From: Bacteroidales bacterium
GTDB lineage: Bacteria > Bacteroidota > Bacteroidia > Bacteroidales > FEN-979
Direction of reading: 5' to 3'
DNA: 64,000 nucleotides
Assembly: GCA_028706295.1 (NCBI GenBank)
Contig: JAQWBQ010000001.1
Span: forward strand, 1-64,000
In this document: positions 1 through 64,000 of the stretch, piece after piece
Position numbering within the stretch: position 1 is the first letter of the stretch
How the letters are laid out: each line of letters opens with the position of its first letter
Made by a program: the position numbers and the translations under genes
Notes under the pieces: generated by a model
Seen by the model: only the letters and a program-made list of their open reading frames with translations
What the model was told of the DNA's origin: nothing
The model's database searches: none

Positions 1-3000
1 TTTTCCTTTGAGATTTTAAGATGGCTTTTTGCTCTTTATTGTTTAATCCGGCGCCTGATTTCAATCCGCTCAGGACACTTTTCCAGATGAAATTGAAAAT
101 CCCTTTCGTCCGGTCCCGCTCGTACCATATGACTCCCTGTCTGATTGGTTCCCCCTCCCGGGGATTGCTACCCGGTAAAAAAAGGTTGAGGAGTTCCGTT
201 AACAGCGACTGTTCCATCATATTCCATACTCCGGGCTTTACCTGAATTAATTTAACACCCAGATCCCTGTAATTAAAAGTAATAAGCCCCGTTGCTATTG
301 AATCATTGGCGCGGATATACCATATCCGGGTCTCCGGGGCATGACCCCTGCTTATCATGACCGGCTCCAACCGGGTAAGCATTGGATTGATTCCGGGAAG
401 ATCGAAACTACCAAGATTTGCACTGAATAAAAACGAATCCCGGGGGTGATCCCTGTAAAACCGGATACGTGCTTCTACCTTTCCTGTTCCCATGAAACGA
501 CCCGATCCGGTTATCATCAGGTCGGGACCCGGTTCCTGTAAGGTCGAAAATCCGGTCACGAGGCCTTTCATCTCATCAAAAAAGAGGAGACCGGGGTGGT
601 CGCCGTTTTGTTCTTCATAAACAGCAGTTCCCCCATTCAGCTGAATGGTATCGAAAATAACAGGAGCCTTTATTTTTCTGATCATCTGCTGCGGCAGGGA
701 CCTCCGTTGCCAGGCGGGAAAAGGGATTCGTTTATCCCGGTAAGAGTTGAAGGTAAATCCGTCAAGAGTCACCAGGTTGGCATGCAACACATTATCCTCT
801 ATTAAATTCCTGAAATCAACCCGCTCCAATCCGATCCGGGTCAGGCGGATTTCCATACGGTCGGTCTGATATCCGCGCTTTCTGGCGAATTCGGCTTTAT
901 CATAACGGGGAATCATGGCAACCGAATCGATAAGGATTTGGGAGGGATTTGTCGACAGGTGAATCTTTGAAAAAGAGAGGGTGTATAAACTGTCAGAGGT
1001 TCGGAAAGATATTCCGGGTGCTGAAATCGTAATTTTATCGGAAAACAAAAAGGGCCCTTTTTCTGGATTTGCAACGGTTACCTTATCTACATGAAATCGG
1101 TCGACTGTTATATCCAGATCTTTTATCCTGTAATCTTTCGCCGTATCCGGCATCCGGATCGAAACCGACACATCGGCTCCGTTTATAAGCAATCTTTTAA
1201 TGGCTGCCGAATCAATTATTGCCGGTAAACGGAATGTTCCGAATGATTGATCCTGTTTTCGTTCTCCTGTTCGTGTCTTTTTGCCGGACCAGATGACCGA
1301 AAGGACGGGTCTTTCAACAGAAACCTCGTCAATCAGCCATTTTTTCTCAAATATTGCCTTGTCAAAGTAAAAGCCCGTAAGGTCAATGCGGGGTATAAAC
1401 AAGTCGGTCTTCTCCTCCCCGAACCCGTCCTTAATGCCATTTTTCAAGGGGCTGACGGTAATCCCCTCGGCAAGAATTCGCGCGGGATACGAGTGAAATC
1501 GCAGACTCTTAACTTCAAGCATATAGGCGCTATCGGAAATTACTGCCTTAATGGGCAAAACAGAAAGACGCAGTGAATCAAACCGGATCTTTCCATCGTT
1601 CATTCCTTTTCGTGGTATATGCACCAGGGCATTCTTTATGGTAAAGTCAACATCCTTAAGGGAGAATGTCGTCGATTTCCGATCCTCCTGACCATCATAG
1701 GAAAAATCGCCCTGTCTTATTACACAGTTCCCGATCTCATAAGTTCTGATAAAATCCCCTCCTGCCATTATGGAGGATTCCTCAACGGGCCCAATGGGAT
1801 GTACCACGCCCTGAGACTTCAAAACAACCGCCGGGTCATCAACAATGATCTCGTTGGCCCGGAGAATTTTCTCCAGAAACAATTTCCGGTGGTTCAATCC
1901 TGACAATGAAAGCTTCCGGAGCGAAAAGCCTATGGAAAATACCTGCTGTTTCGGGGAACTTGCGTTGAAGAAAATGGGCCGTGGTGATTTGAAGAATTGA
2001 ACCTGATACGCCGTAATCACCGAGTCGCGGGTGACAATGTGTACACTATCCGCCCTGAAAAGGCTCAGGCTGTCGGGTGAGGCCAGGGAAACCGACCGGA
2101 GATTAAGGTCAAAGTCACGACTATAAAAATAACCCTGTTTGTTCATTCCGTGGACCGAATCAATCACAAAATCGTACATAGACAAGTTAAATCCGGATGA
2201 TGCAATCGGGATCTCGAGGTTTTGCTGCCCAATTGAATACTTCATATTTCCTTGTGAAACGAGGATTTGTTTCGCGTTAACCGACCATAAATATTTTTTC
2301 AATAAATCATAAAAAAAGTCCTCATTTTCCTCCTCGAAAAAATCAACGGGTTTTTTAAACCGGGGATCCGGATTTTTTGGCGCCCTGTACCGGGTGTACC
2401 TTATATCGGGTTCATCAATGGTGAGCATATCAAAAGTAAGAACCCTCCGGTTAAAGGCGTTTTTCAGATCGATGCCGTTAAATGTCAGACCCGACACCAG
2501 GAGGTACAGGGTATTGCGACGGTCGGTGATTTCCGTAAGATTCCGGACCTTATCGGGAAAAATAATCGTGGGTCCGATCCTGAGAAGTGATTTTTTTGTT
2601 GAAAGATAAAGGGCGCTTGAATTGATATTGTGAATCCCGTCCCGGAGTTTCAGATTCAGATCATCGATGTACAATTCGATTTCGCGGGAGTAAAATATGC
2701 GGTTACGATTTTGTTTTGTAAGGGAGTCAAGCCTGAAATGATCCAGTGTGATGTCAACCCGGCTGATGCGCAGTTCCGGGTTGGGTTGATGCAACCCTGT
2801 GAAAAATTCAAGGGAAGCACGCTCCACCTTCAGGGTATCGATCGCGATAAAATGGAGATTTTTCGAAATCACGGAATAAAGGTCGTTTAGTTTGATCTTA
2901 TTCCCCGGGCGGTTTATCCCCGAATACTTTTCGTTCAAGGGATTTCTGAATATCTTGAATTTCACCGCTGAAAGATTTACCCGGTCCACTTCGACCTTTT

Positions 3001-3937
3001 TGTCCATTAGTGCCTGGTAGAGGTCGACACCCTGAATATAAAAAGAAGGGACATCGAGCTGGTAAAAATCACCCTTTCGCACTGATTTCAACCTTTTTGC
3101 GCGAACATTGGGTACCAGACTGACCTTTTTACCAAAAAGATGGGAACGGGTCAGCGAAAATCCGAGTTCTTCTGCCTTTAAAAAATAGAGACTGTCGGCA
3201 AGGGCAAATTCTACATGATGGATCACCAGCTCAACATCGCGTGAATAAAACACCCGGTCATGATTATAATAGCTGAACGGATTGACCGAAACATCGCGAA
3301 GGGTGGCGCTGAATTCATATTCTCCCGATGTGGCTTTCAGGGTGCTGGGCCGGAATGAGGAAAGAAAATGACCATTCAATACCCTCACCGAATCAATGTG
3401 AAAATCATTGAAAACACTGGATATCGCGGGATAGATATCCTCATACACCACACGCCACCGGTTCCTCTGCGAACGGATTGTATCCGGGAAACCGGCAATT
3501 CTTATTACAGGATCCTTCAGGATCAGTTTTCGCAGGTTGATTCTGTGAGTGGCATAGATCTGCCAGAAATAAAACCGGTCAAGAACCAGGGTCCGGAACA
3601 TCACCTCGTACAAGGCCTTCTGAACCCCGCCCTTTATTTTTAGCTGATTATAGCGGTTTGAATCCGGTATCAGCTCAAAACTATCGATCCTGACCCGACC
3701 GGTCAGAATATTGATATCCAGATTCCTGAAATCGACCCGATAAACACCCTGACTGCTCTGCAGGATTTTCTCCTGCATATAATTCCTTAAAAATTTCTCT
3801 CCAAAATAATTCAAACCGAAGAACAATGAAAAATAAACGGTAGTTATAATAAAGAGAAGAGCAATCAGGATTTTTCTAAACCAATGTTTTTTTCTTTTCC
3901 CGGGAATGTTGTTTTCGACAGGCCCTTGCTGGTCCAT
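1..3937 (-). CDS. AsmA-like envelope protein, 3' end beyond window
   Basis: An open minus-strand frame runs from an ATG at 3937 off the left edge, giving at least 1312 codons. The first about 18 residues are charged, followed by one hydrophobic segment (near residues 22-40) that looks like an uncleaved signal anchor. The rest is a long beta-rich, low-cysteine sequence with repeated short 'inner-leaflet to outer-membrane' style stretches, as in AsmA/TamB-like proteins that bridge the periplasm and are thought to move phospholipids. The last readable residues are strongly basic (NNKEQKAILKSQRK), which suggests the C terminus is close. It is divergent from leuS with a good -7 box 22 nt upstream. 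The family call rests on architecture and general resemblance, not on a conserved catalytic motif. Confidence 0.72.
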   Translation of the reverse strand, partial: MDQQGPVENNIPGKRKKHWFRKILIALLFIITTVYFSLFFGLNYFGEKFLRNYMQEKILQSSQGVYRVDFRNLDINILTGRVRIDSFELIPDSNRYNQLKIKGGVQKALYEVMFRTLVLDRFYFWQIYATHRINLRKLILKDPVIRIAGFPDTIRSQRNRWRVVYEDIYPAISSVFNDFHIDSVRVLNGHFLSSFRPSTLKATSGEYEFSATLRDVSVNPFSYYNHDRVFYSRDVELVIHHVEFALADSLYFLKAEELGFSLTRSHLFGKKVSLVPNVRAKRLKSVRKGDFYQLDVPSFYIQGVDLYQALMDKKVEVDRVNLSAVKFKIFRNPLNEKYSGINRPGNKIKLNDLYSVISKNLHFIAIDTLKVERASLEFFTGLHQPNPELRISRVDITLDHFRLDSLTKQNRNRIFYSREIELYIDDLNLKLRDGIHNINSSALYLSTKKSLLRIGPTIIFPDKVRNLTEITDRRNTLYLLVSGLTFNGIDLKNAFNRRVLTFDMLTIDEPDIRYTRYRAPKNPDPRFKKPVDFFEEENEDFFYDLLKKYLWSVNAKQILVSQGNMKYSIGQQNLEIPIASSGFNLSMYDFVIDSVHGMNKQGYFYSRDFDLNLRSVSLASPDSLSLFRADSVHIVTRDSVITAYQVQFFKSPRPIFFNASSPKQQVFSIGFSLRKLSLSGLNHRKLFLEKILRANEIIVDDPAVVLKSQGVVHPIGPVEESSIMAGGDFIRTYEIGNCVIRQGDFSYDGQEDRKSTTFSLKDVDFTIKNALVHIPRKGMNDGKIRFDSLRLSVLPIKAVISDSAYMLEVKSLRFHSYPARILAEGITVSPLKNGIKDGFGEEKTDLFIPRIDLTGFYFDKAIFEKKWLIDEVSVERPVLSVIWSGKKTRTGERKQDQSFGTFRLPAIIDSAAIKRLLINGADVSVSIRMPDTAKDYRIKDLDITVDRFHVDKVTVANPEKGPFLFSDKITISAPGISFRTSDSLYTLSFSKIHLSTNPSQILIDSVAMIPRYDKAEFARKRGYQTDRMEIRLTRIGLERVDFRNLIEDNVLHANLVTLDGFTFNSYRDKRIPFPAWQRRSLPQQMIRKIKAPVIFDTIQLNGGTAVYEEQNGDHPGLLFFDEMKGLVTGFSTLQEPGPDLMITGSGRFMGTGKVEARIRFYRDHPRDSFLFSANLGSFDLPGINPMLTRLEPVMISRGHAPETRIWYIRANDSIATGLITFNYRDLGVKLIQVKPGVWNMMEQSLLTELLNLFLPGSNPREGEPIRQGVIWYERDRTKGIFNFIWKSVLSGLKSGAGLNNKEQKAILKSQRK

Positions 3938-3958
3938 GTATCAGTGAGTATCAGTATC

Positions 3959-3966
3959 CAAAGATA
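3959..3966 (-). promoter_or_regulatory. -7 promoter box of the AsmA-like gene
   Basis: Read on the minus strand this is TATCTTTG, an exact match to the Bacteroidota -7 consensus TAnnTTTG. It lies 22 nt before the ATG at 3937. No clear -33 TTTG was seen. Confidence 0.55.
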
Positions 3967-3995
3967 AGGAATTCCGCTATCCGGCCGATTTTTTC

Positions 3996-4003
3996 TAACT
4001 TTG
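3996..4003 (+). promoter_or_regulatory. -7 promoter box of leuS
   Basis: TAACTTTG matches the Bacteroidota -7 consensus TAnnTTTG and lies 65 nt before the leuS ATG. With the box at 3959-3966 it forms a compact divergent promoter region. Confidence 0.55.
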
Positions 4004-4068
4004 CAGGCTTTACTGCGGGAAGTTAGCTTGCTGTAGGCCTCCTGAAACAAGTATCAACCAAAAGCATT

Positions 4069-7020
4069 ATGGATTACAATTTTTCGGAAATAGAGAAAAA
4101 ATGGCAGCAATACTGGATCGACCACAATACTTACCGGTCCGAAATTGACCATTCTAAACCCAAATACTATGTGCTCGATATGTTCCCGTACCCATCGGGC
4201 GCCGGATTACATGTCGGACATCCGCTCGGATATATAGCTTCCGATATTTTTTCAAGATATAAGAAGCTTCAGGGTTTCAACGTCCTGCATCCGATGGGAT
4301 ACGATGCTTACGGATTACCAGCAGAACAGTATGCCATTCAAACCGGAACACATCCTGCCATCACGACTGCAAGAAACATTGCCCGATACCGTGAGCAGAT
4401 GGATCAGCTTGGCTTTTGTTTCGACTGGAGCCGCGAGGTAAAGACCTGCGATCCGGATTACTACAAATGGACGCAGTGGACCTTCATTCGTCTGTTTCAC
4501 CATTGGTATAACAACGAAAACAGGAAAGCTGAGCCGGTAACCGGATTGATCAGACATTTTGAAATATATGGAAATGCAGGAATCAATGCGGCCATGAATA
4601 CCGGCTGGGTCAAGGATCTTATCAAAAAAGACCCGGGCTTCGGCCATAACTGGGATGGAATCTTTTCAGCTGAAATGTGGAATCATTTCTCAGAAAAACA
4701 GAAATCGGAAATCCTGATGAATTACCGGCTCGCCTACCTTTCTGATGCCATGGTGAACTGGTGCCCTGAACTGGGAACCGTGCTTGCCAACGACGAGGTT
4801 GCAAACGGCTTTTCTGTCCGGGGCGGACATCCTGTCGAACGAAAACTGATGCGACAGTGGTTTCTCCGGATCACTGCCTATGCCCAGCGGCTCCTCGACG
4901 GACTTGATACCATTGATTTTTCAGAATCTCTAAAAGAGATGCAGCGCAACTGGATTGGTCGTTCAGAGGGAGCTGAAATTTTATTCCGGGTTAAAGATTC
5001 CGATCTGCACCTGCCGGTATTCACCACCCGCCCCGACACCATTTTCGGGGCAACCTTTATGGTTCTGGCCCCAGAACATGAAGTACTTTCCCGGATAACC
5101 ACGCCCGATCGAAAACAGGCGGTTGATCGTTATATCCATGAAGCCATGAACCGCTCGGAACGGGAACGTATGGCTGAAGTCAAAAACGTTACCGGGGTGT
5201 TTACCGGCGCATACTGCATCAACCCGTTGAACGACGAACCGCTTCCCATCTGGGTAGCCGATTATGTACTGGCCGGTTATGGTACCGGCGCGATCATGGC
5301 TGTGCCCGCACACGACAGCCGTGATTATGATTTCGCAAGGCATTTTAACTTACCCATCATAGAAGTGGTTTCGGGGGGCGACATATCAGAACATTCCTAC
5401 GATGCCAAAGAGGGCATATTGGTGAACAGTGGATTCATCAACGGAATGGATGTAAAAACTGCTATCGGAGCAGTGATCCGCAAGATACAGGAACTTGGTC
5501 TTGGTCGGGGTACCGTGAATTACCGTTTACGCGATGCTATTTTCAGCCGACAACGTTATTGGGGCGAGCCATTCCCGGTTTATTTCACTGACGGGATTCC
5601 CCAGACACTTGATGAAAAAGAACTTCCCCTATTGCTTCCCGAAGTCGACAAATACCTGCCCACCGAAACCGGAGAACCCCCGCTGGCAAGGGCGATAAAT
5701 TGGAAAACCCGCGAAGGCTTCCCTCTTGAAACCAGCACCATGCCCGGATTTGCAGGATCAAGCGGATATTACCTGCGTTACATGGATCCCGGTAACAAAA
5801 AGGAGTATTTTTCCAAAGAAGCAGTGGAATATTGGCAGGATGTTGACCTGTATATCGGCGGTTCAGAACATGCCACGGGCCACCTGATATATTCCCGCTT
5901 CTGGAATAAGTTTCTCTTTGATATCGGATTGTCGGTAAAAGAAGAACCATTTAAAAAACTGGTGAACCAGGGGATGATCCAGGGAATCAGCCAAAAGGCC
6001 AGGGTTTTGTTCCGTTCACTCCTGGAGGAAACGTCGTCCTCCGAAAATGCAGGAGGCTGGGTTCTCCCGGCAGGTTTTGACTACTTTGATAAGAACAACG
6101 AAAACCTGATAGCCTGGATTAACATTCCGGTTGAGTATGTTCACCAGAATGTACTGAAACAGGAAATGTTGGACCAGTGCGGAAAAGTGCTCACCACACT
6201 GGCAAATTACAAGATCGCAAATCTGGAGGATATTCTGAACAGCCCCCTGGTCCCGGCAAATGAACGGGAATTTGTAAAGCAACAATACGGGAATCTTTTC
6301 ACAACGGGTAGCGTGACGCTGAAACCAGAGGTTGAAAAGATGTCAAAGTCGAAATATAATGTTGTTAATCCCGACGATCTGGTAGCCAAATATGGTGCTG
6401 ATACCTTCCGGCTTTATGAAATGTTTCTGGGGCCTTTAGAGCAGTCAAAACCCTGGGATACCAACGGAATAGAGGGAGTATTCAGATTTATTCGCAAATT
6501 CTGGAGATTATATCATAATGAGAATAACGACTTCAGGGTCTCAGAAGAGGCCCCGAATGCACAAGAGCTCAGGATTCTCCACCGAACGATTAAAAAAGTC
6601 CGGGATGACATCGAACGACTCTCGTTTAATACCGTCGTCAGCACATTCATGATCTGCGTCAACGAATTGACAGACCTTAAATGTGATAAAAGCGCTGTCC
6701 TTTCCGATCTCGTCGTTTTGGTCTCTCCCTACGCTCCGCATCTTGCCGAAGAATTGTGGAACCAACTGGGTCATACCGAAAGTGTATTCTTTGCCCGGTT
6801 CCCTGAATTTAAAGCCCAATACCTGGTCGAGAACACATTTGAATATCCGGTATCTTTTAACGGTAAAATGCGATTCAAACTGGAACTGCCTGCCGATATG
6901 GCAATAGCCGATATTGAAACTGCCGTGGTAGCTGCAAAAGAATCCGAAAAATGGCTTCAGGGTAAACCTCCCAGAAAGATCATCGTGGTACAGAACAAGA
7001 TCATCAATGTGGTGATTTGA
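4069..7020 (+). CDS. leuS: Leucyl-tRNA synthetase
   Basis: Class I aminoacyl-tRNA synthetase that charges tRNA-Leu in the cytoplasm. The HIGH-type signature is HVGH at residues 48-51, and [14 protein letters not shown] follows at about residue 757. The editing domain is present ([19 protein letters not shown], then the [15 protein letters not shown] motif). At 983 residues it is longer than the typical bacterial enzyme of about 860. Extra sequence sits near residues 145-215 (between the HIGH motif and the editing domain) and near residues 640-750, just before KMSKS. From memory, insertions at these places are usual in Bacteroidota LeuRS, so this is lineage-typical rather than aberrant. The ATG at 4069 begins directly at the conserved N terminus. 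Confidence 0.98.
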
Positions 7021-7048
7021 TTTCGATCAACCGGATACCGGCACGATA

Positions 7049-7077
7049 TTTGCTTTTCTGCCTCACTTTTAATTTTG
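7049..7077 (+). promoter_or_regulatory. Promoter of the alpha-2-macroglobulin-like gene
   Basis: A -33 TTTG at 7049-7052 and a -7 TAATTTTG at 7070-7077, 17 nt apart, fit the Bacteroidota promoter pattern. The leader to the ATG at 7191 is about 105 nt. Confidence 0.55.
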
Positions 7078-7190
7078 TACTTTCGATTTTCAAATTTCAT
7101 GTGCGTGAATGTCCTAAGGAAGCGGTTCATTCATATTGTGAATGAGAAAATGGACATTCCTGTTATCCATTTCAAACAAATTATCAGCGA

Positions 7191-10100
7191 ATGAAAACAA
7201 GGATTCTTCTATTGACAGTCAGTACACTGTTCTGGATCGGGGGGGTCTCCTTCGTCCTGCCATCAAACAATTCCGGCCGGGATAACAATTCAAAATCTGA
7301 TCATCCTTTTTCTCCCGGAGCCCGGACTTCCGACCTTGCATCCTGTCAACAAATACGCGCTCTGCCCCCAGACTCCTGGAAATCGGTCGATTCCCTCATC
7401 AAACTCGGCCAACCCCGTTCAGCGCTTGATATCGTGAATAAAATTTACACAGAGGCCAGGAGAGAAAATGATACCCAGCAATACCTCAAGGCAGTTCTCT
7501 ACCGCATCAGAATAAATTCAGAATTCCAGGAAGATTTCATAATCCAGACAGTGCATGAGCTCCGGGATGAGTTGTCAGGAAGCCGGGAACCGGCCACATC
7601 GGTACTCCATTCCATTTTGGCTGATGTTTATTATAAATACTACCGGAATAACCAATATCGTTTTCGTGACCGCAGCCGGCTTTCTGTTATTAATTCTGAC
7701 AGTATTACCACCTGGGATCTGAATACCATCACCGAGGCGATCACCAACGAATATTTACGTTCCATCCAAAACAGTACCCTGCTTAAGTCTGTCCCCATTG
7801 AATCCGTCAAGGCCATTCTGGAAAGTTCAGCAAATGAGAACCAACCAAATCCCGGCAAACGGACAAAGAAAAGCTCCCGTACTGCAGAGGTCTGCCCTAC
7901 TTTATACGATTTCCTGTGCAACCGGGCGCTCGATTTCTTTTCGAACAGCCAGGGCGCGGAAAACCAGCCACCCCAATGGTTCAGTATCGACCGGCCGGAA
8001 TTTTTCGGTCCGTCGGCCGCATTCAGCAACTTCCTGAATGGCCCGGTAGCGTTCCCAATCCGACCACTAAGCTATGACTCGATCTCAACGACCGAAATTT
8101 CCTTCAGAATATTTCAACTCCTGGTCGATTTTCACCGGAATGATAAAAATCCCGCGGCTCTTGTCACCATTGAACTGAAACGACTTGCATATGTATATGA
8201 TAATGCTGTATTTCCCTCCGATTCAATTTATTTGGAAGGATTGAAAAAGCTTGAACAATCCCACATCCAATCGCCCTGGTCGACCGTGGTGTCATTCGCC
8301 GCGGCCAGTGTGCTGTATGAATGGGGTCAACGTTATCAGCCGTTGCAGTCGGCCGACCACAAATGGGATATAAAAGCTGCACGTGAACTGTGTGAATCTG
8401 CCATAACCAGGTTTCCCGATTCCGATGGCGCGGGAAATTGCCGGCAACTATCCGACAACATCCGGGAACCCTTACTGCATCTAATTTCCGAGCAAGCAGT
8501 TCCTCCCGAAAAAACCTCCCTGGTGAAGGTGGAAATCAAAAACATCCGGGAACTGTATTTTCGTCTGGTACAGGCTGATCCCGAAGTGTATGCCGAAAAA
8601 GCCGACCGGATCGGCCGTAAGGAATTTATGAAATACCTGAACCAGTACCCTGTAAAACAAGCCTGGAAACAAACAATTCCATCTGACGGGGATTTCCAGA
8701 AACATTCCGTTACGCTTGCGGTTCCTCCGGTCCTGCCCGGTTATTACGTACTTCTTTGCGCTTCCGAAGAATCTTTTTCAATTGAAAAGGGCACGCTGAC
8801 TTATACCCCTTTCTGGTCCACCAGGATAAGTTTCATCAGTAATAAAAATGATGACGGAAGCATGGATTGCATTATTCTCGACCGCGAAACCGGCCTGCCG
8901 ATGAAGCATGTGAAAGCTGAGGCATGGGAAAGAAGGTACAACTATTCAAAACAGGAACCTGTTAAGGTTAAACTCGCTGAGTTTTTCACCGATGATCACG
9001 GCATGTTCCGGTTCGTAGCGCCCGCTTTGAACAACAGGAGTTCCGGTGATTTTTTCAGGTTTTCCTTTAAAGATGACCTGATGATTACCGATAACTTTTT
9101 TCTATACAGGAATAAGCCCGCGGAGGAAAGAAGCCACCTGCAAACTCTTTTTTATACCGACAGGGCCATCTATCGACCGGGACAGAACTGTTACTTCAAG
9201 GGGATCATTCTTGAACGAACCGGAGATCAGACTAAAATCAAACCCGGCCAGTCAACAAAAGTCCAGTTCAATGATGCCAATGGCCAAAAAATCGCGGAAC
9301 AGCATTTTATTACCAATGAATTCGGTTCATTCAACGGATCTTTTTCTATACCGGTTGGCCGGTTAACGGGATTGATGAATATTTACAATGAGTCGGGATC
9401 CATATCGGTTTCGGTTGAAGAATATAAACGTCCGACATTTGAAGTGATCCTCAATCAACCAGAAGGGAACTATAAACTCAACGAAAAACTGACGGTTACC
9501 GGAAAAGCCCTGGGGTTTGCCGGTAATGCCATCGACGGGGGCATGGTTCAGTTCAGGGTGGTTCGGTCAATTCGATTCCCATATCGTGATTGGGGCTGGT
9601 TCTGCCCGGTTACAACCAGTCCCGAAACGGAAATTTCTCATGGTATCCTGAAGACCGGTAGTGACGGCAGTTTTTCAATTGAGTTTACAGCCGTACCAGA
9701 CCCCGCAACAGAAAAAACAACCCGACCTGTATTCGATTTTACCATAACAACCGATGTAACTGATCTGAATGGTGAAACACAATCGGTTCAACAGGTGGTG
9801 TCTGTCGGATATGTCTCACTGCTACTGAATCATAACCTGAAAGATATTGTTAACCTGCACCGTGATAGTTTATTGAAAATAACAACTACCAACCTGAATG
9901 GCCGGCCGACATCGTCAAAAGTGACTGTGAAAATTTCAAAGCTTCGCCAACCCGATCGGGCATTTAAGCCCCGGAAATGGGAACAATGCGATTTGAATAT
10001 CATGACCCGTGAGGAATTTCAGTCCCGGTTCCCTTATGATATTTACGCAAATGAAAACGACCCTTCGACCTGGCCGGTGGATAAACCAGTTTTTGAGAAA

Positions 10101-13100
10101 ACCATGACTACCCCCGGGGATTCGGTATTCAAATTCAATGGGGTTGAATCCCGGATGCTCGACCAGGGAACCTATGCCATTGCCATGATCGCTACCGATC
10201 CTTTTGGGGAAAAAATTGAGATAAAAAATTACTTTACCGCATTTAATCCCGATTCACGAGAGGTTCCCGAACAGACTTTAAATTGGTTTGTACCTTTGAA
10301 AACGATGGGGATTCCGGGAGAAAATGCCCGGTTTATGATTGGTTCAAAAGAGGACCTTGCCAATGTGATGTATGAGGTCCGTTTCCGGGATTCCGTGGTA
10401 TTACGCGATTGGTTTAAAATAAACGACCGCGCTACGGTGGTGGAGGTCCCCATCCGGGAACAATATCGTGGTAACTTTTCTGTTAACTTTACGTTTGTCA
10501 AGCACAACAGGGTTTTTCAGAATTCGCAACTTGTTGTGGTTCCATATTCCGATAAAAATCTTGACATCCGGTTTGAGACGTTCAGGAACCGGTTGGATCC
10601 CGGCTCCCACGAAACATGGAAGATTAAAATATCCGATTCACGCCACCTTCCCGTTAAAGCTGAATTCCTTGCCGCCATGTACGACGCTTCGCTCGATCAA
10701 TTCAGGTCGGCCCCGTGGTCGTTCCATATTTATCAACGTTACAACGGATTGTACCCCTGGGAGATCCATGACGGCTTTGGAATTGAATCGGGCCGCAGCC
10801 TCGGATCTCCCCGTGCGGGAGGTTCCTTCAGCTCCATTCCTGAGTGGCAGTTGAACTGGTTTGGCTTGTCGTATTTCGGAAATGCCGGTGGGATTCGGTT
10901 TTTTCGAGGTGGTAAAGGATCGCTTGATGCGCCCATGATTATGGGTATGACCGCGTCTCCCGGACGTGAAAACGAAGCCCCGCCGCCACCTGAAGCCCTG
11001 GCAGAGAAAATAGCATCGCTGCCGGCGCCCGATCCTGAAAAAGAGGGAAGTGATTCGGGGCTGGCCGGGAAATCGTCTCCCCAACCGGTTGAGAACTTTC
11101 GGATCCGTAAAAACTTCAATGAAACCGCGTTCTTTTACCCCGCCCTGGTGACCGATTCGACGGGAAGCCTCTTGCTGAGTTTTACGGTACCCGAATCACT
11201 CACCCGATGGAAACTTTCCGGGCTGGCTCACACAAAAAATCTCGAATACGGACTTATCGATAAAGAGGTCATCACCCAAAAAGATCTGATGGTTTTTCCG
11301 AATGTACCGCGATTTGTCAGGCAGGGTGATACCATTGTCTTTTCAACCAAAATTGTAAACCTGTCGGATCAGGATCTCGCAGGTGAAGCAGTTCTTGAGC
11401 TGACCAACGCCCTTACCGGGCAAAAGATGGATTCCATCATTCAATCACTTACGGGTACCCTCATTCAATATAACCGCGAATCAGGCGCCGGGAACCGGCA
11501 TATTACCCTTTCAAAAAATCAAAGCATTCAGGTCTCCTGGACCCTCGCAATTCCGGTAGGAGCAGATCTGTCGCTGCTCCAATACAGGATATCGGCCAGA
11601 ACCGGAAGTTTCAGCGATGGTGAAGAACGGGCGATTCCGGTACTGACCAACCGCATGCTGGTCACTGAATCGTTACCGTTGCCGGTTCGCGGGAAAACTT
11701 CCGCGGTATTTGTCATGGACAAACTGACAGGATCAGGTAAAACCACAGATAATTCATTGAAGAATTACAGGCTCACCCTTGAATTCGCCACCAATCCGAT
11801 CTGGTATGCCATACAGGCCCTTCCACCATTGAATGAAAGGCAATATCAGAACGCCGATGCGATTTTCAACGCATTTTATTCGAACAGCATCGCGGCATTC
11901 ATTGCAAATTCCAACCCATCCATTAAAAACGTGTTCGAAAGCTGGAAAAATGCCACACCCGATGCGCTTCAATCAAATCTTGAGAAAAATGAAGAATTGA
12001 AATCTGCATTGCTCCAGGAAACCCCCTGGGTTGTGGAGGCCCTTTCCGAATCAGCACAAAAAAGAGCGCTGGGTCTTTATTTTGATGAGAATAACCTGAA
12101 TGCAAATCTGCAGAAAAACCTGCAACTTCTTGAAAAATTGCAGCAATCATCAGGTGGGTGGACATGGTTTGAAGGAATGCCTGAAAGCCGTTGGATAACG
12201 CAAAACATTATTACCGGACTGGGACATCTTGATCACCTTGGAATTACGGAAATTCGGAGGGATCCGGCAATCTGGAATATGGTTATAAAAGGAATAGGAT
12301 TTCTCGACCGTAAAATAGCGGAAGATCTTCAGAATCTGAAAAACATCGATAAAATCAACCTGGATGATGATCATTTGTCGGTAACCCAAATACAGTACCT
12401 CTATGCCCGGAGCTACTTTTTGAATGGCAGCGGGCTGGAGATACAGCGTCAGACTTCGGAAATCAGGGAAGCATTTTACTATTTTAAAGAACAAGCCGAA
12501 AAATATTGGACGAAGAACGATCGGTATATTCAGGGAATGATCGCCCTGGCATTGCACCGGATGGATCAAAAGGAAATCCCCGGTTTGATCGTGAAATCAC
12601 TGAACGAGAAATCGCTTCATTCAACCGAGATGGGAATGTACTGGGCCGGGAACCGGGAACAGGACTGGTACCGGTGGTACGAAGCTCCCGTTGAAACGCA
12701 GGCCATGATGATCGAAGTTTTTGATGAGATTTCCCGGGACGAAAAAATCGTAGAAGAGCTTAAAATCTGGCTTCTCAAACAGAAACAAACGCAATTGTGG
12801 CGTACCGACCGGGCCACTGTTGAAGCCTGTTATGCTTTGCTTCTCCGTGGAACCGATTGGCTTGGTTCCTCCTCGCTTGGAAAAGAAAATCAGGATGGGA
12901 TCACAATTACCGTTGGAAAACAAAAAATTGATCCGGAAAAGTTACAGGATATAAAAAAAGAAGCCGGGACCGGATATTTTAAGATGTCCTGGCAGGGCTC
13001 CGAGATCCGCCCCGAAATGGGTCAGGTAAAAGTTGTCAAATCGTCCGACGGTATTGCATGGGGAGCCTTGTACTGGCAGTATTTTGAAGATCTCGATAAA

Positions 13101-13625
13101 ATCACGCCCGCCAAAACCCCGTTGAAATTGGAGAAAAAGTTATTTGTGGAAAAGCTTACGCCATCGGGGCCTGTTCTCCTGGAAATTCAAATGTCAAAAA
13201 ATTCGGATTCAGTAAACCACGCAATAAATATTGGGGATAAACTGGTGGTACGCATTGTACTGTCGGTCGACCGTGACCTGGAATTTGTACACATGAAGGA
13301 TTTGCGTGCTTCTGCATGTGAACCGGTTACAGTGATGAAAACCTCTTATCCGGGAATGCCGGGTTCCGGAAAAACGGTTATCCACAAGAATTCCGGTTCT
13401 CTGTCGGGATATCGCTACCAGGATGGTCTGGGATATTATCAATCGACTACCGATCTTGCAACAAATTTCTTCTTTGAATATCTGCCCAGGGGAAGTTATG
13501 TTTTTGAGTATGAATTACGGGTGAATGCTGCCGGAGTCTATTCAAACGGGATCACCACGGCCCAATGCCTGTATGCGCCTGAATACAGCGCCCATTCGGA
13601 AGGAATCAGGATTTGGGTGAAATGA
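7191..13625 (+). CDS. Alpha-2-macroglobulin family protein without thioester
   Basis: A 2144-residue secreted or envelope-anchored protein. An N-terminal hydrophobic segment (residues 4-22) looks like a signal peptide. Next comes a roughly 600-residue region of helical, TPR-like character. The MG2-type signature FYTDRAIYRPGQ starts near residue 653. A proline/alanine-rich linker near residues 1260-1300 precedes the A2M core (YPALVTDSTGSLLLSFTVPE, about residue 1316). A helical thiol-ester-domain-like region follows (about 1550-1900), then a C-terminal receptor-like domain ending in the APEYSAHSEGIRIWVK motif. Where a thioester protein would have CxEQ, this one reads NERQYQNADAIF, so it cannot form the thioester. 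Such bacterial homologues are thought to be periplasmic protease traps or envelope-defence proteins, but the target here is unknown. The frame is intact throughout. Confidence 0.9.
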   Translation: MKTRILLLTVSTLFWIGGVSFVLPSNNSGRDNNSKSDHPFSPGARTSDLASCQQIRALPPDSWKSVDSLIKLGQPRSALDIVNKIYTEARRENDTQQYLKAVLYRIRINSEFQEDFIIQTVHELRDELSGSREPATSVLHSILADVYYKYYRNNQYRFRDRSRLSVINSDSITTWDLNTITEAITNEYLRSIQNSTLLKSVPIESVKAILESSANENQPNPGKRTKKSSRTAEVCPTLYDFLCNRALDFFSNSQGAENQPPQWFSIDRPEFFGPSAAFSNFLNGPVAFPIRPLSYDSISTTEISFRIFQLLVDFHRNDKNPAALVTIELKRLAYVYDNAVFPSDSIYLEGLKKLEQSHIQSPWSTVVSFAAASVLYEWGQRYQPLQSADHKWDIKAARELCESAITRFPDSDGAGNCRQLSDNIREPLLHLISEQAVPPEKTSLVKVEIKNIRELYFRLVQADPEVYAEKADRIGRKEFMKYLNQYPVKQAWKQTIPSDGDFQKHSVTLAVPPVLPGYYVLLCASEESFSIEKGTLTYTPFWSTRISFISNKNDDGSMDCIILDRETGLPMKHVKAEAWERRYNYSKQEPVKVKLAEFFTDDHGMFRFVAPALNNRSSGDFFRFSFKDDLMITDNFFLYRNKPAEERSHLQTLFYTDRAIYRPGQNCYFKGIILERTGDQTKIKPGQSTKVQFNDANGQKIAEQHFITNEFGSFNGSFSIPVGRLTGLMNIYNESGSISVSVEEYKRPTFEVILNQPEGNYKLNEKLTVTGKALGFAGNAIDGGMVQFRVVRSIRFPYRDWGWFCPVTTSPETEISHGILKTGSDGSFSIEFTAVPDPATEKTTRPVFDFTITTDVTDLNGETQSVQQVVSVGYVSLLLNHNLKDIVNLHRDSLLKITTTNLNGRPTSSKVTVKISKLRQPDRAFKPRKWEQCDLNIMTREEFQSRFPYDIYANENDPSTWPVDKPVFEKTMTTPGDSVFKFNGVESRMLDQGTYAIAMIATDPFGEKIEIKNYFTAFNPDSREVPEQTLNWFVPLKTMGIPGENARFMIGSKEDLANVMYEVRFRDSVVLRDWFKINDRATVVEVPIREQYRGNFSVNFTFVKHNRVFQNSQLVVVPYSDKNLDIRFETFRNRLDPGSHETWKIKISDSRHLPVKAEFLAAMYDASLDQFRSAPWSFHIYQRYNGLYPWEIHDGFGIESGRSLGSPRAGGSFSSIPEWQLNWFGLSYFGNAGGIRFFRGGKGSLDAPMIMGMTASPGRENEAPPPPEALAEKIASLPAPDPEKEGSDSGLAGKSSPQPVENFRIRKNFNETAFFYPALVTDSTGSLLLSFTVPESLTRWKLSGLAHTKNLEYGLIDKEVITQKDLMVFPNVPRFVRQGDTIVFSTKIVNLSDQDLAGEAVLELTNALTGQKMDSIIQSLTGTLIQYNRESGAGNRHITLSKNQSIQVSWTLAIPVGADLSLLQYRISARTGSFSDGEERAIPVLTNRMLVTESLPLPVRGKTSAVFVMDKLTGSGKTTDNSLKNYRLTLEFATNPIWYAIQALPPLNERQYQNADAIFNAFYSNSIAAFIANSNPSIKNVFESWKNATPDALQSNLEKNEELKSALLQETPWVVEALSESAQKRALGLYFDENNLNANLQKNLQLLEKLQQSSGGWTWFEGMPESRWITQNIITGLGHLDHLGITEIRRDPAIWNMVIKGIGFLDRKIAEDLQNLKNIDKINLDDDHLSVTQIQYLYARSYFLNGSGLEIQRQTSEIREAFYYFKEQAEKYWTKNDRYIQGMIALALHRMDQKEIPGLIVKSLNEKSLHSTEMGMYWAGNREQDWYRWYEAPVETQAMMIEVFDEISRDEKIVEELKIWLLKQKQTQLWRTDRATVEACYALLLRGTDWLGSSSLGKENQDGITITVGKQKIDPEKLQDIKKEAGTGYFKMSWQGSEIRPEMGQVKVVKSSDGIAWGALYWQYFEDLDKITPAKTPLKLEKKLFVEKLTPSGPVLLEIQMSKNSDSVNHAINIGDKLVVRIVLSVDRDLEFVHMKDLRASACEPVTVMKTSYPGMPGSGKTVIHKNSGSLSGYRYQDGLGYYQSTTDLATNFFFEYLPRGSYVFEYELRVNAAGVYSNGITTAQCLYAPEYSAHSEGIRIWVK

Positions 13626-13647
13626 CCCGGGAAGGAATTTGTCGCTG

Positions 13648-13677
13648 TTGACAACCGGAACTTTTTCATTATCTTTA
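13648..13677 (+). promoter_or_regulatory. Promoter of the HTH regulator
   Basis: TTG (of TTGACA) at 13648-13650 and TATCTTTA at 13670-13677 are 19 nt apart and lie 22 nt before the ATG at 13700. This is a good Bacteroidota -33/-7 pair with one deviation at the last base. Confidence 0.55.
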
Positions 13678-13699
13678 CATGTGTCGAAAACAGTAAAAC

Positions 13700-14707
13700 A
13701 TGGAACAAGCTTCGACCATTCAGGAACGGTTGTTTCAGATAATTAAAAACAGCCTGCCTCCACATATCTCTTTTGTTCACGATCTCTCAGAGTTGCTGCA
13801 GATCAGCTACGACAGCGCCTACCGAAGGATCAGGGGAGAGAAGGAGATTTCGATCGAAGAGTTGCATTTGGTTTGTCTTCATTATAAAATCTCTGCTGAT
13901 TCCCTTTTTAATCTGAGGAGCAATCATGTAGTGTTTGATTCTCTGGCAATCGGAGAAGATGGTCTCGATATCGAAAAATGGCTGCAATCGTTATTGGCGG
14001 CAATAAAGATTATCCACGCTGCAAAAGAAAGAGAGATCATTTATGCAGCAAAGGATATTCCCGTATTTTACTATTTCGAATTTCCCGAGATTGCCGCTTT
14101 CAAGACCTATTTCTGGAATAAAGCCCTGATTCCTTCAGGAAATTATCAGGATAAAAAGCTATCCCTCGATACTCCGGCCCACCTTTATGAAACCGGGCGT
14201 CTCTTACTTGCAAACTACGTCAAAATCCCAACCATTGAAATCTGGAGCGAAGAAACTATTTCCAGCGTGCTTCGGCAAATTGAATATTGTTTTATCTCCG
14301 GTTTTTTTTCCAGGCGCGACGATGTTTTCATGCTTTGCGATGTCCTGAGTTCATGGCTCGATCATGTACAAAGTCAGGCAGAACACGGATTTCAGTACAT
14401 GATTGGGGGGACTGCCGAGGGGATCGAAGGTAGTTATAAACTGTACCACAATGAGGTCCTGGTCAGCGACAATACAATCCTGGTAAAGGCTGATGGCAGG
14501 AAAACTTCTTACAACACGTATAACGTGATTAATCAGCTCATCACTTCAAATCCTGTTTTTTGCGACCAGATCGAAAATTCTCTGAAGAACCTGATGCAAA
14601 AATCAACCATGATCAGCGGAACCTCTGCCAAAGAACGATACCGGTTCTTTAATATCCTTCATGAAAAAGTGAACGCCCTGCGTACCCGGATTGAAAGAAT
14701 GGATTAA
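13700..14707 (+). CDS. HTH-domain transcriptional regulator
   Basis: 335 residues. The N-terminal 60 residues resemble an XRE/Cro-type helix-turn-helix: the segment LLQISYDSAYRRIRGEKEIS (about 32-51) has the spacing of a recognition helix region and is followed by a short helix (SIEELHLVCLHYKIS). The remaining about 270 residues form a helical effector region with no catalytic motif I recognise. A similar layout occurs in Bacteroidota regulators of unknown ligand. It has its own promoter, 75 nt after the alpha-2-macroglobulin-like gene, so it may or may not regulate that gene. DNA-binding role is inferred from the N terminus only. Confidence 0.72.
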   Translation: MEQASTIQERLFQIIKNSLPPHISFVHDLSELLQISYDSAYRRIRGEKEISIEELHLVCLHYKISADSLFNLRSNHVVFDSLAIGEDGLDIEKWLQSLLAAIKIIHAAKEREIIYAAKDIPVFYYFEFPEIAAFKTYFWNKALIPSGNYQDKKLSLDTPAHLYETGRLLLANYVKIPTIEIWSEETISSVLRQIEYCFISGFFSRRDDVFMLCDVLSSWLDHVQSQAEHGFQYMIGGTAEGIEGSYKLYHNEVLVSDNTILVKADGRKTSYNTYNVINQLITSNPVFCDQIENSLKNLMQKSTMISGTSAKERYRFFNILHEKVNALRTRIERMD

Positions 14708-14724
14708 GGGGTCCGGATTGTGCG

Positions 14725-15657
14725 TCAAATCACATTTTCCACCTTATTTTTAAAGGCCGACACCGTGTTGCGAAACAGGATGGCCATCACTACCGTCATA
14801 AGGCCACCGGGAATCGGTAAGATGGCACCGGCAATATGATTCACCGAGTCGGCTCTGACCCCGCCGCGAATAATGGGAACCAATTTAGAGGGATCATTTT
14901 TAGAGGGAACTTCCTTCACGAGATTTGAATAGATGTCGATAATACACACTCCGGGTTTCAGCCAATCCGGCTGGATGTACTCGGGTGTTTTAGTTACAAC
15001 AACCAGGATGTCGGCCCTTTTACAATGTTCAACAAGATTGGCGGAATCTTTGTTCACAAATGTTACCGGACAATCATCCGGCACTGCACGGGAGGCGGCA
15101 GCTCTTACAATCATCTTCGTAAGGGTATTTGAGAAAAACCCATCATCGACCACAAATACCCATTCCTGATTTTTCTGAAAATGAACATCCGCTTCATGGC
15201 ACATTTCAAACAATGCCGTCGGCAGACACATTGGATACCTGCTGGCCCCTATTTCCGGGATCATGGTTCCCATCATGTTAACCGGATGAAAACCTTCCAC
15301 CTCTTTCAGGGGGTCAATCCTGTTCACAATCCTTATCGGGCAAAGATGGTCGGGCAGGGGCTGAAGAAGCACAATGGCGTTAATGTCGTCATCCTTATTC
15401 AGATCATCAATCTGTGCAAATAGCTCTTCCTCTGTGACCTTATTATCCATTATTTTCGTTGTGACATTCATTCCCATTGACCGGGCAAGCTGAACATGCA
15501 GCGGTATGTTGTACTTTGCAAGCGGTACACAGGAAAATCCGATGAAGGCAATCCCCGGCGATGTTTTATATGTTTCCCGCAAAATGGTGATCTCTGACTT
15601 TACCTCTTCGAAGATTTTATCCTTGACAAAATCTCCCTTGATGATTTTTGTTTCCAT
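14725..15657 (-). CDS. Divergent FolD-like methylenetetrahydrofolate dehydrogenase
   Basis: About 310 residues, taking METKIIKGDF (ATG at 15657; another ATG at 15663) as the start; the frame extends further upstream but adds a hydrophobic stretch unlike the family. The overall order matches FolD: the DINAIVLLQPLPDHL segment, a DPLKEVEGFHPVN segment, a Rossmann-like middle, and the C-terminal PIPGGLMTVVMAILFRNT motif. FolD interconverts methylene-, methenyl- and formyl-tetrahydrofolate. The catalytic YVxxK lysine is not in place, because the aligned stretch reads YNIPLHVQLA. The nucleotide-binding GRSxxVGxP loop reads VDDGFFSNTLTK. It could be a monofunctional dehydrogenase, act on another folate, or have drifted in function. 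Folate-binding fold is likely; the exact reaction is not. Confidence 0.75.
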   Translation of the reverse strand: METKIIKGDFVKDKIFEEVKSEITILRETYKTSPGIAFIGFSCVPLAKYNIPLHVQLARSMGMNVTTKIMDNKVTEEELFAQIDDLNKDDDINAIVLLQPLPDHLCPIRIVNRIDPLKEVEGFHPVNMMGTMIPEIGASRYPMCLPTALFEMCHEADVHFQKNQEWVFVVDDGFFSNTLTKMIVRAAASRAVPDDCPVTFVNKDSANLVEHCKRADILVVVTKTPEYIQPDWLKPGVCIIDIYSNLVKEVPSKNDPSKLVPIIRGGVRADSVNHIAGAILPIPGGLMTVVMAILFRNTVSAFKNKVENVI

Positions 15658-15772
15658 ATTCATCGTTTTAAATTTCCATTCAAAAATAGATCGGTATGCA
15701 AAAAAGATAAAACTGATAAATAAGAAGTTATATGCCGTTTGTTGCAAAAACTACGTTTGGGCGTTCAGAATT

Positions 15773-15816
15773 GGTAATAAATTCAGGAAAAGTGCAATTG
15801 AACGGGTAATAAATTC
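15773..15816. repeat. Pair of 12-bp direct repeats, possible operator
   Basis: GGTAATAAATTC occurs at 15773-15784 and exactly again at 15805-15816, 32 bp start to start, or about three helical turns. It lies in the promoter region upstream of the folD-like gene. That spacing would place two bound proteins on one DNA face, but no regulator is known. Confidence 0.4.
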
Positions 15817-15996
15817 TGTTTTTGCAAAAAACCAGAAATATTTAATTTATAGAAGGCTTATATCATAAATTCAATTCTGCCTTTTCGGATCCTGTTGGGA
15901 GGAACATTAATGAACCTGAATGAGGGTTTGTCTAACACTATTTGAAGGATCCTTGTTCCTATTGCCATGCGTCCATGGTCATTTGCCATTTCTTCC

Positions 15997-16004
15997 TACC
16001 TTTG
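15997..16004 (+). promoter_or_regulatory. -7 promoter box of aspS
   Basis: TACCTTTG matches TAnnTTTG exactly and ends 19 nt before the aspS ATG at 16024. No TTTG at the proper -33 distance was found. Confidence 0.5.
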
Positions 16005-16023
16005 CCCCTCAAAATGAGAAGCA

Positions 16024-17772
16024 ATGCTCCGTACACATACATGTGGTGAATTAAACATGGCCCACGTTGGCCTGAATGTGACCCTCTGCGGATGGCTGCA
16101 GCGATCGCGCGATATGGGCGGGCTGACCTTTATCGATCTCCGTGATCGATATGGAATTACCCAGCTTGTTTTCAATCTTGAAGTCAACCGGGATCTTTGT
16201 TTGGAAGCCCGGAAACTGGGCCGTGAATTTGTAATTTCTGTGACCGGGAAAGTTGCAGAAAGAAGCAATAAAAATTTAAAAATAGCTACTGGAAATATCG
16301 AAATCCTGGTTGAACAATTTACTATTTTAAATACCTCCCTCGTCCCGCCGTTCACCATTGAGGATACTACCGATGGCGGCGAGGAATTACGGATGAAATA
16401 CCGTTATCTTGACCTCCGCCGGAGCCCAAACCGGACCAACCTGGAATTACGCCATGAAATGGCTATTGAAATCAGGAATTACCTGAATGGTTTACGGTTC
16501 CTTGAGATTGAAACGCCTTACATGATCAAGTCCACGCCGGAAGGAGCCAGGGACTTTGTGGTTCCCTCCAGGATGAATCAGGGTCAGTTTTATGCACTTC
16601 CCCAATCTCCGCAACAGTTCAAACAATTGCTGATGGTCGCCGGTTATGATCGCTATTTTCAGATTGTCCGCTGTTTCCGCGATGAGGATCTCAGGGCTGA
16701 CCGGCAACCTGAATTCACCCAGATCGACTGTGAAATGTCGTTCGTTACCCAGGAGGATATTCTGAGTACCTTCGAAGGCCTTGCCCGTCATCTTTTCCGT
16801 TCGGTCCTGAATCTCGAGGTACAGGAATTCCCCCGATTAACCTATGATCAAGCCATGAAGTTATACGGATCCGATAAACCCGATATCCGTTTCGGAATGA
16901 CTTTCACTGAAATCACTGACTTTGTGAAAGGAAATAATTTCAAGGTCTTTGATGAGGCCGAACTCGTGGTTGGCTTCACCGCCTCCGGATGCAGTGAATA
17001 TTCCAGAAAACAACTGGATGAGCTTACTGAATTCGTAAAACGTCCTCAGGTTGGAGCCGGAGGATTGATCTGGATCCGGTATGCAGCAGATGGAACTTTA
17101 AAATCTTCGATTGACAAATTTTTCAATACAGAAGGCCTTAAAACCATTGCCGACAGGTTCAAGGCTGTGCCCGGTGATCTGATGTTGATACTTGCAGGCA
17201 GGGAAGAGAAGAGCCGTACAGCCCTTGGAACACTTCGTCTGGAAGTAGGGAAAAGAATGAAACTGATTCCCACTGCCGATTTCAAACCTCTTTGGGTAAT
17301 TGATTTTCCGTTGTTGGAATGGGATGATGAAACACAACGCTTCTATGCCAAACATCATCCGTTTACTTCCCCGAAACCGGAAGACATATCACTTCTCGAC
17401 ACCGACCCGGGATCTGTTCGTGCCAATGCATACGATTTGGTCATAAACGGCACCGAGATCGGCGGAGGCTCTATTAGGATTCATAACAAAGAACTGCAGA
17501 AAAAGATGTTCTCCATACTGGGATTTACCGAAGAAGATGCATCTGGTCAATTCGGATGTTTAATGAATGCATTCGAGTACGGCGCTCCTCCTCATGGGGG
17601 TATTGCATTTGGGTTCGACCGGTGGGCAACAATTTTTGGGGGTGGAGACTCTATCCGCGATTTCATCGCGTTCCCTAAAAACAATTCCGGAAGAGATATG
17701 ATGATCGACGCGCCATCTGCCATCAAAGAGGAACAACTAAAAGAATTGGGGATAAGTCTTTCGAAGCGATAG
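16024..17772 (+). CDS. aspS: Aspartyl-tRNA synthetase
   Basis: Class II synthetase, 582 residues, the length of the bacterial-type enzyme with an inserted GAD domain. The N-terminal OB-fold anticodon-binding domain is visible ([20 protein letters not shown]). Motif 2 is [18 protein letters not shown] near residue 218, and motif 3 is GIAFGFDRW near residue 528. The GAD insertion covers roughly residues 290-410. It charges tRNA-Asp in the cytoplasm; whether it is discriminating cannot be told here. The ATG at 16024 starts at the conserved LRTHTCGEL segment and has a -7 box 20 nt upstream. Confidence 0.98.
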
Positions 17773-17785
17773 ATGTATTCGCGGA

Positions 17786-18166
17786 TTACTTGTCCAGTTC
17801 CTGCTCAAATTTCGCCCGGTCCTCCTTCGACAGGCTTTTGCATTCAAGCATGGCTTCGCGCAGATATTGACCGAATTTTTTATTAAAACCGGCATCATTG
17901 ATCTTTTCCGCGTGTTTCTTTTTAAACTCCTGATACACGATCGTCATTTCAACCTGAATGTCGTGCGCTTCCATCTGCAGTTTCTGGCTCATCATGGAAT
18001 CTGCCGGATCGGCATTCCTTAACTTATTCATCGATTCAATATTGCGGCACATCAGATCTGCAATACCCTTGGCATCTTGTCTCAGTTCCCTGTCACCGCT
18101 ATTGCAACCGGCTAAGGCAAAAACAAACAAAATAACAACGAAGAAGATGATATTTCTGTTTTTCAT
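17786..18166 (-). CDS. Small predicted lipoprotein
   Basis: 126 residues. The N terminus has a lysine/arginine start, a hydrophobic core and the lipobox LAGC (cysteine at about residue 21), so it is probably lipidated and anchored to an envelope membrane. The mature part is hydrophilic and helical with many Lys/Glu/Met residues and two further cysteines. No domain was recognised. It converges with aspS (13 nt between the stops), and its own -7 box lies 44 nt upstream. Function unknown. Confidence 0.75.
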   Translation of the reverse strand: MKNRNIIFFVVILFVFALAGCNSGDRELRQDAKGIADLMCRNIESMNKLRNADPADSMMSQKLQMEAHDIQVEMTIVYQEFKKKHAEKINDAGFNKKFGQYLREAMLECKSLSKEDRAKFEQELDK

Positions 18167-18209
18167 GACATTTCTGTTTAATAATTACTGTTCCAAAACG
18201 CTTTCCCCG

Positions 18210-18217
18210 CAAAATTA
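18210..18217 (-). promoter_or_regulatory. -7 promoter box of the lipoprotein gene
   Basis: On the minus strand this reads TAATTTTG, an exact TAnnTTTG match, 44 nt before the ATG at 18166. Confidence 0.45.
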
Positions 18218-18361
18218 ATAGTTTTTACGCTTATTCCCGCTTCGGCCCCTCTTCTATTCTTTCACATATATCAAACGGTAAGAGCCCCCGGGAAAACAAG
18301 GTGGAATCTTCCCGGCAGAAAAGGAGTACGACTGAAAAACTTGCCAATAATCAGGGTAATA

Positions 18362-18389
18362 TTGTTAACCTGAATTTATTTTATCTTTA
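18362..18389 (+). promoter_or_regulatory. Promoter of the outer-membrane barrel gene
   Basis: TTG at 18362-18364 and TATCTTTA at 18382-18389 are 17 nt apart. The leader to the ATG at 18463 is about 65 nt. Confidence 0.45.
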
Positions 18390-18462
18390 CTGTTTGTAAT
18401 ACTTTTTATAAAGTGTCAGGATAGCCGGGGTTATTCCCGGGAATGCTATTTATACTGTTTTT

Positions 18463-19608
18463 ATGGTAAAAAAGATATTGCTTTTTCTGATTCTTGGAAC
18501 ATTACTCCTGCCCAACACCATGGCACAAAAAAACAAGGCCGTCCTGAAAGATACGCTAGATGGTAAGTTCGATATGAGCAACTGGGTTATTAATCTTCAC
18601 GGATTTGTACCCTATCCGACGGTCATCAGCGAACCAGCTCTCGGAAGTTTCGGAGTTGCTCTGGCAGCCGTTTTCATAAGTCCAAAAAAATCTGCCAAAC
18701 AGGGCGAACAATTTCATTTTCCCGATATTACTGGGATTGCCGGCATGTGGACATTGAATAATACCTGGGGTGTGGGAGCACTCCGGCAGGGAACCTTTCC
18801 CGCAATCGGCATGAGGTACACAATTGGACTGGGTTACGCGGATGCGAATATGGATTACTATCGCACCTTCAAGAACCTTGGAGAAAAAGAGTTTAGTTTT
18901 AAACTCAAGCCACTTTTTGCGGTTCTTGATATCAGTGAAAACCTTTACAGGAATAAAATCTTTGCCGGGTTGAAATATACTTTCATATACATGAAGTCTC
19001 AATATAAATTTACGAATCATTTTCTCGACTCTCTTTCCACGGTGGCATTTGACCAATCAACATTTGATAAACATATCGGGACTTTCGGAATTTATTGTGA
19101 AGTCGATACTCGGAATACCATTTTCACCCCCGACCGGGGAATCCGGTTCAAACCGACTTACACTTTTGGACGAAACTGGACCGGGAGCCAGATTGATACG
19201 GATCAGCTGGAAGGGGAACTGACTGTTTTTCTTCAGCCTGTAAAACCGTGGGTCTGCGGATTCAGACTTTATGGGGTTGGGCTTTTCAATAATGTCCCGT
19301 TTTATTATTACCCTTATATCGACATGAGGGGAATTCCAATGATGCATTACCAGGGGCAGCAAGTCTTTCAGATTGAAACCGAACAAAGATTTGACATAAC
19401 GCGCCGATGGAGCCTTGTTGGATTTGCGGGAGCTGGTCGTACCTGGAGCGATTCAAAAAATCTGAGCGATGAAAGCTGGCATTGGGCCGGAGGAACTGGA
19501 TTTCGTTATCTTATTGCCCGGATTTTCAAGTTAAGGATGGGGATCGATATTGCCGCAGGACCGGGCCAGTTCTCCTATTACATCGTGTTTGGACACTATT
19601 GGAATTAA
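18463..19608 (+). CDS. BamA/TamA-type outer-membrane barrel protein
   Basis: 381 residues with a clear signal peptide (hydrophobic residues 4-16, cleavage likely after TMAQ). The rest alternates polar and hydrophobic residues with many Tyr/Phe/Gly, as in an outer-membrane beta-barrel. The segment DTRNTIFTPDRGIRFKPTY and a later MRGIPMMHYQGQQVFQIETE are typical of the surface-antigen (D15/BamA C-terminal) domain. A late barrel segment (RMGIDIAAGPGQFSYYIVFG) closes the protein. No POTRA domains precede the barrel, so it is a barrel-only relative, not BamA itself. Substrate and partners are unknown. Confidence 0.82.
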   Translation: MVKKILLFLILGTLLLPNTMAQKNKAVLKDTLDGKFDMSNWVINLHGFVPYPTVISEPALGSFGVALAAVFISPKKSAKQGEQFHFPDITGIAGMWTLNNTWGVGALRQGTFPAIGMRYTIGLGYADANMDYYRTFKNLGEKEFSFKLKPLFAVLDISENLYRNKIFAGLKYTFIYMKSQYKFTNHFLDSLSTVAFDQSTFDKHIGTFGIYCEVDTRNTIFTPDRGIRFKPTYTFGRNWTGSQIDTDQLEGELTVFLQPVKPWVCGFRLYGVGLFNNVPFYYYPYIDMRGIPMMHYQGQQVFQIETEQRFDITRRWSLVGFAGAGRTWSDSKNLSDESWHWAGGTGFRYLIARIFKLRMGIDIAAGPGQFSYYIVFGHYWN

Positions 19609-19641
19609 GAGTTTCACAACCCTTTCCGATATCCGGGTTCT

Positions 19642-20241
19642 CTACCAACCAACCGATGTCATGGGTATCATTTCTTCCTCCTCCGGATAACGCATGGCAT
19701 TGATCAGTTTGCAACCCTGATAGGATTTCAGATCGGCAGATTTGATATCATATTCGGAAATGAAACCGGTTTTCACCAGTCGTTCACGACAAGTGCCTTT
19801 CAGAAGGGGTGCGGAAGGGGTAAACCATCGTGTTCCATCAAAAAAGATAATATTCGACATGGAAGTGTCTGTGATCAATCCGTCTTTTACAATTAGTACT
19901 TCATCGGCAGTGCCACGAAGAGCAAATAATGATTCCAGGATTTTCCGGTCAGAAAATTTGAGATGATAATCAACCGAATTACAGGAAATCAGCTTCAGAG
20001 ACCGGATAACCCTTTTCTCATAAATTGTGAACGTAATCTTCCTGATATCCGGACCATAGGTTATATTACAACGGATTACCCCGGCCGGTATTCTGTCCGG
20101 CACCCGGATATCAGCTTCTGTAAAGGTTTTCAGACCCGTACCCCAGATTTCATGTACTGACCGGTCCATCCGTGCCAGGTGTTCTTCGAGGTACCTGGGT
20201 TTATCATTTTCAATCCTGATGGTTTCAAATAAGAGGCACAT
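19642..20241 (-). CDS. pabC: Aminodeoxychorismate lyase (class IV aminotransferase fold)
   Basis: 199 residues of a PLP enzyme that splits 4-amino-4-deoxychorismate to p-aminobenzoate and pyruvate for folate synthesis. The PLP lysine is probably in DYHLKFSDR, and the ITDTSMSNIIFFDG segment is the usual phosphate-binding region. It is a little shorter than stand-alone PabC enzymes. Its start overlaps the end of pabB by 17 nt, so the two are translationally coupled. Class IV enzymes can be confused with branched-chain aminotransferases, but the pabB neighbour decides the call. Confidence 0.9.
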   Translation of the reverse strand: MCLLFETIRIENDKPRYLEEHLARMDRSVHEIWGTGLKTFTEADIRVPDRIPAGVIRCNITYGPDIRKITFTIYEKRVIRSLKLISCNSVDYHLKFSDRKILESLFALRGTADEVLIVKDGLITDTSMSNIIFFDGTRWFTPSAPLLKGTCRERLVKTGFISEYDIKSADLKSYQGCKLINAMRYPEEEEMIPMTSVGW

Positions 20242-21271
20242 ATACTTTTTTTAACATCTCGTCATATTCATTTTCAACATTACTCAGTGCTGTTATACCT
20301 CCTCCGCTCTTATAAATCAGAACCGGGTAACGGGGATCATTATCAGGGGACTTGTTCTCCTCCGGCCATATGGCCTTCTGTATTTTGTCAATTTTTGTAC
20401 GGTTTAATTCAAGGTACCGGATAGTCACGGCGGAACATAGTTCCATCCCGTTGAAAAATCCAAAAATCCCCGTATAAAAACCTCTTTGAAATACTTCCGA
20501 CTCCCTGATGACCTGAACAGTCTTTTCCTTGGGCGCTCCGGTTACCGAACCGGCCGGCAATAATCTGAAAATAATATCGCCCAGGTGCCTTCTGTAATAT
20601 TCAGAGAGTGTACCGCAAATTTCTGAACTCATCTGCCATAAATCTTCTCGGTTCGTTTTGATCAACTCCAGGTAACGGAAACGCGTTACCCTTACGTCGG
20701 TTGAAACCATCGATAAATCATTGCGGATCAGATCGACAATAGTGTTGTGCTCAAACAATTCTTTCTGATCGGCCAGAAGAATTTCTCTGGCTCCGGGAAT
20801 AGAAGTCTGAATGGTTCCTTTCATCGGATTCGAATAGATCCTGTTACCCGTAACCCTTACAAAAGGTTCGGGAGAAAAGACCAAAAATTGCCCCGGTACA
20901 TAAAGTTTATAGGGAGCGCCGGAGGCCCTGAAAAGTTCCGCCGGATCGATATGGATCATTATTCTTGTCGGAAAAGTAAGGTTGATCAGATAGGTGTCCC
21001 CGCGTTTCAAATGTGACATGACCTTATCGAATGCATTCCTGTACACCGCAAATTCCACAGGGTGGACCTGAATTTCAGGAACCTGTATATTTTCGACAGG
21101 TCCGGCATTGGAGTTTCCATCAATATTATATAAAACCCCAAGCCGGAGGGCCTCTTCTTGCGTTAGAACAAATCCCTTGTTTGCGTCAAAATCGATAGCA
21201 TACAGGAAGGGGATCTCCCGGCTGGTATAACTGTTGATTTTTTCAATGATTTCAGCTTTCCTGATGATCAA
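20225..21271 (-). CDS. pabB: Aminodeoxychorismate synthase component I
   Basis: Chorismate-utilising enzyme that aminates chorismate with ammonia from PabA. The conserved core is clear: NPMKGTIQTSIPGA (with the lysine seen in PabB enzymes), HNTIVDLIRNDL, LPAGSVTGAPKEKTV and FYTGIFGFF. At 348 residues it is shorter than the usual about 450 and lacks most of the N-terminal half of the TrpE-type fold. The start is TTG at 21271: the in-frame stop at 21290-21292 excludes an upstream start, and there is no early ATG. pabC overlaps downstream, and pabA is divergent. Confidence 0.92.
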   Translation of the reverse strand: MIIRKAEIIEKINSYTSREIPFLYAIDFDANKGFVLTQEEALRLGVLYNIDGNSNAGPVENIQVPEIQVHPVEFAVYRNAFDKVMSHLKRGDTYLINLTFPTRIMIHIDPAELFRASGAPYKLYVPGQFLVFSPEPFVRVTGNRIYSNPMKGTIQTSIPGAREILLADQKELFEHNTIVDLIRNDLSMVSTDVRVTRFRYLELIKTNREDLWQMSSEICGTLSEYYRRHLGDIIFRLLPAGSVTGAPKEKTVQVIRESEVFQRGFYTGIFGFFNGMELCSAVTIRYLELNRTKIDKIQKAIWPEENKSPDNDPRYPVLIYKSGGGITALSNVENEYDEMLKKVYVPLI

Positions 21272-21321
21272 TTTGACTGTATCTTTACATCATATAAATT
21301 ACCTTGCCAACGAACCCGTAT

Positions 21322-21329
21322 TAACTTTA
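21322..21329 (+). promoter_or_regulatory. -7 promoter box of pabA
   Basis: TAACTTTA, one base from TAnnTTTG, 35 nt before the pabA ATG. A TTG at 21304-21306 is 15 nt upstream, slightly close for a -33 element. Confidence 0.35.
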
Positions 21330-21364
21330 ATTCCTGCGTAATATCCGTTAACGCACAACTATCA

Positions 21365-21955
21365 ATGCTCCTGCTCCTCGATAATCATGACTCTTTTACC
21401 TGGAATCTGGTTGAGCTTTTACACCGGATTGACAAAGATAAGGTGATTATCATGAAACCGGAAGCGTTTAAAATGAAGGAGCTGCCAGCCTGCGACGGGA
21501 TCATCTTTTCCCCGGGTCCGGGGTTGCCGGATGAACAAACAACCATGTATGATATACTGGACCATCTTATCCGCTTATACAATCTCCATAAAACTATGAT
21601 TCCGGTATTCGGGGTGTGTCTGGGAATGCAGGCCCTGGTTCGTTATTTCGGGGGAAACCTGTACAACCTTCCTGTTGTCAATCACGGCCAGCCCCGTCAT
21701 CTCAGGATTCTGCATCCGGAACATGGCCTTTTCAATGAAATCAGAGAAGGCACGACAGTAGGCCTTTACCACTCCTGGGCCGCGGATCCCGGATCCCTTC
21801 CCGATTGCCTTGAAGTCCTGGCTGTTTCTGAGGAAAATACCATCATGGCCGTATCACATAAAACATTACCGATTTGCGGCGTTCAGTTCCACCCCGAATC
21901 CATCATCACAACCAATGGTAAAAGATATTTGGAAAACTGGCTTGCAATGAGATGA
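21365..21955 (+). CDS. pabA: Aminodeoxychorismate/anthranilate synthase component II
   Basis: 196-residue class I glutamine amidotransferase supplying ammonia to PabB. Triad elements are visible: the nucleophile Cys85 in VFGVCLGMQ, and His/Glu of the HPES motif near residue 176. The oxyanion strand FSPGPGLP is present. It is divergent from pabB-pabC rather than in one operon. Sequence alone does not exclude TrpG function, but the location favours folate synthesis. Confidence 0.9.
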   Translation: MLLLLDNHDSFTWNLVELLHRIDKDKVIIMKPEAFKMKELPACDGIIFSPGPGLPDEQTTMYDILDHLIRLYNLHKTMIPVFGVCLGMQALVRYFGGNLYNLPVVNHGQPRHLRILHPEHGLFNEIREGTTVGLYHSWAADPGSLPDCLEVLAVSEENTIMAVSHKTLPICGVQFHPESIITTNGKRYLENWLAMR

Positions 21956-22049
21956 AACTGAAAAACATTAACGATATCAACAAGGCAGCCTATGTGAGAT
22001 AAACCGCCAGGAGGGCCATGGCTTGACTCCCGCTGAACTTAAAAACTCT

Positions 22050-22057
22050 TACCTTTG
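22050..22057 (+). promoter_or_regulatory. -7 box overlapping an apparent TTG start of the U32 gene
   Basis: TACCTTTG is an exact TAnnTTTG match, and its last three bases are the TTG at 22055-22057 that an automatic caller would take as a start codon. If this is the promoter, transcription begins a few bases later and that TTG cannot be translated. Confidence 0.5.
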
Positions 22058-22069
22058 CAAAAAAATCCC

Positions 22070-23338
22070 TTGCAAAGAATTGAGATCACTGCGCCTGTCG
22101 GTACCTGGGAATCATTGATGGCGGCGATCGGGGCTGGCGCCGATTCAGTGTATTTCGGGGTTGGGGTTCTGAACATGCGTGCCCGGTCCTCCGTCAACTT
22201 CACCCTTCGCGACCTCGTCAGGATCGCCCGTATCTGCCGGAAACATCAAGTTAAAACCTACCTCACCCTGAATACCGTTATATACGATCACGAACTCAGA
22301 TTGGTAAAAAAAACAATCGATTCTGCTTTAAAAAACGGAATTACCGCGATCATCGCTTCCGATCAGGCTGTCATACAATACGCAAGAAAGATCGGAATGC
22401 CGGTGCACATGAGTACCCAGACCAACATCACCAACATCGGGGCTGTGAAATACTGGTCACAGTACGCAGAGGTCATGGTTACAGCAAGAGAACTGACACT
22501 TGATCAGGTAGCCTCCATCATACGTGCAATAAAACGGAACAGGATTACCGGGCCATCTGGCCGCCTGGTTCAGATAGAGATTTTTGCACACGGGGCTTTG
22601 TGCATGGCTGTTTCCGGAAAATGCTATCTGAGTCTGGATCATTATAATGCATCTGCCAACCGGGGTTCCTGTTACCAGTTGTGCCGGCGACCTTATCGTG
22701 TCACCGATTCTGAAACAGAAATTGAATTGGAGGTCGATAACGAATATATCATGTCGCCAAAAGATTTGTGTACCATCGGTTTTATCGACAAGATTGCCCA
22801 TGCCGGAGTTTCAGTGCTTAAAATCGAAGGTCGCGGGAGAAGCCCGGAATATGTTAAAACTACGGTGGCATGTTACCGGGAAGCCGTGACTTCTGTCGGC
22901 AATGGAACCTATACCCGCGAAAAAGTCGACGGGTGGATGAAAAGGCTCGCTGCGGTCTACAATCGCGGATTTTGGGATGGATACTACCTGGGCAGGAAAA
23001 TGGGCGAATGGACCGATAAGCACGGTTCCGTTGCAACTGAAACAAAAGAGTATATCGGAAAAATTACCAATTATTTTACCCGGCTTAAGGTGGCAGAAAT
23101 TAAAATGGAATCAGGTAATCTTTGTTCCGGCGACCGGATATACATCCAGGGACCTACGACTGGTGTCGTTGAAATGACCATCCCCGAAATCAGAGTCGAT
23201 CAGAAGAGCGTCAGGCTTACTGCAAAAGGAGAACGTTGCAGCATTCCGGTTGGTGTTTTTCTGAGAAGGGCAGATAAAGTGTACAAAATATTAACAACCC
23301 GGGATCAATTGAAAATGGAAAACGAAATTGACCAATGA
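22070..23338 (+). CDS. Peptidase U32 family protein (TrhP/YegQ-like)
   Basis: About 422 residues if it starts at TTG 22070; an in-frame TTG at 22055 is also possible but overlaps the likely -7 box. The N terminus has the U32 pattern ITAPVGTWESLMAAIGAGAD. The central cysteine-rich segment (HGALCMAVSGKCYLS, then SCYQLCRRPY) provides four cysteines expected to hold an Fe-S cluster. Relatives such as TrhP hydroxylate tRNA uridine-34 using prephenate. Others act in ubiquinone or rRNA modification, so the precise substrate is uncertain. Name and old peptidase label are family-level only. Confidence 0.87.
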   Translation: MQRIEITAPVGTWESLMAAIGAGADSVYFGVGVLNMRARSSVNFTLRDLVRIARICRKHQVKTYLTLNTVIYDHELRLVKKTIDSALKNGITAIIASDQAVIQYARKIGMPVHMSTQTNITNIGAVKYWSQYAEVMVTARELTLDQVASIIRAIKRNRITGPSGRLVQIEIFAHGALCMAVSGKCYLSLDHYNASANRGSCYQLCRRPYRVTDSETEIELEVDNEYIMSPKDLCTIGFIDKIAHAGVSVLKIEGRGRSPEYVKTTVACYREAVTSVGNGTYTREKVDGWMKRLAAVYNRGFWDGYYLGRKMGEWTDKHGSVATETKEYIGKITNYFTRLKVAEIKMESGNLCSGDRIYIQGPTTGVVEMTIPEIRVDQKSVRLTAKGERCSIPVGVFLRRADKVYKILTTRDQLKMENEIDQ

Positions 23339-23364
23339 TAAATCCCGGTTCAACATCATGAATT

Positions 23365-24246
23365 TTGACTTTAAGTAACTTTCATACACATACCAAGTTC
23401 AGCGATGGATCCGATAATCCTTCGGTTTATGTCCAGGAGGCAATCCGGTTGGGTGTTTCAACGCTCGGATTTTCCGACCACTCCCCGTTGCCATTTAAAA
23501 ATACTTTTGCCCTTCGTGAAGAAAAAGTGAAGGAGTACTGCGATTCAATTATTTCATTGAAGTCAGAATCTGTCTGCTTATCAACTCCACATATCGGGGA
23601 TGCCTCTTCTGGAGTCGAGGTTTTCCTTGGTCTTGAAGTTGATTACATCCCGGGGCTGGGATATCCCTTTGCATATTTCCGGGAAAATTTTCCCGTTGAT
23701 TACCTGATCGGTTCCGTACATCTGGTAAGGAACGGTTCACCTGACGACCTTTGGTTCATCGATGGACCCGATCCGTCGACCTATTTCAACGGACTTGAAA
23801 CACTTTTTGGAAACGACATCCGGAAAGGGGTTACAGCTTACTACACGCAGATCAACGAGATGCTCGAATCAAACCGGATGGATATAATCGGTCACCTTGA
23901 CAAGATCAAAATGCACAACAGGGGAAAGCTGTTCCGGGATGAGGAGCCCTGGTATAAGGCACTGGTTTGCGAAACACTTGGACTGATCCGGCAAAAGGGA
24001 ATTATCGTGGAGGTAAATACCCGTGGAATCTATAAAAAAAGATGTGATTCCCTCTTCCCTGGCTTGGAAATTCTTCGTAAAATCCGGGAGATGAACATCC
24101 CCATTGTGATCAGTTCTGATGCCCATAAACCCCCGGAAATCTCAATGCTGTTTGCCGAGACTTCACGTTTGTTGCTCGATATCGGCTTTCGCGAAATTAT
24201 GACACTGACACCTGCCGGTTGGGTAACGACTTCGCTCATAAACTAA
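23365..24246 (+). CDS. PHP-domain phosphatase, histidinol-phosphatase-like
   Basis: 293 residues. The metal-binding PHP motifs are in order: FHTHTKFSDG at the N terminus, GFSDHSP near residue 36, DYLIGSVHLV near residue 112, MDIIGHLDKIK near 172, and VISSDAHKP near 252. The family includes HisJ/HisK-type histidinol phosphatases, but no his genes are nearby, so another phosphoester is possible. The start is TTG at 23365: an in-frame stop lies at 23359, and the first metal motif begins at residue 6, so no later start works. The ATG at 23358 is out of frame. Confidence 0.83.
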   Translation: MTLSNFHTHTKFSDGSDNPSVYVQEAIRLGVSTLGFSDHSPLPFKNTFALREEKVKEYCDSIISLKSESVCLSTPHIGDASSGVEVFLGLEVDYIPGLGYPFAYFRENFPVDYLIGSVHLVRNGSPDDLWFIDGPDPSTYFNGLETLFGNDIRKGVTAYYTQINEMLESNRMDIIGHLDKIKMHNRGKLFRDEEPWYKALVCETLGLIRQKGIIVEVNTRGIYKKRCDSLFPGLEILRKIREMNIPIVISSDAHKPPEISMLFAETSRLLLDIGFREIMTLTPAGWVTTSLIN

Positions 24247-24308
24247 TTCCAAACGGGAAACCATTTAAAAAGCGAACGGGACAAATACATTTGTACCCAA
24301 AGGAACTT

Positions 24309-26027
24309 TTATTTTAATAGTTGATGCTCGGTAAGTGTATCCACCACAATAGCCCGGTAGGGGCGAACCGGACAAACCAATTCACAAGCTCCGCACCCGT
24401 TGCATTTCAGATCATCTATTTCGGGAATGATAAGATTTCCCAACCAGGGGACCAGCCTGATTGCCTTTTCGCCGCATACGTTAGAACACAATCCGCAGAT
24501 CCGGCGTTCCGTTTGTACCAGACAGAGATTACGGATAAATACAGAGGACCCGATTTTCAAACGCTTCTTAATATTCAGGTCCATCAAATGAATGGCATCC
24601 GTAGGACAAATTTCAGAACACCGGATACAATCACTGAGACAATATCCGGAGTGAAAATCCATACGGGGTTGAAAGATACCTTGCAAGCCATACTCGAGAA
24701 ACGCAGGTTTGAGAACCCCCGACGGGCATGCACTGATACATAAATGACAGGAAGTACAGCGTTCTGTAAATCGCATAATCCCCTGCGAACCGGGCGGAGT
24801 GACAGGTACATCCCAAAGTGTCTCCTTTGCCTCCTCACCTGTAGGGTTGTTTGTGGTTCCCGGATTTCCCGACAAAGAATGGTGGATGTACAACATTCCC
24901 GAAAAGCCCATTAAAAATGTGCCAATAAACCGCCGTCGGGAAAGTTCACCTGATCCGGCCTCTGTGTGACTTAACCGGGAACCGGGAACCCATTCACACT
25001 CCTTGTTGATAATGCTGCCCGACCCAGACGACATTTGGGATCCATTGCTGTTTCTTTCCTGCCTGACGTTAATCTTTAATCCGGAAAAGACTAATCCGGG
25101 GTCCATCTTCTTCACCTCCGCTCCACCCTCCGTACAAACATCGATACAATCATAACAAACTACGCATCGATCCATTTCAATATGATAAGTATCCGGATGA
25201 ATGCACCCGGCCTTGCATACCTGGACACAGGCACCGCAATGGGTACAACCGGAAAAATTTACCCGAAGCCTGAATATAGAGAACTTCGATATGACTCCCA
25301 GCAGCGTTCCCACCGGACAGATTACATTGCAGTACCATCGATCCTTAAACCATGACAAAAAAATCATAATTAATAACACGGCAAATAAAAAAACGACCAG
25401 AGACAAGCTTTCCATTGATATAGCGGCCGGTTTCATGACTATAGGAGTGCCCGGGGGATCTCCGGTCACCAGTACTTCGTTGGATCCCATCAGAAAGATC
25501 GGCCTGAATAAATTCACTATTATTTTTCCTGAAAGGCTGAAAGGGTCCAGAAGACCAATCAACAAATTAGATTTAAAAATTATCGCCAGAATAAATAAAA
25601 AAAGTATGAAGTATTTTATAAGGCTGGAAATCTTTACATTATGTTTTGGTGAGAATCCCATGGAAATCGATTTATGATCAGCATAATACTGTACCAGTGG
25701 GGATTTCTTCAACGGTATTTTTCTGAATTTTCGAATCCTGTTTTTAATTCCAATGACCAGGTCCATCAGGATTCCCAGCGGACAAACCGTGGAGCAATAA
25801 ACCCTGCCAAACAAAAGAGTGAGCACCGACACCAATATGAATCCGGCTGAAGCCAGGGTGCAAGCCGTTGTAAAGCGTATCATTGAAGGTACAAATTGCA
25901 TATATAAAACCGAATCAACTGCTTCCCGGCTCAGCATATGATAAACATCTGTAAATATCCCGACAGTCATCAGGAAAAACATAATGGCAAGTACTGTTCG
26001 CAGTGATCTTAGATATTTATTGAACAT
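24309..26027 (-). CDS. Fused NapH/NapG-like membrane polyferredoxin
   Basis: 572 residues from the ATG at 26027 (the frame extends to 26096, but residues before MFNKYLRSLR look non-coding). The N-terminal half is NapH/NosR-like: membrane segments near residues 10-27, 55-75, 135-155 and 205-225, with CSTVCPLG and CNVICPVG motifs. Two 4Fe-4S sites follow (CTHCGACVQVC and CVVCYDCIDVC). A twin-arginine-like motif SRRRFIGTFLMG then appears in mid-protein (about residue 363), followed by a NapG-like half with at least four cysteine groups (CTSCHLCISACP, CLSDCIRCSEICP, CGLCSNVC, CNGCGACELVCP). It probably passes electrons across the membrane to an unknown periplasmic reductase. No reductase gene lies next to it. 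Confidence 0.85.
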   Translation of the reverse strand: MFNKYLRSLRTVLAIMFFLMTVGIFTDVYHMLSREAVDSVLYMQFVPSMIRFTTACTLASAGFILVSVLTLLFGRVYCSTVCPLGILMDLVIGIKNRIRKFRKIPLKKSPLVQYYADHKSISMGFSPKHNVKISSLIKYFILFLFILAIIFKSNLLIGLLDPFSLSGKIIVNLFRPIFLMGSNEVLVTGDPPGTPIVMKPAAISMESLSLVVFLFAVLLIMIFLSWFKDRWYCNVICPVGTLLGVISKFSIFRLRVNFSGCTHCGACVQVCKAGCIHPDTYHIEMDRCVVCYDCIDVCTEGGAEVKKMDPGLVFSGLKINVRQERNSNGSQMSSGSGSIINKECEWVPGSRLSHTEAGSGELSRRRFIGTFLMGFSGMLYIHHSLSGNPGTTNNPTGEEAKETLWDVPVTPPGSQGIMRFTERCTSCHLCISACPSGVLKPAFLEYGLQGIFQPRMDFHSGYCLSDCIRCSEICPTDAIHLMDLNIKKRLKIGSSVFIRNLCLVQTERRICGLCSNVCGEKAIRLVPWLGNLIIPEIDDLKCNGCGACELVCPVRPYRAIVVDTLTEHQLLK

Positions 26028-26248
26028 CGGTTTCCGGTGCAATTTGTCATTGAGAGGGTCGGTAAAGTTCTTCCTCCCCCAAACCATTAAAGTCAATTTA
26101 TAAAGATATCAAATTCCGGCCTGATCGGGGTCTTTTTAGAATATATTGGTGGATAAATTCGTACCTTCGCCCATCTGACAATCATTCTTCCTACCCCGGC
26201 TGCATGATCGTTGTTGCTTAAATTTGCTCATAATTCATAAAAAAGTTC

Positions 26249-28198
26249 ATGATACCTCGCGACACCATCGACACGATCATCAGTACCGTTCGGATTGAAG
26301 AGGTAATTGGTGATTTTGTTGTACTCCGACGCCGCGGTGTGAACATGCTCGGACTTTGTCCTTTTCATAACGAGAAGACTCCATCCTTCACCGTTTCGCC
26401 AGCAAAAGGCATCTACAAGTGTTTCGGATGCGGCAAAGCAGGAAATGCCGTGAATTTCATCATGGAGCATGAACATTTTTCTTATCCGGAAGCGCTGAAA
26501 TACCTCGCCCGGAAATATAATATTGAAGTAGAAGAGGAGGAACAAACCCCGGAACAACTTCAGGAACTGAACGAAAAAGAGAGTCTTTATAACCTGAACC
26601 AATTTGCGCAGCAATTTTTCAGCCGGACCCTTCTGGAAACCAACGAGGGAAAGGCCGTTGGGTGGTCCTATCTGCGTGAACGGGGAATCCGCGATGATAT
26701 CATTCAAAAATTTCAGCTTGGCTTTAGCCCCTCTGCCTGGGATGCCTTCTCCCAACATGCTGCGAAAAACGGCTATAAAAAAGAATATCTCATAAAAACA
26801 GGACTCTCTCTTGAAAAGGAGAACCGTTTGTACGACAGGTTTCATTCGCGGATTATTTTCCCCATACACAGCGCATCGGGTCGTGTGATTGGATTTGGCG
26901 GAAGAATATTGAGTGCCGAAAAAACACATGCCAAATATGTCAATTCCCCCGAATCGGAAATTTATAATAAAAGTAAGACCCTTTATGGTATATTTTTCGC
27001 TAAAAATGCCATTATTTCCAAAGACAATTGTTATCTGGTTGAAGGATATACCGATGTGATATCACTGTTCCAGGCAGGAATTGAAAATACCGTGGCCTCT
27101 TCTGGAACCTCCCTTACTCTTGATCAAATCCGGATGATCCGGCGTTATACAACGAACATTACCATCCTTTATGATGGAGATCCGGCCGGGATTAAAGCCT
27201 CATTCAGGGGCATTGATATGATCGTTGAACAAGCCATGAACGTGATGATTGTGCTCTTCCCCAATGGAGAGGACCCCGATTCATTTGCACGTAAAAACCA
27301 CCCGGATGAAGTAGATCGCTTCATAAAAGAAAATTCCGTAAATTTTATCCTCTTCAAAACCCGGCTTTTGCTTGATGAAACCCGGAATGATCCCATTAAA
27401 AAAGCCGGTCTGATTAAGGAAATTGTTAACACGATCGCACTGATACCCGATGGAATATCACGGTCTTTGTATATCCATGAATGTTCCGCCCTTATGACCG
27501 TTTCTGAACAGGTCCTGATGGTGGAAATGAATAAAATCCTTCGGGCCAGACTGAAGAAATCTTTAAAAGAAGAGGGTCCGGAAGAGAATGAGATATTACC
27601 TGAACCGGAAGTCATTGCTGAATCCCAAAAGGATTTTGACACCGATTCCCCTGGATCCCAGGAACAAGAGATTATCAGGTTGCTGTTATTGTACGGACAG
27701 GATATCATCCACCTGAAAATGGACAATGCTGCCGACGCCGGGATTCCTGTCATGGTTGCCGATTATGTGGTTCATGTCCTTTTACGCGACGAAATGGTAT
27801 TTGAAAACCCGGTATTCGGAAAAATCTACGAATTCTATCTGGATGGCGTTCAGAAGGATGCGATTCCCGACAGGAATTTCTTTTTAACCCACCCGGACCT
27901 GGAACTATCGCAAACCGCCGTGAACCTGGTCTTTTCCCCTTATGAGCTGAGCAAAAACTGGTACAAAAATAACATCCTTATTACAACCGAAGAGTCAAGG
28001 CTGTTGCTTCATGTCGAACATTCAATTCATGCATTCAGGGCGCGTAAACTCGAGAAAATGATGACCGAAATTCGACGGAAACTGGCAAACGCTGAAACTG
28101 CAGAAGAACAAACTATATTGATGAAACAACTCGGGGAACTGAAAAAACAAAGTATCCGGATCAACAGGGAAGGCTTGGGTCGTATTATTATCAAATAA
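26249..28198 (+). CDS. dnaG: DNA primase
   Basis: 649 residues. It makes RNA primers at the replication fork. The N-terminal zinc finger has Cys37, His40, Cys58 and Cys61. The Toprim catalytic core shows the conserved EGYTDVI (about residue 265) and YDGDPAGI (about 309) motifs. A charged C-terminal helical region (from about 440) fits a helicase-binding domain. Start at 26249 gives the usual MIPRDTIDTI opening. The upstream gap to the polyferredoxin gene (26028-26248) holds no other gene; a weak -7-like TACCTTCG lies at 26162-26169. Confidence 0.98.
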   Translation: MIPRDTIDTIISTVRIEEVIGDFVVLRRRGVNMLGLCPFHNEKTPSFTVSPAKGIYKCFGCGKAGNAVNFIMEHEHFSYPEALKYLARKYNIEVEEEEQTPEQLQELNEKESLYNLNQFAQQFFSRTLLETNEGKAVGWSYLRERGIRDDIIQKFQLGFSPSAWDAFSQHAAKNGYKKEYLIKTGLSLEKENRLYDRFHSRIIFPIHSASGRVIGFGGRILSAEKTHAKYVNSPESEIYNKSKTLYGIFFAKNAIISKDNCYLVEGYTDVISLFQAGIENTVASSGTSLTLDQIRMIRRYTTNITILYDGDPAGIKASFRGIDMIVEQAMNVMIVLFPNGEDPDSFARKNHPDEVDRFIKENSVNFILFKTRLLLDETRNDPIKKAGLIKEIVNTIALIPDGISRSLYIHECSALMTVSEQVLMVEMNKILRARLKKSLKEEGPEENEILPEPEVIAESQKDFDTDSPGSQEQEIIRLLLLYGQDIIHLKMDNAADAGIPVMVADYVVHVLLRDEMVFENPVFGKIYEFYLDGVQKDAIPDRNFFLTHPDLELSQTAVNLVFSPYELSKNWYKNNILITTEESRLLLHVEHSIHAFRARKLEKMMTEIRRKLANAETAEEQTILMKQLGELKKQSIRINREGLGRIIIK

Positions 28199-28223
28199 TA
28201 ACATCCATTGTTCCCGCTGCCAA

Positions 28224-30047
28224 TTAATGAAATACCAGTTCTCTGTACCGTGGATGATTCCAATAATCCATCAGAATTTTAAATGCTTCATAGGTCTCTG
28301 GTTGAACCTCCCTGCTGAAAAATCTGATATTCCTGCTTAGAAAAAGTTTCCCGTCTTCGACCCGCACCTCCCAGGAAAATTCACCGGCTTTGTTTCTGAT
28401 ATTGATTTTCTTTGGAAGGCTGAACAACCTTATTGTTGAAGGAAGTGTGATGACATATGTATATTCTTCTTCTGCCCTGGAAGGTAATTCAAGCACGGTC
28501 TCCCGATGGGCCGGTAAGGTCTTCACCGACCAGTTGTCGATACCAATCGTAAGGGCAGGAATCGTGAAATAATAAAAACCGGTATCAGCCCGCAAGGGTT
28601 TTTCGCTCTTTAAAATAAAGGTCTGGAATCCATTGTCATTGTTGAGGGTGCTGATCTTGGGATCCTGAATTTCTGCATGGCTGAAACTACTTGCGACTGA
28701 TTTTTTCAATCTTTTGGGATCTCGTTCCAATCCCGCCCTGGGATAAGCTGAACCGTTAAGATAAACCGAAATTTCACCAGTCATAACAGGATCAGACGAC
28801 AAAAGAAAAGTCCCGTTTACCCGGACTAATTGTGACGGATCTTCATTTTTTATCACGGTTAAACTGTTTTCAGGATCCAGTGTAATGAATGAACGTCCGG
28901 CAAGCGTCATATCCAGATTAACGGCATTAAGGCTGGTTGTCGAAAAAAACCATCGTCCCTCTCTTTTAAAATCCGCCATTACTGTAAAATCTTCAAAATC
29001 GCTCAATGTACCGATCCCTGCCAAAAGATTCGCGCTCCTGACAACAGCACATACGCTGGCATCAATTCCGGCTGCTTTCATCAGGGTCACCATAAGAACC
29101 GCCTTTTCAAGAGCAGTTCCGCCATTGCTGTTCCAGGTTTGCTCTGCAGTACGGCACTGATACAAAGCCGTCTTAATAGGTATCGGATAATGACGCATTT
29201 CATCAACCACGCGTTCCTGAATCTTTAATGCCAGGGGAAACCGGTCGGGCTTTTCCACAACAAGTTCGGCAACAAGCTTTTTCATGGAGTCATTGGCTTT
29301 GAATCGAAAGGCATCTTGTTGGGTCAGGTATGGTATCACCTCTTTTCGGTGTTCAAAAGTGCTGAATAACAATTTCGGGTAGTTATCAAATCCGACCTGC
29401 TGAAAATCTTCATGCGAAAGTGCTGGAATATCTGTGAATTTCCAGGTATAAACATCAAAGGAACCTTCGGTACTTTTAACCGGTTCAGTATCCGTGTTGA
29501 ATGCGTGATAAAATATTTTTTTACCAGCTGGAATCCTGATTTTAATTGTGAGATTCTTTACCGGCTCGGCTTCGGCCAGAATTTCATTTCCCATCAGAAA
29601 ATTAAAGGTGCCCGGAAGCGAATGAATCTGATAATCCAGGTGAATGACGGCATTTCGCTCAAGACCCGTATGCGTGATTACCATTTCCCGAAGATCATTG
29701 TATGCTGGAGCATCAGCGGCTATAAAGGGCAATACTTCATTGAACGCATTGGAGGGAGTAATAATTTTTTTTCCGGATGCCATTACGGTGTATACTTCAT
29801 TGATTTTCAAATGCTGCCGGGTAGGATTATAAATGATAAAAGTCTCTCCGTATAGGTTATGAAATGCGCGGTAAGAGAGAAGCTTTTGGTCTTTGATAAA
29901 ACGGAAATCTGTACTTCCGTCCTCATTCAGACTGTACTCCTTTGTGATGGATTGATATATGCCATCATAATGTATATCTTGCGCAAATAATAGACACGGC
30001 GGAACGATAAAAATGATTAGAAATAGAATCAACCGATATTTTTTCAT
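28224..30047 (-). CDS. DUF3857/transglutaminase-like protein, catalytic Cys lost
   Basis: 607 residues with a signal peptide (hydrophobic residues 5-20, ending LLFAQ). The N-terminal half resembles the DUF3857 beta-sandwich, followed by a transglutaminase-like fold. Where its upstream partner has GVCKDKAGML, this protein has GGTALEKAVLM (about residue 311), so the nucleophilic Cys is absent and this copy is probably inactive or scaffold-like. A C-terminal beta domain of about 180 residues follows. Its ATG overlaps the stop of the preceding gene by 4 nt (ATGA), which implies coupled translation and a shared envelope role. The molecular target is unknown. Confidence 0.83.
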   Translation of the reverse strand: MKKYRLILFLIIFIVPPCLLFAQDIHYDGIYQSITKEYSLNEDGSTDFRFIKDQKLLSYRAFHNLYGETFIIYNPTRQHLKINEVYTVMASGKKIITPSNAFNEVLPFIAADAPAYNDLREMVITHTGLERNAVIHLDYQIHSLPGTFNFLMGNEILAEAEPVKNLTIKIRIPAGKKIFYHAFNTDTEPVKSTEGSFDVYTWKFTDIPALSHEDFQQVGFDNYPKLLFSTFEHRKEVIPYLTQQDAFRFKANDSMKKLVAELVVEKPDRFPLALKIQERVVDEMRHYPIPIKTALYQCRTAEQTWNSNGGTALEKAVLMVTLMKAAGIDASVCAVVRSANLLAGIGTLSDFEDFTVMADFKREGRWFFSTTSLNAVNLDMTLAGRSFITLDPENSLTVIKNEDPSQLVRVNGTFLLSSDPVMTGEISVYLNGSAYPRAGLERDPKRLKKSVASSFSHAEIQDPKISTLNNDNGFQTFILKSEKPLRADTGFYYFTIPALTIGIDNWSVKTLPAHRETVLELPSRAEEEYTYVITLPSTIRLFSLPKKINIRNKAGEFSWEVRVEDGKLFLSRNIRFFSREVQPETYEAFKILMDYWNHPRYRELVFH

Positions 30048-31990
30048 AATTCGATAATTACAGGTTTTTGCGCAAATTTATTCTGTGCCTCAACAGCCGA
30101 TCTGAATTCGGGCCAATCAGAACCCTCATAAAGCCTTTTTTTGAAGAATGCCTGCCCGGAAAAGATAAGGGAACCGTTGATATATTTATAACCACCCTCG
30201 AAGGAAGCGACATTCCCTTTTGTTTCAACAGTTTCCGGAATTCTTACAAGCTGCCTGACCGGAGGAAGGGTAATCGATTCATGTATCTCTACCTTTCGGG
30301 AACAACGATCCCGAAAGGCAAACTTCCTTTCTTTTAATCCGGTGTCAAACGATAAATGTCCCTGAAAAGTTCTGAAGATCCCGGCGGCAGTCAGTGGTGT
30401 AAACAGCAACGTTTTACCGGATACCAAAGCAAATTCAGGGATTGTGTAATCAATAGCAATCCACATGTTGAAATTCAGGTAATCGGCAGGATCTGAAAAC
30501 TTAACCTGGGAAATTTTGGCCTGGGGGCAAATTTTTAATAATTCACGCGAAACATTCTGTGACCATGCTCTCTGGCTTGATCCTCGGAACATCCCGCGGA
30601 TTGCGGCATCCGACTGACCTTCACCCCAGATGGTAATTCTTCCCGATAATGAACCATCTTCATGCAATTGCGAAACCCCTTCAATTTTTATCAGGTGATT
30701 CTCCGGATCAGATACAGGTGTGGTTGCCAGATCGGCTCCTTCGGGTATCCCCATGAGATACTGTTGCTGCTGCTCTGCGCTGGACCAGAGCTCCCGTATA
30801 AAGGGTACCCAGGTCGGATCAAGTAAATGATATGTGCTATCTCGTAATTTAACCACCGTAACACAATGGTTAAACTGATCTGCCGGAATTTTGTCAATAC
30901 GGGAACCAGCCATGGTCATGGCAGGATAGGATTTAAAACCAGCCGCCCGGAGCATGGTGATGAGCATTCCGGCTTTATCTTTGCAAACGCCACACCGGTC
31001 AGTGAATGTCATTGAGCCTTTGTGCAGGGTAAAACCTTCACCGGGACCCATTGAAATTCCGGAATATCTTATTTCATCGGCACACCAGTGCGTAAGCCTC
31101 GAAACAGAATCCAACTCGTTGACAGATCCCTTTAATATGGAATCTACCTTGTCCTTAATCTCCCGGGTGGACTCAAAGCTGCCAAACTCCTCGTTCACGC
31201 CGAAAAACCAGGTCGATTTTGCAAACCAGTTTGCAGTGGTTGAAAGCAGCAATTTGGGTGCAATATCCGATTGAGCTACCATCCTTGGTTCACTTTTCAC
31301 AGGCATTATGTCTTTTTTAGTAAATGTATAGACCATCTTTTCGACTGAGAATTTCGAAGATACCTGCGCCTCCCCGTTATAAAATTCATATTGAAGCGGC
31401 TTGTTGCGCGGGAGTGTTATCTGATAAATTTTGCTTTTCACCGGAACAGGTCCGAAAAATTCTACAATATCATAAAATTGCCCCCTCATTGGAGGAATGT
31501 ACTTTTCATCTTCGTCGCCCCCTAATAAAGCATAGGTAAACCCTTTTCTGAACATCACCACTTCCACGGCATCACCAGGGTCAAGCCTCCCGATTTCAAT
31601 CATCTTTTCACGCGCACCCCAGTATATGGCTCTTGCCGGTGCCGGATAATCAAGAACTTTATTCAGATCAATCGGTACGAAACATCCATCTTTTTTGTGA
31701 ATTACCGCCTTCAATATATTCACATCGGCCGATAAAGGATCGTAACCGAATTTGACCGTCGAAAGATCGCGGCACCCGCGTCTGGTTATTACCTTTGTAA
31801 GGGTGTGGTTTACAACATAAGAGAGTCCCGATTCCTGAACATCAATCAGGGTGCTGTCAAATACCACGACCTGATCATAACCGGGAAGGGTGGAAGCATC
31901 CCCTGCTTTATCAATAAGCTTTCTGAAATCTGCCTGAGCAAATAGGGAAATCTGCGAAAACATAATCAAAATGAACAGAATATTTCTCAT
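30044..31990 (-). CDS. DUF3857 protein with intact transglutaminase domain
   Basis: 648 residues, secreted or envelope-located (signal peptide residues 3-18, ending SLFAQ). An N-terminal DUF3857-like region is followed by a transglutaminase-like core. The triad is visible: Cys in CGVCKDKAG (about 331-334), His in FNHCVTVV (about 374), Asp in LLDPTW (about 391). The C-terminal region is beta-rich. Such proteins are thought to be proteases, amidases or cross-linkers acting on envelope proteins, but substrates are unknown. It sits between a receiver-PAS gene (3-nt gap) and a degenerate paralogue (4-nt overlap). Confidence 0.87.
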   Translation of the reverse strand: MRNILFILIMFSQISLFAQADFRKLIDKAGDASTLPGYDQVVVFDSTLIDVQESGLSYVVNHTLTKVITRRGCRDLSTVKFGYDPLSADVNILKAVIHKKDGCFVPIDLNKVLDYPAPARAIYWGAREKMIEIGRLDPGDAVEVVMFRKGFTYALLGGDEDEKYIPPMRGQFYDIVEFFGPVPVKSKIYQITLPRNKPLQYEFYNGEAQVSSKFSVEKMVYTFTKKDIMPVKSEPRMVAQSDIAPKLLLSTTANWFAKSTWFFGVNEEFGSFESTREIKDKVDSILKGSVNELDSVSRLTHWCADEIRYSGISMGPGEGFTLHKGSMTFTDRCGVCKDKAGMLITMLRAAGFKSYPAMTMAGSRIDKIPADQFNHCVTVVKLRDSTYHLLDPTWVPFIRELWSSAEQQQQYLMGIPEGADLATTPVSDPENHLIKIEGVSQLHEDGSLSGRITIWGEGQSDAAIRGMFRGSSQRAWSQNVSRELLKICPQAKISQVKFSDPADYLNFNMWIAIDYTIPEFALVSGKTLLFTPLTAAGIFRTFQGHLSFDTGLKERKFAFRDRCSRKVEIHESITLPPVRQLVRIPETVETKGNVASFEGGYKYINGSLIFSGQAFFKKRLYEGSDWPEFRSAVEAQNKFAQKPVIIEL

Positions 31991-31993
31991 GCG

Positions 31994-32830
31994 TTAATCG
32001 TTTTGGTTCCTGTAATCCGATATATCAATAAAGCCTGCAGTCAGAGCCGGAAAACCCTTATAATCGATCATCCGGAAGGAAATATCAAGATATTTAATTT
32101 TTTCCGTTGTTGCCAGGGTCCTGATTTGAATGCGTTGTGGGTCAAGATTTATCCTGTCCAGGCAGGAATGAATCCGTGACGATAATTCCCCGCGGTCGGA
32201 TGGATGTACAGTATTCATCAGATCCATTAAAGAAAGAGCAGAAAACCCCTCCGCGGAATAACCGAAAATCTCGGGCGCCCGGTTATTGAAAAAAACAAGC
32301 TGGCCATTTTGCCAGATGGTAATGCCTATTAGGACATTATCAGAAATAGTATGATTCAGTGCCATCATTTCTCTGTTCTCCTCTGAACGTTTTTCCAGCA
32401 ATGCCTCAAGCGTTTTCTGATACTGTTTATTTTCAATTTCAAGATTTCGCTGATAGGATGCAATTTCAATGGTCATCTTGGTCTGCTCCATGTCAATGGG
32501 TTTTAAAAGATATCCAAAGGGCTTGATCTTGAATGACCGGTCATAAACCTCTTTCGAACTTTGCCCCGTCAGAAATATGATGGCACAATTAAATTGTTCA
32601 TTGATTCTTTTTGCGGTTTCGATCCCGTCAAGATCTCCCCGGAGATGAATATCCATAAGTACAATTTCCGGTTCCCTTCCCCGTTCCGACAGTTCAAGGA
32701 TTTCCGATAAACAGGTCTCGCCCCTGCTGGCAGATCCACAAACCTCATATCCAAAATTGTTTAATTGCGATTTTAAACTGGCGGAGATCAATAATTCATC
32801 CTCAACAATATATATACTGATTGGCTTCAT
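31994..32830 (-). CDS. Receiver-PAS response regulator
   Basis: 278 residues. The N-terminal CheY-like receiver has the acidic pair Glu10-Asp11, phosphoacceptor Asp60 in VLMDIHL, Thr88 in IFLTGQ and Lys110 in YLLKPID. A short coiled linker (about 122-155) leads to a PAS domain (about 155-275). There is no DNA-binding or enzymatic output domain, so it must signal through another protein, perhaps a kinase. No histidine kinase is adjacent. It heads a three-gene operon with the two transglutaminase-like proteins (3 nt to the next start), an unusual pairing of cytoplasmic signalling with secreted proteins. Confidence 0.87.
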   Translation of the reverse strand: MKPISIYIVEDELLISASLKSQLNNFGYEVCGSASRGETCLSEILELSERGREPEIVLMDIHLRGDLDGIETAKRINEQFNCAIIFLTGQSSKEVYDRSFKIKPFGYLLKPIDMEQTKMTIEIASYQRNLEIENKQYQKTLEALLEKRSEENREMMALNHTISDNVLIGITIWQNGQLVFFNNRAPEIFGYSAEGFSALSLMDLMNTVHPSDRGELSSRIHSCLDRINLDPQRIQIRTLATTEKIKYLDISFRMIDYKGFPALTAGFIDISDYRNQND

Positions 32831-32899
32831 GTATAACTGGTTTTATAATACACACCGGTGATCACCGGCGCTTAGGCAATTCAACCTAATGACTGACTT

Positions 32900-33772
32900 T
32901 TATCGGGTACTGATCATCATTAACATGTTTATCTCGGATTCCTCAAGGAATCGCCAGTGCCCCCTGGGAAGATTTTTTTTTGTTAAACCCGCATAATAGA
33001 CCCGATCAAGCTTTACGACTTTATACTCAAAATGTTCGAAAATCCTTCTTACAATTCTGTTTTGTCCTGAATGCAACGCGACACCAATCTGCTTACGGTC
33101 TTTACCATCACCAATGTATTCAATGTTGTCGACCTTCACCGTATCTCCTTCCAGTACAAGACCATCGGAAATCTTTATCAAGTCCTCTTTGATCAAGGGC
33201 TTATCCAATTCAACATGATAGATTTTTTTTATTCCGTACCGTGGATGTGTCAGCTTTTTTGCAATATTACCGTCGTTTGTAAAAAGCAATAATCCGGTAG
33301 TGTTCCTGTCAAGTCGACCCACGGGGTATACCCTTTCCCGACAAGCCCCGGCAATCAGAGTCATAACGGTCTTGCGCTTCTCGGGATCATCAACTGTGGT
33401 AATAAAACCTTTTGGCTTGTTTAAAAGAATGTACCGCGGTTTTTCACGGCTGATGGCCTGATCACCGAACATTACCCGGTCCGATGGATTAACTTTTGTT
33501 CCAAGTTCCGTTACAATCTTTCCATTTACACTCACTGCCCCGGCCTGAATGAGTGTATCGGCTTCTCTGCGGGAACAAACACCTGAATTCGAAATAAACT
33601 TGTTCAGGCGGATCTTATCCGGTTCTCCCCTCCCCTGCCCGGACCTGACACTCTTTTGAAATTTTTTTCCCGATGACCTTACAAAGGGACGTGACGGCTT
33701 TCCATCTGGATTATCCCGTTTTTTTTCCGGATTATATTGTTTCTCCGGTTTGCCTGATTTTTCATTTTTCAT
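32900..33772 (-). CDS. rluB: RluB/RsuA-type rRNA pseudouridine synthase
   Basis: 290 residues. The N-terminal about 50 residues are a basic, disordered tail (many K/R/G/P), common in Bacteroidota members. An S4 RNA-binding domain follows (RLNKFISNSGVCSRREADTL). The catalytic Asp155 sits in VGRLDRNTTGLLLFTNDG. The family isomerises uridine in 23S (RluB) or 16S (RsuA) rRNA; RluB is the better guess from the RRIFEHF/VVKLDRVYYAG segment. It starts 1 nt after the stop of the repeat-protein gene, so it is co-transcribed with that gene and nadA. Confidence 0.9.
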   Translation of the reverse strand: MKNEKSGKPEKQYNPEKKRDNPDGKPSRPFVRSSGKKFQKSVRSGQGRGEPDKIRLNKFISNSGVCSRREADTLIQAGAVSVNGKIVTELGTKVNPSDRVMFGDQAISREKPRYILLNKPKGFITTVDDPEKRKTVMTLIAGACRERVYPVGRLDRNTTGLLLFTNDGNIAKKLTHPRYGIKKIYHVELDKPLIKEDLIKISDGLVLEGDTVKVDNIEYIGDGKDRKQIGVALHSGQNRIVRRIFEHFEYKVVKLDRVYYAGLTKKNLPRGHWRFLEESEINMLMMISTR

Positions 33773-35335
33773 TTAATCGTCCTCCTTTTCAAATGGCGGT
33801 TTGATCTTTACACCGTCAAACTTTGTTTCAACACCCGCCCTGTATGTAATTACCATGAAGAGCGACCCGTCATAAAGGTACCTGGACCAATCGCCTTCTT
33901 TTCTGCCCATAACATAATTACCCTCTTCCTTAATCTTGCCATTATCCCAAAACCAGGTATGCCTTCCATCCGGATGGTCGTCAATAAAATTTCCTTTATA
34001 TATCAAAATACTGTCTGTTCTTCGACCAGTTGTGTCGATGAGCAGATAGTACCACATCCCGTTTCTGAGTCCGTCCCGGTAAGAACCCCGGATATAGCTG
34101 TCGCCGGTTATTTCAAACCATGGCCCATCTTCCAGATCATCAATGAATTCCCCCTCAAAGATAACTTTTCCAGATTCCTCATATTCCGATGACAACCCGT
34201 CCTTCATCCCGTTCCGGTATGATTCTTCCCGTAATAAAGCGCCGTTCTCATAATACCATTTCCAGGTACCATCCCGCTTGCCCTGCTTCGTAAAATTACC
34301 AGTTTGCTCTGTTTTCCCATCCTGATAATAATATTTCCATTTGCCAACGGGTTTATCATTCTCGTAAACACCTTCAGCTTTCAATTGTCCCTCCTCGTAA
34401 TACTCTCGCCAGGGGCCTTCTCGATTTCCATCTTCTTTGACCAATCCCTCGCCGACAATTCGTCCGTTTTTGAACAATTGCGCTTTTTCGATCCTGCCCG
34501 CTGAATCATATTCCTTCCTGATACCCTCCGGAATACCATTCCGGAACATTGCACTAATTTTTACATTTCCGTTCGAATAATACTCCTTCTGAACTTCAAG
34601 CTTTTGTATTTCACTGGCTTCAGGTTGTAACTGCCCATCTGAATATTTTGAGATCCGGATAAGATCTCCGTTTTCGGAATATTCCTTGAAATATCCATCT
34701 TTAAGATCATCTTTGAATGATCCTTCCATCTGAATATTTCCGTTTTCGTAAAAAGAAAACCATTTCCCCTGACGCTTACCGCTTGCATCTTTTCTGTTAA
34801 TACGCATCCGATCAACAATGAATCCTTTTTTATATTCGGTCAGGGTAATGATGGTACCATCCACAGCATATTCCTTTCCATAACCTTGTTCGAGCCCCCC
34901 GTGGAAGGGTATTTCCAGCTTTATCTTCCCATCCGGATAAAAATATTTTGTGACACCTTCTTTTATGTCATTTCTGTACGATTCACTTATGATTTCCTGA
35001 TCCAGATAAGATGTTCTGTTACCGAATTTTTTTCCAGACTTGTAATTGATTTCCAAAACCAGTTTACCAACATCATTATAGAATTTCCAGGTACTGTCCA
35101 ATTCAAAATTCTTTCGTGATCCTTCCGACTTCAGTTTCCCGTTTTGATAGTACGATTTCCAGTATCCATCAGGTTTTCCATCACGAATAAATCCTTCACT
35201 GGAAATCTTTCCATCAGCAAAATAATACCGCTGAAATCCATCCTTAGATATCGTGTCTTGTGACAATACATCAGACAATGAATTCAGAAAAAATAAAAAA
35301 AATAAAATTCTTAAATATTTGATTTTGAATGCCAT
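33773..35335 (-). CDS. Large YwqK/MORN-like repeat protein
   Basis: 520 residues taking the ATG at 35335 as start (MAFKIKYLRILFFLFF); an ATG at 35368 would overlap nadA and precede the signal peptide. A signal peptide ends near SDVLSQ. The rest is roughly 17 tandem units of about 20-25 residues built on G-x-W/Y-x-x-Y/F-x-x-x-G-x-L/I-x-x-E-G, as in MORN and YwqK-type repeats. These fold into a beta-hairpin ladder. The end (KPPFEKEDD) is acidic. Function is unknown; an envelope binding or scaffold role is an inference. It abuts rluB. Confidence 0.85.
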   Translation of the reverse strand: MAFKIKYLRILFFLFFLNSLSDVLSQDTISKDGFQRYYFADGKISSEGFIRDGKPDGYWKSYYQNGKLKSEGSRKNFELDSTWKFYNDVGKLVLEINYKSGKKFGNRTSYLDQEIISESYRNDIKEGVTKYFYPDGKIKLEIPFHGGLEQGYGKEYAVDGTIITLTEYKKGFIVDRMRINRKDASGKRQGKWFSFYENGNIQMEGSFKDDLKDGYFKEYSENGDLIRISKYSDGQLQPEASEIQKLEVQKEYYSNGNVKISAMFRNGIPEGIRKEYDSAGRIEKAQLFKNGRIVGEGLVKEDGNREGPWREYYEEGQLKAEGVYENDKPVGKWKYYYQDGKTEQTGNFTKQGKRDGTWKWYYENGALLREESYRNGMKDGLSSEYEESGKVIFEGEFIDDLEDGPWFEITGDSYIRGSYRDGLRNGMWYYLLIDTTGRRTDSILIYKGNFIDDHPDGRHTWFWDNGKIKEEGNYVMGRKEGDWSRYLYDGSLFMVITYRAGVETKFDGVKIKPPFEKEDD

Positions 35336-35348
35336 TTTTACAACATCA

Positions 35349-36290
35349 TTAGGTATTTGACAATTCAAGCATTCTTATTATGGGTTTTTTTGCACTGATA
35401 ATAAGTTCTTCCGGCAAAATGATCTCCGGTTGTAAATTAAGTAATGACTCATATATTTTTTCTAAAGTATTCATTTTCATATAAGGACAATCATTGCATG
35501 AACAGGTCTCATCAACCGGAACAATAATGAACTCTTTATCTGGTGCCTCCTTTTTCATTTGATGCAGGATCCCTGTTTCCGTTGCAACAATAAACTTTCT
35601 TGAAGAACTGTTTTTAACGAATTGAATAAGAGCAGTGGTAGAACCTATAAAATCAGCCATTTCCAAAACGATTGGTTTACATTCCGGATGTGCAATTAAA
35701 ACAGCATCCTTGTGTTTTTCCTTAAACCTGATAATCGTTTCTGATTTGATGTTTTCATGAACTTCACAACTACCCTCCCAAAGAACCATTTCACGGCCTG
35801 TAATAGTATTGATATAGTTTCCAAGATTTTTATCAGGCGCAAAGATTATCTTTTCTTGTTTTTGAAGGGAATTTACAATTTTTAAAGCATTTCCTGAAGT
35901 ACAAATGATATCCGACATAGCTTTTATCTCGGCTGAACAGTTGATATAAGAAATCACAAGATGATCGGGATGATCTTCTAAAAATTTCCTGAATTCATCT
36001 GGCGGACAGGAATCAGCTAAAGAACAACCCGCCTGTAAATCGGGAATTAATACTACTTTTTCAGGATTCAAAATCTTAGCTGTTTCTGCCATAAAATGTA
36101 CCCCGGCAAACAAAATAATCTTTGCCTGTGTTTTTAAAGCCTGTTGTGATAACCCAAGGCTGTCTCCAATGTAATCAGCAATATCCTGTATTTCGGGAGT
36201 CTGATAATAATGTGCTAAAAGTACTGCGTTTCTTTCATTTTTTAGCTGTGTTATTTTTCGTTGAAGCTCTACTATTTGACTATTATTCAT
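35349..36290 (-). CDS. nadA: Quinolinate synthase
   Basis: 313 residues. Condenses iminoaspartate with dihydroxyacetone phosphate to quinolinate in NAD synthesis, using an oxygen-sensitive 4Fe-4S cluster. Expected cysteine ligands are Cys89 in AGCSLADSC, the Cys in WEGSCEVHE (about 173), and one in the C-terminal CSCNDCPYM segment. The N terminus has the HYYQTPEIQDIADYIGDSL motif. nadB and nadC are not in the window. It leads the nadA - repeat protein - rluB gene run. Confidence 0.97.
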   Translation of the reverse strand: MNNSQIVELQRKITQLKNERNAVLLAHYYQTPEIQDIADYIGDSLGLSQQALKTQAKIILFAGVHFMAETAKILNPEKVVLIPDLQAGCSLADSCPPDEFRKFLEDHPDHLVISYINCSAEIKAMSDIICTSGNALKIVNSLQKQEKIIFAPDKNLGNYINTITGREMVLWEGSCEVHENIKSETIIRFKEKHKDAVLIAHPECKPIVLEMADFIGSTTALIQFVKNSSSRKFIVATETGILHQMKKEAPDKEFIIVPVDETCSCNDCPYMKMNTLEKIYESLLNLQPEIILPEELIISAKKPIIRMLELSNT

Positions 36291-36756
36291 ATTTGTAAAT
36301 ACATTTAAATTTTATATTTTTTATGTTTTTATAAAAGATTGTTGATTTGGTTGATTATTTCTTAAGATAAAATTTTGAACTTTATAAAACACCGTTTTAT
36401 GAACAAACTACAAACAAGATGATATTTATTAAAGTATTTTAAATCAAATTTTTAAAAACTAAATTAACATGTTGTCAGTTAAAATTGTTGTTGATAAAAT
36501 ACACAACCGAACGTATGTATTCATTGTTAATTCTGATTTTATAACTTATCAATAAAAATTAGAAATATGGAGTTCTTAACAGTTTCCTTCAAAAAGTTAA
36601 AAAGTTATTACAATTTTGACACAAAAATACGCAGTTGTGAACACATCCATGTGAAAAAAATAAAAAATTGATTATGAGATAGGTATTCAAATGAAAAAGT
36701 TCCTTTTTATTCAAAATGACAGGTTTATCTTTACATTTGTAAAAAAAGTATTAACA
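36291..36756. other. AT-rich gene-free region between nadA and rpiB
   Basis: About 466 bp with long A/T tracts, the largest gene-free gap in the window. It holds the rpiB promoter (36726-36733) and must hold the nadA promoter. A DnaA-box-like TGTTGATAA (one base off TGTGGATAA) is at 36489-36497 and a weaker TTATCAATA is at 36546-36554, with several A/T runs, but no cluster. A short hairpin could not be assigned to an RNA gene. No protein gene was recognised. Confidence 0.5.
36726..36733 (+). promoter_or_regulatory. -7 promoter box of rpiB
   Basis: TATCTTTA, one base from consensus, ends 23 nt before ATG 36757. It lies inside the longer reading frame that begins at ATG 36691, which argues that the upstream ATG is not used. 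Confidence 0.5.
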
Positions 36757-37206
36757 ATGAAAGATAAAATCGATCAGATTGCAATTGCAAGTGATCATGC
36801 AGGATTTGAATTTAAAGAATATATAAAATTGAATATCAATAAATTAGGATATAATGTAAAGGATTTTGGGACTTTTTCATCCGACCGTGTTGATTATCCC
36901 GACCTGATTCATCCCCTTGCCTCAGCAGTAAATTCAGGAATATTTAAAATGGGAATTATATTATGTGGAAGTGGCAATGGAGTGGCAATGGTCGCAAATA
37001 AATATAAAGGAGTAAGAGCCGCCGTATGTTGGAATGAAGAAATTACAAAACTTGCTAGGCTTCATAATAATGCAAATATATTGGCGCTTCCCGCCAGATT
37101 TATAACGGAATCGTTGGCATTTGAACTTGTTAAAATCTTTTTGACAACCGGATTTGAGGGCGGAAGACATGAACTTAGGGTAGCCAAAATACAAAATCTA
37201 ATTTGA
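36757..37206 (+). CDS. rpiB: Ribose-5-phosphate isomerase B
   Basis: 149 residues from ATG 36757. The start at 36691 would add 22 hydrophobic residues not seen in the family and would run over the -7 box. Interconverts ribose-5- and ribulose-5-phosphate in the pentose phosphate pathway. The motifs ASDHAGFEFKE at the N terminus, FGTFSSDRVDYPD and CGSGNGVAMVANK (catalytic Cys region) are present. The lutB gene starts 7 nt downstream, so the two are probably co-transcribed. Confidence 0.95.
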   Translation: MKDKIDQIAIASDHAGFEFKEYIKLNINKLGYNVKDFGTFSSDRVDYPDLIHPLASAVNSGIFKMGIILCGSGNGVAMVANKYKGVRAAVCWNEEITKLARLHNNANILALPARFITESLAFELVKIFLTTGFEGGRHELRVAKIQNLI

Positions 37207-37213
37207 AATATCT

Positions 37214-38593
37214 ATGATGAATACAGTATTTCAGAAATTTCTTGAGGACTCAGAACAAAGATCTTTTGATTCAGAACATCGCAAACGATTGAATTATAAT
37301 ATCGGAAGGTATGATATTCAGGTATCAAAAGGAAAAGATCAGTATCAGAATCTTGAATTGGCCAAGCGAAGAGCAGCAAATATAAAGCATAAGACATTAA
37401 ACAATCTGGATAAATACCTGGCAGAATTTGAAAATAATTTCAGTAAAAGGGGCGGAAAAGTAATATGGGCTCCCAGTGAAAAGGAGGCACAAAGAGAAAT
37501 TCTTCATATTATTAAAAAATCAAAGGCTCAGGTCATTGTCAAACAAAAGACCATGGTCTCTGAAGAATTGGAACTCAATGAACTCTTTGAAAAAAACAAA
37601 AGAGAGGTCTTTGAGACCGATCTGGGTGAATTTATTGTCCAGATCGCCGGGGAAAAACCCTATCATATTTTGACTCCTGCCATGCATAAGTCAAAAGAAG
37701 ATGTTGCAAAACTCTTTCATGAAAAGTTCAATTTACCTCCGGATTGTTCTCCGGAACAAATTACGCGGTTTGTCAGAGATAAACTGCGCAGTGAATTCAT
37801 CCGTGCCGACGTTGGAATTACTGGTGGTAATTTTCTTGTTGCTGATGTGGGCGCCGTTGCCTTGACGGAAAATGAAGGTAATGGATTACTAACCATGGCC
37901 TTCCCTAAAATTCACATCGTGATCGTCGGAATCGAAAAGTTGATACCATCTTTGGAAGACCTTGATCTGTTCTTCCCGCTTTTAGCACAACATGGTACAG
38001 GGCAACATCTGACAGCCTATAACAATATGGTATTTGGACCAAAAACAGAATTTGAACCCGACGGTCCCGATGAAATGTTCGTGGTTTTGCTCGACAACCG
38101 CCGAACCGAACTCCTTGGTTTTAAAGAACAGCGACGAGCTCTTTCCTGCATCAGATGTGGTGCTTGTCTGAATGGTTGTCCGATATACAAAAGCATTGGC
38201 GGATATTCCTACCGCGCAACCTATTCAGGACCAATTGGCTCCGTGATTTCACCACATTATCTGGGTATGCGTGATTATAACCACCTGAGTTTTGCTTCCA
38301 CTTTATGTGGAAAATGCACAGAAGTGTGCCCGGTGAAAATACCACTTCATGAATTGTTACTTTACAACCGCCATGAAGCCGTTTCCAAGAAATATATATC
38401 CTATAAATGGCGTATTATCGTCCAGGGTTGGAAAACTCTAATGCTTCACCGTTGGATGATTGATAAACCAAAATCAAAGTTGAAAAATAGAATGATCTCC
38501 CGGTTTGGTCGAAAAATGTGGGGCACCAGAAGGACCTTGCCAAAAATTGCCCCTAAAAGCTTTAAGGAACGCTGGAAAGAAATACACCCCTAA
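37214..38593 (+). CDS. lutB: LutB-type iron-sulfur lactate utilization protein
   Basis: 459 residues. The N-terminal LUD domain is followed by a two-cluster ferredoxin region (CIRCGACLNGCPIYKSIGG and CGKCTEVCPVKIPLHELLLY). LutB is the electron-transfer subunit of the LutABC lactate oxidase. Here it is alone: no lutA or lutC lies nearby. It may work with partners elsewhere or have another donor. Its 3' end overlaps the convergent small membrane gene by 4 nt. Confidence 0.9.
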   Translation: MMNTVFQKFLEDSEQRSFDSEHRKRLNYNIGRYDIQVSKGKDQYQNLELAKRRAANIKHKTLNNLDKYLAEFENNFSKRGGKVIWAPSEKEAQREILHIIKKSKAQVIVKQKTMVSEELELNELFEKNKREVFETDLGEFIVQIAGEKPYHILTPAMHKSKEDVAKLFHEKFNLPPDCSPEQITRFVRDKLRSEFIRADVGITGGNFLVADVGAVALTENEGNGLLTMAFPKIHIVIVGIEKLIPSLEDLDLFFPLLAQHGTGQHLTAYNNMVFGPKTEFEPDGPDEMFVVLLDNRRTELLGFKEQRRALSCIRCGACLNGCPIYKSIGGYSYRATYSGPIGSVISPHYLGMRDYNHLSFASTLCGKCTEVCPVKIPLHELLLYNRHEAVSKKYISYKWRIIVQGWKTLMLHRWMIDKPKSKLKNRMISRFGRKMWGTRRTLPKIAPKSFKERWKEIHP

Positions 38594-39027
38594 GCGATAG
38601 TATGACTTTTTCTTCTTGAAAACCTGGAAAAAAGAAACTTGTCTGCCAGAAACAAAAAACCTCCTGAAAAACCAATCAGCAATCCAAAAGACACATAGGA
38701 AGAACTGAAAATATTTTTAATGGCCGTTAAAAAGATGTTAATATAGGGCGCCAAATTTTCAAAATAGTATGCCTTTCCCGGGATCCAGTTAAGAAACGGC
38801 AAATCGGAAGTGCCAATGACCACCAGAATGATGATGATCAATGCCGCGTAGGGAAAAAAGGACTTCAGAAAAGTAAAAATGGGTTTGCTTGACGTATGCT
38901 CTTGCGGAACAACCTGGATTCCCTGCATTACGCGATCGACAAAATCATCCGAAGGACTATCAAGCTGAACATGTTGCATCAGGTCTTTCAGATAATCTTC
39001 TTTGGGTAAATCGTGGGGTGTTATCAT
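38590..39027 (-). CDS. Small membrane protein, probable anti-sigma partner
   Basis: 145 residues. The first about 48 residues are soluble and acidic/helical (like the N-terminal domain of some anti-sigma factors), then comes one hydrophobic segment (about 52-70) and a second (about 107-130), ending in a basic tail (SRRKSHTIA). It lies 22 nt downstream of an ECF sigma factor in the same direction. No zinc-binding HxxxCxxC motif is present, so it is not a classical ZAS anti-sigma factor. Role inferred from position. Confidence 0.62.
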   Translation of the reverse strand: MITPHDLPKEDYLKDLMQHVQLDSPSDDFVDRVMQGIQVVPQEHTSSKPIFTFLKSFFPYAALIIIILVVIGTSDLPFLNWIPGKAYYFENLAPYINIFLTAIKNIFSSSYVSFGLLIGFSGGFLFLADKFLFSRFSRRKSHTIA

Positions 39028-39049
39028 AATACAAAATTAACATTTATAA

Positions 39050-39616
39050 TCAATTAACCGCCCGGTTCATCATCATTTCAAGTTCATCATGTAATTTCTT
39101 ACGAATCCGGTGCAGCCTTACTTTAACATTTGATGTTGTCAATCCCGTAATCTGGCTGATATCTTCAATGGAATTATCCCCCTTGTAAAACAATGTTATC
39201 AACAGATTTTCATCATCCGAAAGCGATTTCATTGCCTCCGTTATCATAATACGTTGTTCTTCAGGTCCAATCGTATCTGCTGAAGAAATATATTCATCGT
39301 CGGTGTAATTTTGAACAATGTAATTGTCCATCGGGATTAGTTCAAGTCTTTTCTTCCGTGTTTTTGATATGGCGGCATTGTAAACAATACGGTATAACCA
39401 GGTCGAGAATTTTGACTTTCTCTCAAATGTTTTCAGGGCATGAAAGGCCTTCAGGAAAGTATCCTGGGCAATCTCTTCAGCATCCTCCCGGTTGTTCAGT
39501 ATTTTCAAAGCAATCGAGAAAACCAGGTTTTTATGTTTGGCAACCAGTTGTCCATATGCAGAGATGTCACCACTCAGAACCCTGTCAATGTAATGGTTGT
39601 CTTCCTGGTACTTCAT
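39050..39616 (-). CDS. ECF-type sigma-70 family RNA polymerase sigma factor
   Basis: 188 residues with the two sigma regions. Region 2 is HKNLVFSIALKILNNREDAEEIAQDTFLKAFHALKTF (split across about 28-64) with the usual FSTWLYRIVYNAA. Region 4 is the HTH at ISQITGLTTSNVKVRLHRIRKKL near the C terminus. It directs RNA polymerase to a small regulon, and its signal is presumably sensed by the membrane protein encoded next to it. The gene is divergent from a T9SS-exported protein, a candidate target. Confidence 0.93.
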   Translation of the reverse strand: MKYQEDNHYIDRVLSGDISAYGQLVAKHKNLVFSIALKILNNREDAEEIAQDTFLKAFHALKTFERKSKFSTWLYRIVYNAAISKTRKKRLELIPMDNYIVQNYTDDEYISSADTIGPEEQRIMITEAMKSLSDDENLLITLFYKGDNSIEDISQITGLTTSNVKVRLHRIRKKLHDELEMMMNRAVN

Positions 39617-39702
39617 CTTCGCCTTTGACGATGGATTATACTTTGGGTTACAAGCAACAACACAAAGATATTATGTTTTTTTATACCATCTGTTTGATTG
39701 GG

Positions 39703-39733
39703 TTGATCTTATTCAAATATTTCCGTATGTTTG
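39703..39733 (+). promoter_or_regulatory. Promoter of the T9SS-exported protein gene
   Basis: TTG at 39703-39705 and TATGTTTG at 39726-39733 are 20 nt apart, 36 nt before the ATG at 39770. The pair looks like the housekeeping Bacteroidota promoter, so the sigma factor next door need not be required. Confidence 0.55.
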
Positions 39734-39769
39734 TATTTGGGATTTATAAACACTTAAAAATAAAAAATC

Positions 39770-42748
39770 ATGAGAATCTTTACCATTTTTAGTTTGTTAT
39801 TCGTGCTTGTAATAACAAACCTGTCAGCACAGGTTAATCCTGACAATCCAAACCTGGATCAAATACCCTTTTACCTGAGGAATAGGATCAAACAAACTCC
39901 CGACGCCCCGATTTCAACGGTTGTGACAATTAACAACTGGGATAATTACAGCCTGGGTGTTGACTTTGCAGAAAATAATATGGCCGAAAACCCGATGAAC
40001 CCGACTTGGTATTTCACAGCATACAATACCAACGATGCCCACCATACCGAAAACGGCATGGATTGGGTAGACTCAAGTCCCAGCTTCGGGACCTCTGTTC
40101 AGGGCGATCCGGTTGTAGCCTATGATAGCTTAGGCCATCTTTTTTATGAAAACATGTACGGAAATATAACCGGCTGTAAAGTGTTGGTTTCTTCCAATAA
40201 CGGGGCATCATGGGGATCTCCCGTCACAGCAATAGCCGGAAATGATAAGAACTGGATTGCTTGTGACCAGACTGCGGGTCCTTACTCCAATTATGCCTAT
40301 ACCGTAATGACAAACAATAGTTCCGGAAACTTTTATCGCAGTACTGACAATGGACTGACATTTAATAAGACATATACCGCCACCCCCCACAGTCTGCCCG
40401 GAATGATGGTATGTGTCGGCCCAAATGGCAATATACAGGGGGGAACCGTTTATGCAGTCTCAAATTCAGGATCCAGCGCATTTAATTCTCAATATACTTT
40501 TCATGTTTCTCATGATGGTGGTGCTACATTTACGGTAAAATCAACCCAGGCCTTTGCGGGTACAGTTGGCGCCCAACTAAGTGGTCGTCACTCCGTTCAG
40601 GGTATGCGCACCCGTCCTTACCCAATGATTGCTGCCGACAACAGTTATGGTCCGAACAGGGGAAGGTTTTACTGTGTTTATGCAACAAATGATCCGCCAA
40701 GTTCATCTGGTTATCCCGATATTTTTTGCAGATATTCAACCGACCAGGGCGCAACATGGTCAAGCGCTATCAGGGTCAATGACGATCCCAACCCCAACAC
40801 CCATTACCAATGGCACCCCGCTATTTGGTGTGATAAGGAGACGGGTAAACTGTATGTGATGTGGATGGATACCCGCGATTGCCCCACGGGCGACAGCGCC
40901 CTCATCTATGCCTCCTACTCGGTTGACGGAGGTGCGACTTTTGTCACCAATCAGCAGATTTCAAACAAAAAAATGAAAATCAGTTGCCCGACCTGTGGGG
41001 GTGGCGGCACTCCGCGTTATCAGGGCGATTACAATGGCATAGTTTCCAATAAAAAAGTATCCATGCTCGGTTGGACCGATTTTCGGTCGGGAACTTTCCA
41101 AAGTATGACAGCCTATTTCCCGGATTATGCCATGGCCGTTGATCGCACTTCCGATACGCTTTATGTTCCGACCTCCAATACCATCATCAATGTGTCGATT
41201 CCGGAGGTCAAATTATACACCGACACGGTCATACTCTCAGCTGCAATTGCCCCTGCACCCACTACTGGTTCCATTACCTTTGATTACCCCAATGGAAACA
41301 CCATTACAAGTTTTCCCGATAGTAAACCGGTCAGAGCAATTTTATCCGGTAGTGTTCCACTCGGAATTTATACAATGACCATTTACGCAAAAGGCCCCAA
41401 TGGTACACCAGCTCATAAAAGAGTGGTATCTATCCGGGTTTTAGAGGGAAGTACTTTCTCAGTAACCGCAACTGCAACACCTTCCACCATTTGTCAAACA
41501 CTGATGTCACAACTTAATGCAAATGTATTGGGTGGTACTCCGCCCTATAGCTATTCCTGGACCCCCCCCGAACACTTAAACAATCCTGCGAGCCCAAATC
41601 CTTTTGCCTCTCCCCTTACAACCACCATGTATCATATTACAGTAACTGATAATGGCGGAAATAATGCCACCGACAGTGTTTTATTGACAGTGAATTCTGC
41701 CCCTGCAACACCGGGACCTATTGTTGGCATTCAGACAATTTGCAGCGGCGATACCGCCGACTATTCAATTAATGCAGTTCCCGATGCCGATACCTATTCC
41801 TGGACCGTCCCGGCCGACGCCATCATTCTTTCTGGACAAAATACAATCAGCATCTCAGTAAAATGGGGAACCGCCACGGGTGATGTTTCTGTTCTGGCGG
41901 GTAATGAGTGTGGTACAAGTCTCCAGAGTGTTTTACCTGTCACAGTCCTGCTTCCGCCTAATCCGCTTAATCCTGTTTCCGGACCCGATATCATGTGTGT
42001 CAATACCACCGCCACCTTCTCTACTTCCATTACTGATTATGGAGAAATCTTCCAATGGACCGTTCCTTCCGACGCCGCGATTACCTCCGGCCAGGGAACC
42101 AATTCCATTGAAGTTTTATGGGGGTCAACAGCCGGAAATGTTGAAGTATTTGTATATAATGACTGTGGCGATAGCCCGGTGGTGTCAAAATCTGTTGGAG
42201 TAAATACGGCTCCCGAACCGGCAGGAATCATCATGGGAAAAGATACCGTATGCCAGGGACAAGGGGATTACGACTATATTGTACCTCAAATTGCGGGCGC
42301 TACAAGTTATGTGTGGACCCTTCCCGAAGGAGCTACCATCACTTCTGGTGCGGGAACCAACGAAGTTGTACTTTCATTTAGTTCCACGGCCCTGTCGGGA
42401 AATCTCTCCGTTAAAGGTTCAAATGAATGTGGCGATGGGGTCGAATCTGTATTGTTTGTTCAGGTAAATAATTGTGCCGGAATATATTCAAACACCCTGA
42501 AATCGGCAGTATCAATCTTTCCAAATCCCGTTAATGGAATGCTGACCATTAAAATAAATGGTAATGAATCTCGTCTTGTTTTAACCCTGACGGATGCGGC
42601 CGGCAAACAGATTTATTCCGAGATCCTTGATAATATCGGAAATAGTTTTGTAAAAAAACTGAATATGTCTGGCTTATCAAACGGAACCTATCTGCTTCGC
42701 CTTTCAAATGGATCAGGATCTTATCTTGAAAAAATAATAGTAAGGTAA
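39770..42748 (+). CDS. T9SS-exported Asp-box and PKD-like domain protein
   Basis: 992 residues with a signal peptide (residues 4-20, ending LSAQ). The N-terminal about 450 residues have sialidase-type Asp-box repeats: SSNNGASWGS, STDNGLTFNK, STDQGATWSS, SVDGGATFVT, so a beta-propeller is likely, but sialidase catalytic residues are not verified. A cysteine-bearing PTCGGGGTP loop occurs near residue 405. Several Ig/PKD-like beta modules with ICSGDTADYSI-type openings follow (about 560-890). The end has a type IX sorting domain: VSIFPNPVNGMLTIKI, then GTYLLRL and a terminal KIIVR. It should be secreted and anchored to the cell surface. Ligand unknown. Confidence 0.9.
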   Translation: MRIFTIFSLLFVLVITNLSAQVNPDNPNLDQIPFYLRNRIKQTPDAPISTVVTINNWDNYSLGVDFAENNMAENPMNPTWYFTAYNTNDAHHTENGMDWVDSSPSFGTSVQGDPVVAYDSLGHLFYENMYGNITGCKVLVSSNNGASWGSPVTAIAGNDKNWIACDQTAGPYSNYAYTVMTNNSSGNFYRSTDNGLTFNKTYTATPHSLPGMMVCVGPNGNIQGGTVYAVSNSGSSAFNSQYTFHVSHDGGATFTVKSTQAFAGTVGAQLSGRHSVQGMRTRPYPMIAADNSYGPNRGRFYCVYATNDPPSSSGYPDIFCRYSTDQGATWSSAIRVNDDPNPNTHYQWHPAIWCDKETGKLYVMWMDTRDCPTGDSALIYASYSVDGGATFVTNQQISNKKMKISCPTCGGGGTPRYQGDYNGIVSNKKVSMLGWTDFRSGTFQSMTAYFPDYAMAVDRTSDTLYVPTSNTIINVSIPEVKLYTDTVILSAAIAPAPTTGSITFDYPNGNTITSFPDSKPVRAILSGSVPLGIYTMTIYAKGPNGTPAHKRVVSIRVLEGSTFSVTATATPSTICQTLMSQLNANVLGGTPPYSYSWTPPEHLNNPASPNPFASPLTTTMYHITVTDNGGNNATDSVLLTVNSAPATPGPIVGIQTICSGDTADYSINAVPDADTYSWTVPADAIILSGQNTISISVKWGTATGDVSVLAGNECGTSLQSVLPVTVLLPPNPLNPVSGPDIMCVNTTATFSTSITDYGEIFQWTVPSDAAITSGQGTNSIEVLWGSTAGNVEVFVYNDCGDSPVVSKSVGVNTAPEPAGIIMGKDTVCQGQGDYDYIVPQIAGATSYVWTLPEGATITSGAGTNEVVLSFSSTALSGNLSVKGSNECGDGVESVLFVQVNNCAGIYSNTLKSAVSIFPNPVNGMLTIKINGNESRLVLTLTDAAGKQIYSEILDNIGNSFVKKLNMSGLSNGTYLLRLSNGSGSYLEKIIVR

Positions 42749-42769
42749 AGAATATGGTGTTTTAAGGAA

Positions 42770-42802
42770 GGGGCCGGATTGATTATTCGATTCGGCCCCT
42801 TT
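42770..42802 (+). terminator. Probable terminator after the T9SS-exported protein gene
   Basis: GGGGCCG (42770-42776) pairs with CGGCCCC (42793-42799), with further partial pairing inward. Only three T residues follow, so it is a moderately convincing intrinsic terminator. Confidence 0.5.
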
Positions 42803-42875
42803 ACTTTGTAACCGGGAAACTTATACGGCGTCAAACTTTGCGAAAACGGAAAAAACAAACCAAAAATTAACGGAA

Positions 42876-43208
42876 ATGAGTAACGAATTTTTAATCCCGG
42901 TCGCTTTCTTTGCCATGATATACGGCATCGTATATCTTCTTGTGCGAAGAAAAGAACGCTTGGCTCTCTTAGCAAAAGGTGCAGATGCAAGCGTTTTTGA
43001 ATCTTCTAAAAACCAGCCCTCCTCATTGAAATGGGGTCTTTTACTGGTTGGTATCGGTACAGGTATTCTGATTGGTAAAATTTTAGCAGTTTATACAACT
43101 CTTGCAGAAGAACCTGCCTTTTTTTCAATGGTCTGCCTCTTTGGTGGTATCGGGCTTATTATTTATCATGTGATTACCCGGAAAATAGAAACAAATATTA
43201 AAGAATAA
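42876..43208 (+). CDS. Small membrane protein (DUF6249-like)
   Basis: 110 residues with an N-terminal helix (about 5-24), an RRKERLALLAKG loop, and two further hydrophobic segments (about 51-71 and 79-100). The ERLALLAKGADAS segment after the first helix is a pattern seen in Bacteroidota DUF6249 proteins, which often sit near ECF sigma genes. Here the sigma gene is 3 kb upstream on the other strand. Function unknown. Confidence 0.72.
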   Translation: MSNEFLIPVAFFAMIYGIVYLLVRRKERLALLAKGADASVFESSKNQPSSLKWGLLLVGIGTGILIGKILAVYTTLAEEPAFFSMVCLFGGIGLIIYHVITRKIETNIKE

Positions 43209-43238
43209 CATCAGTCACATTTGTCTTGCTTCACTGTT

Positions 43239-43273
43239 GCCCCTGAAAGTACTAAATTTCAGGGGCTTTTTTT
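43239..43273 (+). terminator. Intrinsic terminator after the small membrane protein gene
   Basis: A perfect 10-bp stem, GCCCCTGAAA (43239-43248) with TTTCAGGGGC (43257-43266), an 8-nt loop and seven T residues. It overlaps the last codons of the convergent thpR gene. Confidence 0.85.
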
Positions 43274-43825
43274 AAATAAGAAATTCTCAATAGTCAGATA
43301 TTCGGGCCCTTCGCGATGTAAAATACTTTCATACAGCGTCATACCGCTAAAACTTTGAAACCTTGATTTCCATCCCGAATAGTTGTCAATGACCCTTTGG
43401 AATCTTATCTTATCCTTAACCATTTTGATTCTTCCCAGGGTAAGATGTGGAACTGTATTCTGGCGGTCGGGTTCGTACCCAAGAACCTGCAAATCCACTT
43501 GCAAACGCTTCATAAAACTCACAAGTTCAGTATAAGGTTCAATTCCAAGCCAGATCACCTTGGGTGAATATCTGCTTCCGAAGAGTCCGATTTTCGACAA
43601 TTGTATTTGAATTTCGTTAGTCTGTTCCGAACTGGTTTTCAGAATTTCACATATCTTCCCAATCTTATGTTCGGGAGTTTCTCCAAAAAACCTTGTGGTG
43701 ATGTGTATATTATGCTCCTCAACCCACTTTATGGATTCATCCGATAGCTGGGCTTTAAGATTCCGGTACATCCTCAGGAATTCAACATCGGGACATATAC
43801 GCAGTGCGGCGAATAGGCGTTTCAT
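43259..43825 (-). CDS. thpR: RNA 2',3'-cyclic phosphodiesterase
   Basis: 188 residues of the LigT/2H phosphoesterase family. The two HxTx motifs are HITT (His41) and HLTL (His127). The enzyme opens 2',3'-cyclic RNA ends and is also known as 2'-5' RNA ligase in reverse. The protein is of typical length. It converges on the small membrane protein gene, whose terminator overlaps the thpR stop. Confidence 0.93.
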   Translation of the reverse strand: MKRLFAALRICPDVEFLRMYRNLKAQLSDESIKWVEEHNIHITTRFFGETPEHKIGKICEILKTSSEQTNEIQIQLSKIGLFGSRYSPKVIWLGIEPYTELVSFMKRLQVDLQVLGYEPDRQNTVPHLTLGRIKMVKDKIRFQRVIDNYSGWKSRFQSFSGMTLYESILHREGPEYLTIENFLFKKSP

Positions 43826-43867
43826 TTACTTTACAAAAAAGGATGATTATAATATTGAAAAAGTTCT

Positions 43868-43875
43868 TAATTTTG
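43868..43875 (+). promoter_or_regulatory. -7 promoter box of tRNA-Ala
   Basis: TAATTTTG, exact TAnnTTTG match, 10 nt before the tRNA. The same box and spacing recur before the other two tRNA genes here. Confidence 0.55.
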
Positions 43876-43885
43876 CATTCTCGTT

Positions 43886-43959
43886 GGGGTATTAGCTCAG
43901 TTGGCTAGAGCGTTAGACTGGCAGTCTAAAGGTCAGGGGTTCGACTCCCCTATACTCCA
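43886..43959 (+). tRNA. tRNA-Ala (anticodon GGC)
   Basis: Complete cloverleaf of 74 nt. Acceptor GGGGTAT pairs with ATACTCC, and includes the G3:U70 wobble pair that identifies tRNA-Ala. The anticodon stem TTAGA/TCTAA encloses the loop CTGGCAG, anticodon GGC. The T-arm is AGGGG-TTCGACT-CCCCT. CCA is not encoded. Good -7 box upstream, terminator downstream. Confidence 0.95.
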
Positions 43960-43977
43960 CAACCAATTTAATGGAAG

Positions 43978-44008
43978 GCCCTGAATTTATAATGAATTCA
44001 GGGCTTTT
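43978..44008 (+). terminator. Intrinsic terminator after tRNA-Ala
   Basis: A 10-bp stem, GCCCTGAATT (43978-43987) with AATTCAGGGC (43995-44004), a 7-nt loop, then four T. It overlaps the 3' end of the convergent CYTH gene. Confidence 0.75.
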
Positions 44009-44498
44009 CATTATACGGGATCGGACAACTCCAGGCATTAAACGGATAATGCGAAAGATAGGAATTATAATATCGCTGATCACCTGTCACTTCATGTAGA
44101 ATCCAATCAGGATAATCGATAACGCAATCGGAATTCTCCAACTCAATCTCCGCTAATATCAACCCGAAATTATCACCCTGAAATTCATCCACTTCCCATC
44201 TCCGGCCTCCGAACTCCACATTATATCTTAACTTTTTAACCCTTCCGATTGAAAAATTACATATCAGTTCTATGGCATCAGAATATGGGATTACATATTC
44301 GTACTCCGGTCGAACCATCGACTCGGATGCTCCTTTGACTGTAATATATCCTTTATTTCCGGCAGCCCTTACCCGTACAACTTTGTCTTTGTCAATACTC
44401 AAATACCCTTGATCAAACAGAATCCCGGTACCCTTGGGAACCAGCTGCCACTTCTTGTGATCTACAAGGAACTTCTTTTCGATCTCAATATTTTTCAT
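43998..44498 (-). CDS. CYTH-domain protein
   Basis: 166 residues from ATG 44498 (MKNIEIEKKFLV); the frame extends to 44561, but the added residues do not fit. The ExExK signature is EIEKKF at residues 4-9, followed by the tunnel-fold strands (RVRAAGNKGYITVKG, EYEYVIPY, WEVDEFQGDNFGLILAEIEL). CYTH enzymes hydrolyse inorganic triphosphate or act as adenylyl cyclases; triphosphatase is the usual bacterial activity. Ends inside the tRNA-Ala terminator stem. Confidence 0.85.
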   Translation of the reverse strand: MKNIEIEKKFLVDHKKWQLVPKGTGILFDQGYLSIDKDKVVRVRAAGNKGYITVKGASESMVRPEYEYVIPYSDAIELICNFSIGRVKKLRYNVEFGGRRWEVDEFQGDNFGLILAEIELENSDCVIDYPDWILHEVTGDQRYYNSYLSHYPFNAWSCPIPYNEKP

Positions 44499-44554
44499 AC
44501 ATCGGAAAAATCTTTTAAAGTTACAAAAATGAGGGAGATTCAACCTTTTATCCC

Positions 44555-44584
44555 TTGCCATCTCATAAAAACTATGTAACTTTG
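44555..44584 (+). promoter_or_regulatory. Promoter of the methylmalonyl-CoA decarboxylase operon
   Basis: TTG at 44555-44557 and TAACTTTG at 44577-44584 are 19 nt apart, with the ATG of the epimerase gene at 44612. Confidence 0.55.
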
Positions 44585-44611
44585 TCCTGTTAAATAATTA
44601 ACAACATAATC

Positions 44612-45013
44612 ATGAAACCTACTCACATTGAACACCTTGGAATAGCCGTGAATTCGCTTGAAGACAGTATTCCCTATTATGAAAAATTATTAGGAATATC
44701 CTGTTATGCGATCGAAGAGGTCAAAGACCAGCGTGTTAAAACAGCTTTTTTCCAGGTCGGACAAACAAAAATCGAATTGCTGGAATCTACAGATCCGGAA
44801 GGTCCTATCGGAAAATTCCTTCAGAAAAAAGGAGAAGGAATTCATCATATTGCCTTTGCTGTCGATAACGCCACCGACGCCTTACAAAATGCTGCCGCCG
44901 AAGGAATCGATTTAATTGATAAAGCATCCCGGAAAGGCGCCGAAGGGATGAACATAGGATTTCTGCACCCGAAATCAACCCACGGTGTACTTATTGAATT
45001 TTGTAGTAAATAA
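44612..45013 (+). CDS. mce: Methylmalonyl-CoA epimerase
   Basis: 133-residue vicinal-oxygen-chelate protein that interconverts (R)- and (S)-methylmalonyl-CoA. Metal ligands fit [32 protein letters not shown] and GVLIEFCSK. It is the first gene of an operon with the decarboxylase pump (11 nt to mmdA), as the pump needs the (S) form made after the B12-dependent mutase. The mutase genes are not in the window. Confidence 0.93.
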
Positions 45014-45024
45014 AACCCAATCAA

Positions 45025-46584
45025 ATGGCACTCGAAAATAAAATAACGGAATTACTCGAAAAACGCGAAAAAGCCAAATTAGGCGGAGGTGAGGATCGCA
45101 TAAAATCCCAACATAAAAAAGGAAAACTTACTGCCCGTGAACGTATTGAAAAACTGCTTGATGAAGGTAGTTTTGAAGAATACGACATGTTTGTCACACA
45201 CCGATGTACAGATTTTGGACTGGAAAAAGAACATTATCTCGGCGATGGCGTTGTCACGGGACGGGGTACTATCGACGGAAGGGTTGTCTTTGTTTTTTCA
45301 CAGGATTTTACCGTTTTTGGTGGCTCTCTTTCCGAAACCTTTGCCCGAAAAATCTGTAAGGTAATGGATCAGGCCATGAAAGTCGGGGCGCCTGTAATTG
45401 GAATTAATGATAGCGGCGGAGCCAGAATTCAGGAAGGAGTGAATTCACTGGCCGGCTATGCTGAAATATTTATGCGTAACATAGCCGCCTCGGGAGTCGT
45501 TCCACAGATTTCAGCCATTTTTGGCCCCTGTGCCGGTGGTGCGGTTTACTCTCCGGCATTGACCGACTTCGTGATCATGAGCGAAGATTCAAGCTATATG
45601 TTCGTCACTGGTCCTAAGGTTACCAAAACAGTAACAGGCGAAGATATTACTACCGAAGATCTGGGCGGCGCATCCATCCATTCTACAAAATCCGGAGTTG
45701 CCCATTTTCGCACAGAAAGCGAAGATGAAGGACTGCTTCTGATCCGGAAACTGCTCGAGTATCTTCCCCAGAACAATCTTGAGGACCCGATTGCCACTGA
45801 ATGTACAGATCCGATCGACCGGATTGAAGATTCCCTCAATGAAATAGTTCCTTCAAATCCCAATCAACCCTATGATGTAAAAGATATTATCTATAGAATT
45901 GTTGATAATCAGCAATTCCTCGAAATACACCAACATTATGCTAAAAATATCGTTGTGGGATTTGCAAAGTTTAACGGCATCCCCTGCGGAATAGTTGCAA
46001 ATCAGCCTAATTTTCTGGCCGGCGTACTCGATATTGAAGCCTCGAGAAAGGGTGCGCGATTCGTCAGATTTTGCGATGCATTTAACATCCCGATAATAAC
46101 CTTGGTCGATGTTCCCGGATTTCTTCCCGGAAGTTCGCAAGAATATGGCGGAATTATAATACATGGCGCTAAACTCCTCTTTGCCTATGGTGAAGCAACG
46201 GTACCAAAGATTACCATAACGATCCGCAAATCTTACGGGGGCGCTCACGATGTCATGGGTTGTAAGCAACTCAGAGCAGATATGAATTATGCCTGGCCTT
46301 CGGCTGAAATTGCCGTCATGGGCCCAAAGGGTGCAATTGAAATCCTGGAAGGAAGAAAAATCGCTGAAATCCAGGATGCACGCGAAAAAGTAAAATATGT
46401 CACGGAAAAGGAAATAGAGTATAAAACAAAATTTGCCAATCCATATGATGCCGCGCGTTACGGCTTCATCGATGATGTAATTGAACCACGAAACACCAGA
46501 TTCCGTATCATCAGAGCATTGCAAACTTTGCAAACAAAGAAAGATTCTCTGCCTCCTAAAAAACACAGCAATATTCCCTTATAA
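45025..46584 (+). CDS. mmdA: Methylmalonyl-CoA decarboxylase carboxyltransferase subunit
   Basis: 519-residue acyl-CoA carboxyltransferase. It moves CO2 from (S)-methylmalonyl-CoA to biotin. Conserved segments: [25 protein letters not shown] split by strands, [17 protein letters not shown], and YGGAHDVMG. The family also contains propionyl-CoA carboxylase beta and oxaloacetate decarboxylase-like subunits, but the flanking epimerase and sodium pump genes support MmdA. A long open reading frame on the opposite strand (45853-46566) is an antisense shadow. Confidence 0.93.
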
Positions 46585-46603
46585 ATACTAAAAAATCATT
46601 AAA

Positions 46604-46981
46604 ATGATTGTAAATCAGATCACTTTTAATTTTTCAAATATTGATGAGTATGCGCTCCTGATAACCATTGTAGGTTGTGTCGTTGTTTTTATTGCCTTGT
46701 CTGCGCTGGTACTGGTTATTAGCAGAATTGCCATACTCCAGAATTTCTTCATTCGCCTTAAAATACAAAAAACAAACCAGGAATCAGGACCCGTCGGGAA
46801 AACGCCAGTCATTTCCCTGAGCGCTGATGAAAATGCAGCCATTTGTACCGCATTGTACTTGTATTTTACGGAAATGCACGATGAAGAGAAATATGTGATG
46901 ACCGTTAAAAAAGTGTCCAGAAATTATTCGCCCTGGAGCTCAAAAATTTATGGGGTCATGAATTTTTCAAAACGTGGATGA
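46604..46981 (+). CDS. Sodium-pump decarboxylase gamma-type subunit
   Basis: 125 residues with one N-terminal membrane helix (about 17-42), a short linker and a basic/helical tail (YSPWSSKIYGVMNFSKRG). OadG/MmdD-type subunits like this assemble the pump and hold a divalent metal. No catalytic residue is expected. Spacing 19 nt from mmdA and 27 nt to the biotin carrier gene. Confidence 0.82.
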   Translation: MIVNQITFNFSNIDEYALLITIVGCVVVFIALSALVLVISRIAILQNFFIRLKIQKTNQESGPVGKTPVISLSADENAAICTALYLYFTEMHDEEKYVMTVKKVSRNYSPWSSKIYGVMNFSKRG

Positions 46982-47008
46982 TCGATCTAACTTGTTAAAG
47001 AAATAGAA

Positions 47009-47440
47009 ATGAAAAAATTTAAATTTACTATTAACGGTAATGTTTATGAAGTCGAAATTCAGGGCTTCGAGGAAAATATTGCCAAAGTTGAAGTCAATGG
47101 AACGCCCTATGATGTCGAAATACACCGAGATCTCAAAATGACAAAAACCCCGACATTAGTACGAGCCGAAGCCCCACCCCCCAAAGGAAAAGAAACCCGG
47201 ATCCCGAAAGTTCCTTCAAAAACCACAAATCTGGCAGTCAAATCGCCGCTTCCTGGAACCATCATAAGTGTTCTGGTTAAAGAAGGGGATAAAGTCTCTA
47301 TGGGACAGAAATTACTGACTATGGAAGCCATGAAAATGGAAAATAATGTACTGGCCGAAAAAGCCGGAATCGTTAAATCTGTTTTGGTCAAACCAGGAGA
47401 TACGGTGCTACAGAATGATATCCTTGTCGAAATTGATTAA
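47009..47440 (+). CDS. mmdC: Biotin carrier subunit of methylmalonyl-CoA decarboxylase
   Basis: 143 residues. The biotinyl-lysine lies in the hallmark MEAMKMENNVLA, in the C-terminal biotinyl domain (about 70-143). The N-terminal part is a short assembly domain, and a Pro/Lys-rich linker (about 50-70) gives mobility. It carries CO2 from MmdA to the membrane beta subunit. Lies 12 nt upstream of the beta-subunit gene. Confidence 0.93.
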   Translation: MKKFKFTINGNVYEVEIQGFEENIAKVEVNGTPYDVEIHRDLKMTKTPTLVRAEAPPPKGKETRIPKVPSKTTNLAVKSPLPGTIISVLVKEGDKVSMGQKLLTMEAMKMENNVLAEKAGIVKSVLVKPGDTVLQNDILVEID

Positions 47441-47452
47441 TTCCCGCTGATC

Positions 47453-48811
47453 ATGAAAAGCCGAAAATTTACCCTGCAAGATAAACCGGGTATCAATAAA
47501 TTGTTGATTGTTTTTGGGATTATTCTCCTGCTCTTTGTGATTAAACCCATGCTTTTTCCCGCTTCCGGCGTAAATGCTTCCCCCACAAGCATCTCCGCCG
47601 CAACAACCAGCTCAGCATCAGCCACTCCGGATGGCGCGGTTAGCGGACTTGAGAAATTCTGGGAATATACCGGATTTGCCAATGCTATATGGGGGAACCT
47701 GATCATGATACTAGTGGGTATTGTATTTATTTATATGGCAATCCGTTATGAATATGAACCCCTGCTCCTTGTTCCCATCGGAACCGGAATCATCATTGGG
47801 AATATACCATTTCTTCATGATGCCAACTTGCAGATCGGTATTTATGAACAGGGAAGTGTGCTTAACTATCTTTACTTTGGCGTTATCAAAGGAATTTATC
47901 CACCCCTGATCTTTTTAGGTATCGGGGCAATGACCGATTTTTCCTCTCTTATCTCAAACCCAAAATTAATCCTTCTTGGCGCTGCCGCGCAATTGGGTAT
48001 TTTCGTAACCTTTTTGGGAGCTCTGGTTCTCGGCTTTTACCCCCCCGAAGCCGCCGCAATCGGGATTATTGGAGGAGCCGATGGACCAACCGCCATTTTC
48101 CTTTCATCCAAACTTGCCAATGGGATCAATATCCTACCCAATGGCGAAGTAGTAAAAAATCTGATCGGTCCTATCGCAATCGCAGCCTATTCATACATGG
48201 CCCTTGTTCCTGTGATCCAGCCGCCTATTATGCGATTGCTGACTACCAAAAAAGAAAAACTGATCCGAATGAAACCCCCCCGCCAGGTTTCAAAAAGAGA
48301 GAAAATAATTTTTCCGGTAATTGGATTGATATTTACGACATTTATCGCACCCAGCGCCCTGCCACTTTTAGGTATGCTCTTTTTCGGAAACATCCTTAGA
48401 GAATCCGGCGTCACAAAACGTCTGGCTAATACCGCAAGCAATCCATTAATAGATATTGTGACTATTTTGATTGGGCTGACCGTTGGTGCAAGCACACAGG
48501 CTGATATCTTCCTCACCCCACAGTCCATTATGATTTTTATTCTCGGCGCTTTTTCATTTATGGTGGCAACTGCAGGAGGCGTTCTGTTCGCAAAATTTAT
48601 GAACCTGTTCCTGAAACCTGATGACAAAATCAATCCGTTAATTGGATCCGCCGGTGTTTCGGCCGTGCCCGATTCGGCAAGGGTATCGCAAATGGAAGGC
48701 CTGAGAGTCGACGCTTCCAATCACCTCCTGATGCATGCTATGGCTCCCAACGTAGCCGGAGTTATCGGATCTGCCGTAGCAGCAGGTATTTTATTAGCCT
48801 ACTTGATGTAG
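47453..48811 (+). CDS. mmdB: Sodium-translocating decarboxylase beta subunit
   Basis: 452-residue polytopic membrane protein that decarboxylates carboxybiotin and exports Na+. About 10 hydrophobic segments. The conserved GIIGGADGPTAIFLSS motif (Asp of the ion site) is near residue 205, and NPLIGSAGVSAVPDSARV is in the C-terminal half. It has an extra N-terminal helix (about 17-36) and a Ser/Thr/Ala-rich loop (about 45-65) before the usual core, so it is longer than a minimal OadB. Drives sodium gradient from propionate formation. Confidence 0.93.
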   Translation: MKSRKFTLQDKPGINKLLIVFGIILLLFVIKPMLFPASGVNASPTSISAATTSSASATPDGAVSGLEKFWEYTGFANAIWGNLIMILVGIVFIYMAIRYEYEPLLLVPIGTGIIIGNIPFLHDANLQIGIYEQGSVLNYLYFGVIKGIYPPLIFLGIGAMTDFSSLISNPKLILLGAAAQLGIFVTFLGALVLGFYPPEAAAIGIIGGADGPTAIFLSSKLANGINILPNGEVVKNLIGPIAIAAYSYMALVPVIQPPIMRLLTTKKEKLIRMKPPRQVSKREKIIFPVIGLIFTTFIAPSALPLLGMLFFGNILRESGVTKRLANTASNPLIDIVTILIGLTVGASTQADIFLTPQSIMIFILGAFSFMVATAGGVLFAKFMNLFLKPDDKINPLIGSAGVSAVPDSARVSQMEGLRVDASNHLLMHAMAPNVAGVIGSAVAAGILLAYLM

Positions 48812-48815
48812 ATAT

Positions 48816-49460
48816 ATGCTGATCATTGGAATTGCCGGTGGCTCCGGCTCCGGAAAATCAACAGTCGTTAAACAGGTAACCAGGCTCTTGCCAAAAGATG
48901 CCGTTACAATCATTCCCCAGGATGCCTATTACAAGGATAACGGTCATAAAACTGCCGCCGAACGAGCTAAGATAAACTTCGATCACCCCACCTCTATTGA
49001 ATGGAATCTTTTAATCAATCAATTGGAATTTCTGAAAACAGGTAAACCAATTGAAATGCCGATATATTCCTATGTGACTTGTGCCAGATCGAAAGAAACC
49101 ATAACCGTTGAACCATCACAGGTAATAATCGTCGAAGGCATTCTGATACTCACTAATCCGAGACTTCGTAAAAAAATGGATATAAAGGTATTTGTTGATG
49201 CCGATGGAGATGATCGATTGATGAGAATTATCTGGCGTGATCTGGAAGAACGTGGACGTTCTTTCCAACAGGTTCTCGAACATTATGAAAACTTTGTTAA
49301 ACCCATGCACCTGCAGTTTATAGAACCAACCAAACGATATGCCGACATTATAGTGCCGCAGGGTGGACAGAATAAAGTTGCTATTGATATCCTGTCATCA
49401 CGAATAAAAGCCTATATTACGCTGGAAAATAAAAAAACTGATCAGCCCGTAACAAAATAA
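48816..49460 (+). CDS. udk: Uridine kinase
   Basis: 214 residues. Walker A is GGSGSGKST (residues 8-16), and the acceptor/lid region includes QDAYYKDNGH, FDHPTSIEWN and a later RLMRIIWRDLEERGRSF. Phosphorylates uridine and cytidine in pyrimidine salvage. Starts 4 nt after the beta-subunit gene stop, so it is probably in the same transcript, though the pathway link is unclear. Confidence 0.95.
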   Translation: MLIIGIAGGSGSGKSTVVKQVTRLLPKDAVTIIPQDAYYKDNGHKTAAERAKINFDHPTSIEWNLLINQLEFLKTGKPIEMPIYSYVTCARSKETITVEPSQVIIVEGILILTNPRLRKKMDIKVFVDADGDDRLMRIIWRDLEERGRSFQQVLEHYENFVKPMHLQFIEPTKRYADIIVPQGGQNKVAIDILSSRIKAYITLENKKTDQPVTK

Positions 49461-49501
49461 CTCCTGAATTTTTTTAAGTTTGGTCTCTAAAAACAGATAT
49501 T

Positions 49502-50005
49502 ATGGAAGCGCAAAATCCTTTAGAAATTCTAAAAATGGCCATTCTGATGGAAAAAAGAGGCTATTCATTTTACAATAATGTTGCCGAACAATCCTCTGAT
49601 CCTGAAATCCGGCATATTTTTCTTACCATGGCAGACGAAGAGACGAAACATGTGAAATTTTTGTCTGAACAGTATCTATCGTTTGAAAAGGAACAGGAAT
49701 TTAAAAAAGTGGATCTGCCAAACTTGGGAAATGAAGGATTCGCCTCTTTAATCCTGACAGAAGAGATGAAAAATAAAATTTCAGCGGCAGGATTCGAAGC
49801 CGCCGCAATCTCTGCTGCAATCGATTTTGAAAAGAGAGCAATCGAGGTGTACGGGAAAAGAGCTGAAATATCAGCTGATCCCAATGAAAAAGCCCTTTAT
49901 TTGTGGCTTTCTGACTGGGAAAAAGGACATCTCCGAATTCTTAGCGAAATGGATAACGAGTTAAAAGAACGAATTTGGAACGATAACCAGTTTTGGCCCT
50001 TTTAA
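49502..50005 (+). CDS. Ferritin-like (rubrerythrin-type) diiron protein
   Basis: 167 residues, a four-helix bundle. Probable iron ligands: Glu in LMEKRGYSFY (about 17), EExxH in ADEETKHVKF (about 46-49), Glu in IDFEKRAIEVY (about 109) and ExxH in DWEKGHLRIL (about 140). No C-terminal rubredoxin domain. Typical role is peroxide or iron handling in anaerobes. Its stop is 2 nt from the convergent permease gene. Confidence 0.87.
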   Translation: MEAQNPLEILKMAILMEKRGYSFYNNVAEQSSDPEIRHIFLTMADEETKHVKFLSEQYLSFEKEQEFKKVDLPNLGNEGFASLILTEEMKNKISAAGFEAAAISAAIDFEKRAIEVYGKRAEISADPNEKALYLWLSDWEKGHLRILSEMDNELKERIWNDNQFWPF

Positions 50006-50007
50006 CC

Positions 50008-51270
50008 CTACATCCCCGTTCGCATTGCCTCGACAGGATCAAGCTTTGCCGCGGTAAAGGCCGGAACGATACCCGATACCAACCCAATTAAAGCGGATAC
50101 TCCGATTCCCAACAAAATATTTCCCTCTGTTAAAACAAGGGTGAAATCGGTTGTATTTGAAATAATCAGGGTCATGGCCAGGATGATCAAAAGGCCAAGT
50201 ACCCCTCCGATTAAAGAGAGAAAGACAGCTTCAAATAAGAACTGAAGTAAAACAAAGTAATTCTTTGCACCGAGGGCCTTTTGGATTCCGATAATGTTGG
50301 TTCGTTCCTTTACCGACACGAACATGATATTTGCGATACCAAAACCACCCACAAGCAACGAAAAACCACCAATAATCCATCCGACAACAGCAATAACTCC
50401 GAAAAGACTTTCAAACCCTTTCGATATAATGTCAGTTTCATTGATGGCAAAATTGTCTTCGGCCGAAGGTTTAAGTTTACGGATTGACCGCATCATTCCG
50501 GTTAGCTCATCACGCAATTCTTCATTTGTAACTGATGGTTTAGCCTTCACAATTATGGTTGAACCAAGATCACGTAAATCAATCAGGGTCTTGAAATAGT
50601 TAATTGGTAAATAAACGACATTGTCATTAGAATTTCCAAAAAAGTCTTCCCCTTCCTTTGTTATAATTCCGATCACTTCAATATTCCGACCGAAAATTTT
50701 GATTTTCTTCCCGATAGGATCACCACCCGGGAATAAATTTGTTGATATATCAGCCCCTATAATGGCAATACTCCTCCCACTGACTGATTCCGTTGAAGAA
50801 AAGTAACGACCTTCTGATAATTCAAACTTCCAAACCTTGTCAAAATCATGCGATATACCTAACACCCCGACATTTTCAACATAATTATTCTGGCACTTTA
50901 CAGTCTTATTAACTTGTACCATAAATGAGACAGCATCGGCAAGGTTGGATCTTTTCTCAACTTCATGCATATCGCTCAGGGTGGGCTCCGGTCTCTGCCA
51001 ATATTTCCACCAGGGATAATCACTACCCATCGACCAGGGCCATTTTTGAATGTATAATACATTACTGCCCAGCGATGCAATGCTTTTCCTGATGGCATTC
51101 TCCATGGAATCAAATACGGTAAAAACAGAAATTACACAAAAAATCCCGATTGTAATCCCCAAGAGTGAAAGAATCGTTCTTACTTTATTGACAACAATCT
51201 CTTGAAAAGCTAAAACAATACTCTCCCGGATCAACCTGAGGATTAAAATCATTTTCGACCTTTGTTCCAT
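50008..51270 (-). CDS. MacB/FtsX-type ABC transporter permease
   Basis: 420 residues (ATG 51270; ATG 51252 equally possible). One N-terminal helix (about 30-52, RTILSLLGITIGIFCVISV), a large MacB-type periplasmic domain, and three C-terminal helices with the family signature NIMFVSVKERTNIIGIQKALGA, ending VPAFTAAKLDPVEAMRTG. The ABC ATPase and membrane-fusion genes are not adjacent. Substrate unknown; lipoprotein release, macrolide efflux or envelope stress are all possible. Confidence 0.9.
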   Translation of the reverse strand: MEQRSKMILILRLIRESIVLAFQEIVVNKVRTILSLLGITIGIFCVISVFTVFDSMENAIRKSIASLGSNVLYIQKWPWSMGSDYPWWKYWQRPEPTLSDMHEVEKRSNLADAVSFMVQVNKTVKCQNNYVENVGVLGISHDFDKVWKFELSEGRYFSSTESVSGRSIAIIGADISTNLFPGGDPIGKKIKIFGRNIEVIGIITKEGEDFFGNSNDNVVYLPINYFKTLIDLRDLGSTIIVKAKPSVTNEELRDELTGMMRSIRKLKPSAEDNFAINETDIISKGFESLFGVIAVVGWIIGGFSLLVGGFGIANIMFVSVKERTNIIGIQKALGAKNYFVLLQFLFEAVFLSLIGGVLGLLIILAMTLIISNTTDFTLVLTEGNILLGIGVSALIGLVSGIVPAFTAAKLDPVEAMRTGM

Positions 51271-51414
51271 GGTATTGAAAGCGTAAAAGTAATATTTAAT
51301 CCTGAATATGACCCCTTTGGTTGTTTGATCCGGTATTTTTTGGTATCATTGCAACGCATGAAATAGATGAATCTTTAGACGCAGGAAGGAAATTATCGTT
51401 ACAAAACAAAAACC

Positions 51415-52941
51415 ATGACCGACCGGATTAGAATAAAATCTGCATTGATTTCTGTCTATAATAAGGATGGGATTCTGGAACTCTCCAGACTATTGGAATC
51501 ATTTGGAATAGAGATTATTTCAACAGGAGGAACGTACGATTTTTTAACACAGAATAATATCCACGCCCTGTCTGTCGAATCAATTACTTCCTACCCTTCC
51601 ATATTAGGTGGTCGGGTAAAAACACTTCACCCGAAAATTTTTGGCGGAATTTTATGGCGACGCGAACTTTTGTCTGATGTCAACGACATGGATAAATATG
51701 AAATACCTTCCGTCGACCTGGTTGTTGTTGATCTCTACCCATTCGAAAAAACGGCGTCAACAACCACAGATCAGAATGAGATTATTGAAAAAATTGATAT
51801 CGGAGGAATATCCCTGATCAGAGCCGCCGCAAAGAACTTCAGCCATGTGGTTGTTATCCCTTCAGCCAGTGAGTATCAGCCCCTGATGGAAATTCTTTTG
51901 AATAATAGCGGATTTACTTCCTTACAGGAACGCAGATACTTTGCTGCTAAAGCGTTTGACATTTCTTCACACTACGATACCCAGATATTTAAATACTTTA
52001 ACCAATTCGCAAAACTTAATGTTTTTAAACAAAGTGTACCCGTTGCCAGGTCGTTACGCTATGGCGAAAATCCGCATCAAAATGCCTCTTTTTTCGGTGA
52101 TTTAAATCTGGTGTTCAAGCAACTGCACGGGAAAGAATTATCATACAATAACCTGGTGGATGTTGATGCGGCAATTAACCTAATCAAAGAATTCTCTGAC
52201 CCGACAGTCGCGATCATCAAACATACAAATCCTTGTGGAATTGCTTCGCGATCAACGCTAAAACAGGCATATCTGGATGCACTTGCTTGTGACCCGGCTT
52301 CTGCTTATGGCGGTATTATTATTACCAACCAAAAGATTAATCCGGAAACAGCTGATGAAATCGATAAATTATTCTTCGAAATCCTCATTGCTGACGATTT
52401 CGATTCGGGTTCATTGGAACATCTGAAAACAAAGAAAAATAGAATAATTTTGCAAAAAAATTCATTCGATTTCTCCGATACACAATTTAAATCATCCTTG
52501 AATGGAGTGCTGTTTCAGGAAAAAGATTTGAAAACTGAGAATTTGAGTGATTTTCAGTATGTAACGGAACGAAAACCGGATAAGAATGAAACAAATGAAC
52601 TTATTTTTGCAAATAAAGTTGTTAAACATTTGAAATCCAATACAATAGTTCTTGTTAAAAACCATCAGCTCATCGGATGTGGCATGGGCCAAACCTCCCG
52701 GGTCGACGCCTTGAAACAGGCCATCTTAAAAGCCCGTGCTTTTGGATTTGACACCGAAGGATCCATCATGGCTTCTGATGCTTTCTTCCCTTTTGCCGAC
52801 TCCGTGGAATTTGCACATAATGCTGGTGTATCAGCCGTGATCCAACCAGGTGGCTCGATAAGAGATGCTGATTCAATTAATTTTTGCAACGCACATGGGA
52901 TGGCCATGGTTTTCACCGGTGTTCGCCATTTCAAACATTAA
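51415..52941 (+). CDS. purH: Bifunctional AICAR transformylase/IMP cyclohydrolase
   Basis: 508 residues. Final two steps of purine synthesis, using formyl-tetrahydrofolate. The MGS-type cyclohydrolase domain is N-terminal (IISTGGTYDFL, GGRVKTLHPKIFGGIL). The transformylase half shows LRYGENPHQNASFF, the Lys-His pair in AIIKHTNPCG, and GMGQTSRVDAL. Just upstream of mreB (12 nt), so likely co-transcribed. Confidence 0.97.
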   Translation: MTDRIRIKSALISVYNKDGILELSRLLESFGIEIISTGGTYDFLTQNNIHALSVESITSYPSILGGRVKTLHPKIFGGILWRRELLSDVNDMDKYEIPSVDLVVVDLYPFEKTASTTTDQNEIIEKIDIGGISLIRAAAKNFSHVVVIPSASEYQPLMEILLNNSGFTSLQERRYFAAKAFDISSHYDTQIFKYFNQFAKLNVFKQSVPVARSLRYGENPHQNASFFGDLNLVFKQLHGKELSYNNLVDVDAAINLIKEFSDPTVAIIKHTNPCGIASRSTLKQAYLDALACDPASAYGGIIITNQKINPETADEIDKLFFEILIADDFDSGSLEHLKTKKNRIILQKNSFDFSDTQFKSSLNGVLFQEKDLKTENLSDFQYVTERKPDKNETNELIFANKVVKHLKSNTIVLVKNHQLIGCGMGQTSRVDALKQAILKARAFGFDTEGSIMASDAFFPFADSVEFAHNAGVSAVIQPGGSIRDADSINFCNAHGMAMVFTGVRHFKH

Positions 52942-52953
52942 AAAATTTAACTT

Positions 52954-53967
52954 ATGGGATTGTTTACCAAAGAAATAGCAATAGATTTAGGTACTGCCAA
53001 TACCATCATCATATATAATGACAAGGTTGTCGTTGACGAACCTTCTATCGTTGCAATTGAACGTAGTTCTGGAAAGATCATTGCTGTTGGGAAAAAGGCC
53101 CAAATGATGCATGGAAAAACACACGAAAATATTAAAACCATCCGGCCTCTTCGTGGCGGTGTTATTGCTGATTTCCAGGCAGCCGAACACATGATCAGAG
53201 AATTGATAAAAATGATCGAACTGCGGAAATCTTGGTTCCCTCCGGCACTTAAAATGGTAATCTGCATTCCTTCCGGAATAACCGAAGTGGAAGAACGCGC
53301 GGTAAAAGATTCTGCCGAACAGGCCGGAGCAAAAGAAGTTCGTCTGATTCATGAACCAATGGCAGCGGCCATCGGAATTGGTATCGATGTTCTTGAACCG
53401 GTTGGCAACATGGTCATCGATATCGGTGGTGGAACCAGCGAAATTGCAGTGATTGCACTCGGAGGTATTGTCAACAATAAATCGATCCGGATTGCAGGCG
53501 ATGAGTTTAATGCCGATATCGAAGAATACATGCGCAAACAACACAATATTAATGTGGGTGAACGTACAGCTGAAAGAATAAAAATCGAAGTGGGCGCTGC
53601 CCTGTCAGATATCGATAATCCGCCTCCGGACTATCCGGTCCATGGCCGGGACCTGCTGACGGGCATTCCCAAAGAAGTTATTGTTAATCATGCCGAAATT
53701 GCCCATTCTCTTGATAAATCCGTCGCAAAAATTGAAGCAGCTGTTCTGAATGCACTTGAAATGACCCCCCCGGAACTGGCCTCTGATATTTTTGAGACGG
53801 GAATTTATCTTACTGGCGGCGGCGCCCTTCTGAGAGGTCTTGATAAACGAATCCATCTAAAAACAAAACTGAAAGTTCATGTGGCTGAAGATCCACTCCG
53901 TGCCGTGGCCCGCGGAACAGGAATCGCATTAAAGAATTTTGATAAATTTACCTTCCTCATCAAGTAA
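52954..53967 (+). CDS. mreB: Rod shape-determining protein MreB
   Basis: 337-residue bacterial actin that organises peptidoglycan synthesis. Nucleotide-binding segments: IAIDLGTANT (phosphate 1), VIDIGGGTSEIAVIA (phosphate 2) and YLTGGGALLRGLD (adenosine). Followed by mreC (8 nt) and mreD, so the cell is probably rod-shaped. Confidence 0.97.
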   Translation: MGLFTKEIAIDLGTANTIIIYNDKVVVDEPSIVAIERSSGKIIAVGKKAQMMHGKTHENIKTIRPLRGGVIADFQAAEHMIRELIKMIELRKSWFPPALKMVICIPSGITEVEERAVKDSAEQAGAKEVRLIHEPMAAAIGIGIDVLEPVGNMVIDIGGGTSEIAVIALGGIVNNKSIRIAGDEFNADIEEYMRKQHNINVGERTAERIKIEVGAALSDIDNPPPDYPVHGRDLLTGIPKEVIVNHAEIAHSLDKSVAKIEAAVLNALEMTPPELASDIFETGIYLTGGGALLRGLDKRIHLKTKLKVHVAEDPLRAVARGTGIALKNFDKFTFLIK

Positions 53968-53975
53968 GGGCTCAA

Positions 53976-54806
53976 ATGCGGAATCTTTTTATATTCCTAC
54001 GTGAACAATATTTTTATTTCCTTTTTTTAATCCTGGAGCTGGCTTCCCTGATCCTTTTTTTTAATTACAACGACTTCCAGGGAAGTTCACTTTTTAACGT
54101 AGCCAATGCCTTTTCCGGATCGGTTAATAATGTTTTCAACGGCATTTCCGAATATTTTACACTGAAGAAAACCAATCGGGTTTTAATAGAAGAAATGGCA
54201 AAACTTCACTCAAGAATACCCGAAGCATTTTATCAGTCCGATCAGAATGTATTTTATAAAAAAGATACAGTTGTACGACTGGAGTATAAATATATCAGTG
54301 CCAAGGTCATCAGCAATTCTACCAATAAACGAAACAATTTCTTGATGATCAATAAAGGAGCCCTCCATGGAATAGAAAACCATATGGGTGTGATAATCGG
54401 AAACAAACTGGTAGGTCAGGTAGTAGGCGTTTCACCTCATTTTAGCTGGATCATGTCAATGCTGAATAAAGACAGCCATGTTTCAGGAAAATTTAAGAAG
54501 AATGATCAATTGGTCAACGTTGAATGGCCCGGGGGCAATTACCGGAAAGGTCAGGTAAGGGAAATTCCTAAACATATCGTAATGGTTAGAGGTGATACAA
54601 TCATAACCAGCGGAAATTCGAATATTTTTCCAGAAGGATTACTCATCGGAACGATCGACGATTTTTCTATTGCACCCGACGAAAATTTTAACACCGGCAG
54701 AATTCTCTTTTCTACCGATTTTAATAGTCTTGGATATGTTGAAGTGGTTGTAGATCTAATGAGAAAAGAAAAGGAAGAATTAAAAAAATCATTTAAATCA
54801 GAGTAA
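53976..54806 (+). CDS. mreC: Rod shape-determining protein MreC
   Basis: 276 residues: an N-terminal membrane anchor (about 11-30), a coiled-coil-like segment (about 55-80), then the beta-barrel MreC domain (ARVISNSTNKRNNFLMINKG-type core and LVGQVVGVSPHFSWIMSMLN). It links cytoplasmic MreB to periplasmic wall enzymes. The tail is basic/acidic (RKEKEELKKSFKSE). Confidence 0.93.
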   Translation: MRNLFIFLREQYFYFLFLILELASLILFFNYNDFQGSSLFNVANAFSGSVNNVFNGISEYFTLKKTNRVLIEEMAKLHSRIPEAFYQSDQNVFYKKDTVVRLEYKYISAKVISNSTNKRNNFLMINKGALHGIENHMGVIIGNKLVGQVVGVSPHFSWIMSMLNKDSHVSGKFKKNDQLVNVEWPGGNYRKGQVREIPKHIVMVRGDTIITSGNSNIFPEGLLIGTIDDFSIAPDENFNTGRILFSTDFNSLGYVEVVVDLMRKEKEELKKSFKSE

Positions 54807-54835
54807 AGTAAAGACCCTTAAACCGGTACTTATTC

Positions 54836-55351
54836 ATGACATCCCGAACCGTTTTTTTTAATATAGTTAGGTTCTTCTTTTTGATTTTACTTCAGGTACT
54901 GATTCTTAATCATGTTAACCTGGGCGGTTATGTCAATCCCCTTTTCTATGTATATTTTATTCTTTTGCTTCCATTCAGTGTTTCAAGAGGAATTATGCTG
55001 ATTTCATCCTTCCTCCTCGGTTTGGGTGTGGATATATTTACCAATACCATTGGCTTAAATGCAGCGTCGTGCGTAATAATGGCCTTTGCTCGTCCTTTCG
55101 TGATAAATTCCATCTCATCCGGACCCGAAACCCTTATCGGTGATACCCCTTCTCTGAAAAACCAGGGAATTAAATGGTTTCTGTATTATACCATAATCCT
55201 GGTTTTGATACATCATACGTTCCTCTTTTTCCTTGAAATTTTCCGTTTTATTGAATTTTTCAAAACATTACTGAGAATTGGTCTGAGTAGTGCTTTTACC
55301 ATAACCCTTATTCTAATCAGTGAATACGTTTTTATTTTCCGACAGAAATAA
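54836..55351 (+). CDS. mreD: Rod shape-determining protein MreD
   Basis: 171 residues with about five membrane helices and a conserved LGLGVDIFTNTIGLNAASCV segment. Poorly conserved family; the call depends on its place directly after mreC. PBP2 and rodA genes do not follow, because a terminator and a tRNA end the operon. Confidence 0.87.
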   Translation: MTSRTVFFNIVRFFFLILLQVLILNHVNLGGYVNPLFYVYFILLLPFSVSRGIMLISSFLLGLGVDIFTNTIGLNAASCVIMAFARPFVINSISSGPETLIGDTPSLKNQGIKWFLYYTIILVLIHHTFLFFLEIFRFIEFFKTLLRIGLSSAFTITLILISEYVFIFRQK

Positions 55352-55381
55352 AAAAACCTGATCCGTATTGATCAGGTTTTT
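55351..55381. terminator. Bidirectional terminator between mreD and tRNA-Cys
   Basis: A 12-bp stem, AAAAACCTGATC (55352-55363) with GATCAGGTTTTT (55370-55381), a 6-nt loop, and T-runs on both strands. It can end mreBCD on the plus strand and tRNA-Cys on the minus strand. Confidence 0.82.
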
Positions 55382-55382
55382 G

Positions 55383-55453
55383 AGGTTTCGAGCGGAGTCG
55401 AACCGCTGTACGCGGTTTTGCAGACCGCTGCCTAGCCACTCGGCCACGAAACC
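55383..55453 (-). tRNA. tRNA-Cys (anticodon GCA)
   Basis: 71-nt cloverleaf on the minus strand. Acceptor GGTTTCG/CGAAACC, anticodon stem GCGGT/ACCGC around loop CTGCAAA (anticodon GCA), T-arm AGCGG-TTCGACT-CCGCT. The discriminator base is T (U73), as expected for tRNA-Cys. CCA not encoded. Confidence 0.95.
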
Positions 55454-55465
55454 ATTTAGCGAATG

Positions 55466-55473
55466 CAAAAATA
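55466..55473 (-). promoter_or_regulatory. -7 promoter box of tRNA-Cys
   Basis: TATTTTTG on the minus strand, exact TAnnTTTG match, 12 nt upstream of the tRNA. Confidence 0.5.
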
Positions 55474-55498
55474 TAAAAAAAAACAGATTCCCGCAAGG

Positions 55499-55855
55499 TC
55501 ATTTAACCCAGATCAATTTAAAACAAACCTGCCTGATTTTTCCTCCAATGGGTGGATTCATTTTCGCTATCTTGATTTCTATGCGGTCGATTTCCGGAAA
55601 ATCATTCCGGATGTAAGAAACAATACGATTGGCTACATGCTCCAAAAGGTGAGATTTTTGTTCCATCTCTGATTTTACACCCCGATACAGCTTTACATAA
55701 TCCACAGTGTCAGCTAAATGGTCCGACTGCTCGGCGCCCTTTGTATCTGTTTCAATTTGAAGATCAACCGTAAACCTTGATCCGATAATCTGTTCCTCTT
55801 TAAAACAGCCATGAAATGCGAAAAATTCCATTCCTTCCAATATAATCGTGCCCAT
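55499..55855 (-). CDS. folB: Dihydroneopterin aldolase
   Basis: 118 residues. Converts dihydroneopterin to hydroxymethyl-dihydropterin in folate synthesis. N-terminal strand IILEGMEFFAFHGCFKEEQ with the conserved FHG, then TVDYVKLY, and HLLEHVANRIV with the conserved Glu. C-terminal KMNPPIGG segment is typical. Stand-alone gene, with a likely promoter TAACTTCG just upstream. Confidence 0.93.
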   Translation of the reverse strand: MGTIILEGMEFFAFHGCFKEEQIIGSRFTVDLQIETDTKGAEQSDHLADTVDYVKLYRGVKSEMEQKSHLLEHVANRIVSYIRNDFPEIDRIEIKIAKMNPPIGGKIRQVCFKLIWVK

Positions 55856-55971
55856 GATAGTATAGTTTAGAAGCCGAAGTTATCAAATTCATAAAATGCG
55901 ACCTGTCAAATGTGTAAAAATAAGTAAGTTTGTATCGAATTTATCATCACTATTGAACATTACCAGAGATT

Positions 55972-57687
55972 ATGACAGAAATTAACAAACCGGGTGAAGA
56001 CAAAGAATCCAAATCACTGAATTTTATTGAGGAAATTATAGAAGAAGATTTGCGATCAGGGATCAATGACGGAAGGGTACACACCAGATTTCCTCCGGAA
56101 CCAAATGGTTACCTTCACATTGGACACGCGAAATCCATTTGCCTAAATTTTGGGCTTGGAAGAAAATACAATGGTAAAACCAATCTCCGGTTTGACGATA
56201 CAAATCCGGTCAAAGAAGATGTGGAATATGTAGATTCAATCATGGAAGATGTCAAATGGCTTGGATTTGACTGGGAGGACCGGCTCTTTTATGCTTCTGA
56301 CTATTTTGACCAACTGTACGAGTACGCTTGCATTTTAATAAAAAAAGGGAAAGCGTATGTATGTGATATGACCGCTGAAGAAATTAGTGAAACCCGTGGA
56401 ACCCCGACAAGACCAGGGAAAGAAAGCCCTTACAGAACTCGAAGTGTTGAAGAGAATTTGTCGCTCTTCGAAAAAATGCGTCAGGGTGAATTTGAGGACG
56501 GAACTAAAGTTTTAAGGGCAAAAATAGATATGGCCTCCCCCAATATGCACATGCGCGATCCTGTACTTTATAGGATATTACACGCATCCCATCACCGTAC
56601 CGGCGATAAATGGTGTATTTACCCTATGTACGACTTTGCTCATGGTCAATCCGACTCTATCGAAAGAATTACGCACTCTATTTGTACACTCGAATTTGAA
56701 GTTCACAGGCCATTATATGATTGGTTCATCCGTGAAATCGGGATTTACGCCCCACGGCAAATTGAGTTTGCCAGGTTAAACATGACTTTCACGGTCATGA
56801 GTAAAAGAAAATTACTGGAATTGGTTAATAATAAATACGTTAATGGTTGGGACGATCCTCGGATGCCAACTATTTGCGGTTTGCGACGACGAGGATATAC
56901 CCCCGAATCTATACGGAATTTCGCTGAGACAATTGGCGTGGCAAAAAGAGATAATTTTATCGATGTTAGTTTGCTCGAATTCTGCCTTCGTGAAGATTTA
57001 AACAAAAAAGCCAAAAGAATGATGGCGGTTCTTGATCCGGTTAAGGTCATAATTGACAATTATCCCGACGGTCAAGTCGAAGAAATGGAGGCCATAAACA
57101 ACCCCGAGGACCCTTCAATGGGCAAAAGAATGGTACCCTTTACAAAAACATTTTTTATTGAACGGGATGACTTTATGGATAATCCACCTTCGAAATTCTT
57201 CAGACTGGCTCCGGGTCGCGAAGTCCGCCTTAGGTCAGCCTATATTATCAAATGCAATTCCGTTGATAAAGATCCCGCCACTGGTAAGATTACATTGATC
57301 CATTGCTCCTACGATCCGGCTACAAAAAGCGGAATGCCCGACAGTAACCGTAAAGTTAAGGGTACCCTTCACTGGGTCTCAGAACAATTTGCCATTACAG
57401 CAGAAGTGAGATTGTATGACCGCTTATTTCTTAAAGAAAATCCTGATGAAACTCCCGAAGGTAAAACCTATCTTGATTTCCTGAATCCAGATTCTTTGAA
57501 GATAATCAAAGCCTTTATTGAACCTGAAGTACTTAAAGCCTCGATAGACGATAAATTTCAATTTGAACGGATTGGCTACTTTTCTGTCGATCCCGACTCC
57601 AAACCGGGAAATCTTGTTTTTAACAGGGCTGTTGCACTAAAGGATTCATGGAACAAATCAGAAAAAGTACGGGAAAACTTGACATGA
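55972..57687 (+). CDS. glnS: Glutaminyl-tRNA synthetase
   Basis: 571-residue class I synthetase. HIGH motif is HIGH in [19 protein letters not shown] (about residue 50), and the KMSKS equivalent is [11 protein letters not shown] (about 274). The C-terminal two-barrel anticodon domain spans about 350-560. It charges tRNA-Gln directly, so the cell need not use the GatCAB route. A tRNA-Gln(CUG) gene starts 33 nt after the stop, and gltX faces it beyond. A weak -7 candidate TAAGTTTG lies at 55925-55932. Confidence 0.98.
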
Positions 57688-57710
57688 TATAAAAAGATTG
57701 CGTAATTTTG
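57679..57710 (+). promoter_or_regulatory. Promoter of tRNA-Gln, overlapping the end of glnS
   Basis: TTG (of TTGACAT) at 57679-57681 and TAATTTTG at 57703-57710 are 21 nt apart, 9 nt before the tRNA. The -33 element lies in the last codons of glnS. Confidence 0.5.
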
Positions 57711-57719
57711 CACCCGTAT

Positions 57720-57792
57720 TGTCCGATGGTGTAACTGGCAACACGACTGACTCTGGATCAGTAAAGTCCAGGTTCGAGCCCTGGTCGGACAA
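57720..57792 (+). tRNA. tRNA-Gln (anticodon CTG)
   Basis: 73-nt cloverleaf. Acceptor TGTCCGA pairs with TCGGACA, giving the weak U1:A72 pair used by GlnRS. Anticodon stem ACTGA/TCAGT encloses CTCTGGA, anticodon CTG, read by codon CAG. T-arm CCAGG-TTCGAGC-CCTGG. CCA not encoded. Sits directly behind glnS. Confidence 0.95.
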
Positions 57793-57801
57793 CGTAACTG
57801 G

Positions 57802-57836
57802 CCCCAACTAATTGATCTGTTATTAGTTGGGGTTTT
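57802..57836 (+). terminator. Intrinsic terminator after tRNA-Gln
   Basis: An 11-bp stem, CCCCAACTAAT (57802-57812) with ATTAGTTGGGG (57822-57832), a 9-nt loop, then TTTT. Confidence 0.85.
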
Positions 57837-57866
57837 GTTTTTCGGAATATTGACATTGCTTTTCCA

Positions 57867-59399
57867 TCATGTTGAAGAAGTTAATCGTATCATTCCCTCC
57901 TCAATTCTGGAAATGAACTCCTCTTCTCCAAGAGCGAGCATAATATCAATCATTCCCGGACCTTGATTTGATCCTACTGCCATGAGCCGCAAGGGATTCA
58001 TCAATTGACCCATTTTGAGTGATTTTCGGGCGGCAAAATCCTGAATAAATGGTTGTAATTCCTCTTTATTAAAGACGCTTGCTTCTTTTAGCTCCCGACA
58101 AAAATCCGATATCGTTTGGGCTGTATCGGGTTTCCATATTTTTTGATAAACCGCATTATCAAATTCCCGGGGACGAATAAAGAAAAACCAGGACTGACTC
58201 CAGAGATCAGGTATCAGAAATGCGCGGTCTTTTATTAAATGCAATATATGAACAGCCAGGTTTTTTGATGGGTTAATCGAATGTTCCCTTAAATAGGGCT
58301 GGATATAACCATATAAATCTTCATCTGATGATAATTGCAAATACTGATGATTAAACCACCGTGCCTTTTCAACATCGAATTTTGAACCGTGCTTCCCTAC
58401 GCGGTGAAGCGAAAATTCTTCCGTAAGCTCAGTTAGGGTAAATAATTCACGGTCAGTACCCGGGTTCCATCCTAAGTGAACCATGATGTTGAGGAATGCT
58501 TCCGGTAAATATCCCGATTCTCGATACCCTGAGAATATTTCTCCTGAAACCGGATCTTTCCATGCCATAGGGAATACCGGAAACCCCAACCGATCACCAT
58601 CTCTTTTACTTAATTTTCCGTTCCCATCAGGCTTCAGAATTAAGGGTAGATGCGCAAATTCGGGCATGCTATTCTCCCACCCGAAAAAACGATACAACAA
58701 AACATGTAGCGGTGCCGAAGGTAACCACTCCTCCCCTCTGATTACATGTGTGATCTTCATTAAATAGTCATCAACAACATTTGCCAGATGATATGTGGGC
58801 AATCCGTCTGATTTAAAAAGTACCTTATCATCAAGATTGTTCGTTTCAACAACTACCTCCCCCCGGATCAAATCATTGACAATGACTTTCTCATTCTCAG
58901 GAATTTTTACTCTGATTACATATGGAACCCCTGATCGAAGCTTGTGTTCTGTCTCCTGCCGACTCAATGTAAGAGAATTAATCAGATAGGTTCTTGAATG
59001 ATGGTCATAGGTGAAAATATCTTTTGACTCCTTACAGGATTCACGGCGTTGATCTAATTCTTCTTCTGTATCGAACGCAAAATATGCATGTCCTGATTCG
59101 ATCAGTTTATGTATATATTTTGAATAAATATCAGAGCGTTCCGATTGTCGGTACGGAGCGAAAGGTCCTCCTCTGTCAGGACTTTCATCAAATTCCAAAC
59201 CACACCACTTCAACGATTCTGTAATATATTGCTCCGCTCCTTCTACATATCGGTTCCGGTCTGTATCTTCAATACGTAGAATAAAGGAACCTCCTTTCTG
59301 GCGTGCAAAAAGAAAATTATATAAAGCTGTGCGAACACCACCAATATGTAAAGGTCCCGTTGGACTTGGTGCAAACCTGACCCGGACTGAATTTCCCAT
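57867..59399 (-). CDS. gltX: Glutamyl-tRNA synthetase
   Basis: 510-residue class I synthetase. HIGH motif is HIGG in SPTGPLHIGGVRTALYNFL (about residue 15), and the KMSKS equivalent is KLSKRDG (about 264). Charges tRNA-Glu. Faces glnS and tRNA-Gln across a terminator. Whether it is discriminating cannot be judged, but glnS makes mischarging of tRNA-Gln unnecessary. Confidence 0.97.
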   Translation of the reverse strand: MGNSVRVRFAPSPTGPLHIGGVRTALYNFLFARQKGGSFILRIEDTDRNRYVEGAEQYITESLKWCGLEFDESPDRGGPFAPYRQSERSDIYSKYIHKLIESGHAYFAFDTEEELDQRRESCKESKDIFTYDHHSRTYLINSLTLSRQETEHKLRSGVPYVIRVKIPENEKVIVNDLIRGEVVVETNNLDDKVLFKSDGLPTYHLANVVDDYLMKITHVIRGEEWLPSAPLHVLLYRFFGWENSMPEFAHLPLILKPDGNGKLSKRDGDRLGFPVFPMAWKDPVSGEIFSGYRESGYLPEAFLNIMVHLGWNPGTDRELFTLTELTEEFSLHRVGKHGSKFDVEKARWFNHQYLQLSSDEDLYGYIQPYLREHSINPSKNLAVHILHLIKDRAFLIPDLWSQSWFFFIRPREFDNAVYQKIWKPDTAQTISDFCRELKEASVFNKEELQPFIQDFAARKSLKMGQLMNPLRLMAVGSNQGPGMIDIMLALGEEEFISRIEEGMIRLTSST

Positions 59400-59421
59400 G
59401 TTTCTTCTGTTTCTTAAAATA

Positions 59422-59429
59422 CAAAAATA
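59422..59429 (-). promoter_or_regulatory. -7 promoter box of gltX
   Basis: TATTTTTG on the minus strand, exact TAnnTTTG match, 22 nt before the gltX ATG at 59399. Confidence 0.45.
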
Positions 59430-59471
59430 TACTATTCTGCCAAACCTTCACCTCGGGTAGTCCGATATTAG

Positions 59472-59479
59472 TAATTTTG
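59472..59479 (+). promoter_or_regulatory. -7 box overlapping an apparent TTG start of the DUF4175 gene
   Basis: TAATTTTG, exact TAnnTTTG match. Its last three bases (59477-59479) are an in-frame TTG. If it is the promoter, translation starts later, at ATG 59525. Confidence 0.5.
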
Positions 59480-59524
59480 TCCTACAAAACAAGAAAAACA
59501 CAGTCATCCTCTTTTAAGCAAAGT

Positions 59525-62500
59525 ATGATTTTATCAAATGATAACATATTGATAAATAAAATAAATGACTTCATCCGAAAATATTATAAAAACAGGATAA
59601 TAAAAGGTTTATTGATATCGATAGGCTCCCTGGCTGGAATATACTTAGCCCTGATAATGATAGAATACTATTTCTATTTGAGTCCTCTTGTAAAAACTAT
59701 TCTTTTCTATAGTTTTTTTGTTATTACAGCTTATTTATTAGCTTGGACTATCCTTATTCCGGGTTTAAAGTTTTTAAATATCGGTAAACATTTATCAACA
59801 AAGCAAGCTGCTGTAATTATTGGTGACCACTTTAAGGATATTGACGATAAGCTGATTAATACTTTGCAACTGATTGAATTGAATCATGAAAATCCCCGGG
59901 AAACTGCACTTCTCCACGCAAGCATTGTACAAAGGACCAATGAACTTAAAATTTTCGAATTTAACAAGGTAATTAGTATTCGCAACACCATCAAATTACT
60001 CAAATATTCAATAATCCCCTTATTAGTTATAATTAGTTTATTGATTATTGCGCCCACCACCATTTCAGAGCCCACAAATCGTATGATCCATTTTAATAAG
60101 CCCTTTTTTAAACCACCACCTTTTCAGATAAAAATCCTGAATAACAATCTTATAGCATCGCAACAAGAGGATTTTGAATTGAACATTCAGGTTTCCGGAA
60201 CAGAAATTCCCTTGGAAATTTCTATAAATTACGAGGGAATGGATTTTAAAATGAAAGGGAAAAAGAATTTTGTATTCTCATATACTTTTAATTCTATTCA
60301 AAAAAGCACGGATTTTAAGATCAAAGCAGACGGTTTTCTTTCGGATACTTACATGATCAAAGTATTCCCCAAACCGGTGATTCTTTCATTTGATTTGAAA
60401 ATAATTTTCCCTTCTTATATAAATAAATTGGAAGAAATACATGAAAACCAGGGTGATTGCAATGTCCCCGAAGGAAGTATCCTGAACTGGAAAATCATTA
60501 CAAAAGATGTATCACGGGTTGTACTTAGAACAGATAGTTCAAACGTGATTATAAATAAAGAAAAAAGCAATGCCTTTGAACACAGAATTATTGCAAATAA
60601 TTCTTTTTCATATACTTTAATTCCCTATAATAATTATTCTAATAAAGCCGATTCTCTTCAATATAGAATTGTGGTGATTCCAGATGGTTTTCCCTCAATT
60701 TTTATTAATAATAGTAAAAGTTCAAACGGAAGCAATTCTTTCTTTTTCGAAGGAACCGTTAAGGATGACTATGGTTTTTCTAGACTTTTGTTTAATTATT
60801 ATTTTTCTGCCGATTCTTCTCGTTATTCGCCTTTTATCTATAAACAGGAAGTATACATTGATAAATCAAAAAATGACCAGATTTTCAACCATTACATTGA
60901 TTTTGACTCAATAGTTATTCCCGAAAACACGGAATTGATTTATTATTTCGAAATCTTTGATAATGATGGGATACATGGCCCGAAAAGCACAAAATCTGAA
61001 ATAAAGACATTTAGAAAAAGATCTATATATCAGATCAAAGATGAAATAAACAAGGAGGAGCAGAAGCGAGATAAAATTATTAAAACCAGTATTTCAGAAA
61101 CGAAAAATATCAGAAAGGAAATAGATGAAGTGCAAAAAAGAATGATTGACCAGAAAACATTAAACTGGCAGGATAAACAACAGTTAAAAAACATCTTAGA
61201 GAAAAATGAAGCTATTACAAATAAACTAACTGAAATAAACACAAAATCTAAAAATATTCTTGAATCAGAAAGAAAGAATACAAATAGCAGTGAAAGAATT
61301 CTAGAAAAACAAAAACAAATATATGAGCTCTTTCAACAAATATTGACAGAAGAGATGAAAAAGCAGGTAGAAGAAATCAAGAAATTGTTGGAAAACGTAA
61401 ACAAGGAAAAGATAAATGATTTGATGGAAAAGATTAAGTTGTCAAATAAGGATCTTGAAAAGGAGTTAGATAGAAATTTATCCTTATTAAAACAACTGGA
61501 AATTGAAAAGAGACTCGAGGAGACAATTAAAGAACTGAAAGAAAAGGCTGAAGAATTAAACAAATTATCAGATAAAACGAAACAACCTTCAGACGAAAAT
61601 TCAAAAATCAAGGAGAACCTTAATAAAACGACTGATAGTACAAAAAGATTACTTAATAAATTAGCACAAATTGAGATTGACAATAAACTTATTGAAAATC
61701 CGGTAAATATTGGAGATACAAAAAACAAAAGGGATACAATTTCAAAAAATCTGGATAAGTCAAAGAAAATGCTTGAAAAAGGCGATAAGCAGAAATCATC
61801 TCAAATTCAGAGATCAACAGGAAAGGAGCTAAAGGAGTTGGCAGACCAATTGGAATCTGAAATGTATGATTCAGAGATAGAACAGGATAGTGAAGATGCA
61901 AAATCGATTAGGATTTTATTGGAAAACTTGATAAGACTTTCTTTTGAGGAGGAAGAGTTGATATATAAAACAAGAATAGTTTCAAGAATAGATCCCAGAT
62001 ACTTGGAAAATCTAAATAAACAAAAAGAATTTGCAATAAGAGTACAAGTTATCGAAGACTCAGTACGTGCAATCGGGAAACGACAAGTTTTAGTGAGACC
62101 CATACTTAATCATGAATTATCCTCACTAAAAGAAAACATAGAAATGGCAGCAGAAGCCCTCGAGGCAAGAAATATTAATTTAGGAGTTGCAAAGCAGCAA
62201 TATATTATGACATCCCTGAATAACATTGCTATTTTAATGAAAGAGTCACTTGAAAAAATGGAAGAGAAAATGTCGCAGAGCATGAATTCAAAAAGCGGAT
62301 CAAAAACCTGTAAAAATCCGGGGATGAAAAGTGGAAAACGAAATGCAAATGATATAAGGGAAATGCAAAACAATTTAGGAAAGCAATTAGAAAAACTTAG
62401 ATCTGAAATCGAAAAGTCGAAGAAGGCAGATAAAATGGGGAACAGTGATAGCTTCAATAAAGAGATGGCCAAACTAGCGGCCCGTCAGGAAGCTATTAGA

Positions 62501-62887
62501 ATGGAGTTACAGAAACTAAAGGATAATACCGAAGAATTATCAAAAACAGAAAAGGATGCAATGACAGAAGCTGCAAAAGAAATGGAACAATTAGAAAAAG
62601 ACCTGGTAAACAAAAATTTGAGTAGAATGGTTATGGAGAGGCAAAAACAGATTTTATCACGATTACTTGAATCCGAAAAAGCAGAGCTTCAAAGAGAAAA
62701 AGAAGAAAAAAGAGAATCGGAGACGGCAAAAAGTAATGAATTAAGTAACCCTAATCAGAAAATTAAGTATAAGAACAAAACAAGAACCGGGAGCGAAATG
62801 TTAAAAATGGAGTTACCGGCACTTAAATACTTTTATAAAAATAAAGTAGATAGTTACATTGTTAAACTTGAAAAGAATTATGAATAA
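59525..62887 (+). CDS. DUF4175-like membrane protein with long coiled coils
   Basis: 1120 residues from ATG 59525; an in-frame TTG at 59477 is part of the -7 box. The N-terminal 190 residues contain three membrane segments (about 28-46, 56-80 and 153-175). A large beta-rich, probably periplasmic domain (about 185-490) follows. From about 495 on, the protein is Lys/Glu-rich and helical, with heptad-like coiled coils to near the C terminus, including the EMKKQVEEIKKLLENVNKEK segment. The layout fits the Bacteroidota DUF4175 family, of unknown function. Base composition is notably AT-rich. The next gene overlaps its stop by 8 nt. Confidence 0.85.
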   Translation: MILSNDNILINKINDFIRKYYKNRIIKGLLISIGSLAGIYLALIMIEYYFYLSPLVKTILFYSFFVITAYLLAWTILIPGLKFLNIGKHLSTKQAAVIIGDHFKDIDDKLINTLQLIELNHENPRETALLHASIVQRTNELKIFEFNKVISIRNTIKLLKYSIIPLLVIISLLIIAPTTISEPTNRMIHFNKPFFKPPPFQIKILNNNLIASQQEDFELNIQVSGTEIPLEISINYEGMDFKMKGKKNFVFSYTFNSIQKSTDFKIKADGFLSDTYMIKVFPKPVILSFDLKIIFPSYINKLEEIHENQGDCNVPEGSILNWKIITKDVSRVVLRTDSSNVIINKEKSNAFEHRIIANNSFSYTLIPYNNYSNKADSLQYRIVVIPDGFPSIFINNSKSSNGSNSFFFEGTVKDDYGFSRLLFNYYFSADSSRYSPFIYKQEVYIDKSKNDQIFNHYIDFDSIVIPENTELIYYFEIFDNDGIHGPKSTKSEIKTFRKRSIYQIKDEINKEEQKRDKIIKTSISETKNIRKEIDEVQKRMIDQKTLNWQDKQQLKNILEKNEAITNKLTEINTKSKNILESERKNTNSSERILEKQKQIYELFQQILTEEMKKQVEEIKKLLENVNKEKINDLMEKIKLSNKDLEKELDRNLSLLKQLEIEKRLEETIKELKEKAEELNKLSDKTKQPSDENSKIKENLNKTTDSTKRLLNKLAQIEIDNKLIENPVNIGDTKNKRDTISKNLDKSKKMLEKGDKQKSSQIQRSTGKELKELADQLESEMYDSEIEQDSEDAKSIRILLENLIRLSFEEEELIYKTRIVSRIDPRYLENLNKQKEFAIRVQVIEDSVRAIGKRQVLVRPILNHELSSLKENIEMAAEALEARNINLGVAKQQYIMTSLNNIAILMKESLEKMEEKMSQSMNSKSGSKTCKNPGMKSGKRNANDIREMQNNLGKQLEKLRSEIEKSKKADKMGNSDSFNKEMAKLAARQEAIRMELQKLKDNTEELSKTEKDAMTEAAKEMEQLEKDLVNKNLSRMVMERQKQILSRLLESEKAELQREKEEKRESETAKSNELSNPNQKIKYKNKTRTGSEMLKMELPALKYFYKNKVDSYIVKLEKNYE

Positions 62888-63365
62888 AGATTACAGAGAA
62901 ATCCTTATTAATGGAAAAGGAGAATCAGTGAAACTGGAACGATTTATTGAAGAGATCTGTGATTTCTATAATATTAACAATGAATATTTTGGCAATATTC
63001 TTTTGGCGACAACTGAAGCTGTAGAAATCCTGTTCTCCATTAATAATGAAGAAAAAAAAGCAATCTCAATTCAATTTGACCGAAATGCAAAAGGATTGGT
63101 TTTCAAGATAAGGTTAAAAATAGATGGAGAAGAATCGGAAAGAGAGGAAGATATTTTCGACCGAGAAGTTCGAAAACACAAGCTTGCAAAAGACATTTTT
63201 ATTATAAAGTCACTAACTGATGAAATTACTATTTCTGTTAATGCAAAGAGCATCATATTAGTTTTCTATGTATCAAGTATGAATTACGAAAAATCTCTGT
63301 TCAGAATAAATAAGCTTAAAGAATACTGGCATAGTGAGGTTGATGTCAAGCAAAAAAAATTATGA
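62880..63365 (+). CDS. Small HATPase, anti-sigma-factor-kinase-like
   Basis: 161 residues from ATG 62880 (a TTG at 62859 is less likely). The pattern NINNEYFGNILLATTEAVE is like the N-box of RsbW-type GHKL ATPases, and a later VRKHKLAKDIFIIKSLTDEI fits the end of the ATP-binding fold. The G-boxes are weak, so ATP binding is not certain. It overlaps both neighbours (8 nt with the DUF4175 gene, 4 nt with ybeY), so it is in the same operon. A partner switching role is an inference from the fold. Confidence 0.65.
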   Translation: MNKDYREILINGKGESVKLERFIEEICDFYNINNEYFGNILLATTEAVEILFSINNEEKKAISIQFDRNAKGLVFKIRLKIDGEESEREEDIFDREVRKHKLAKDIFIIKSLTDEITISVNAKSIILVFYVSSMNYEKSLFRINKLKEYWHSEVDVKQKKL

Positions 63366-63781
63366 GTGCTTTCAATTTTTTTAAAGAGGATATTGAGTTT
63401 TTACTAAAGGAAAAGACAAGGTTAAGGGGTTGGTATTTAAAAATATTATCAGAGGAAGGAAGAATAGCAGAGAACCTGAATTTTATATTTTGTAGTGACG
63501 CTTATTTACTGAAGATAAACAAGAAATACCTGAATAAGAATGATTACACGGACGTAATTGCTTTTCAATATAACCTAAAGTCGGAGCCGATAACAGGCGA
63601 TATATATATTAGCATACCTAGAATAAGAGAAAACGCTGCAATCTTTAAAACCTCACCTTCAGCTGAACTTAAAAGAGTTATGGCTCATGGGATTTTGCAT
63701 TTATTGGGATATAAGGATAAAACAAAAAAGGAGAAAAAAATCATTCGCGAGAAAGAGAACTATTATTTAAATAAATTCTGA
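63362..63781 (+). CDS. ybeY: Endoribonuclease YbeY
   Basis: 139 residues. YbeY matures 16S rRNA and takes part in ribosome quality control. The metal motif reads MAHGILHLLGYKDK: the first two His (spaced by 4) are present, while the third ligand of the usual H-x3-H-x5-H pattern is Asp. Bacteroidota homologues often have GxKDK here, so this is probably a lineage variant. The N-terminal core NKNDYTDVIAFQYN matches the family. Last gene before mnmG. Confidence 0.9.
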   Translation: MSAFNFFKEDIEFLLKEKTRLRGWYLKILSEEGRIAENLNFIFCSDAYLLKINKKYLNKNDYTDVIAFQYNLKSEPITGDIYISIPRIRENAAIFKTSPSAELKRVMAHGILHLLGYKDKTKKEKKIIREKENYYLNKF

Positions 63782-63797
63782 ACTTTTATTAGAACCT

Positions 63798-63813
63798 TGT
63801 TTCACGTGAAACG
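63798..63813. promoter_or_regulatory. parS: parS-like partition site
   Basis: TGTTTCACGTGAAACG matches the widely conserved ParB-binding consensus TGTTTCACGTGAAACA at 15 of 16 positions, with a perfect 14-bp palindrome at 63799-63812. It lies between ybeY and mnmG, 5 nt before the mnmG ATG. parS sites are usually origin-proximal. Whether this one binds ParB is not shown here. Confidence 0.72.
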
Positions 63814-63818
63814 GCAAA

Positions 63819-64000
63819 ATGGATCGTTATGAGATTATAGTAATAGGCGCTGGTCATGCTGGATGTGAAGCAGCAATGGCTGCAGCAAACCTTGGCTCGA
63901 CGGTATTACTGATAACGATGAATATGTCGAACATGGCTCAAATGTCATGTAATCCGTCTATTGGAGGAGTTGCAAAAGGTCAGATTATAAGAGAAATCGA
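63819..64000 (+). CDS. mnmG: tRNA uridine-34 carboxymethylaminomethyl enzyme, 5' end
   Basis: Only the first 60 codons are in the window. The FAD-binding Rossmann motif [19 protein letters not shown] is clear, and the [16 protein letters not shown] segment is diagnostic of MnmG (GidA). With MnmE it modifies U34 of several tRNAs. Start ATG 63819, just behind the parS-like site. Confidence 0.96.

Follow-up and report, generated by a model that had tools for sequence, protein, structure and literature searches.

In the 64,000-nucleotide stretch of Bacteroidales DNA analysed here (hereafter the window), two adjacent genes encode paralogous proteins related to transglutaminases, of which one (TG1) keeps the catalytic Cys-His-Asp triad and the other (TG2) has lost it, and the true unit of the locus is this pair, not the trio that it forms with the response-regulator gene (RR-PAS) directly upstream. 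We propose, with a probability of roughly 0.6, that TG1 is an exported cysteine enzyme and TG2 its dedicated non-catalytic partner, probably within the same extracytoplasmic complex, and that RR-PAS is a later neighbour.

Organization of the locus

The three genes are arranged head to tail on the minus strand, with a gap of 3 nt between RR-PAS and TG1 and of -4 nt between TG1 and TG2, as described in an earlier reading of the letters without database searches (hereafter the sequence-only reading), all of whose ORFs were recovered. The features of the locus are:

31994..32830, minus strand: RR-PAS, 278 aa; receiver (Asp60, Thr88, Lys110) and PAS, without DNA-binding output
30044..31990, minus strand: TG1, 648 aa; signal-peptide-like N-terminus, DUF3857, transglutaminase-fold catalytic domain and C-terminal domain; predicted active cysteine enzyme
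28224..30047, minus strand: TG2, 607 aa; DUF3857, degenerate transglutaminase fold and DUF3858; predicted catalytically dead partner
30983..30994, minus strand: TG1 codons for Cys333-Gly-Val-Cys336; nucleophile Cys336 and near-invariant Cys333
29100..29123, minus strand: TG2 codons for GGTALEKA (residues 309-316), the pseudo-active site; Glu314 in 109/111 and Lys315 in 107/111 sequences
31298..31828, minus strand: DUF3857 domain of TG1
29421..29921, minus strand: DUF3857 of TG2, the most conserved region of this protein
28230..28577, minus strand: DUF3858 domain of TG2 (Pfam)
32900..33772, minus strand: RluB-like pseudouridine synthase (Pfam); conserved upstream neighbour in the window's family
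33773..35368, minus strand: MORN-repeat protein; conserved upstream neighbour in the window's family

The same-strand run in the window is longer than the sequence-only reading had recognised and reads NadA-MORN-RluB-like-RR-TG1-TG2; the gene upstream of MORN we take from its sequence to be NadA, and the gene converging from downstream of TG2 is presumably DnaG. RR-PAS matches Response_reg of Pfam and, weakly, PAS (PAS_3, E 9.1e-5, below the cut-off; NCBIfam sensory_box, E 1.8e-7, above the cut-off), in agreement with its earlier description as a response regulator lacking an output domain. TG1 matches DUF3857 and Transglut_core (PF01841; 33.6 bits against the curated cut-off of 23); TG2 matches DUF3857 (105.5 bits) and DUF3858 (79.6 bits) above the Pfam cut-offs, and Transglut_core below the cut-off, with 18.3 bits. 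The window's genome carries two further active/dead DUF3857 pairs and one lone active DUF3857 copy.

Loss of the catalytic residues in TG2 and the location of constraint

The comparison of residues used ORFs of at least 381 aa that matched the window protein with more than 150 bits; after removal of duplicates in the last 250 residues, it comprised 115 distinct TG1 and 111 distinct TG2 sequences. In TG1 of the window the catalytic residues Cys336, His375 and Asp391 lie in the motifs DRCGVCKDKA, FNH and LDPT, and the whole triad is present in 115/115 sequences. Alignment of GGTALEKA of TG2 with CGVCKDKA of TG1 is ungapped and sets Ala312 opposite Cys336, so that the pairing of an enzyme with a pseudoenzyme, suspected from these letters, holds across the set: none of the 111 TG2 sequences has Cys in the nucleophile column, and the triad is lost. 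This column varies freely (Glu 19, Pro 17, Ala 13, Leu 13 and others), and the pattern G-T-x-x-E-K around it is largely kept among the same 111. TG1 has a further cysteine, Cys333, three residues before the nucleophile in 114/115 sequences; in two loci outside this set (L247, L248) the nucleophile is kept and the extra cysteine is gone. The CxxC of TG1 is a possible redox switch.

After thinning to less than 75% identity, the location of constraint was found to differ between the two proteins. The catalytic domain is the most conserved part of TG1, with 67/116 columns at 90% or above and a mean majority of 0.85; for TG2 the corresponding pseudo-catalytic domain has 4/123 such columns and a mean majority of 0.47, and DUF3857 has 24/167 and 0.62. 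Constraint thus lies in the catalytic domain for TG1 and in DUF3857 for TG2, and such a shift between domains is the trace expected of a partner or binding role.

Comparison of TG2 with a near relative gave dN 0.0185 and dS 0.0734, that is, dN/dS of about 0.25, indicating purifying selection, and this, together with the many relatives of both proteins, argues against a pattern produced by chance. That TG2 is a functionless copy in decay, as its lost catalytic residues, the split gene in one locus (L129) and the internal stops reported in three genomes (G403, G449, G465) would allow, is hardly credible, since TG2 is retained alongside TG1 across the order; the low dN/dS and the strongly held residues of DUF3857 led us to reject this explanation.

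Co-inheritance and linkage of TG1 and TG2

In a sample of 198 Bacteroidales genomes, searched at thresholds of E 1e-60 for TG1 and E 1e-40 for TG2, TG1 was detected in 55 and TG2 in 52 genomes, TG1 being present in all 52 with TG2, and neither gene in 143 (Fisher p 1e-44 for co-occurrence, a value that ignores relatedness). The three genomes with TG1 only are G384, in which a TG2 fragment lies at a contig edge apart from TG1, G499, in which a contig edge cuts TG1 itself, and G491, which is 76% complete, with TG1 877 nt from the contig end and no TG2 seen. Within the window's family, a DUF3857 search found the pair in 40/43 genomes, the other three (G001, G039, G042) having neither gene.

Linkage outside the family was examined in the 80 best among 319 confirmed matches on named contigs plus 40 loci drawn from the strongest hits of an order-wide DUF3858 search; once loci that agreed in the final 150 residues of TG1 (or TG2), many of them on the same contig, had been collapsed, 78 distinct loci remained. 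In 73 of these 78 TG1 is followed immediately, and on the same strand, by TG2, with a median gap of 21 nt. Three exceptions (L118, L130, L199) are contig edges, and in the other two (L197, L198), both from the family f71, the pair is unlinked, TG1 being located on another contig. The named isolate Parabacteroides distasonis carries the pair. Among the 296 genomes sampled from the phylum, the search for strict orthologues of TG1 and TG2 gave a full-length match in the window's own genome only, all others being remote, and the TG1/TG2 lineage is thus, as far as sampled, a feature of the order. The conserved presence of a dead paralogue inherited together with the active one across Bacteroidales suggests that TG2 is a working partner of the enzyme, and co-inheritance and conserved gene order are consistent with TG2 binding TG1 or its substrate.

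TG2 might instead be an independent binding protein, for instance for a sugar or a peptide, that shares only transcription and ancestry with TG1. Its faster evolution (mean distance 0.80 against 0.43 for TG1) and the separation of the genes in f71 would fit such a role, as would a mirror-tree comparison of 26 genomes, in which the partial correlation of TG1 with TG2 (0.18) is lower than that of TG1 with DnaG (0.50), giving no signal of co-evolution beyond shared descent. We nevertheless regard independence as rather unlikely, because TG2 occurs with TG1 in 52 of 52 genomes and both are missing together from 143 of the 198, and because the rule of one active copy holds in other DUF3857 clusters (see below).

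As to the surroundings of the pair, no conserved functional neighbourhood was found outside the family; the eight outside-family neighbours scanned were a deaminase, a TPR protein, a phosphoesterase, a fatty-acid desaturase, a ComEC-like protein, LpxB, an asparagine-synthase-like protein and a helicase. In P. distasonis (L271, 1-8556) the pair, with its genes at 5001-6959 and 6973-8556, starts 2 nt after menaquinone genes, and among the loci of the searched ORF set a menE-like gene precedes the pair in one only (L162). A 98% identical TG1 is encoded on a contig titled Alphaproteobacteria (SACF01000001.1; L051), whose counterpart among the family loci (L018) has the same synteny; the contig probably belongs to a Bacteroidales assembly with a wrong label.

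Distribution of the response regulator

RR-PAS was searched in the 43 genomes of the window's family, and 39 family loci were fetched, across which the order NadA-MORN-RluB-RR-TG1-TG2-DnaG is largely kept. RR-PAS lies upstream of TG1 in 30 of them, is missing from seven with equal synteny (L036-L042, of the genera g3 and g4), and is undecidable in two (L019, L044), where TG1 starts at the contig end. Outside the family, none of the 78 distinct loci (taken from the top 80 of the 319 confirmed matches and from the 40 DUF3858 loci) had an RR-PAS match above 90 bits. The trio is thereby confined to a single family, an outcome that the sequence-only reading had itself named as counting against its proposal.

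The sequence-only reading had joined the regulator to the two exported proteins as one system, in which RR-PAS would regulate, or be regulated by, the pair. In its favour, RR-PAS lies directly upstream in the 30 family loci, within 50 nt of TG1 in 25 of these 30 (median gap 17 nt), and Asp60, Thr88 and Lys110, that is, the phospho-acceptor Asp with the Thr and Lys of the receiver, are invariant in 11/11 aligned proteins. We consider such a system quite improbable, because the regulator is missing from the seven family loci of equal synteny and from all 78 outside loci, is as near to the RluB-like gene as to TG1 (median gap 6 nt; within 50 nt in 28/29), and lacks its PAS half, with the receiver present, in L046 and L048. 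In L029 and L032 a gene for a protein of 640-653 aa sits between RR-PAS and TG1, and RR-PAS still adjoins the RluB-like gene; the inserted protein (L029, 3834-5795; L032, 7052-8974) appears by eye to be multi-spanning in the membrane and TPR-like. None of the neighbours read, part of which were scanned for families, could be recognised as a histidine kinase.

In 41/43 family genomes the search also listed another regulator, whose receiver is related and whose frame is longer, and RR-PAS therefore looks like a paralogue that settled at this locus; the copy in the window's genome (L050) has 47% identity to RR-PAS over about 155 aa. The longer C-terminal part of this copy (2531-3502 of L050, minus strand) looks HTH-like by eye, Pfam finding the receiver only. 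From its distribution we rejected RR-PAS as a core part and take it to be probably a family-specific neighbour of the pair. Thus, of the earlier interpretation, the enzyme/pseudoenzyme pair with its conserved loss of Cys is supported and the regulator as a part of the system is not supported; the envelope-modifying or sensing role that it put forward is possible.

Active and dead copies in other DUF3857 clusters

Exactly one copy with both Cys and His was found per cluster in 31 fetched loci, from the family, the order and the phylum, and in two clusters of the window's genome, and the partner lacks Cys in 32 of these 33 clusters (30 of 31 fetched plus the two in the window's genome). Of the fetched loci, L209-L220, picked with TG1/TG2 profiles, mostly that of the dead TG2, are biased towards dead copies, L230-L240 came from DUF3858 hits, and only L221-L229 were derived from plain DUF3857 hits. 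The exception is L232, in which the partner keeps Cys and Tyr replaces His; L221 is nearly identical (97%) to the C1 pair of the window's genome. Two loci (L213, L216) hold one active and three dead DUF3857 copies.

There were 14 apparent single copies in the family. Four of them (L261, L263, L265, L268) adjoin a second DUF3857 copy, dead where readable, the partner in L265 being a fragment; five (L255, L256, L257, L260, L262) are lone and active by residues; two (L258, L259) are active by residues and near contig ends; and the reading of three (L264, L266, L267) is ambiguous. A dead copy standing by itself was not observed in the family.

Eight long proteins of about 1050-1280 aa (L201-L208) were considered as TG1-TG2 fusions. 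Each joins an N-terminal half, which has TPR repeats in the two proteins scanned by Pfam (L203, L205), to DUF3857 and a single active transglutaminase domain; the long proteins are thus not active/dead fusions.

With respect to the origin of the dead copies, two changes between active and dead labels were needed both in the free LG tree of 116 rows and in the LG+C20 tree of 82 rows. Trees in which the dead copies were constrained together scored higher (lnL +49.7, p-AU 0.877 for 116 rows; lnL +6.1, p-AU 0.597 for 82 rows). A single origin is accordingly not rejected by the trees, and two origins are possible.

Predicted structures and probable export of the pair

AlphaFold2 models were obtained with a mean pLDDT of 88 for TG2 and 78 for TG1, the active-site loops of TG1 lying below 50, so that its triad is assigned from sequence. 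The best match of both models is 3kd4_A (Z 38.1 over 503 residues with an rmsd of 3.5 for TG2; Z 21.2 for TG1). In its fold DUF3857 resembles the N-terminal domain of M1 aminopeptidases and one domain of ribophorin I/Ost1 (Z about 10 to 12; LTA4H about 10, Ost1 about 11.5), and region 233-405 of the TG2 model matches transglutaminases; against residues from about 234 on, 3isr_B gave Z 10.5 and human transglutaminase 2 (6kzb_C) Z 10.9. A sequence search at E 0.1 yielded no solved relative of TG1.

PDB 3KD4 is BDI_1141 of P. distasonis, deposited as a 'putative protease', and is homologous to TG2 over the whole length, including both DUF3857 and DUF3858. Leaving aside the initial tag residues, its chain is identical to the DUF3858 protein whose gene starts 13 nt downstream of the P. 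distasonis TG1, which has intact CGVC, His and Asp. Despite its name, it has Pro at the nucleophile position, and with its gene following TG1 it is, by residues, a pseudoenzyme and the dead half of a pair.

In a crude scan, hydrophobic N-terminal stretches were found in 110/115 TG1 and 109/111 TG2 sequences, which suggests that both proteins are exported. With regard to lipoprotein or membrane anchoring, lipobox-like motifs were few in the same kind of scan (3/115 TG1, 4/111 TG2), and transmembrane-like stretches beyond residue 70 occurred in 5 TG1 and 23 TG2 sequences.

Comparison with known systems

The catalytic fold of the pair is common to transglutaminase-like cysteine proteases and transglutaminases such as 3ISR, LapG and human transglutaminase 2, from which the window pair differs by the extra DUF3857 and C-terminal domains. 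To our knowledge, none of these enzymes is encoded alongside an obligate dead paralogue. M1 aminopeptidases and ribophorin I/Ost1, the latter of the oligosaccharyltransferase, share the DUF3857-like fold and have other catalytic partner domains, and this likeness of fold by itself says nothing on function.

Inactive transglutaminases of the RloB type, described for the Pseudomonas rlo operon (PMC12239564) and for hm2192 (PMC12096838), are fused to a seven-helix part and share their operon with a retropepsin-like protease and an ATP-grasp protein instead of an active transglutaminase paralogue. TG2 is not of this type, since it matches DUF3857, DUF3858 and, weakly, Transglut_core only, the RloB-type domains with the seven-helix part being absent. 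In three further sources, 3KD4 is counted among transglutaminase-like proteases (PMC4866520), DUF3857 is mentioned in passing (PMC6341742), and a classification of papain-like families does not contain the term 'PF12969' by term count (PMC10318531). Searches of the open-access literature on DUF3857, DUF3858, 3KD4 and transglutaminases yielded neither an account of active/dead DUF3857 pairs nor one of the function of 3KD4.

Proposed role of the pair and its meaning for Bacteroidota

We suggest that TG1 would act as an exported cysteine enzyme of papain/transglutaminase fold, and that TG2 would be a subunit of the same extracytoplasmic complex which has given up catalysis and may keep DUF3857 in order to bind TG1 and/or to hold the substrate for it. 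The pair would most likely cut or transfer peptide or amide bonds in envelope material; a protease or amidase is tentatively favoured over a cross-linking enzyme, from the broad nature of the fold and from the M1-like domain. RR-PAS would be a later, lineage-specific arrival beside the pair.

More broadly, and at slightly less than even odds, the pair may represent a class of heteromeric extracytoplasmic cysteine enzymes found throughout the phylum Bacteroidota, each cluster keeping exactly one active DUF3857-transglutaminase together with one or more obligate dead paralogues, which would derive from one ancient inactivation (or from two independent ones). The dead subunit would capture and present the substrate through its M1/ribophorin-like DUF3857, and activity would depend on the pseudoenzyme. 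For DUF3857 and DUF3858 an open-access search found almost no literature, and the sole sequence-matched solved structure found, filed as a protease, represents the dead member of a pair. Partnership can be tested directly in a named gut isolate that carries both genes. If the partnership is true, work confined to the active protein would overlook a required subunit, and many Bacteroidota, including gut isolates, would use an envelope enzyme that depends on a pseudoenzyme.
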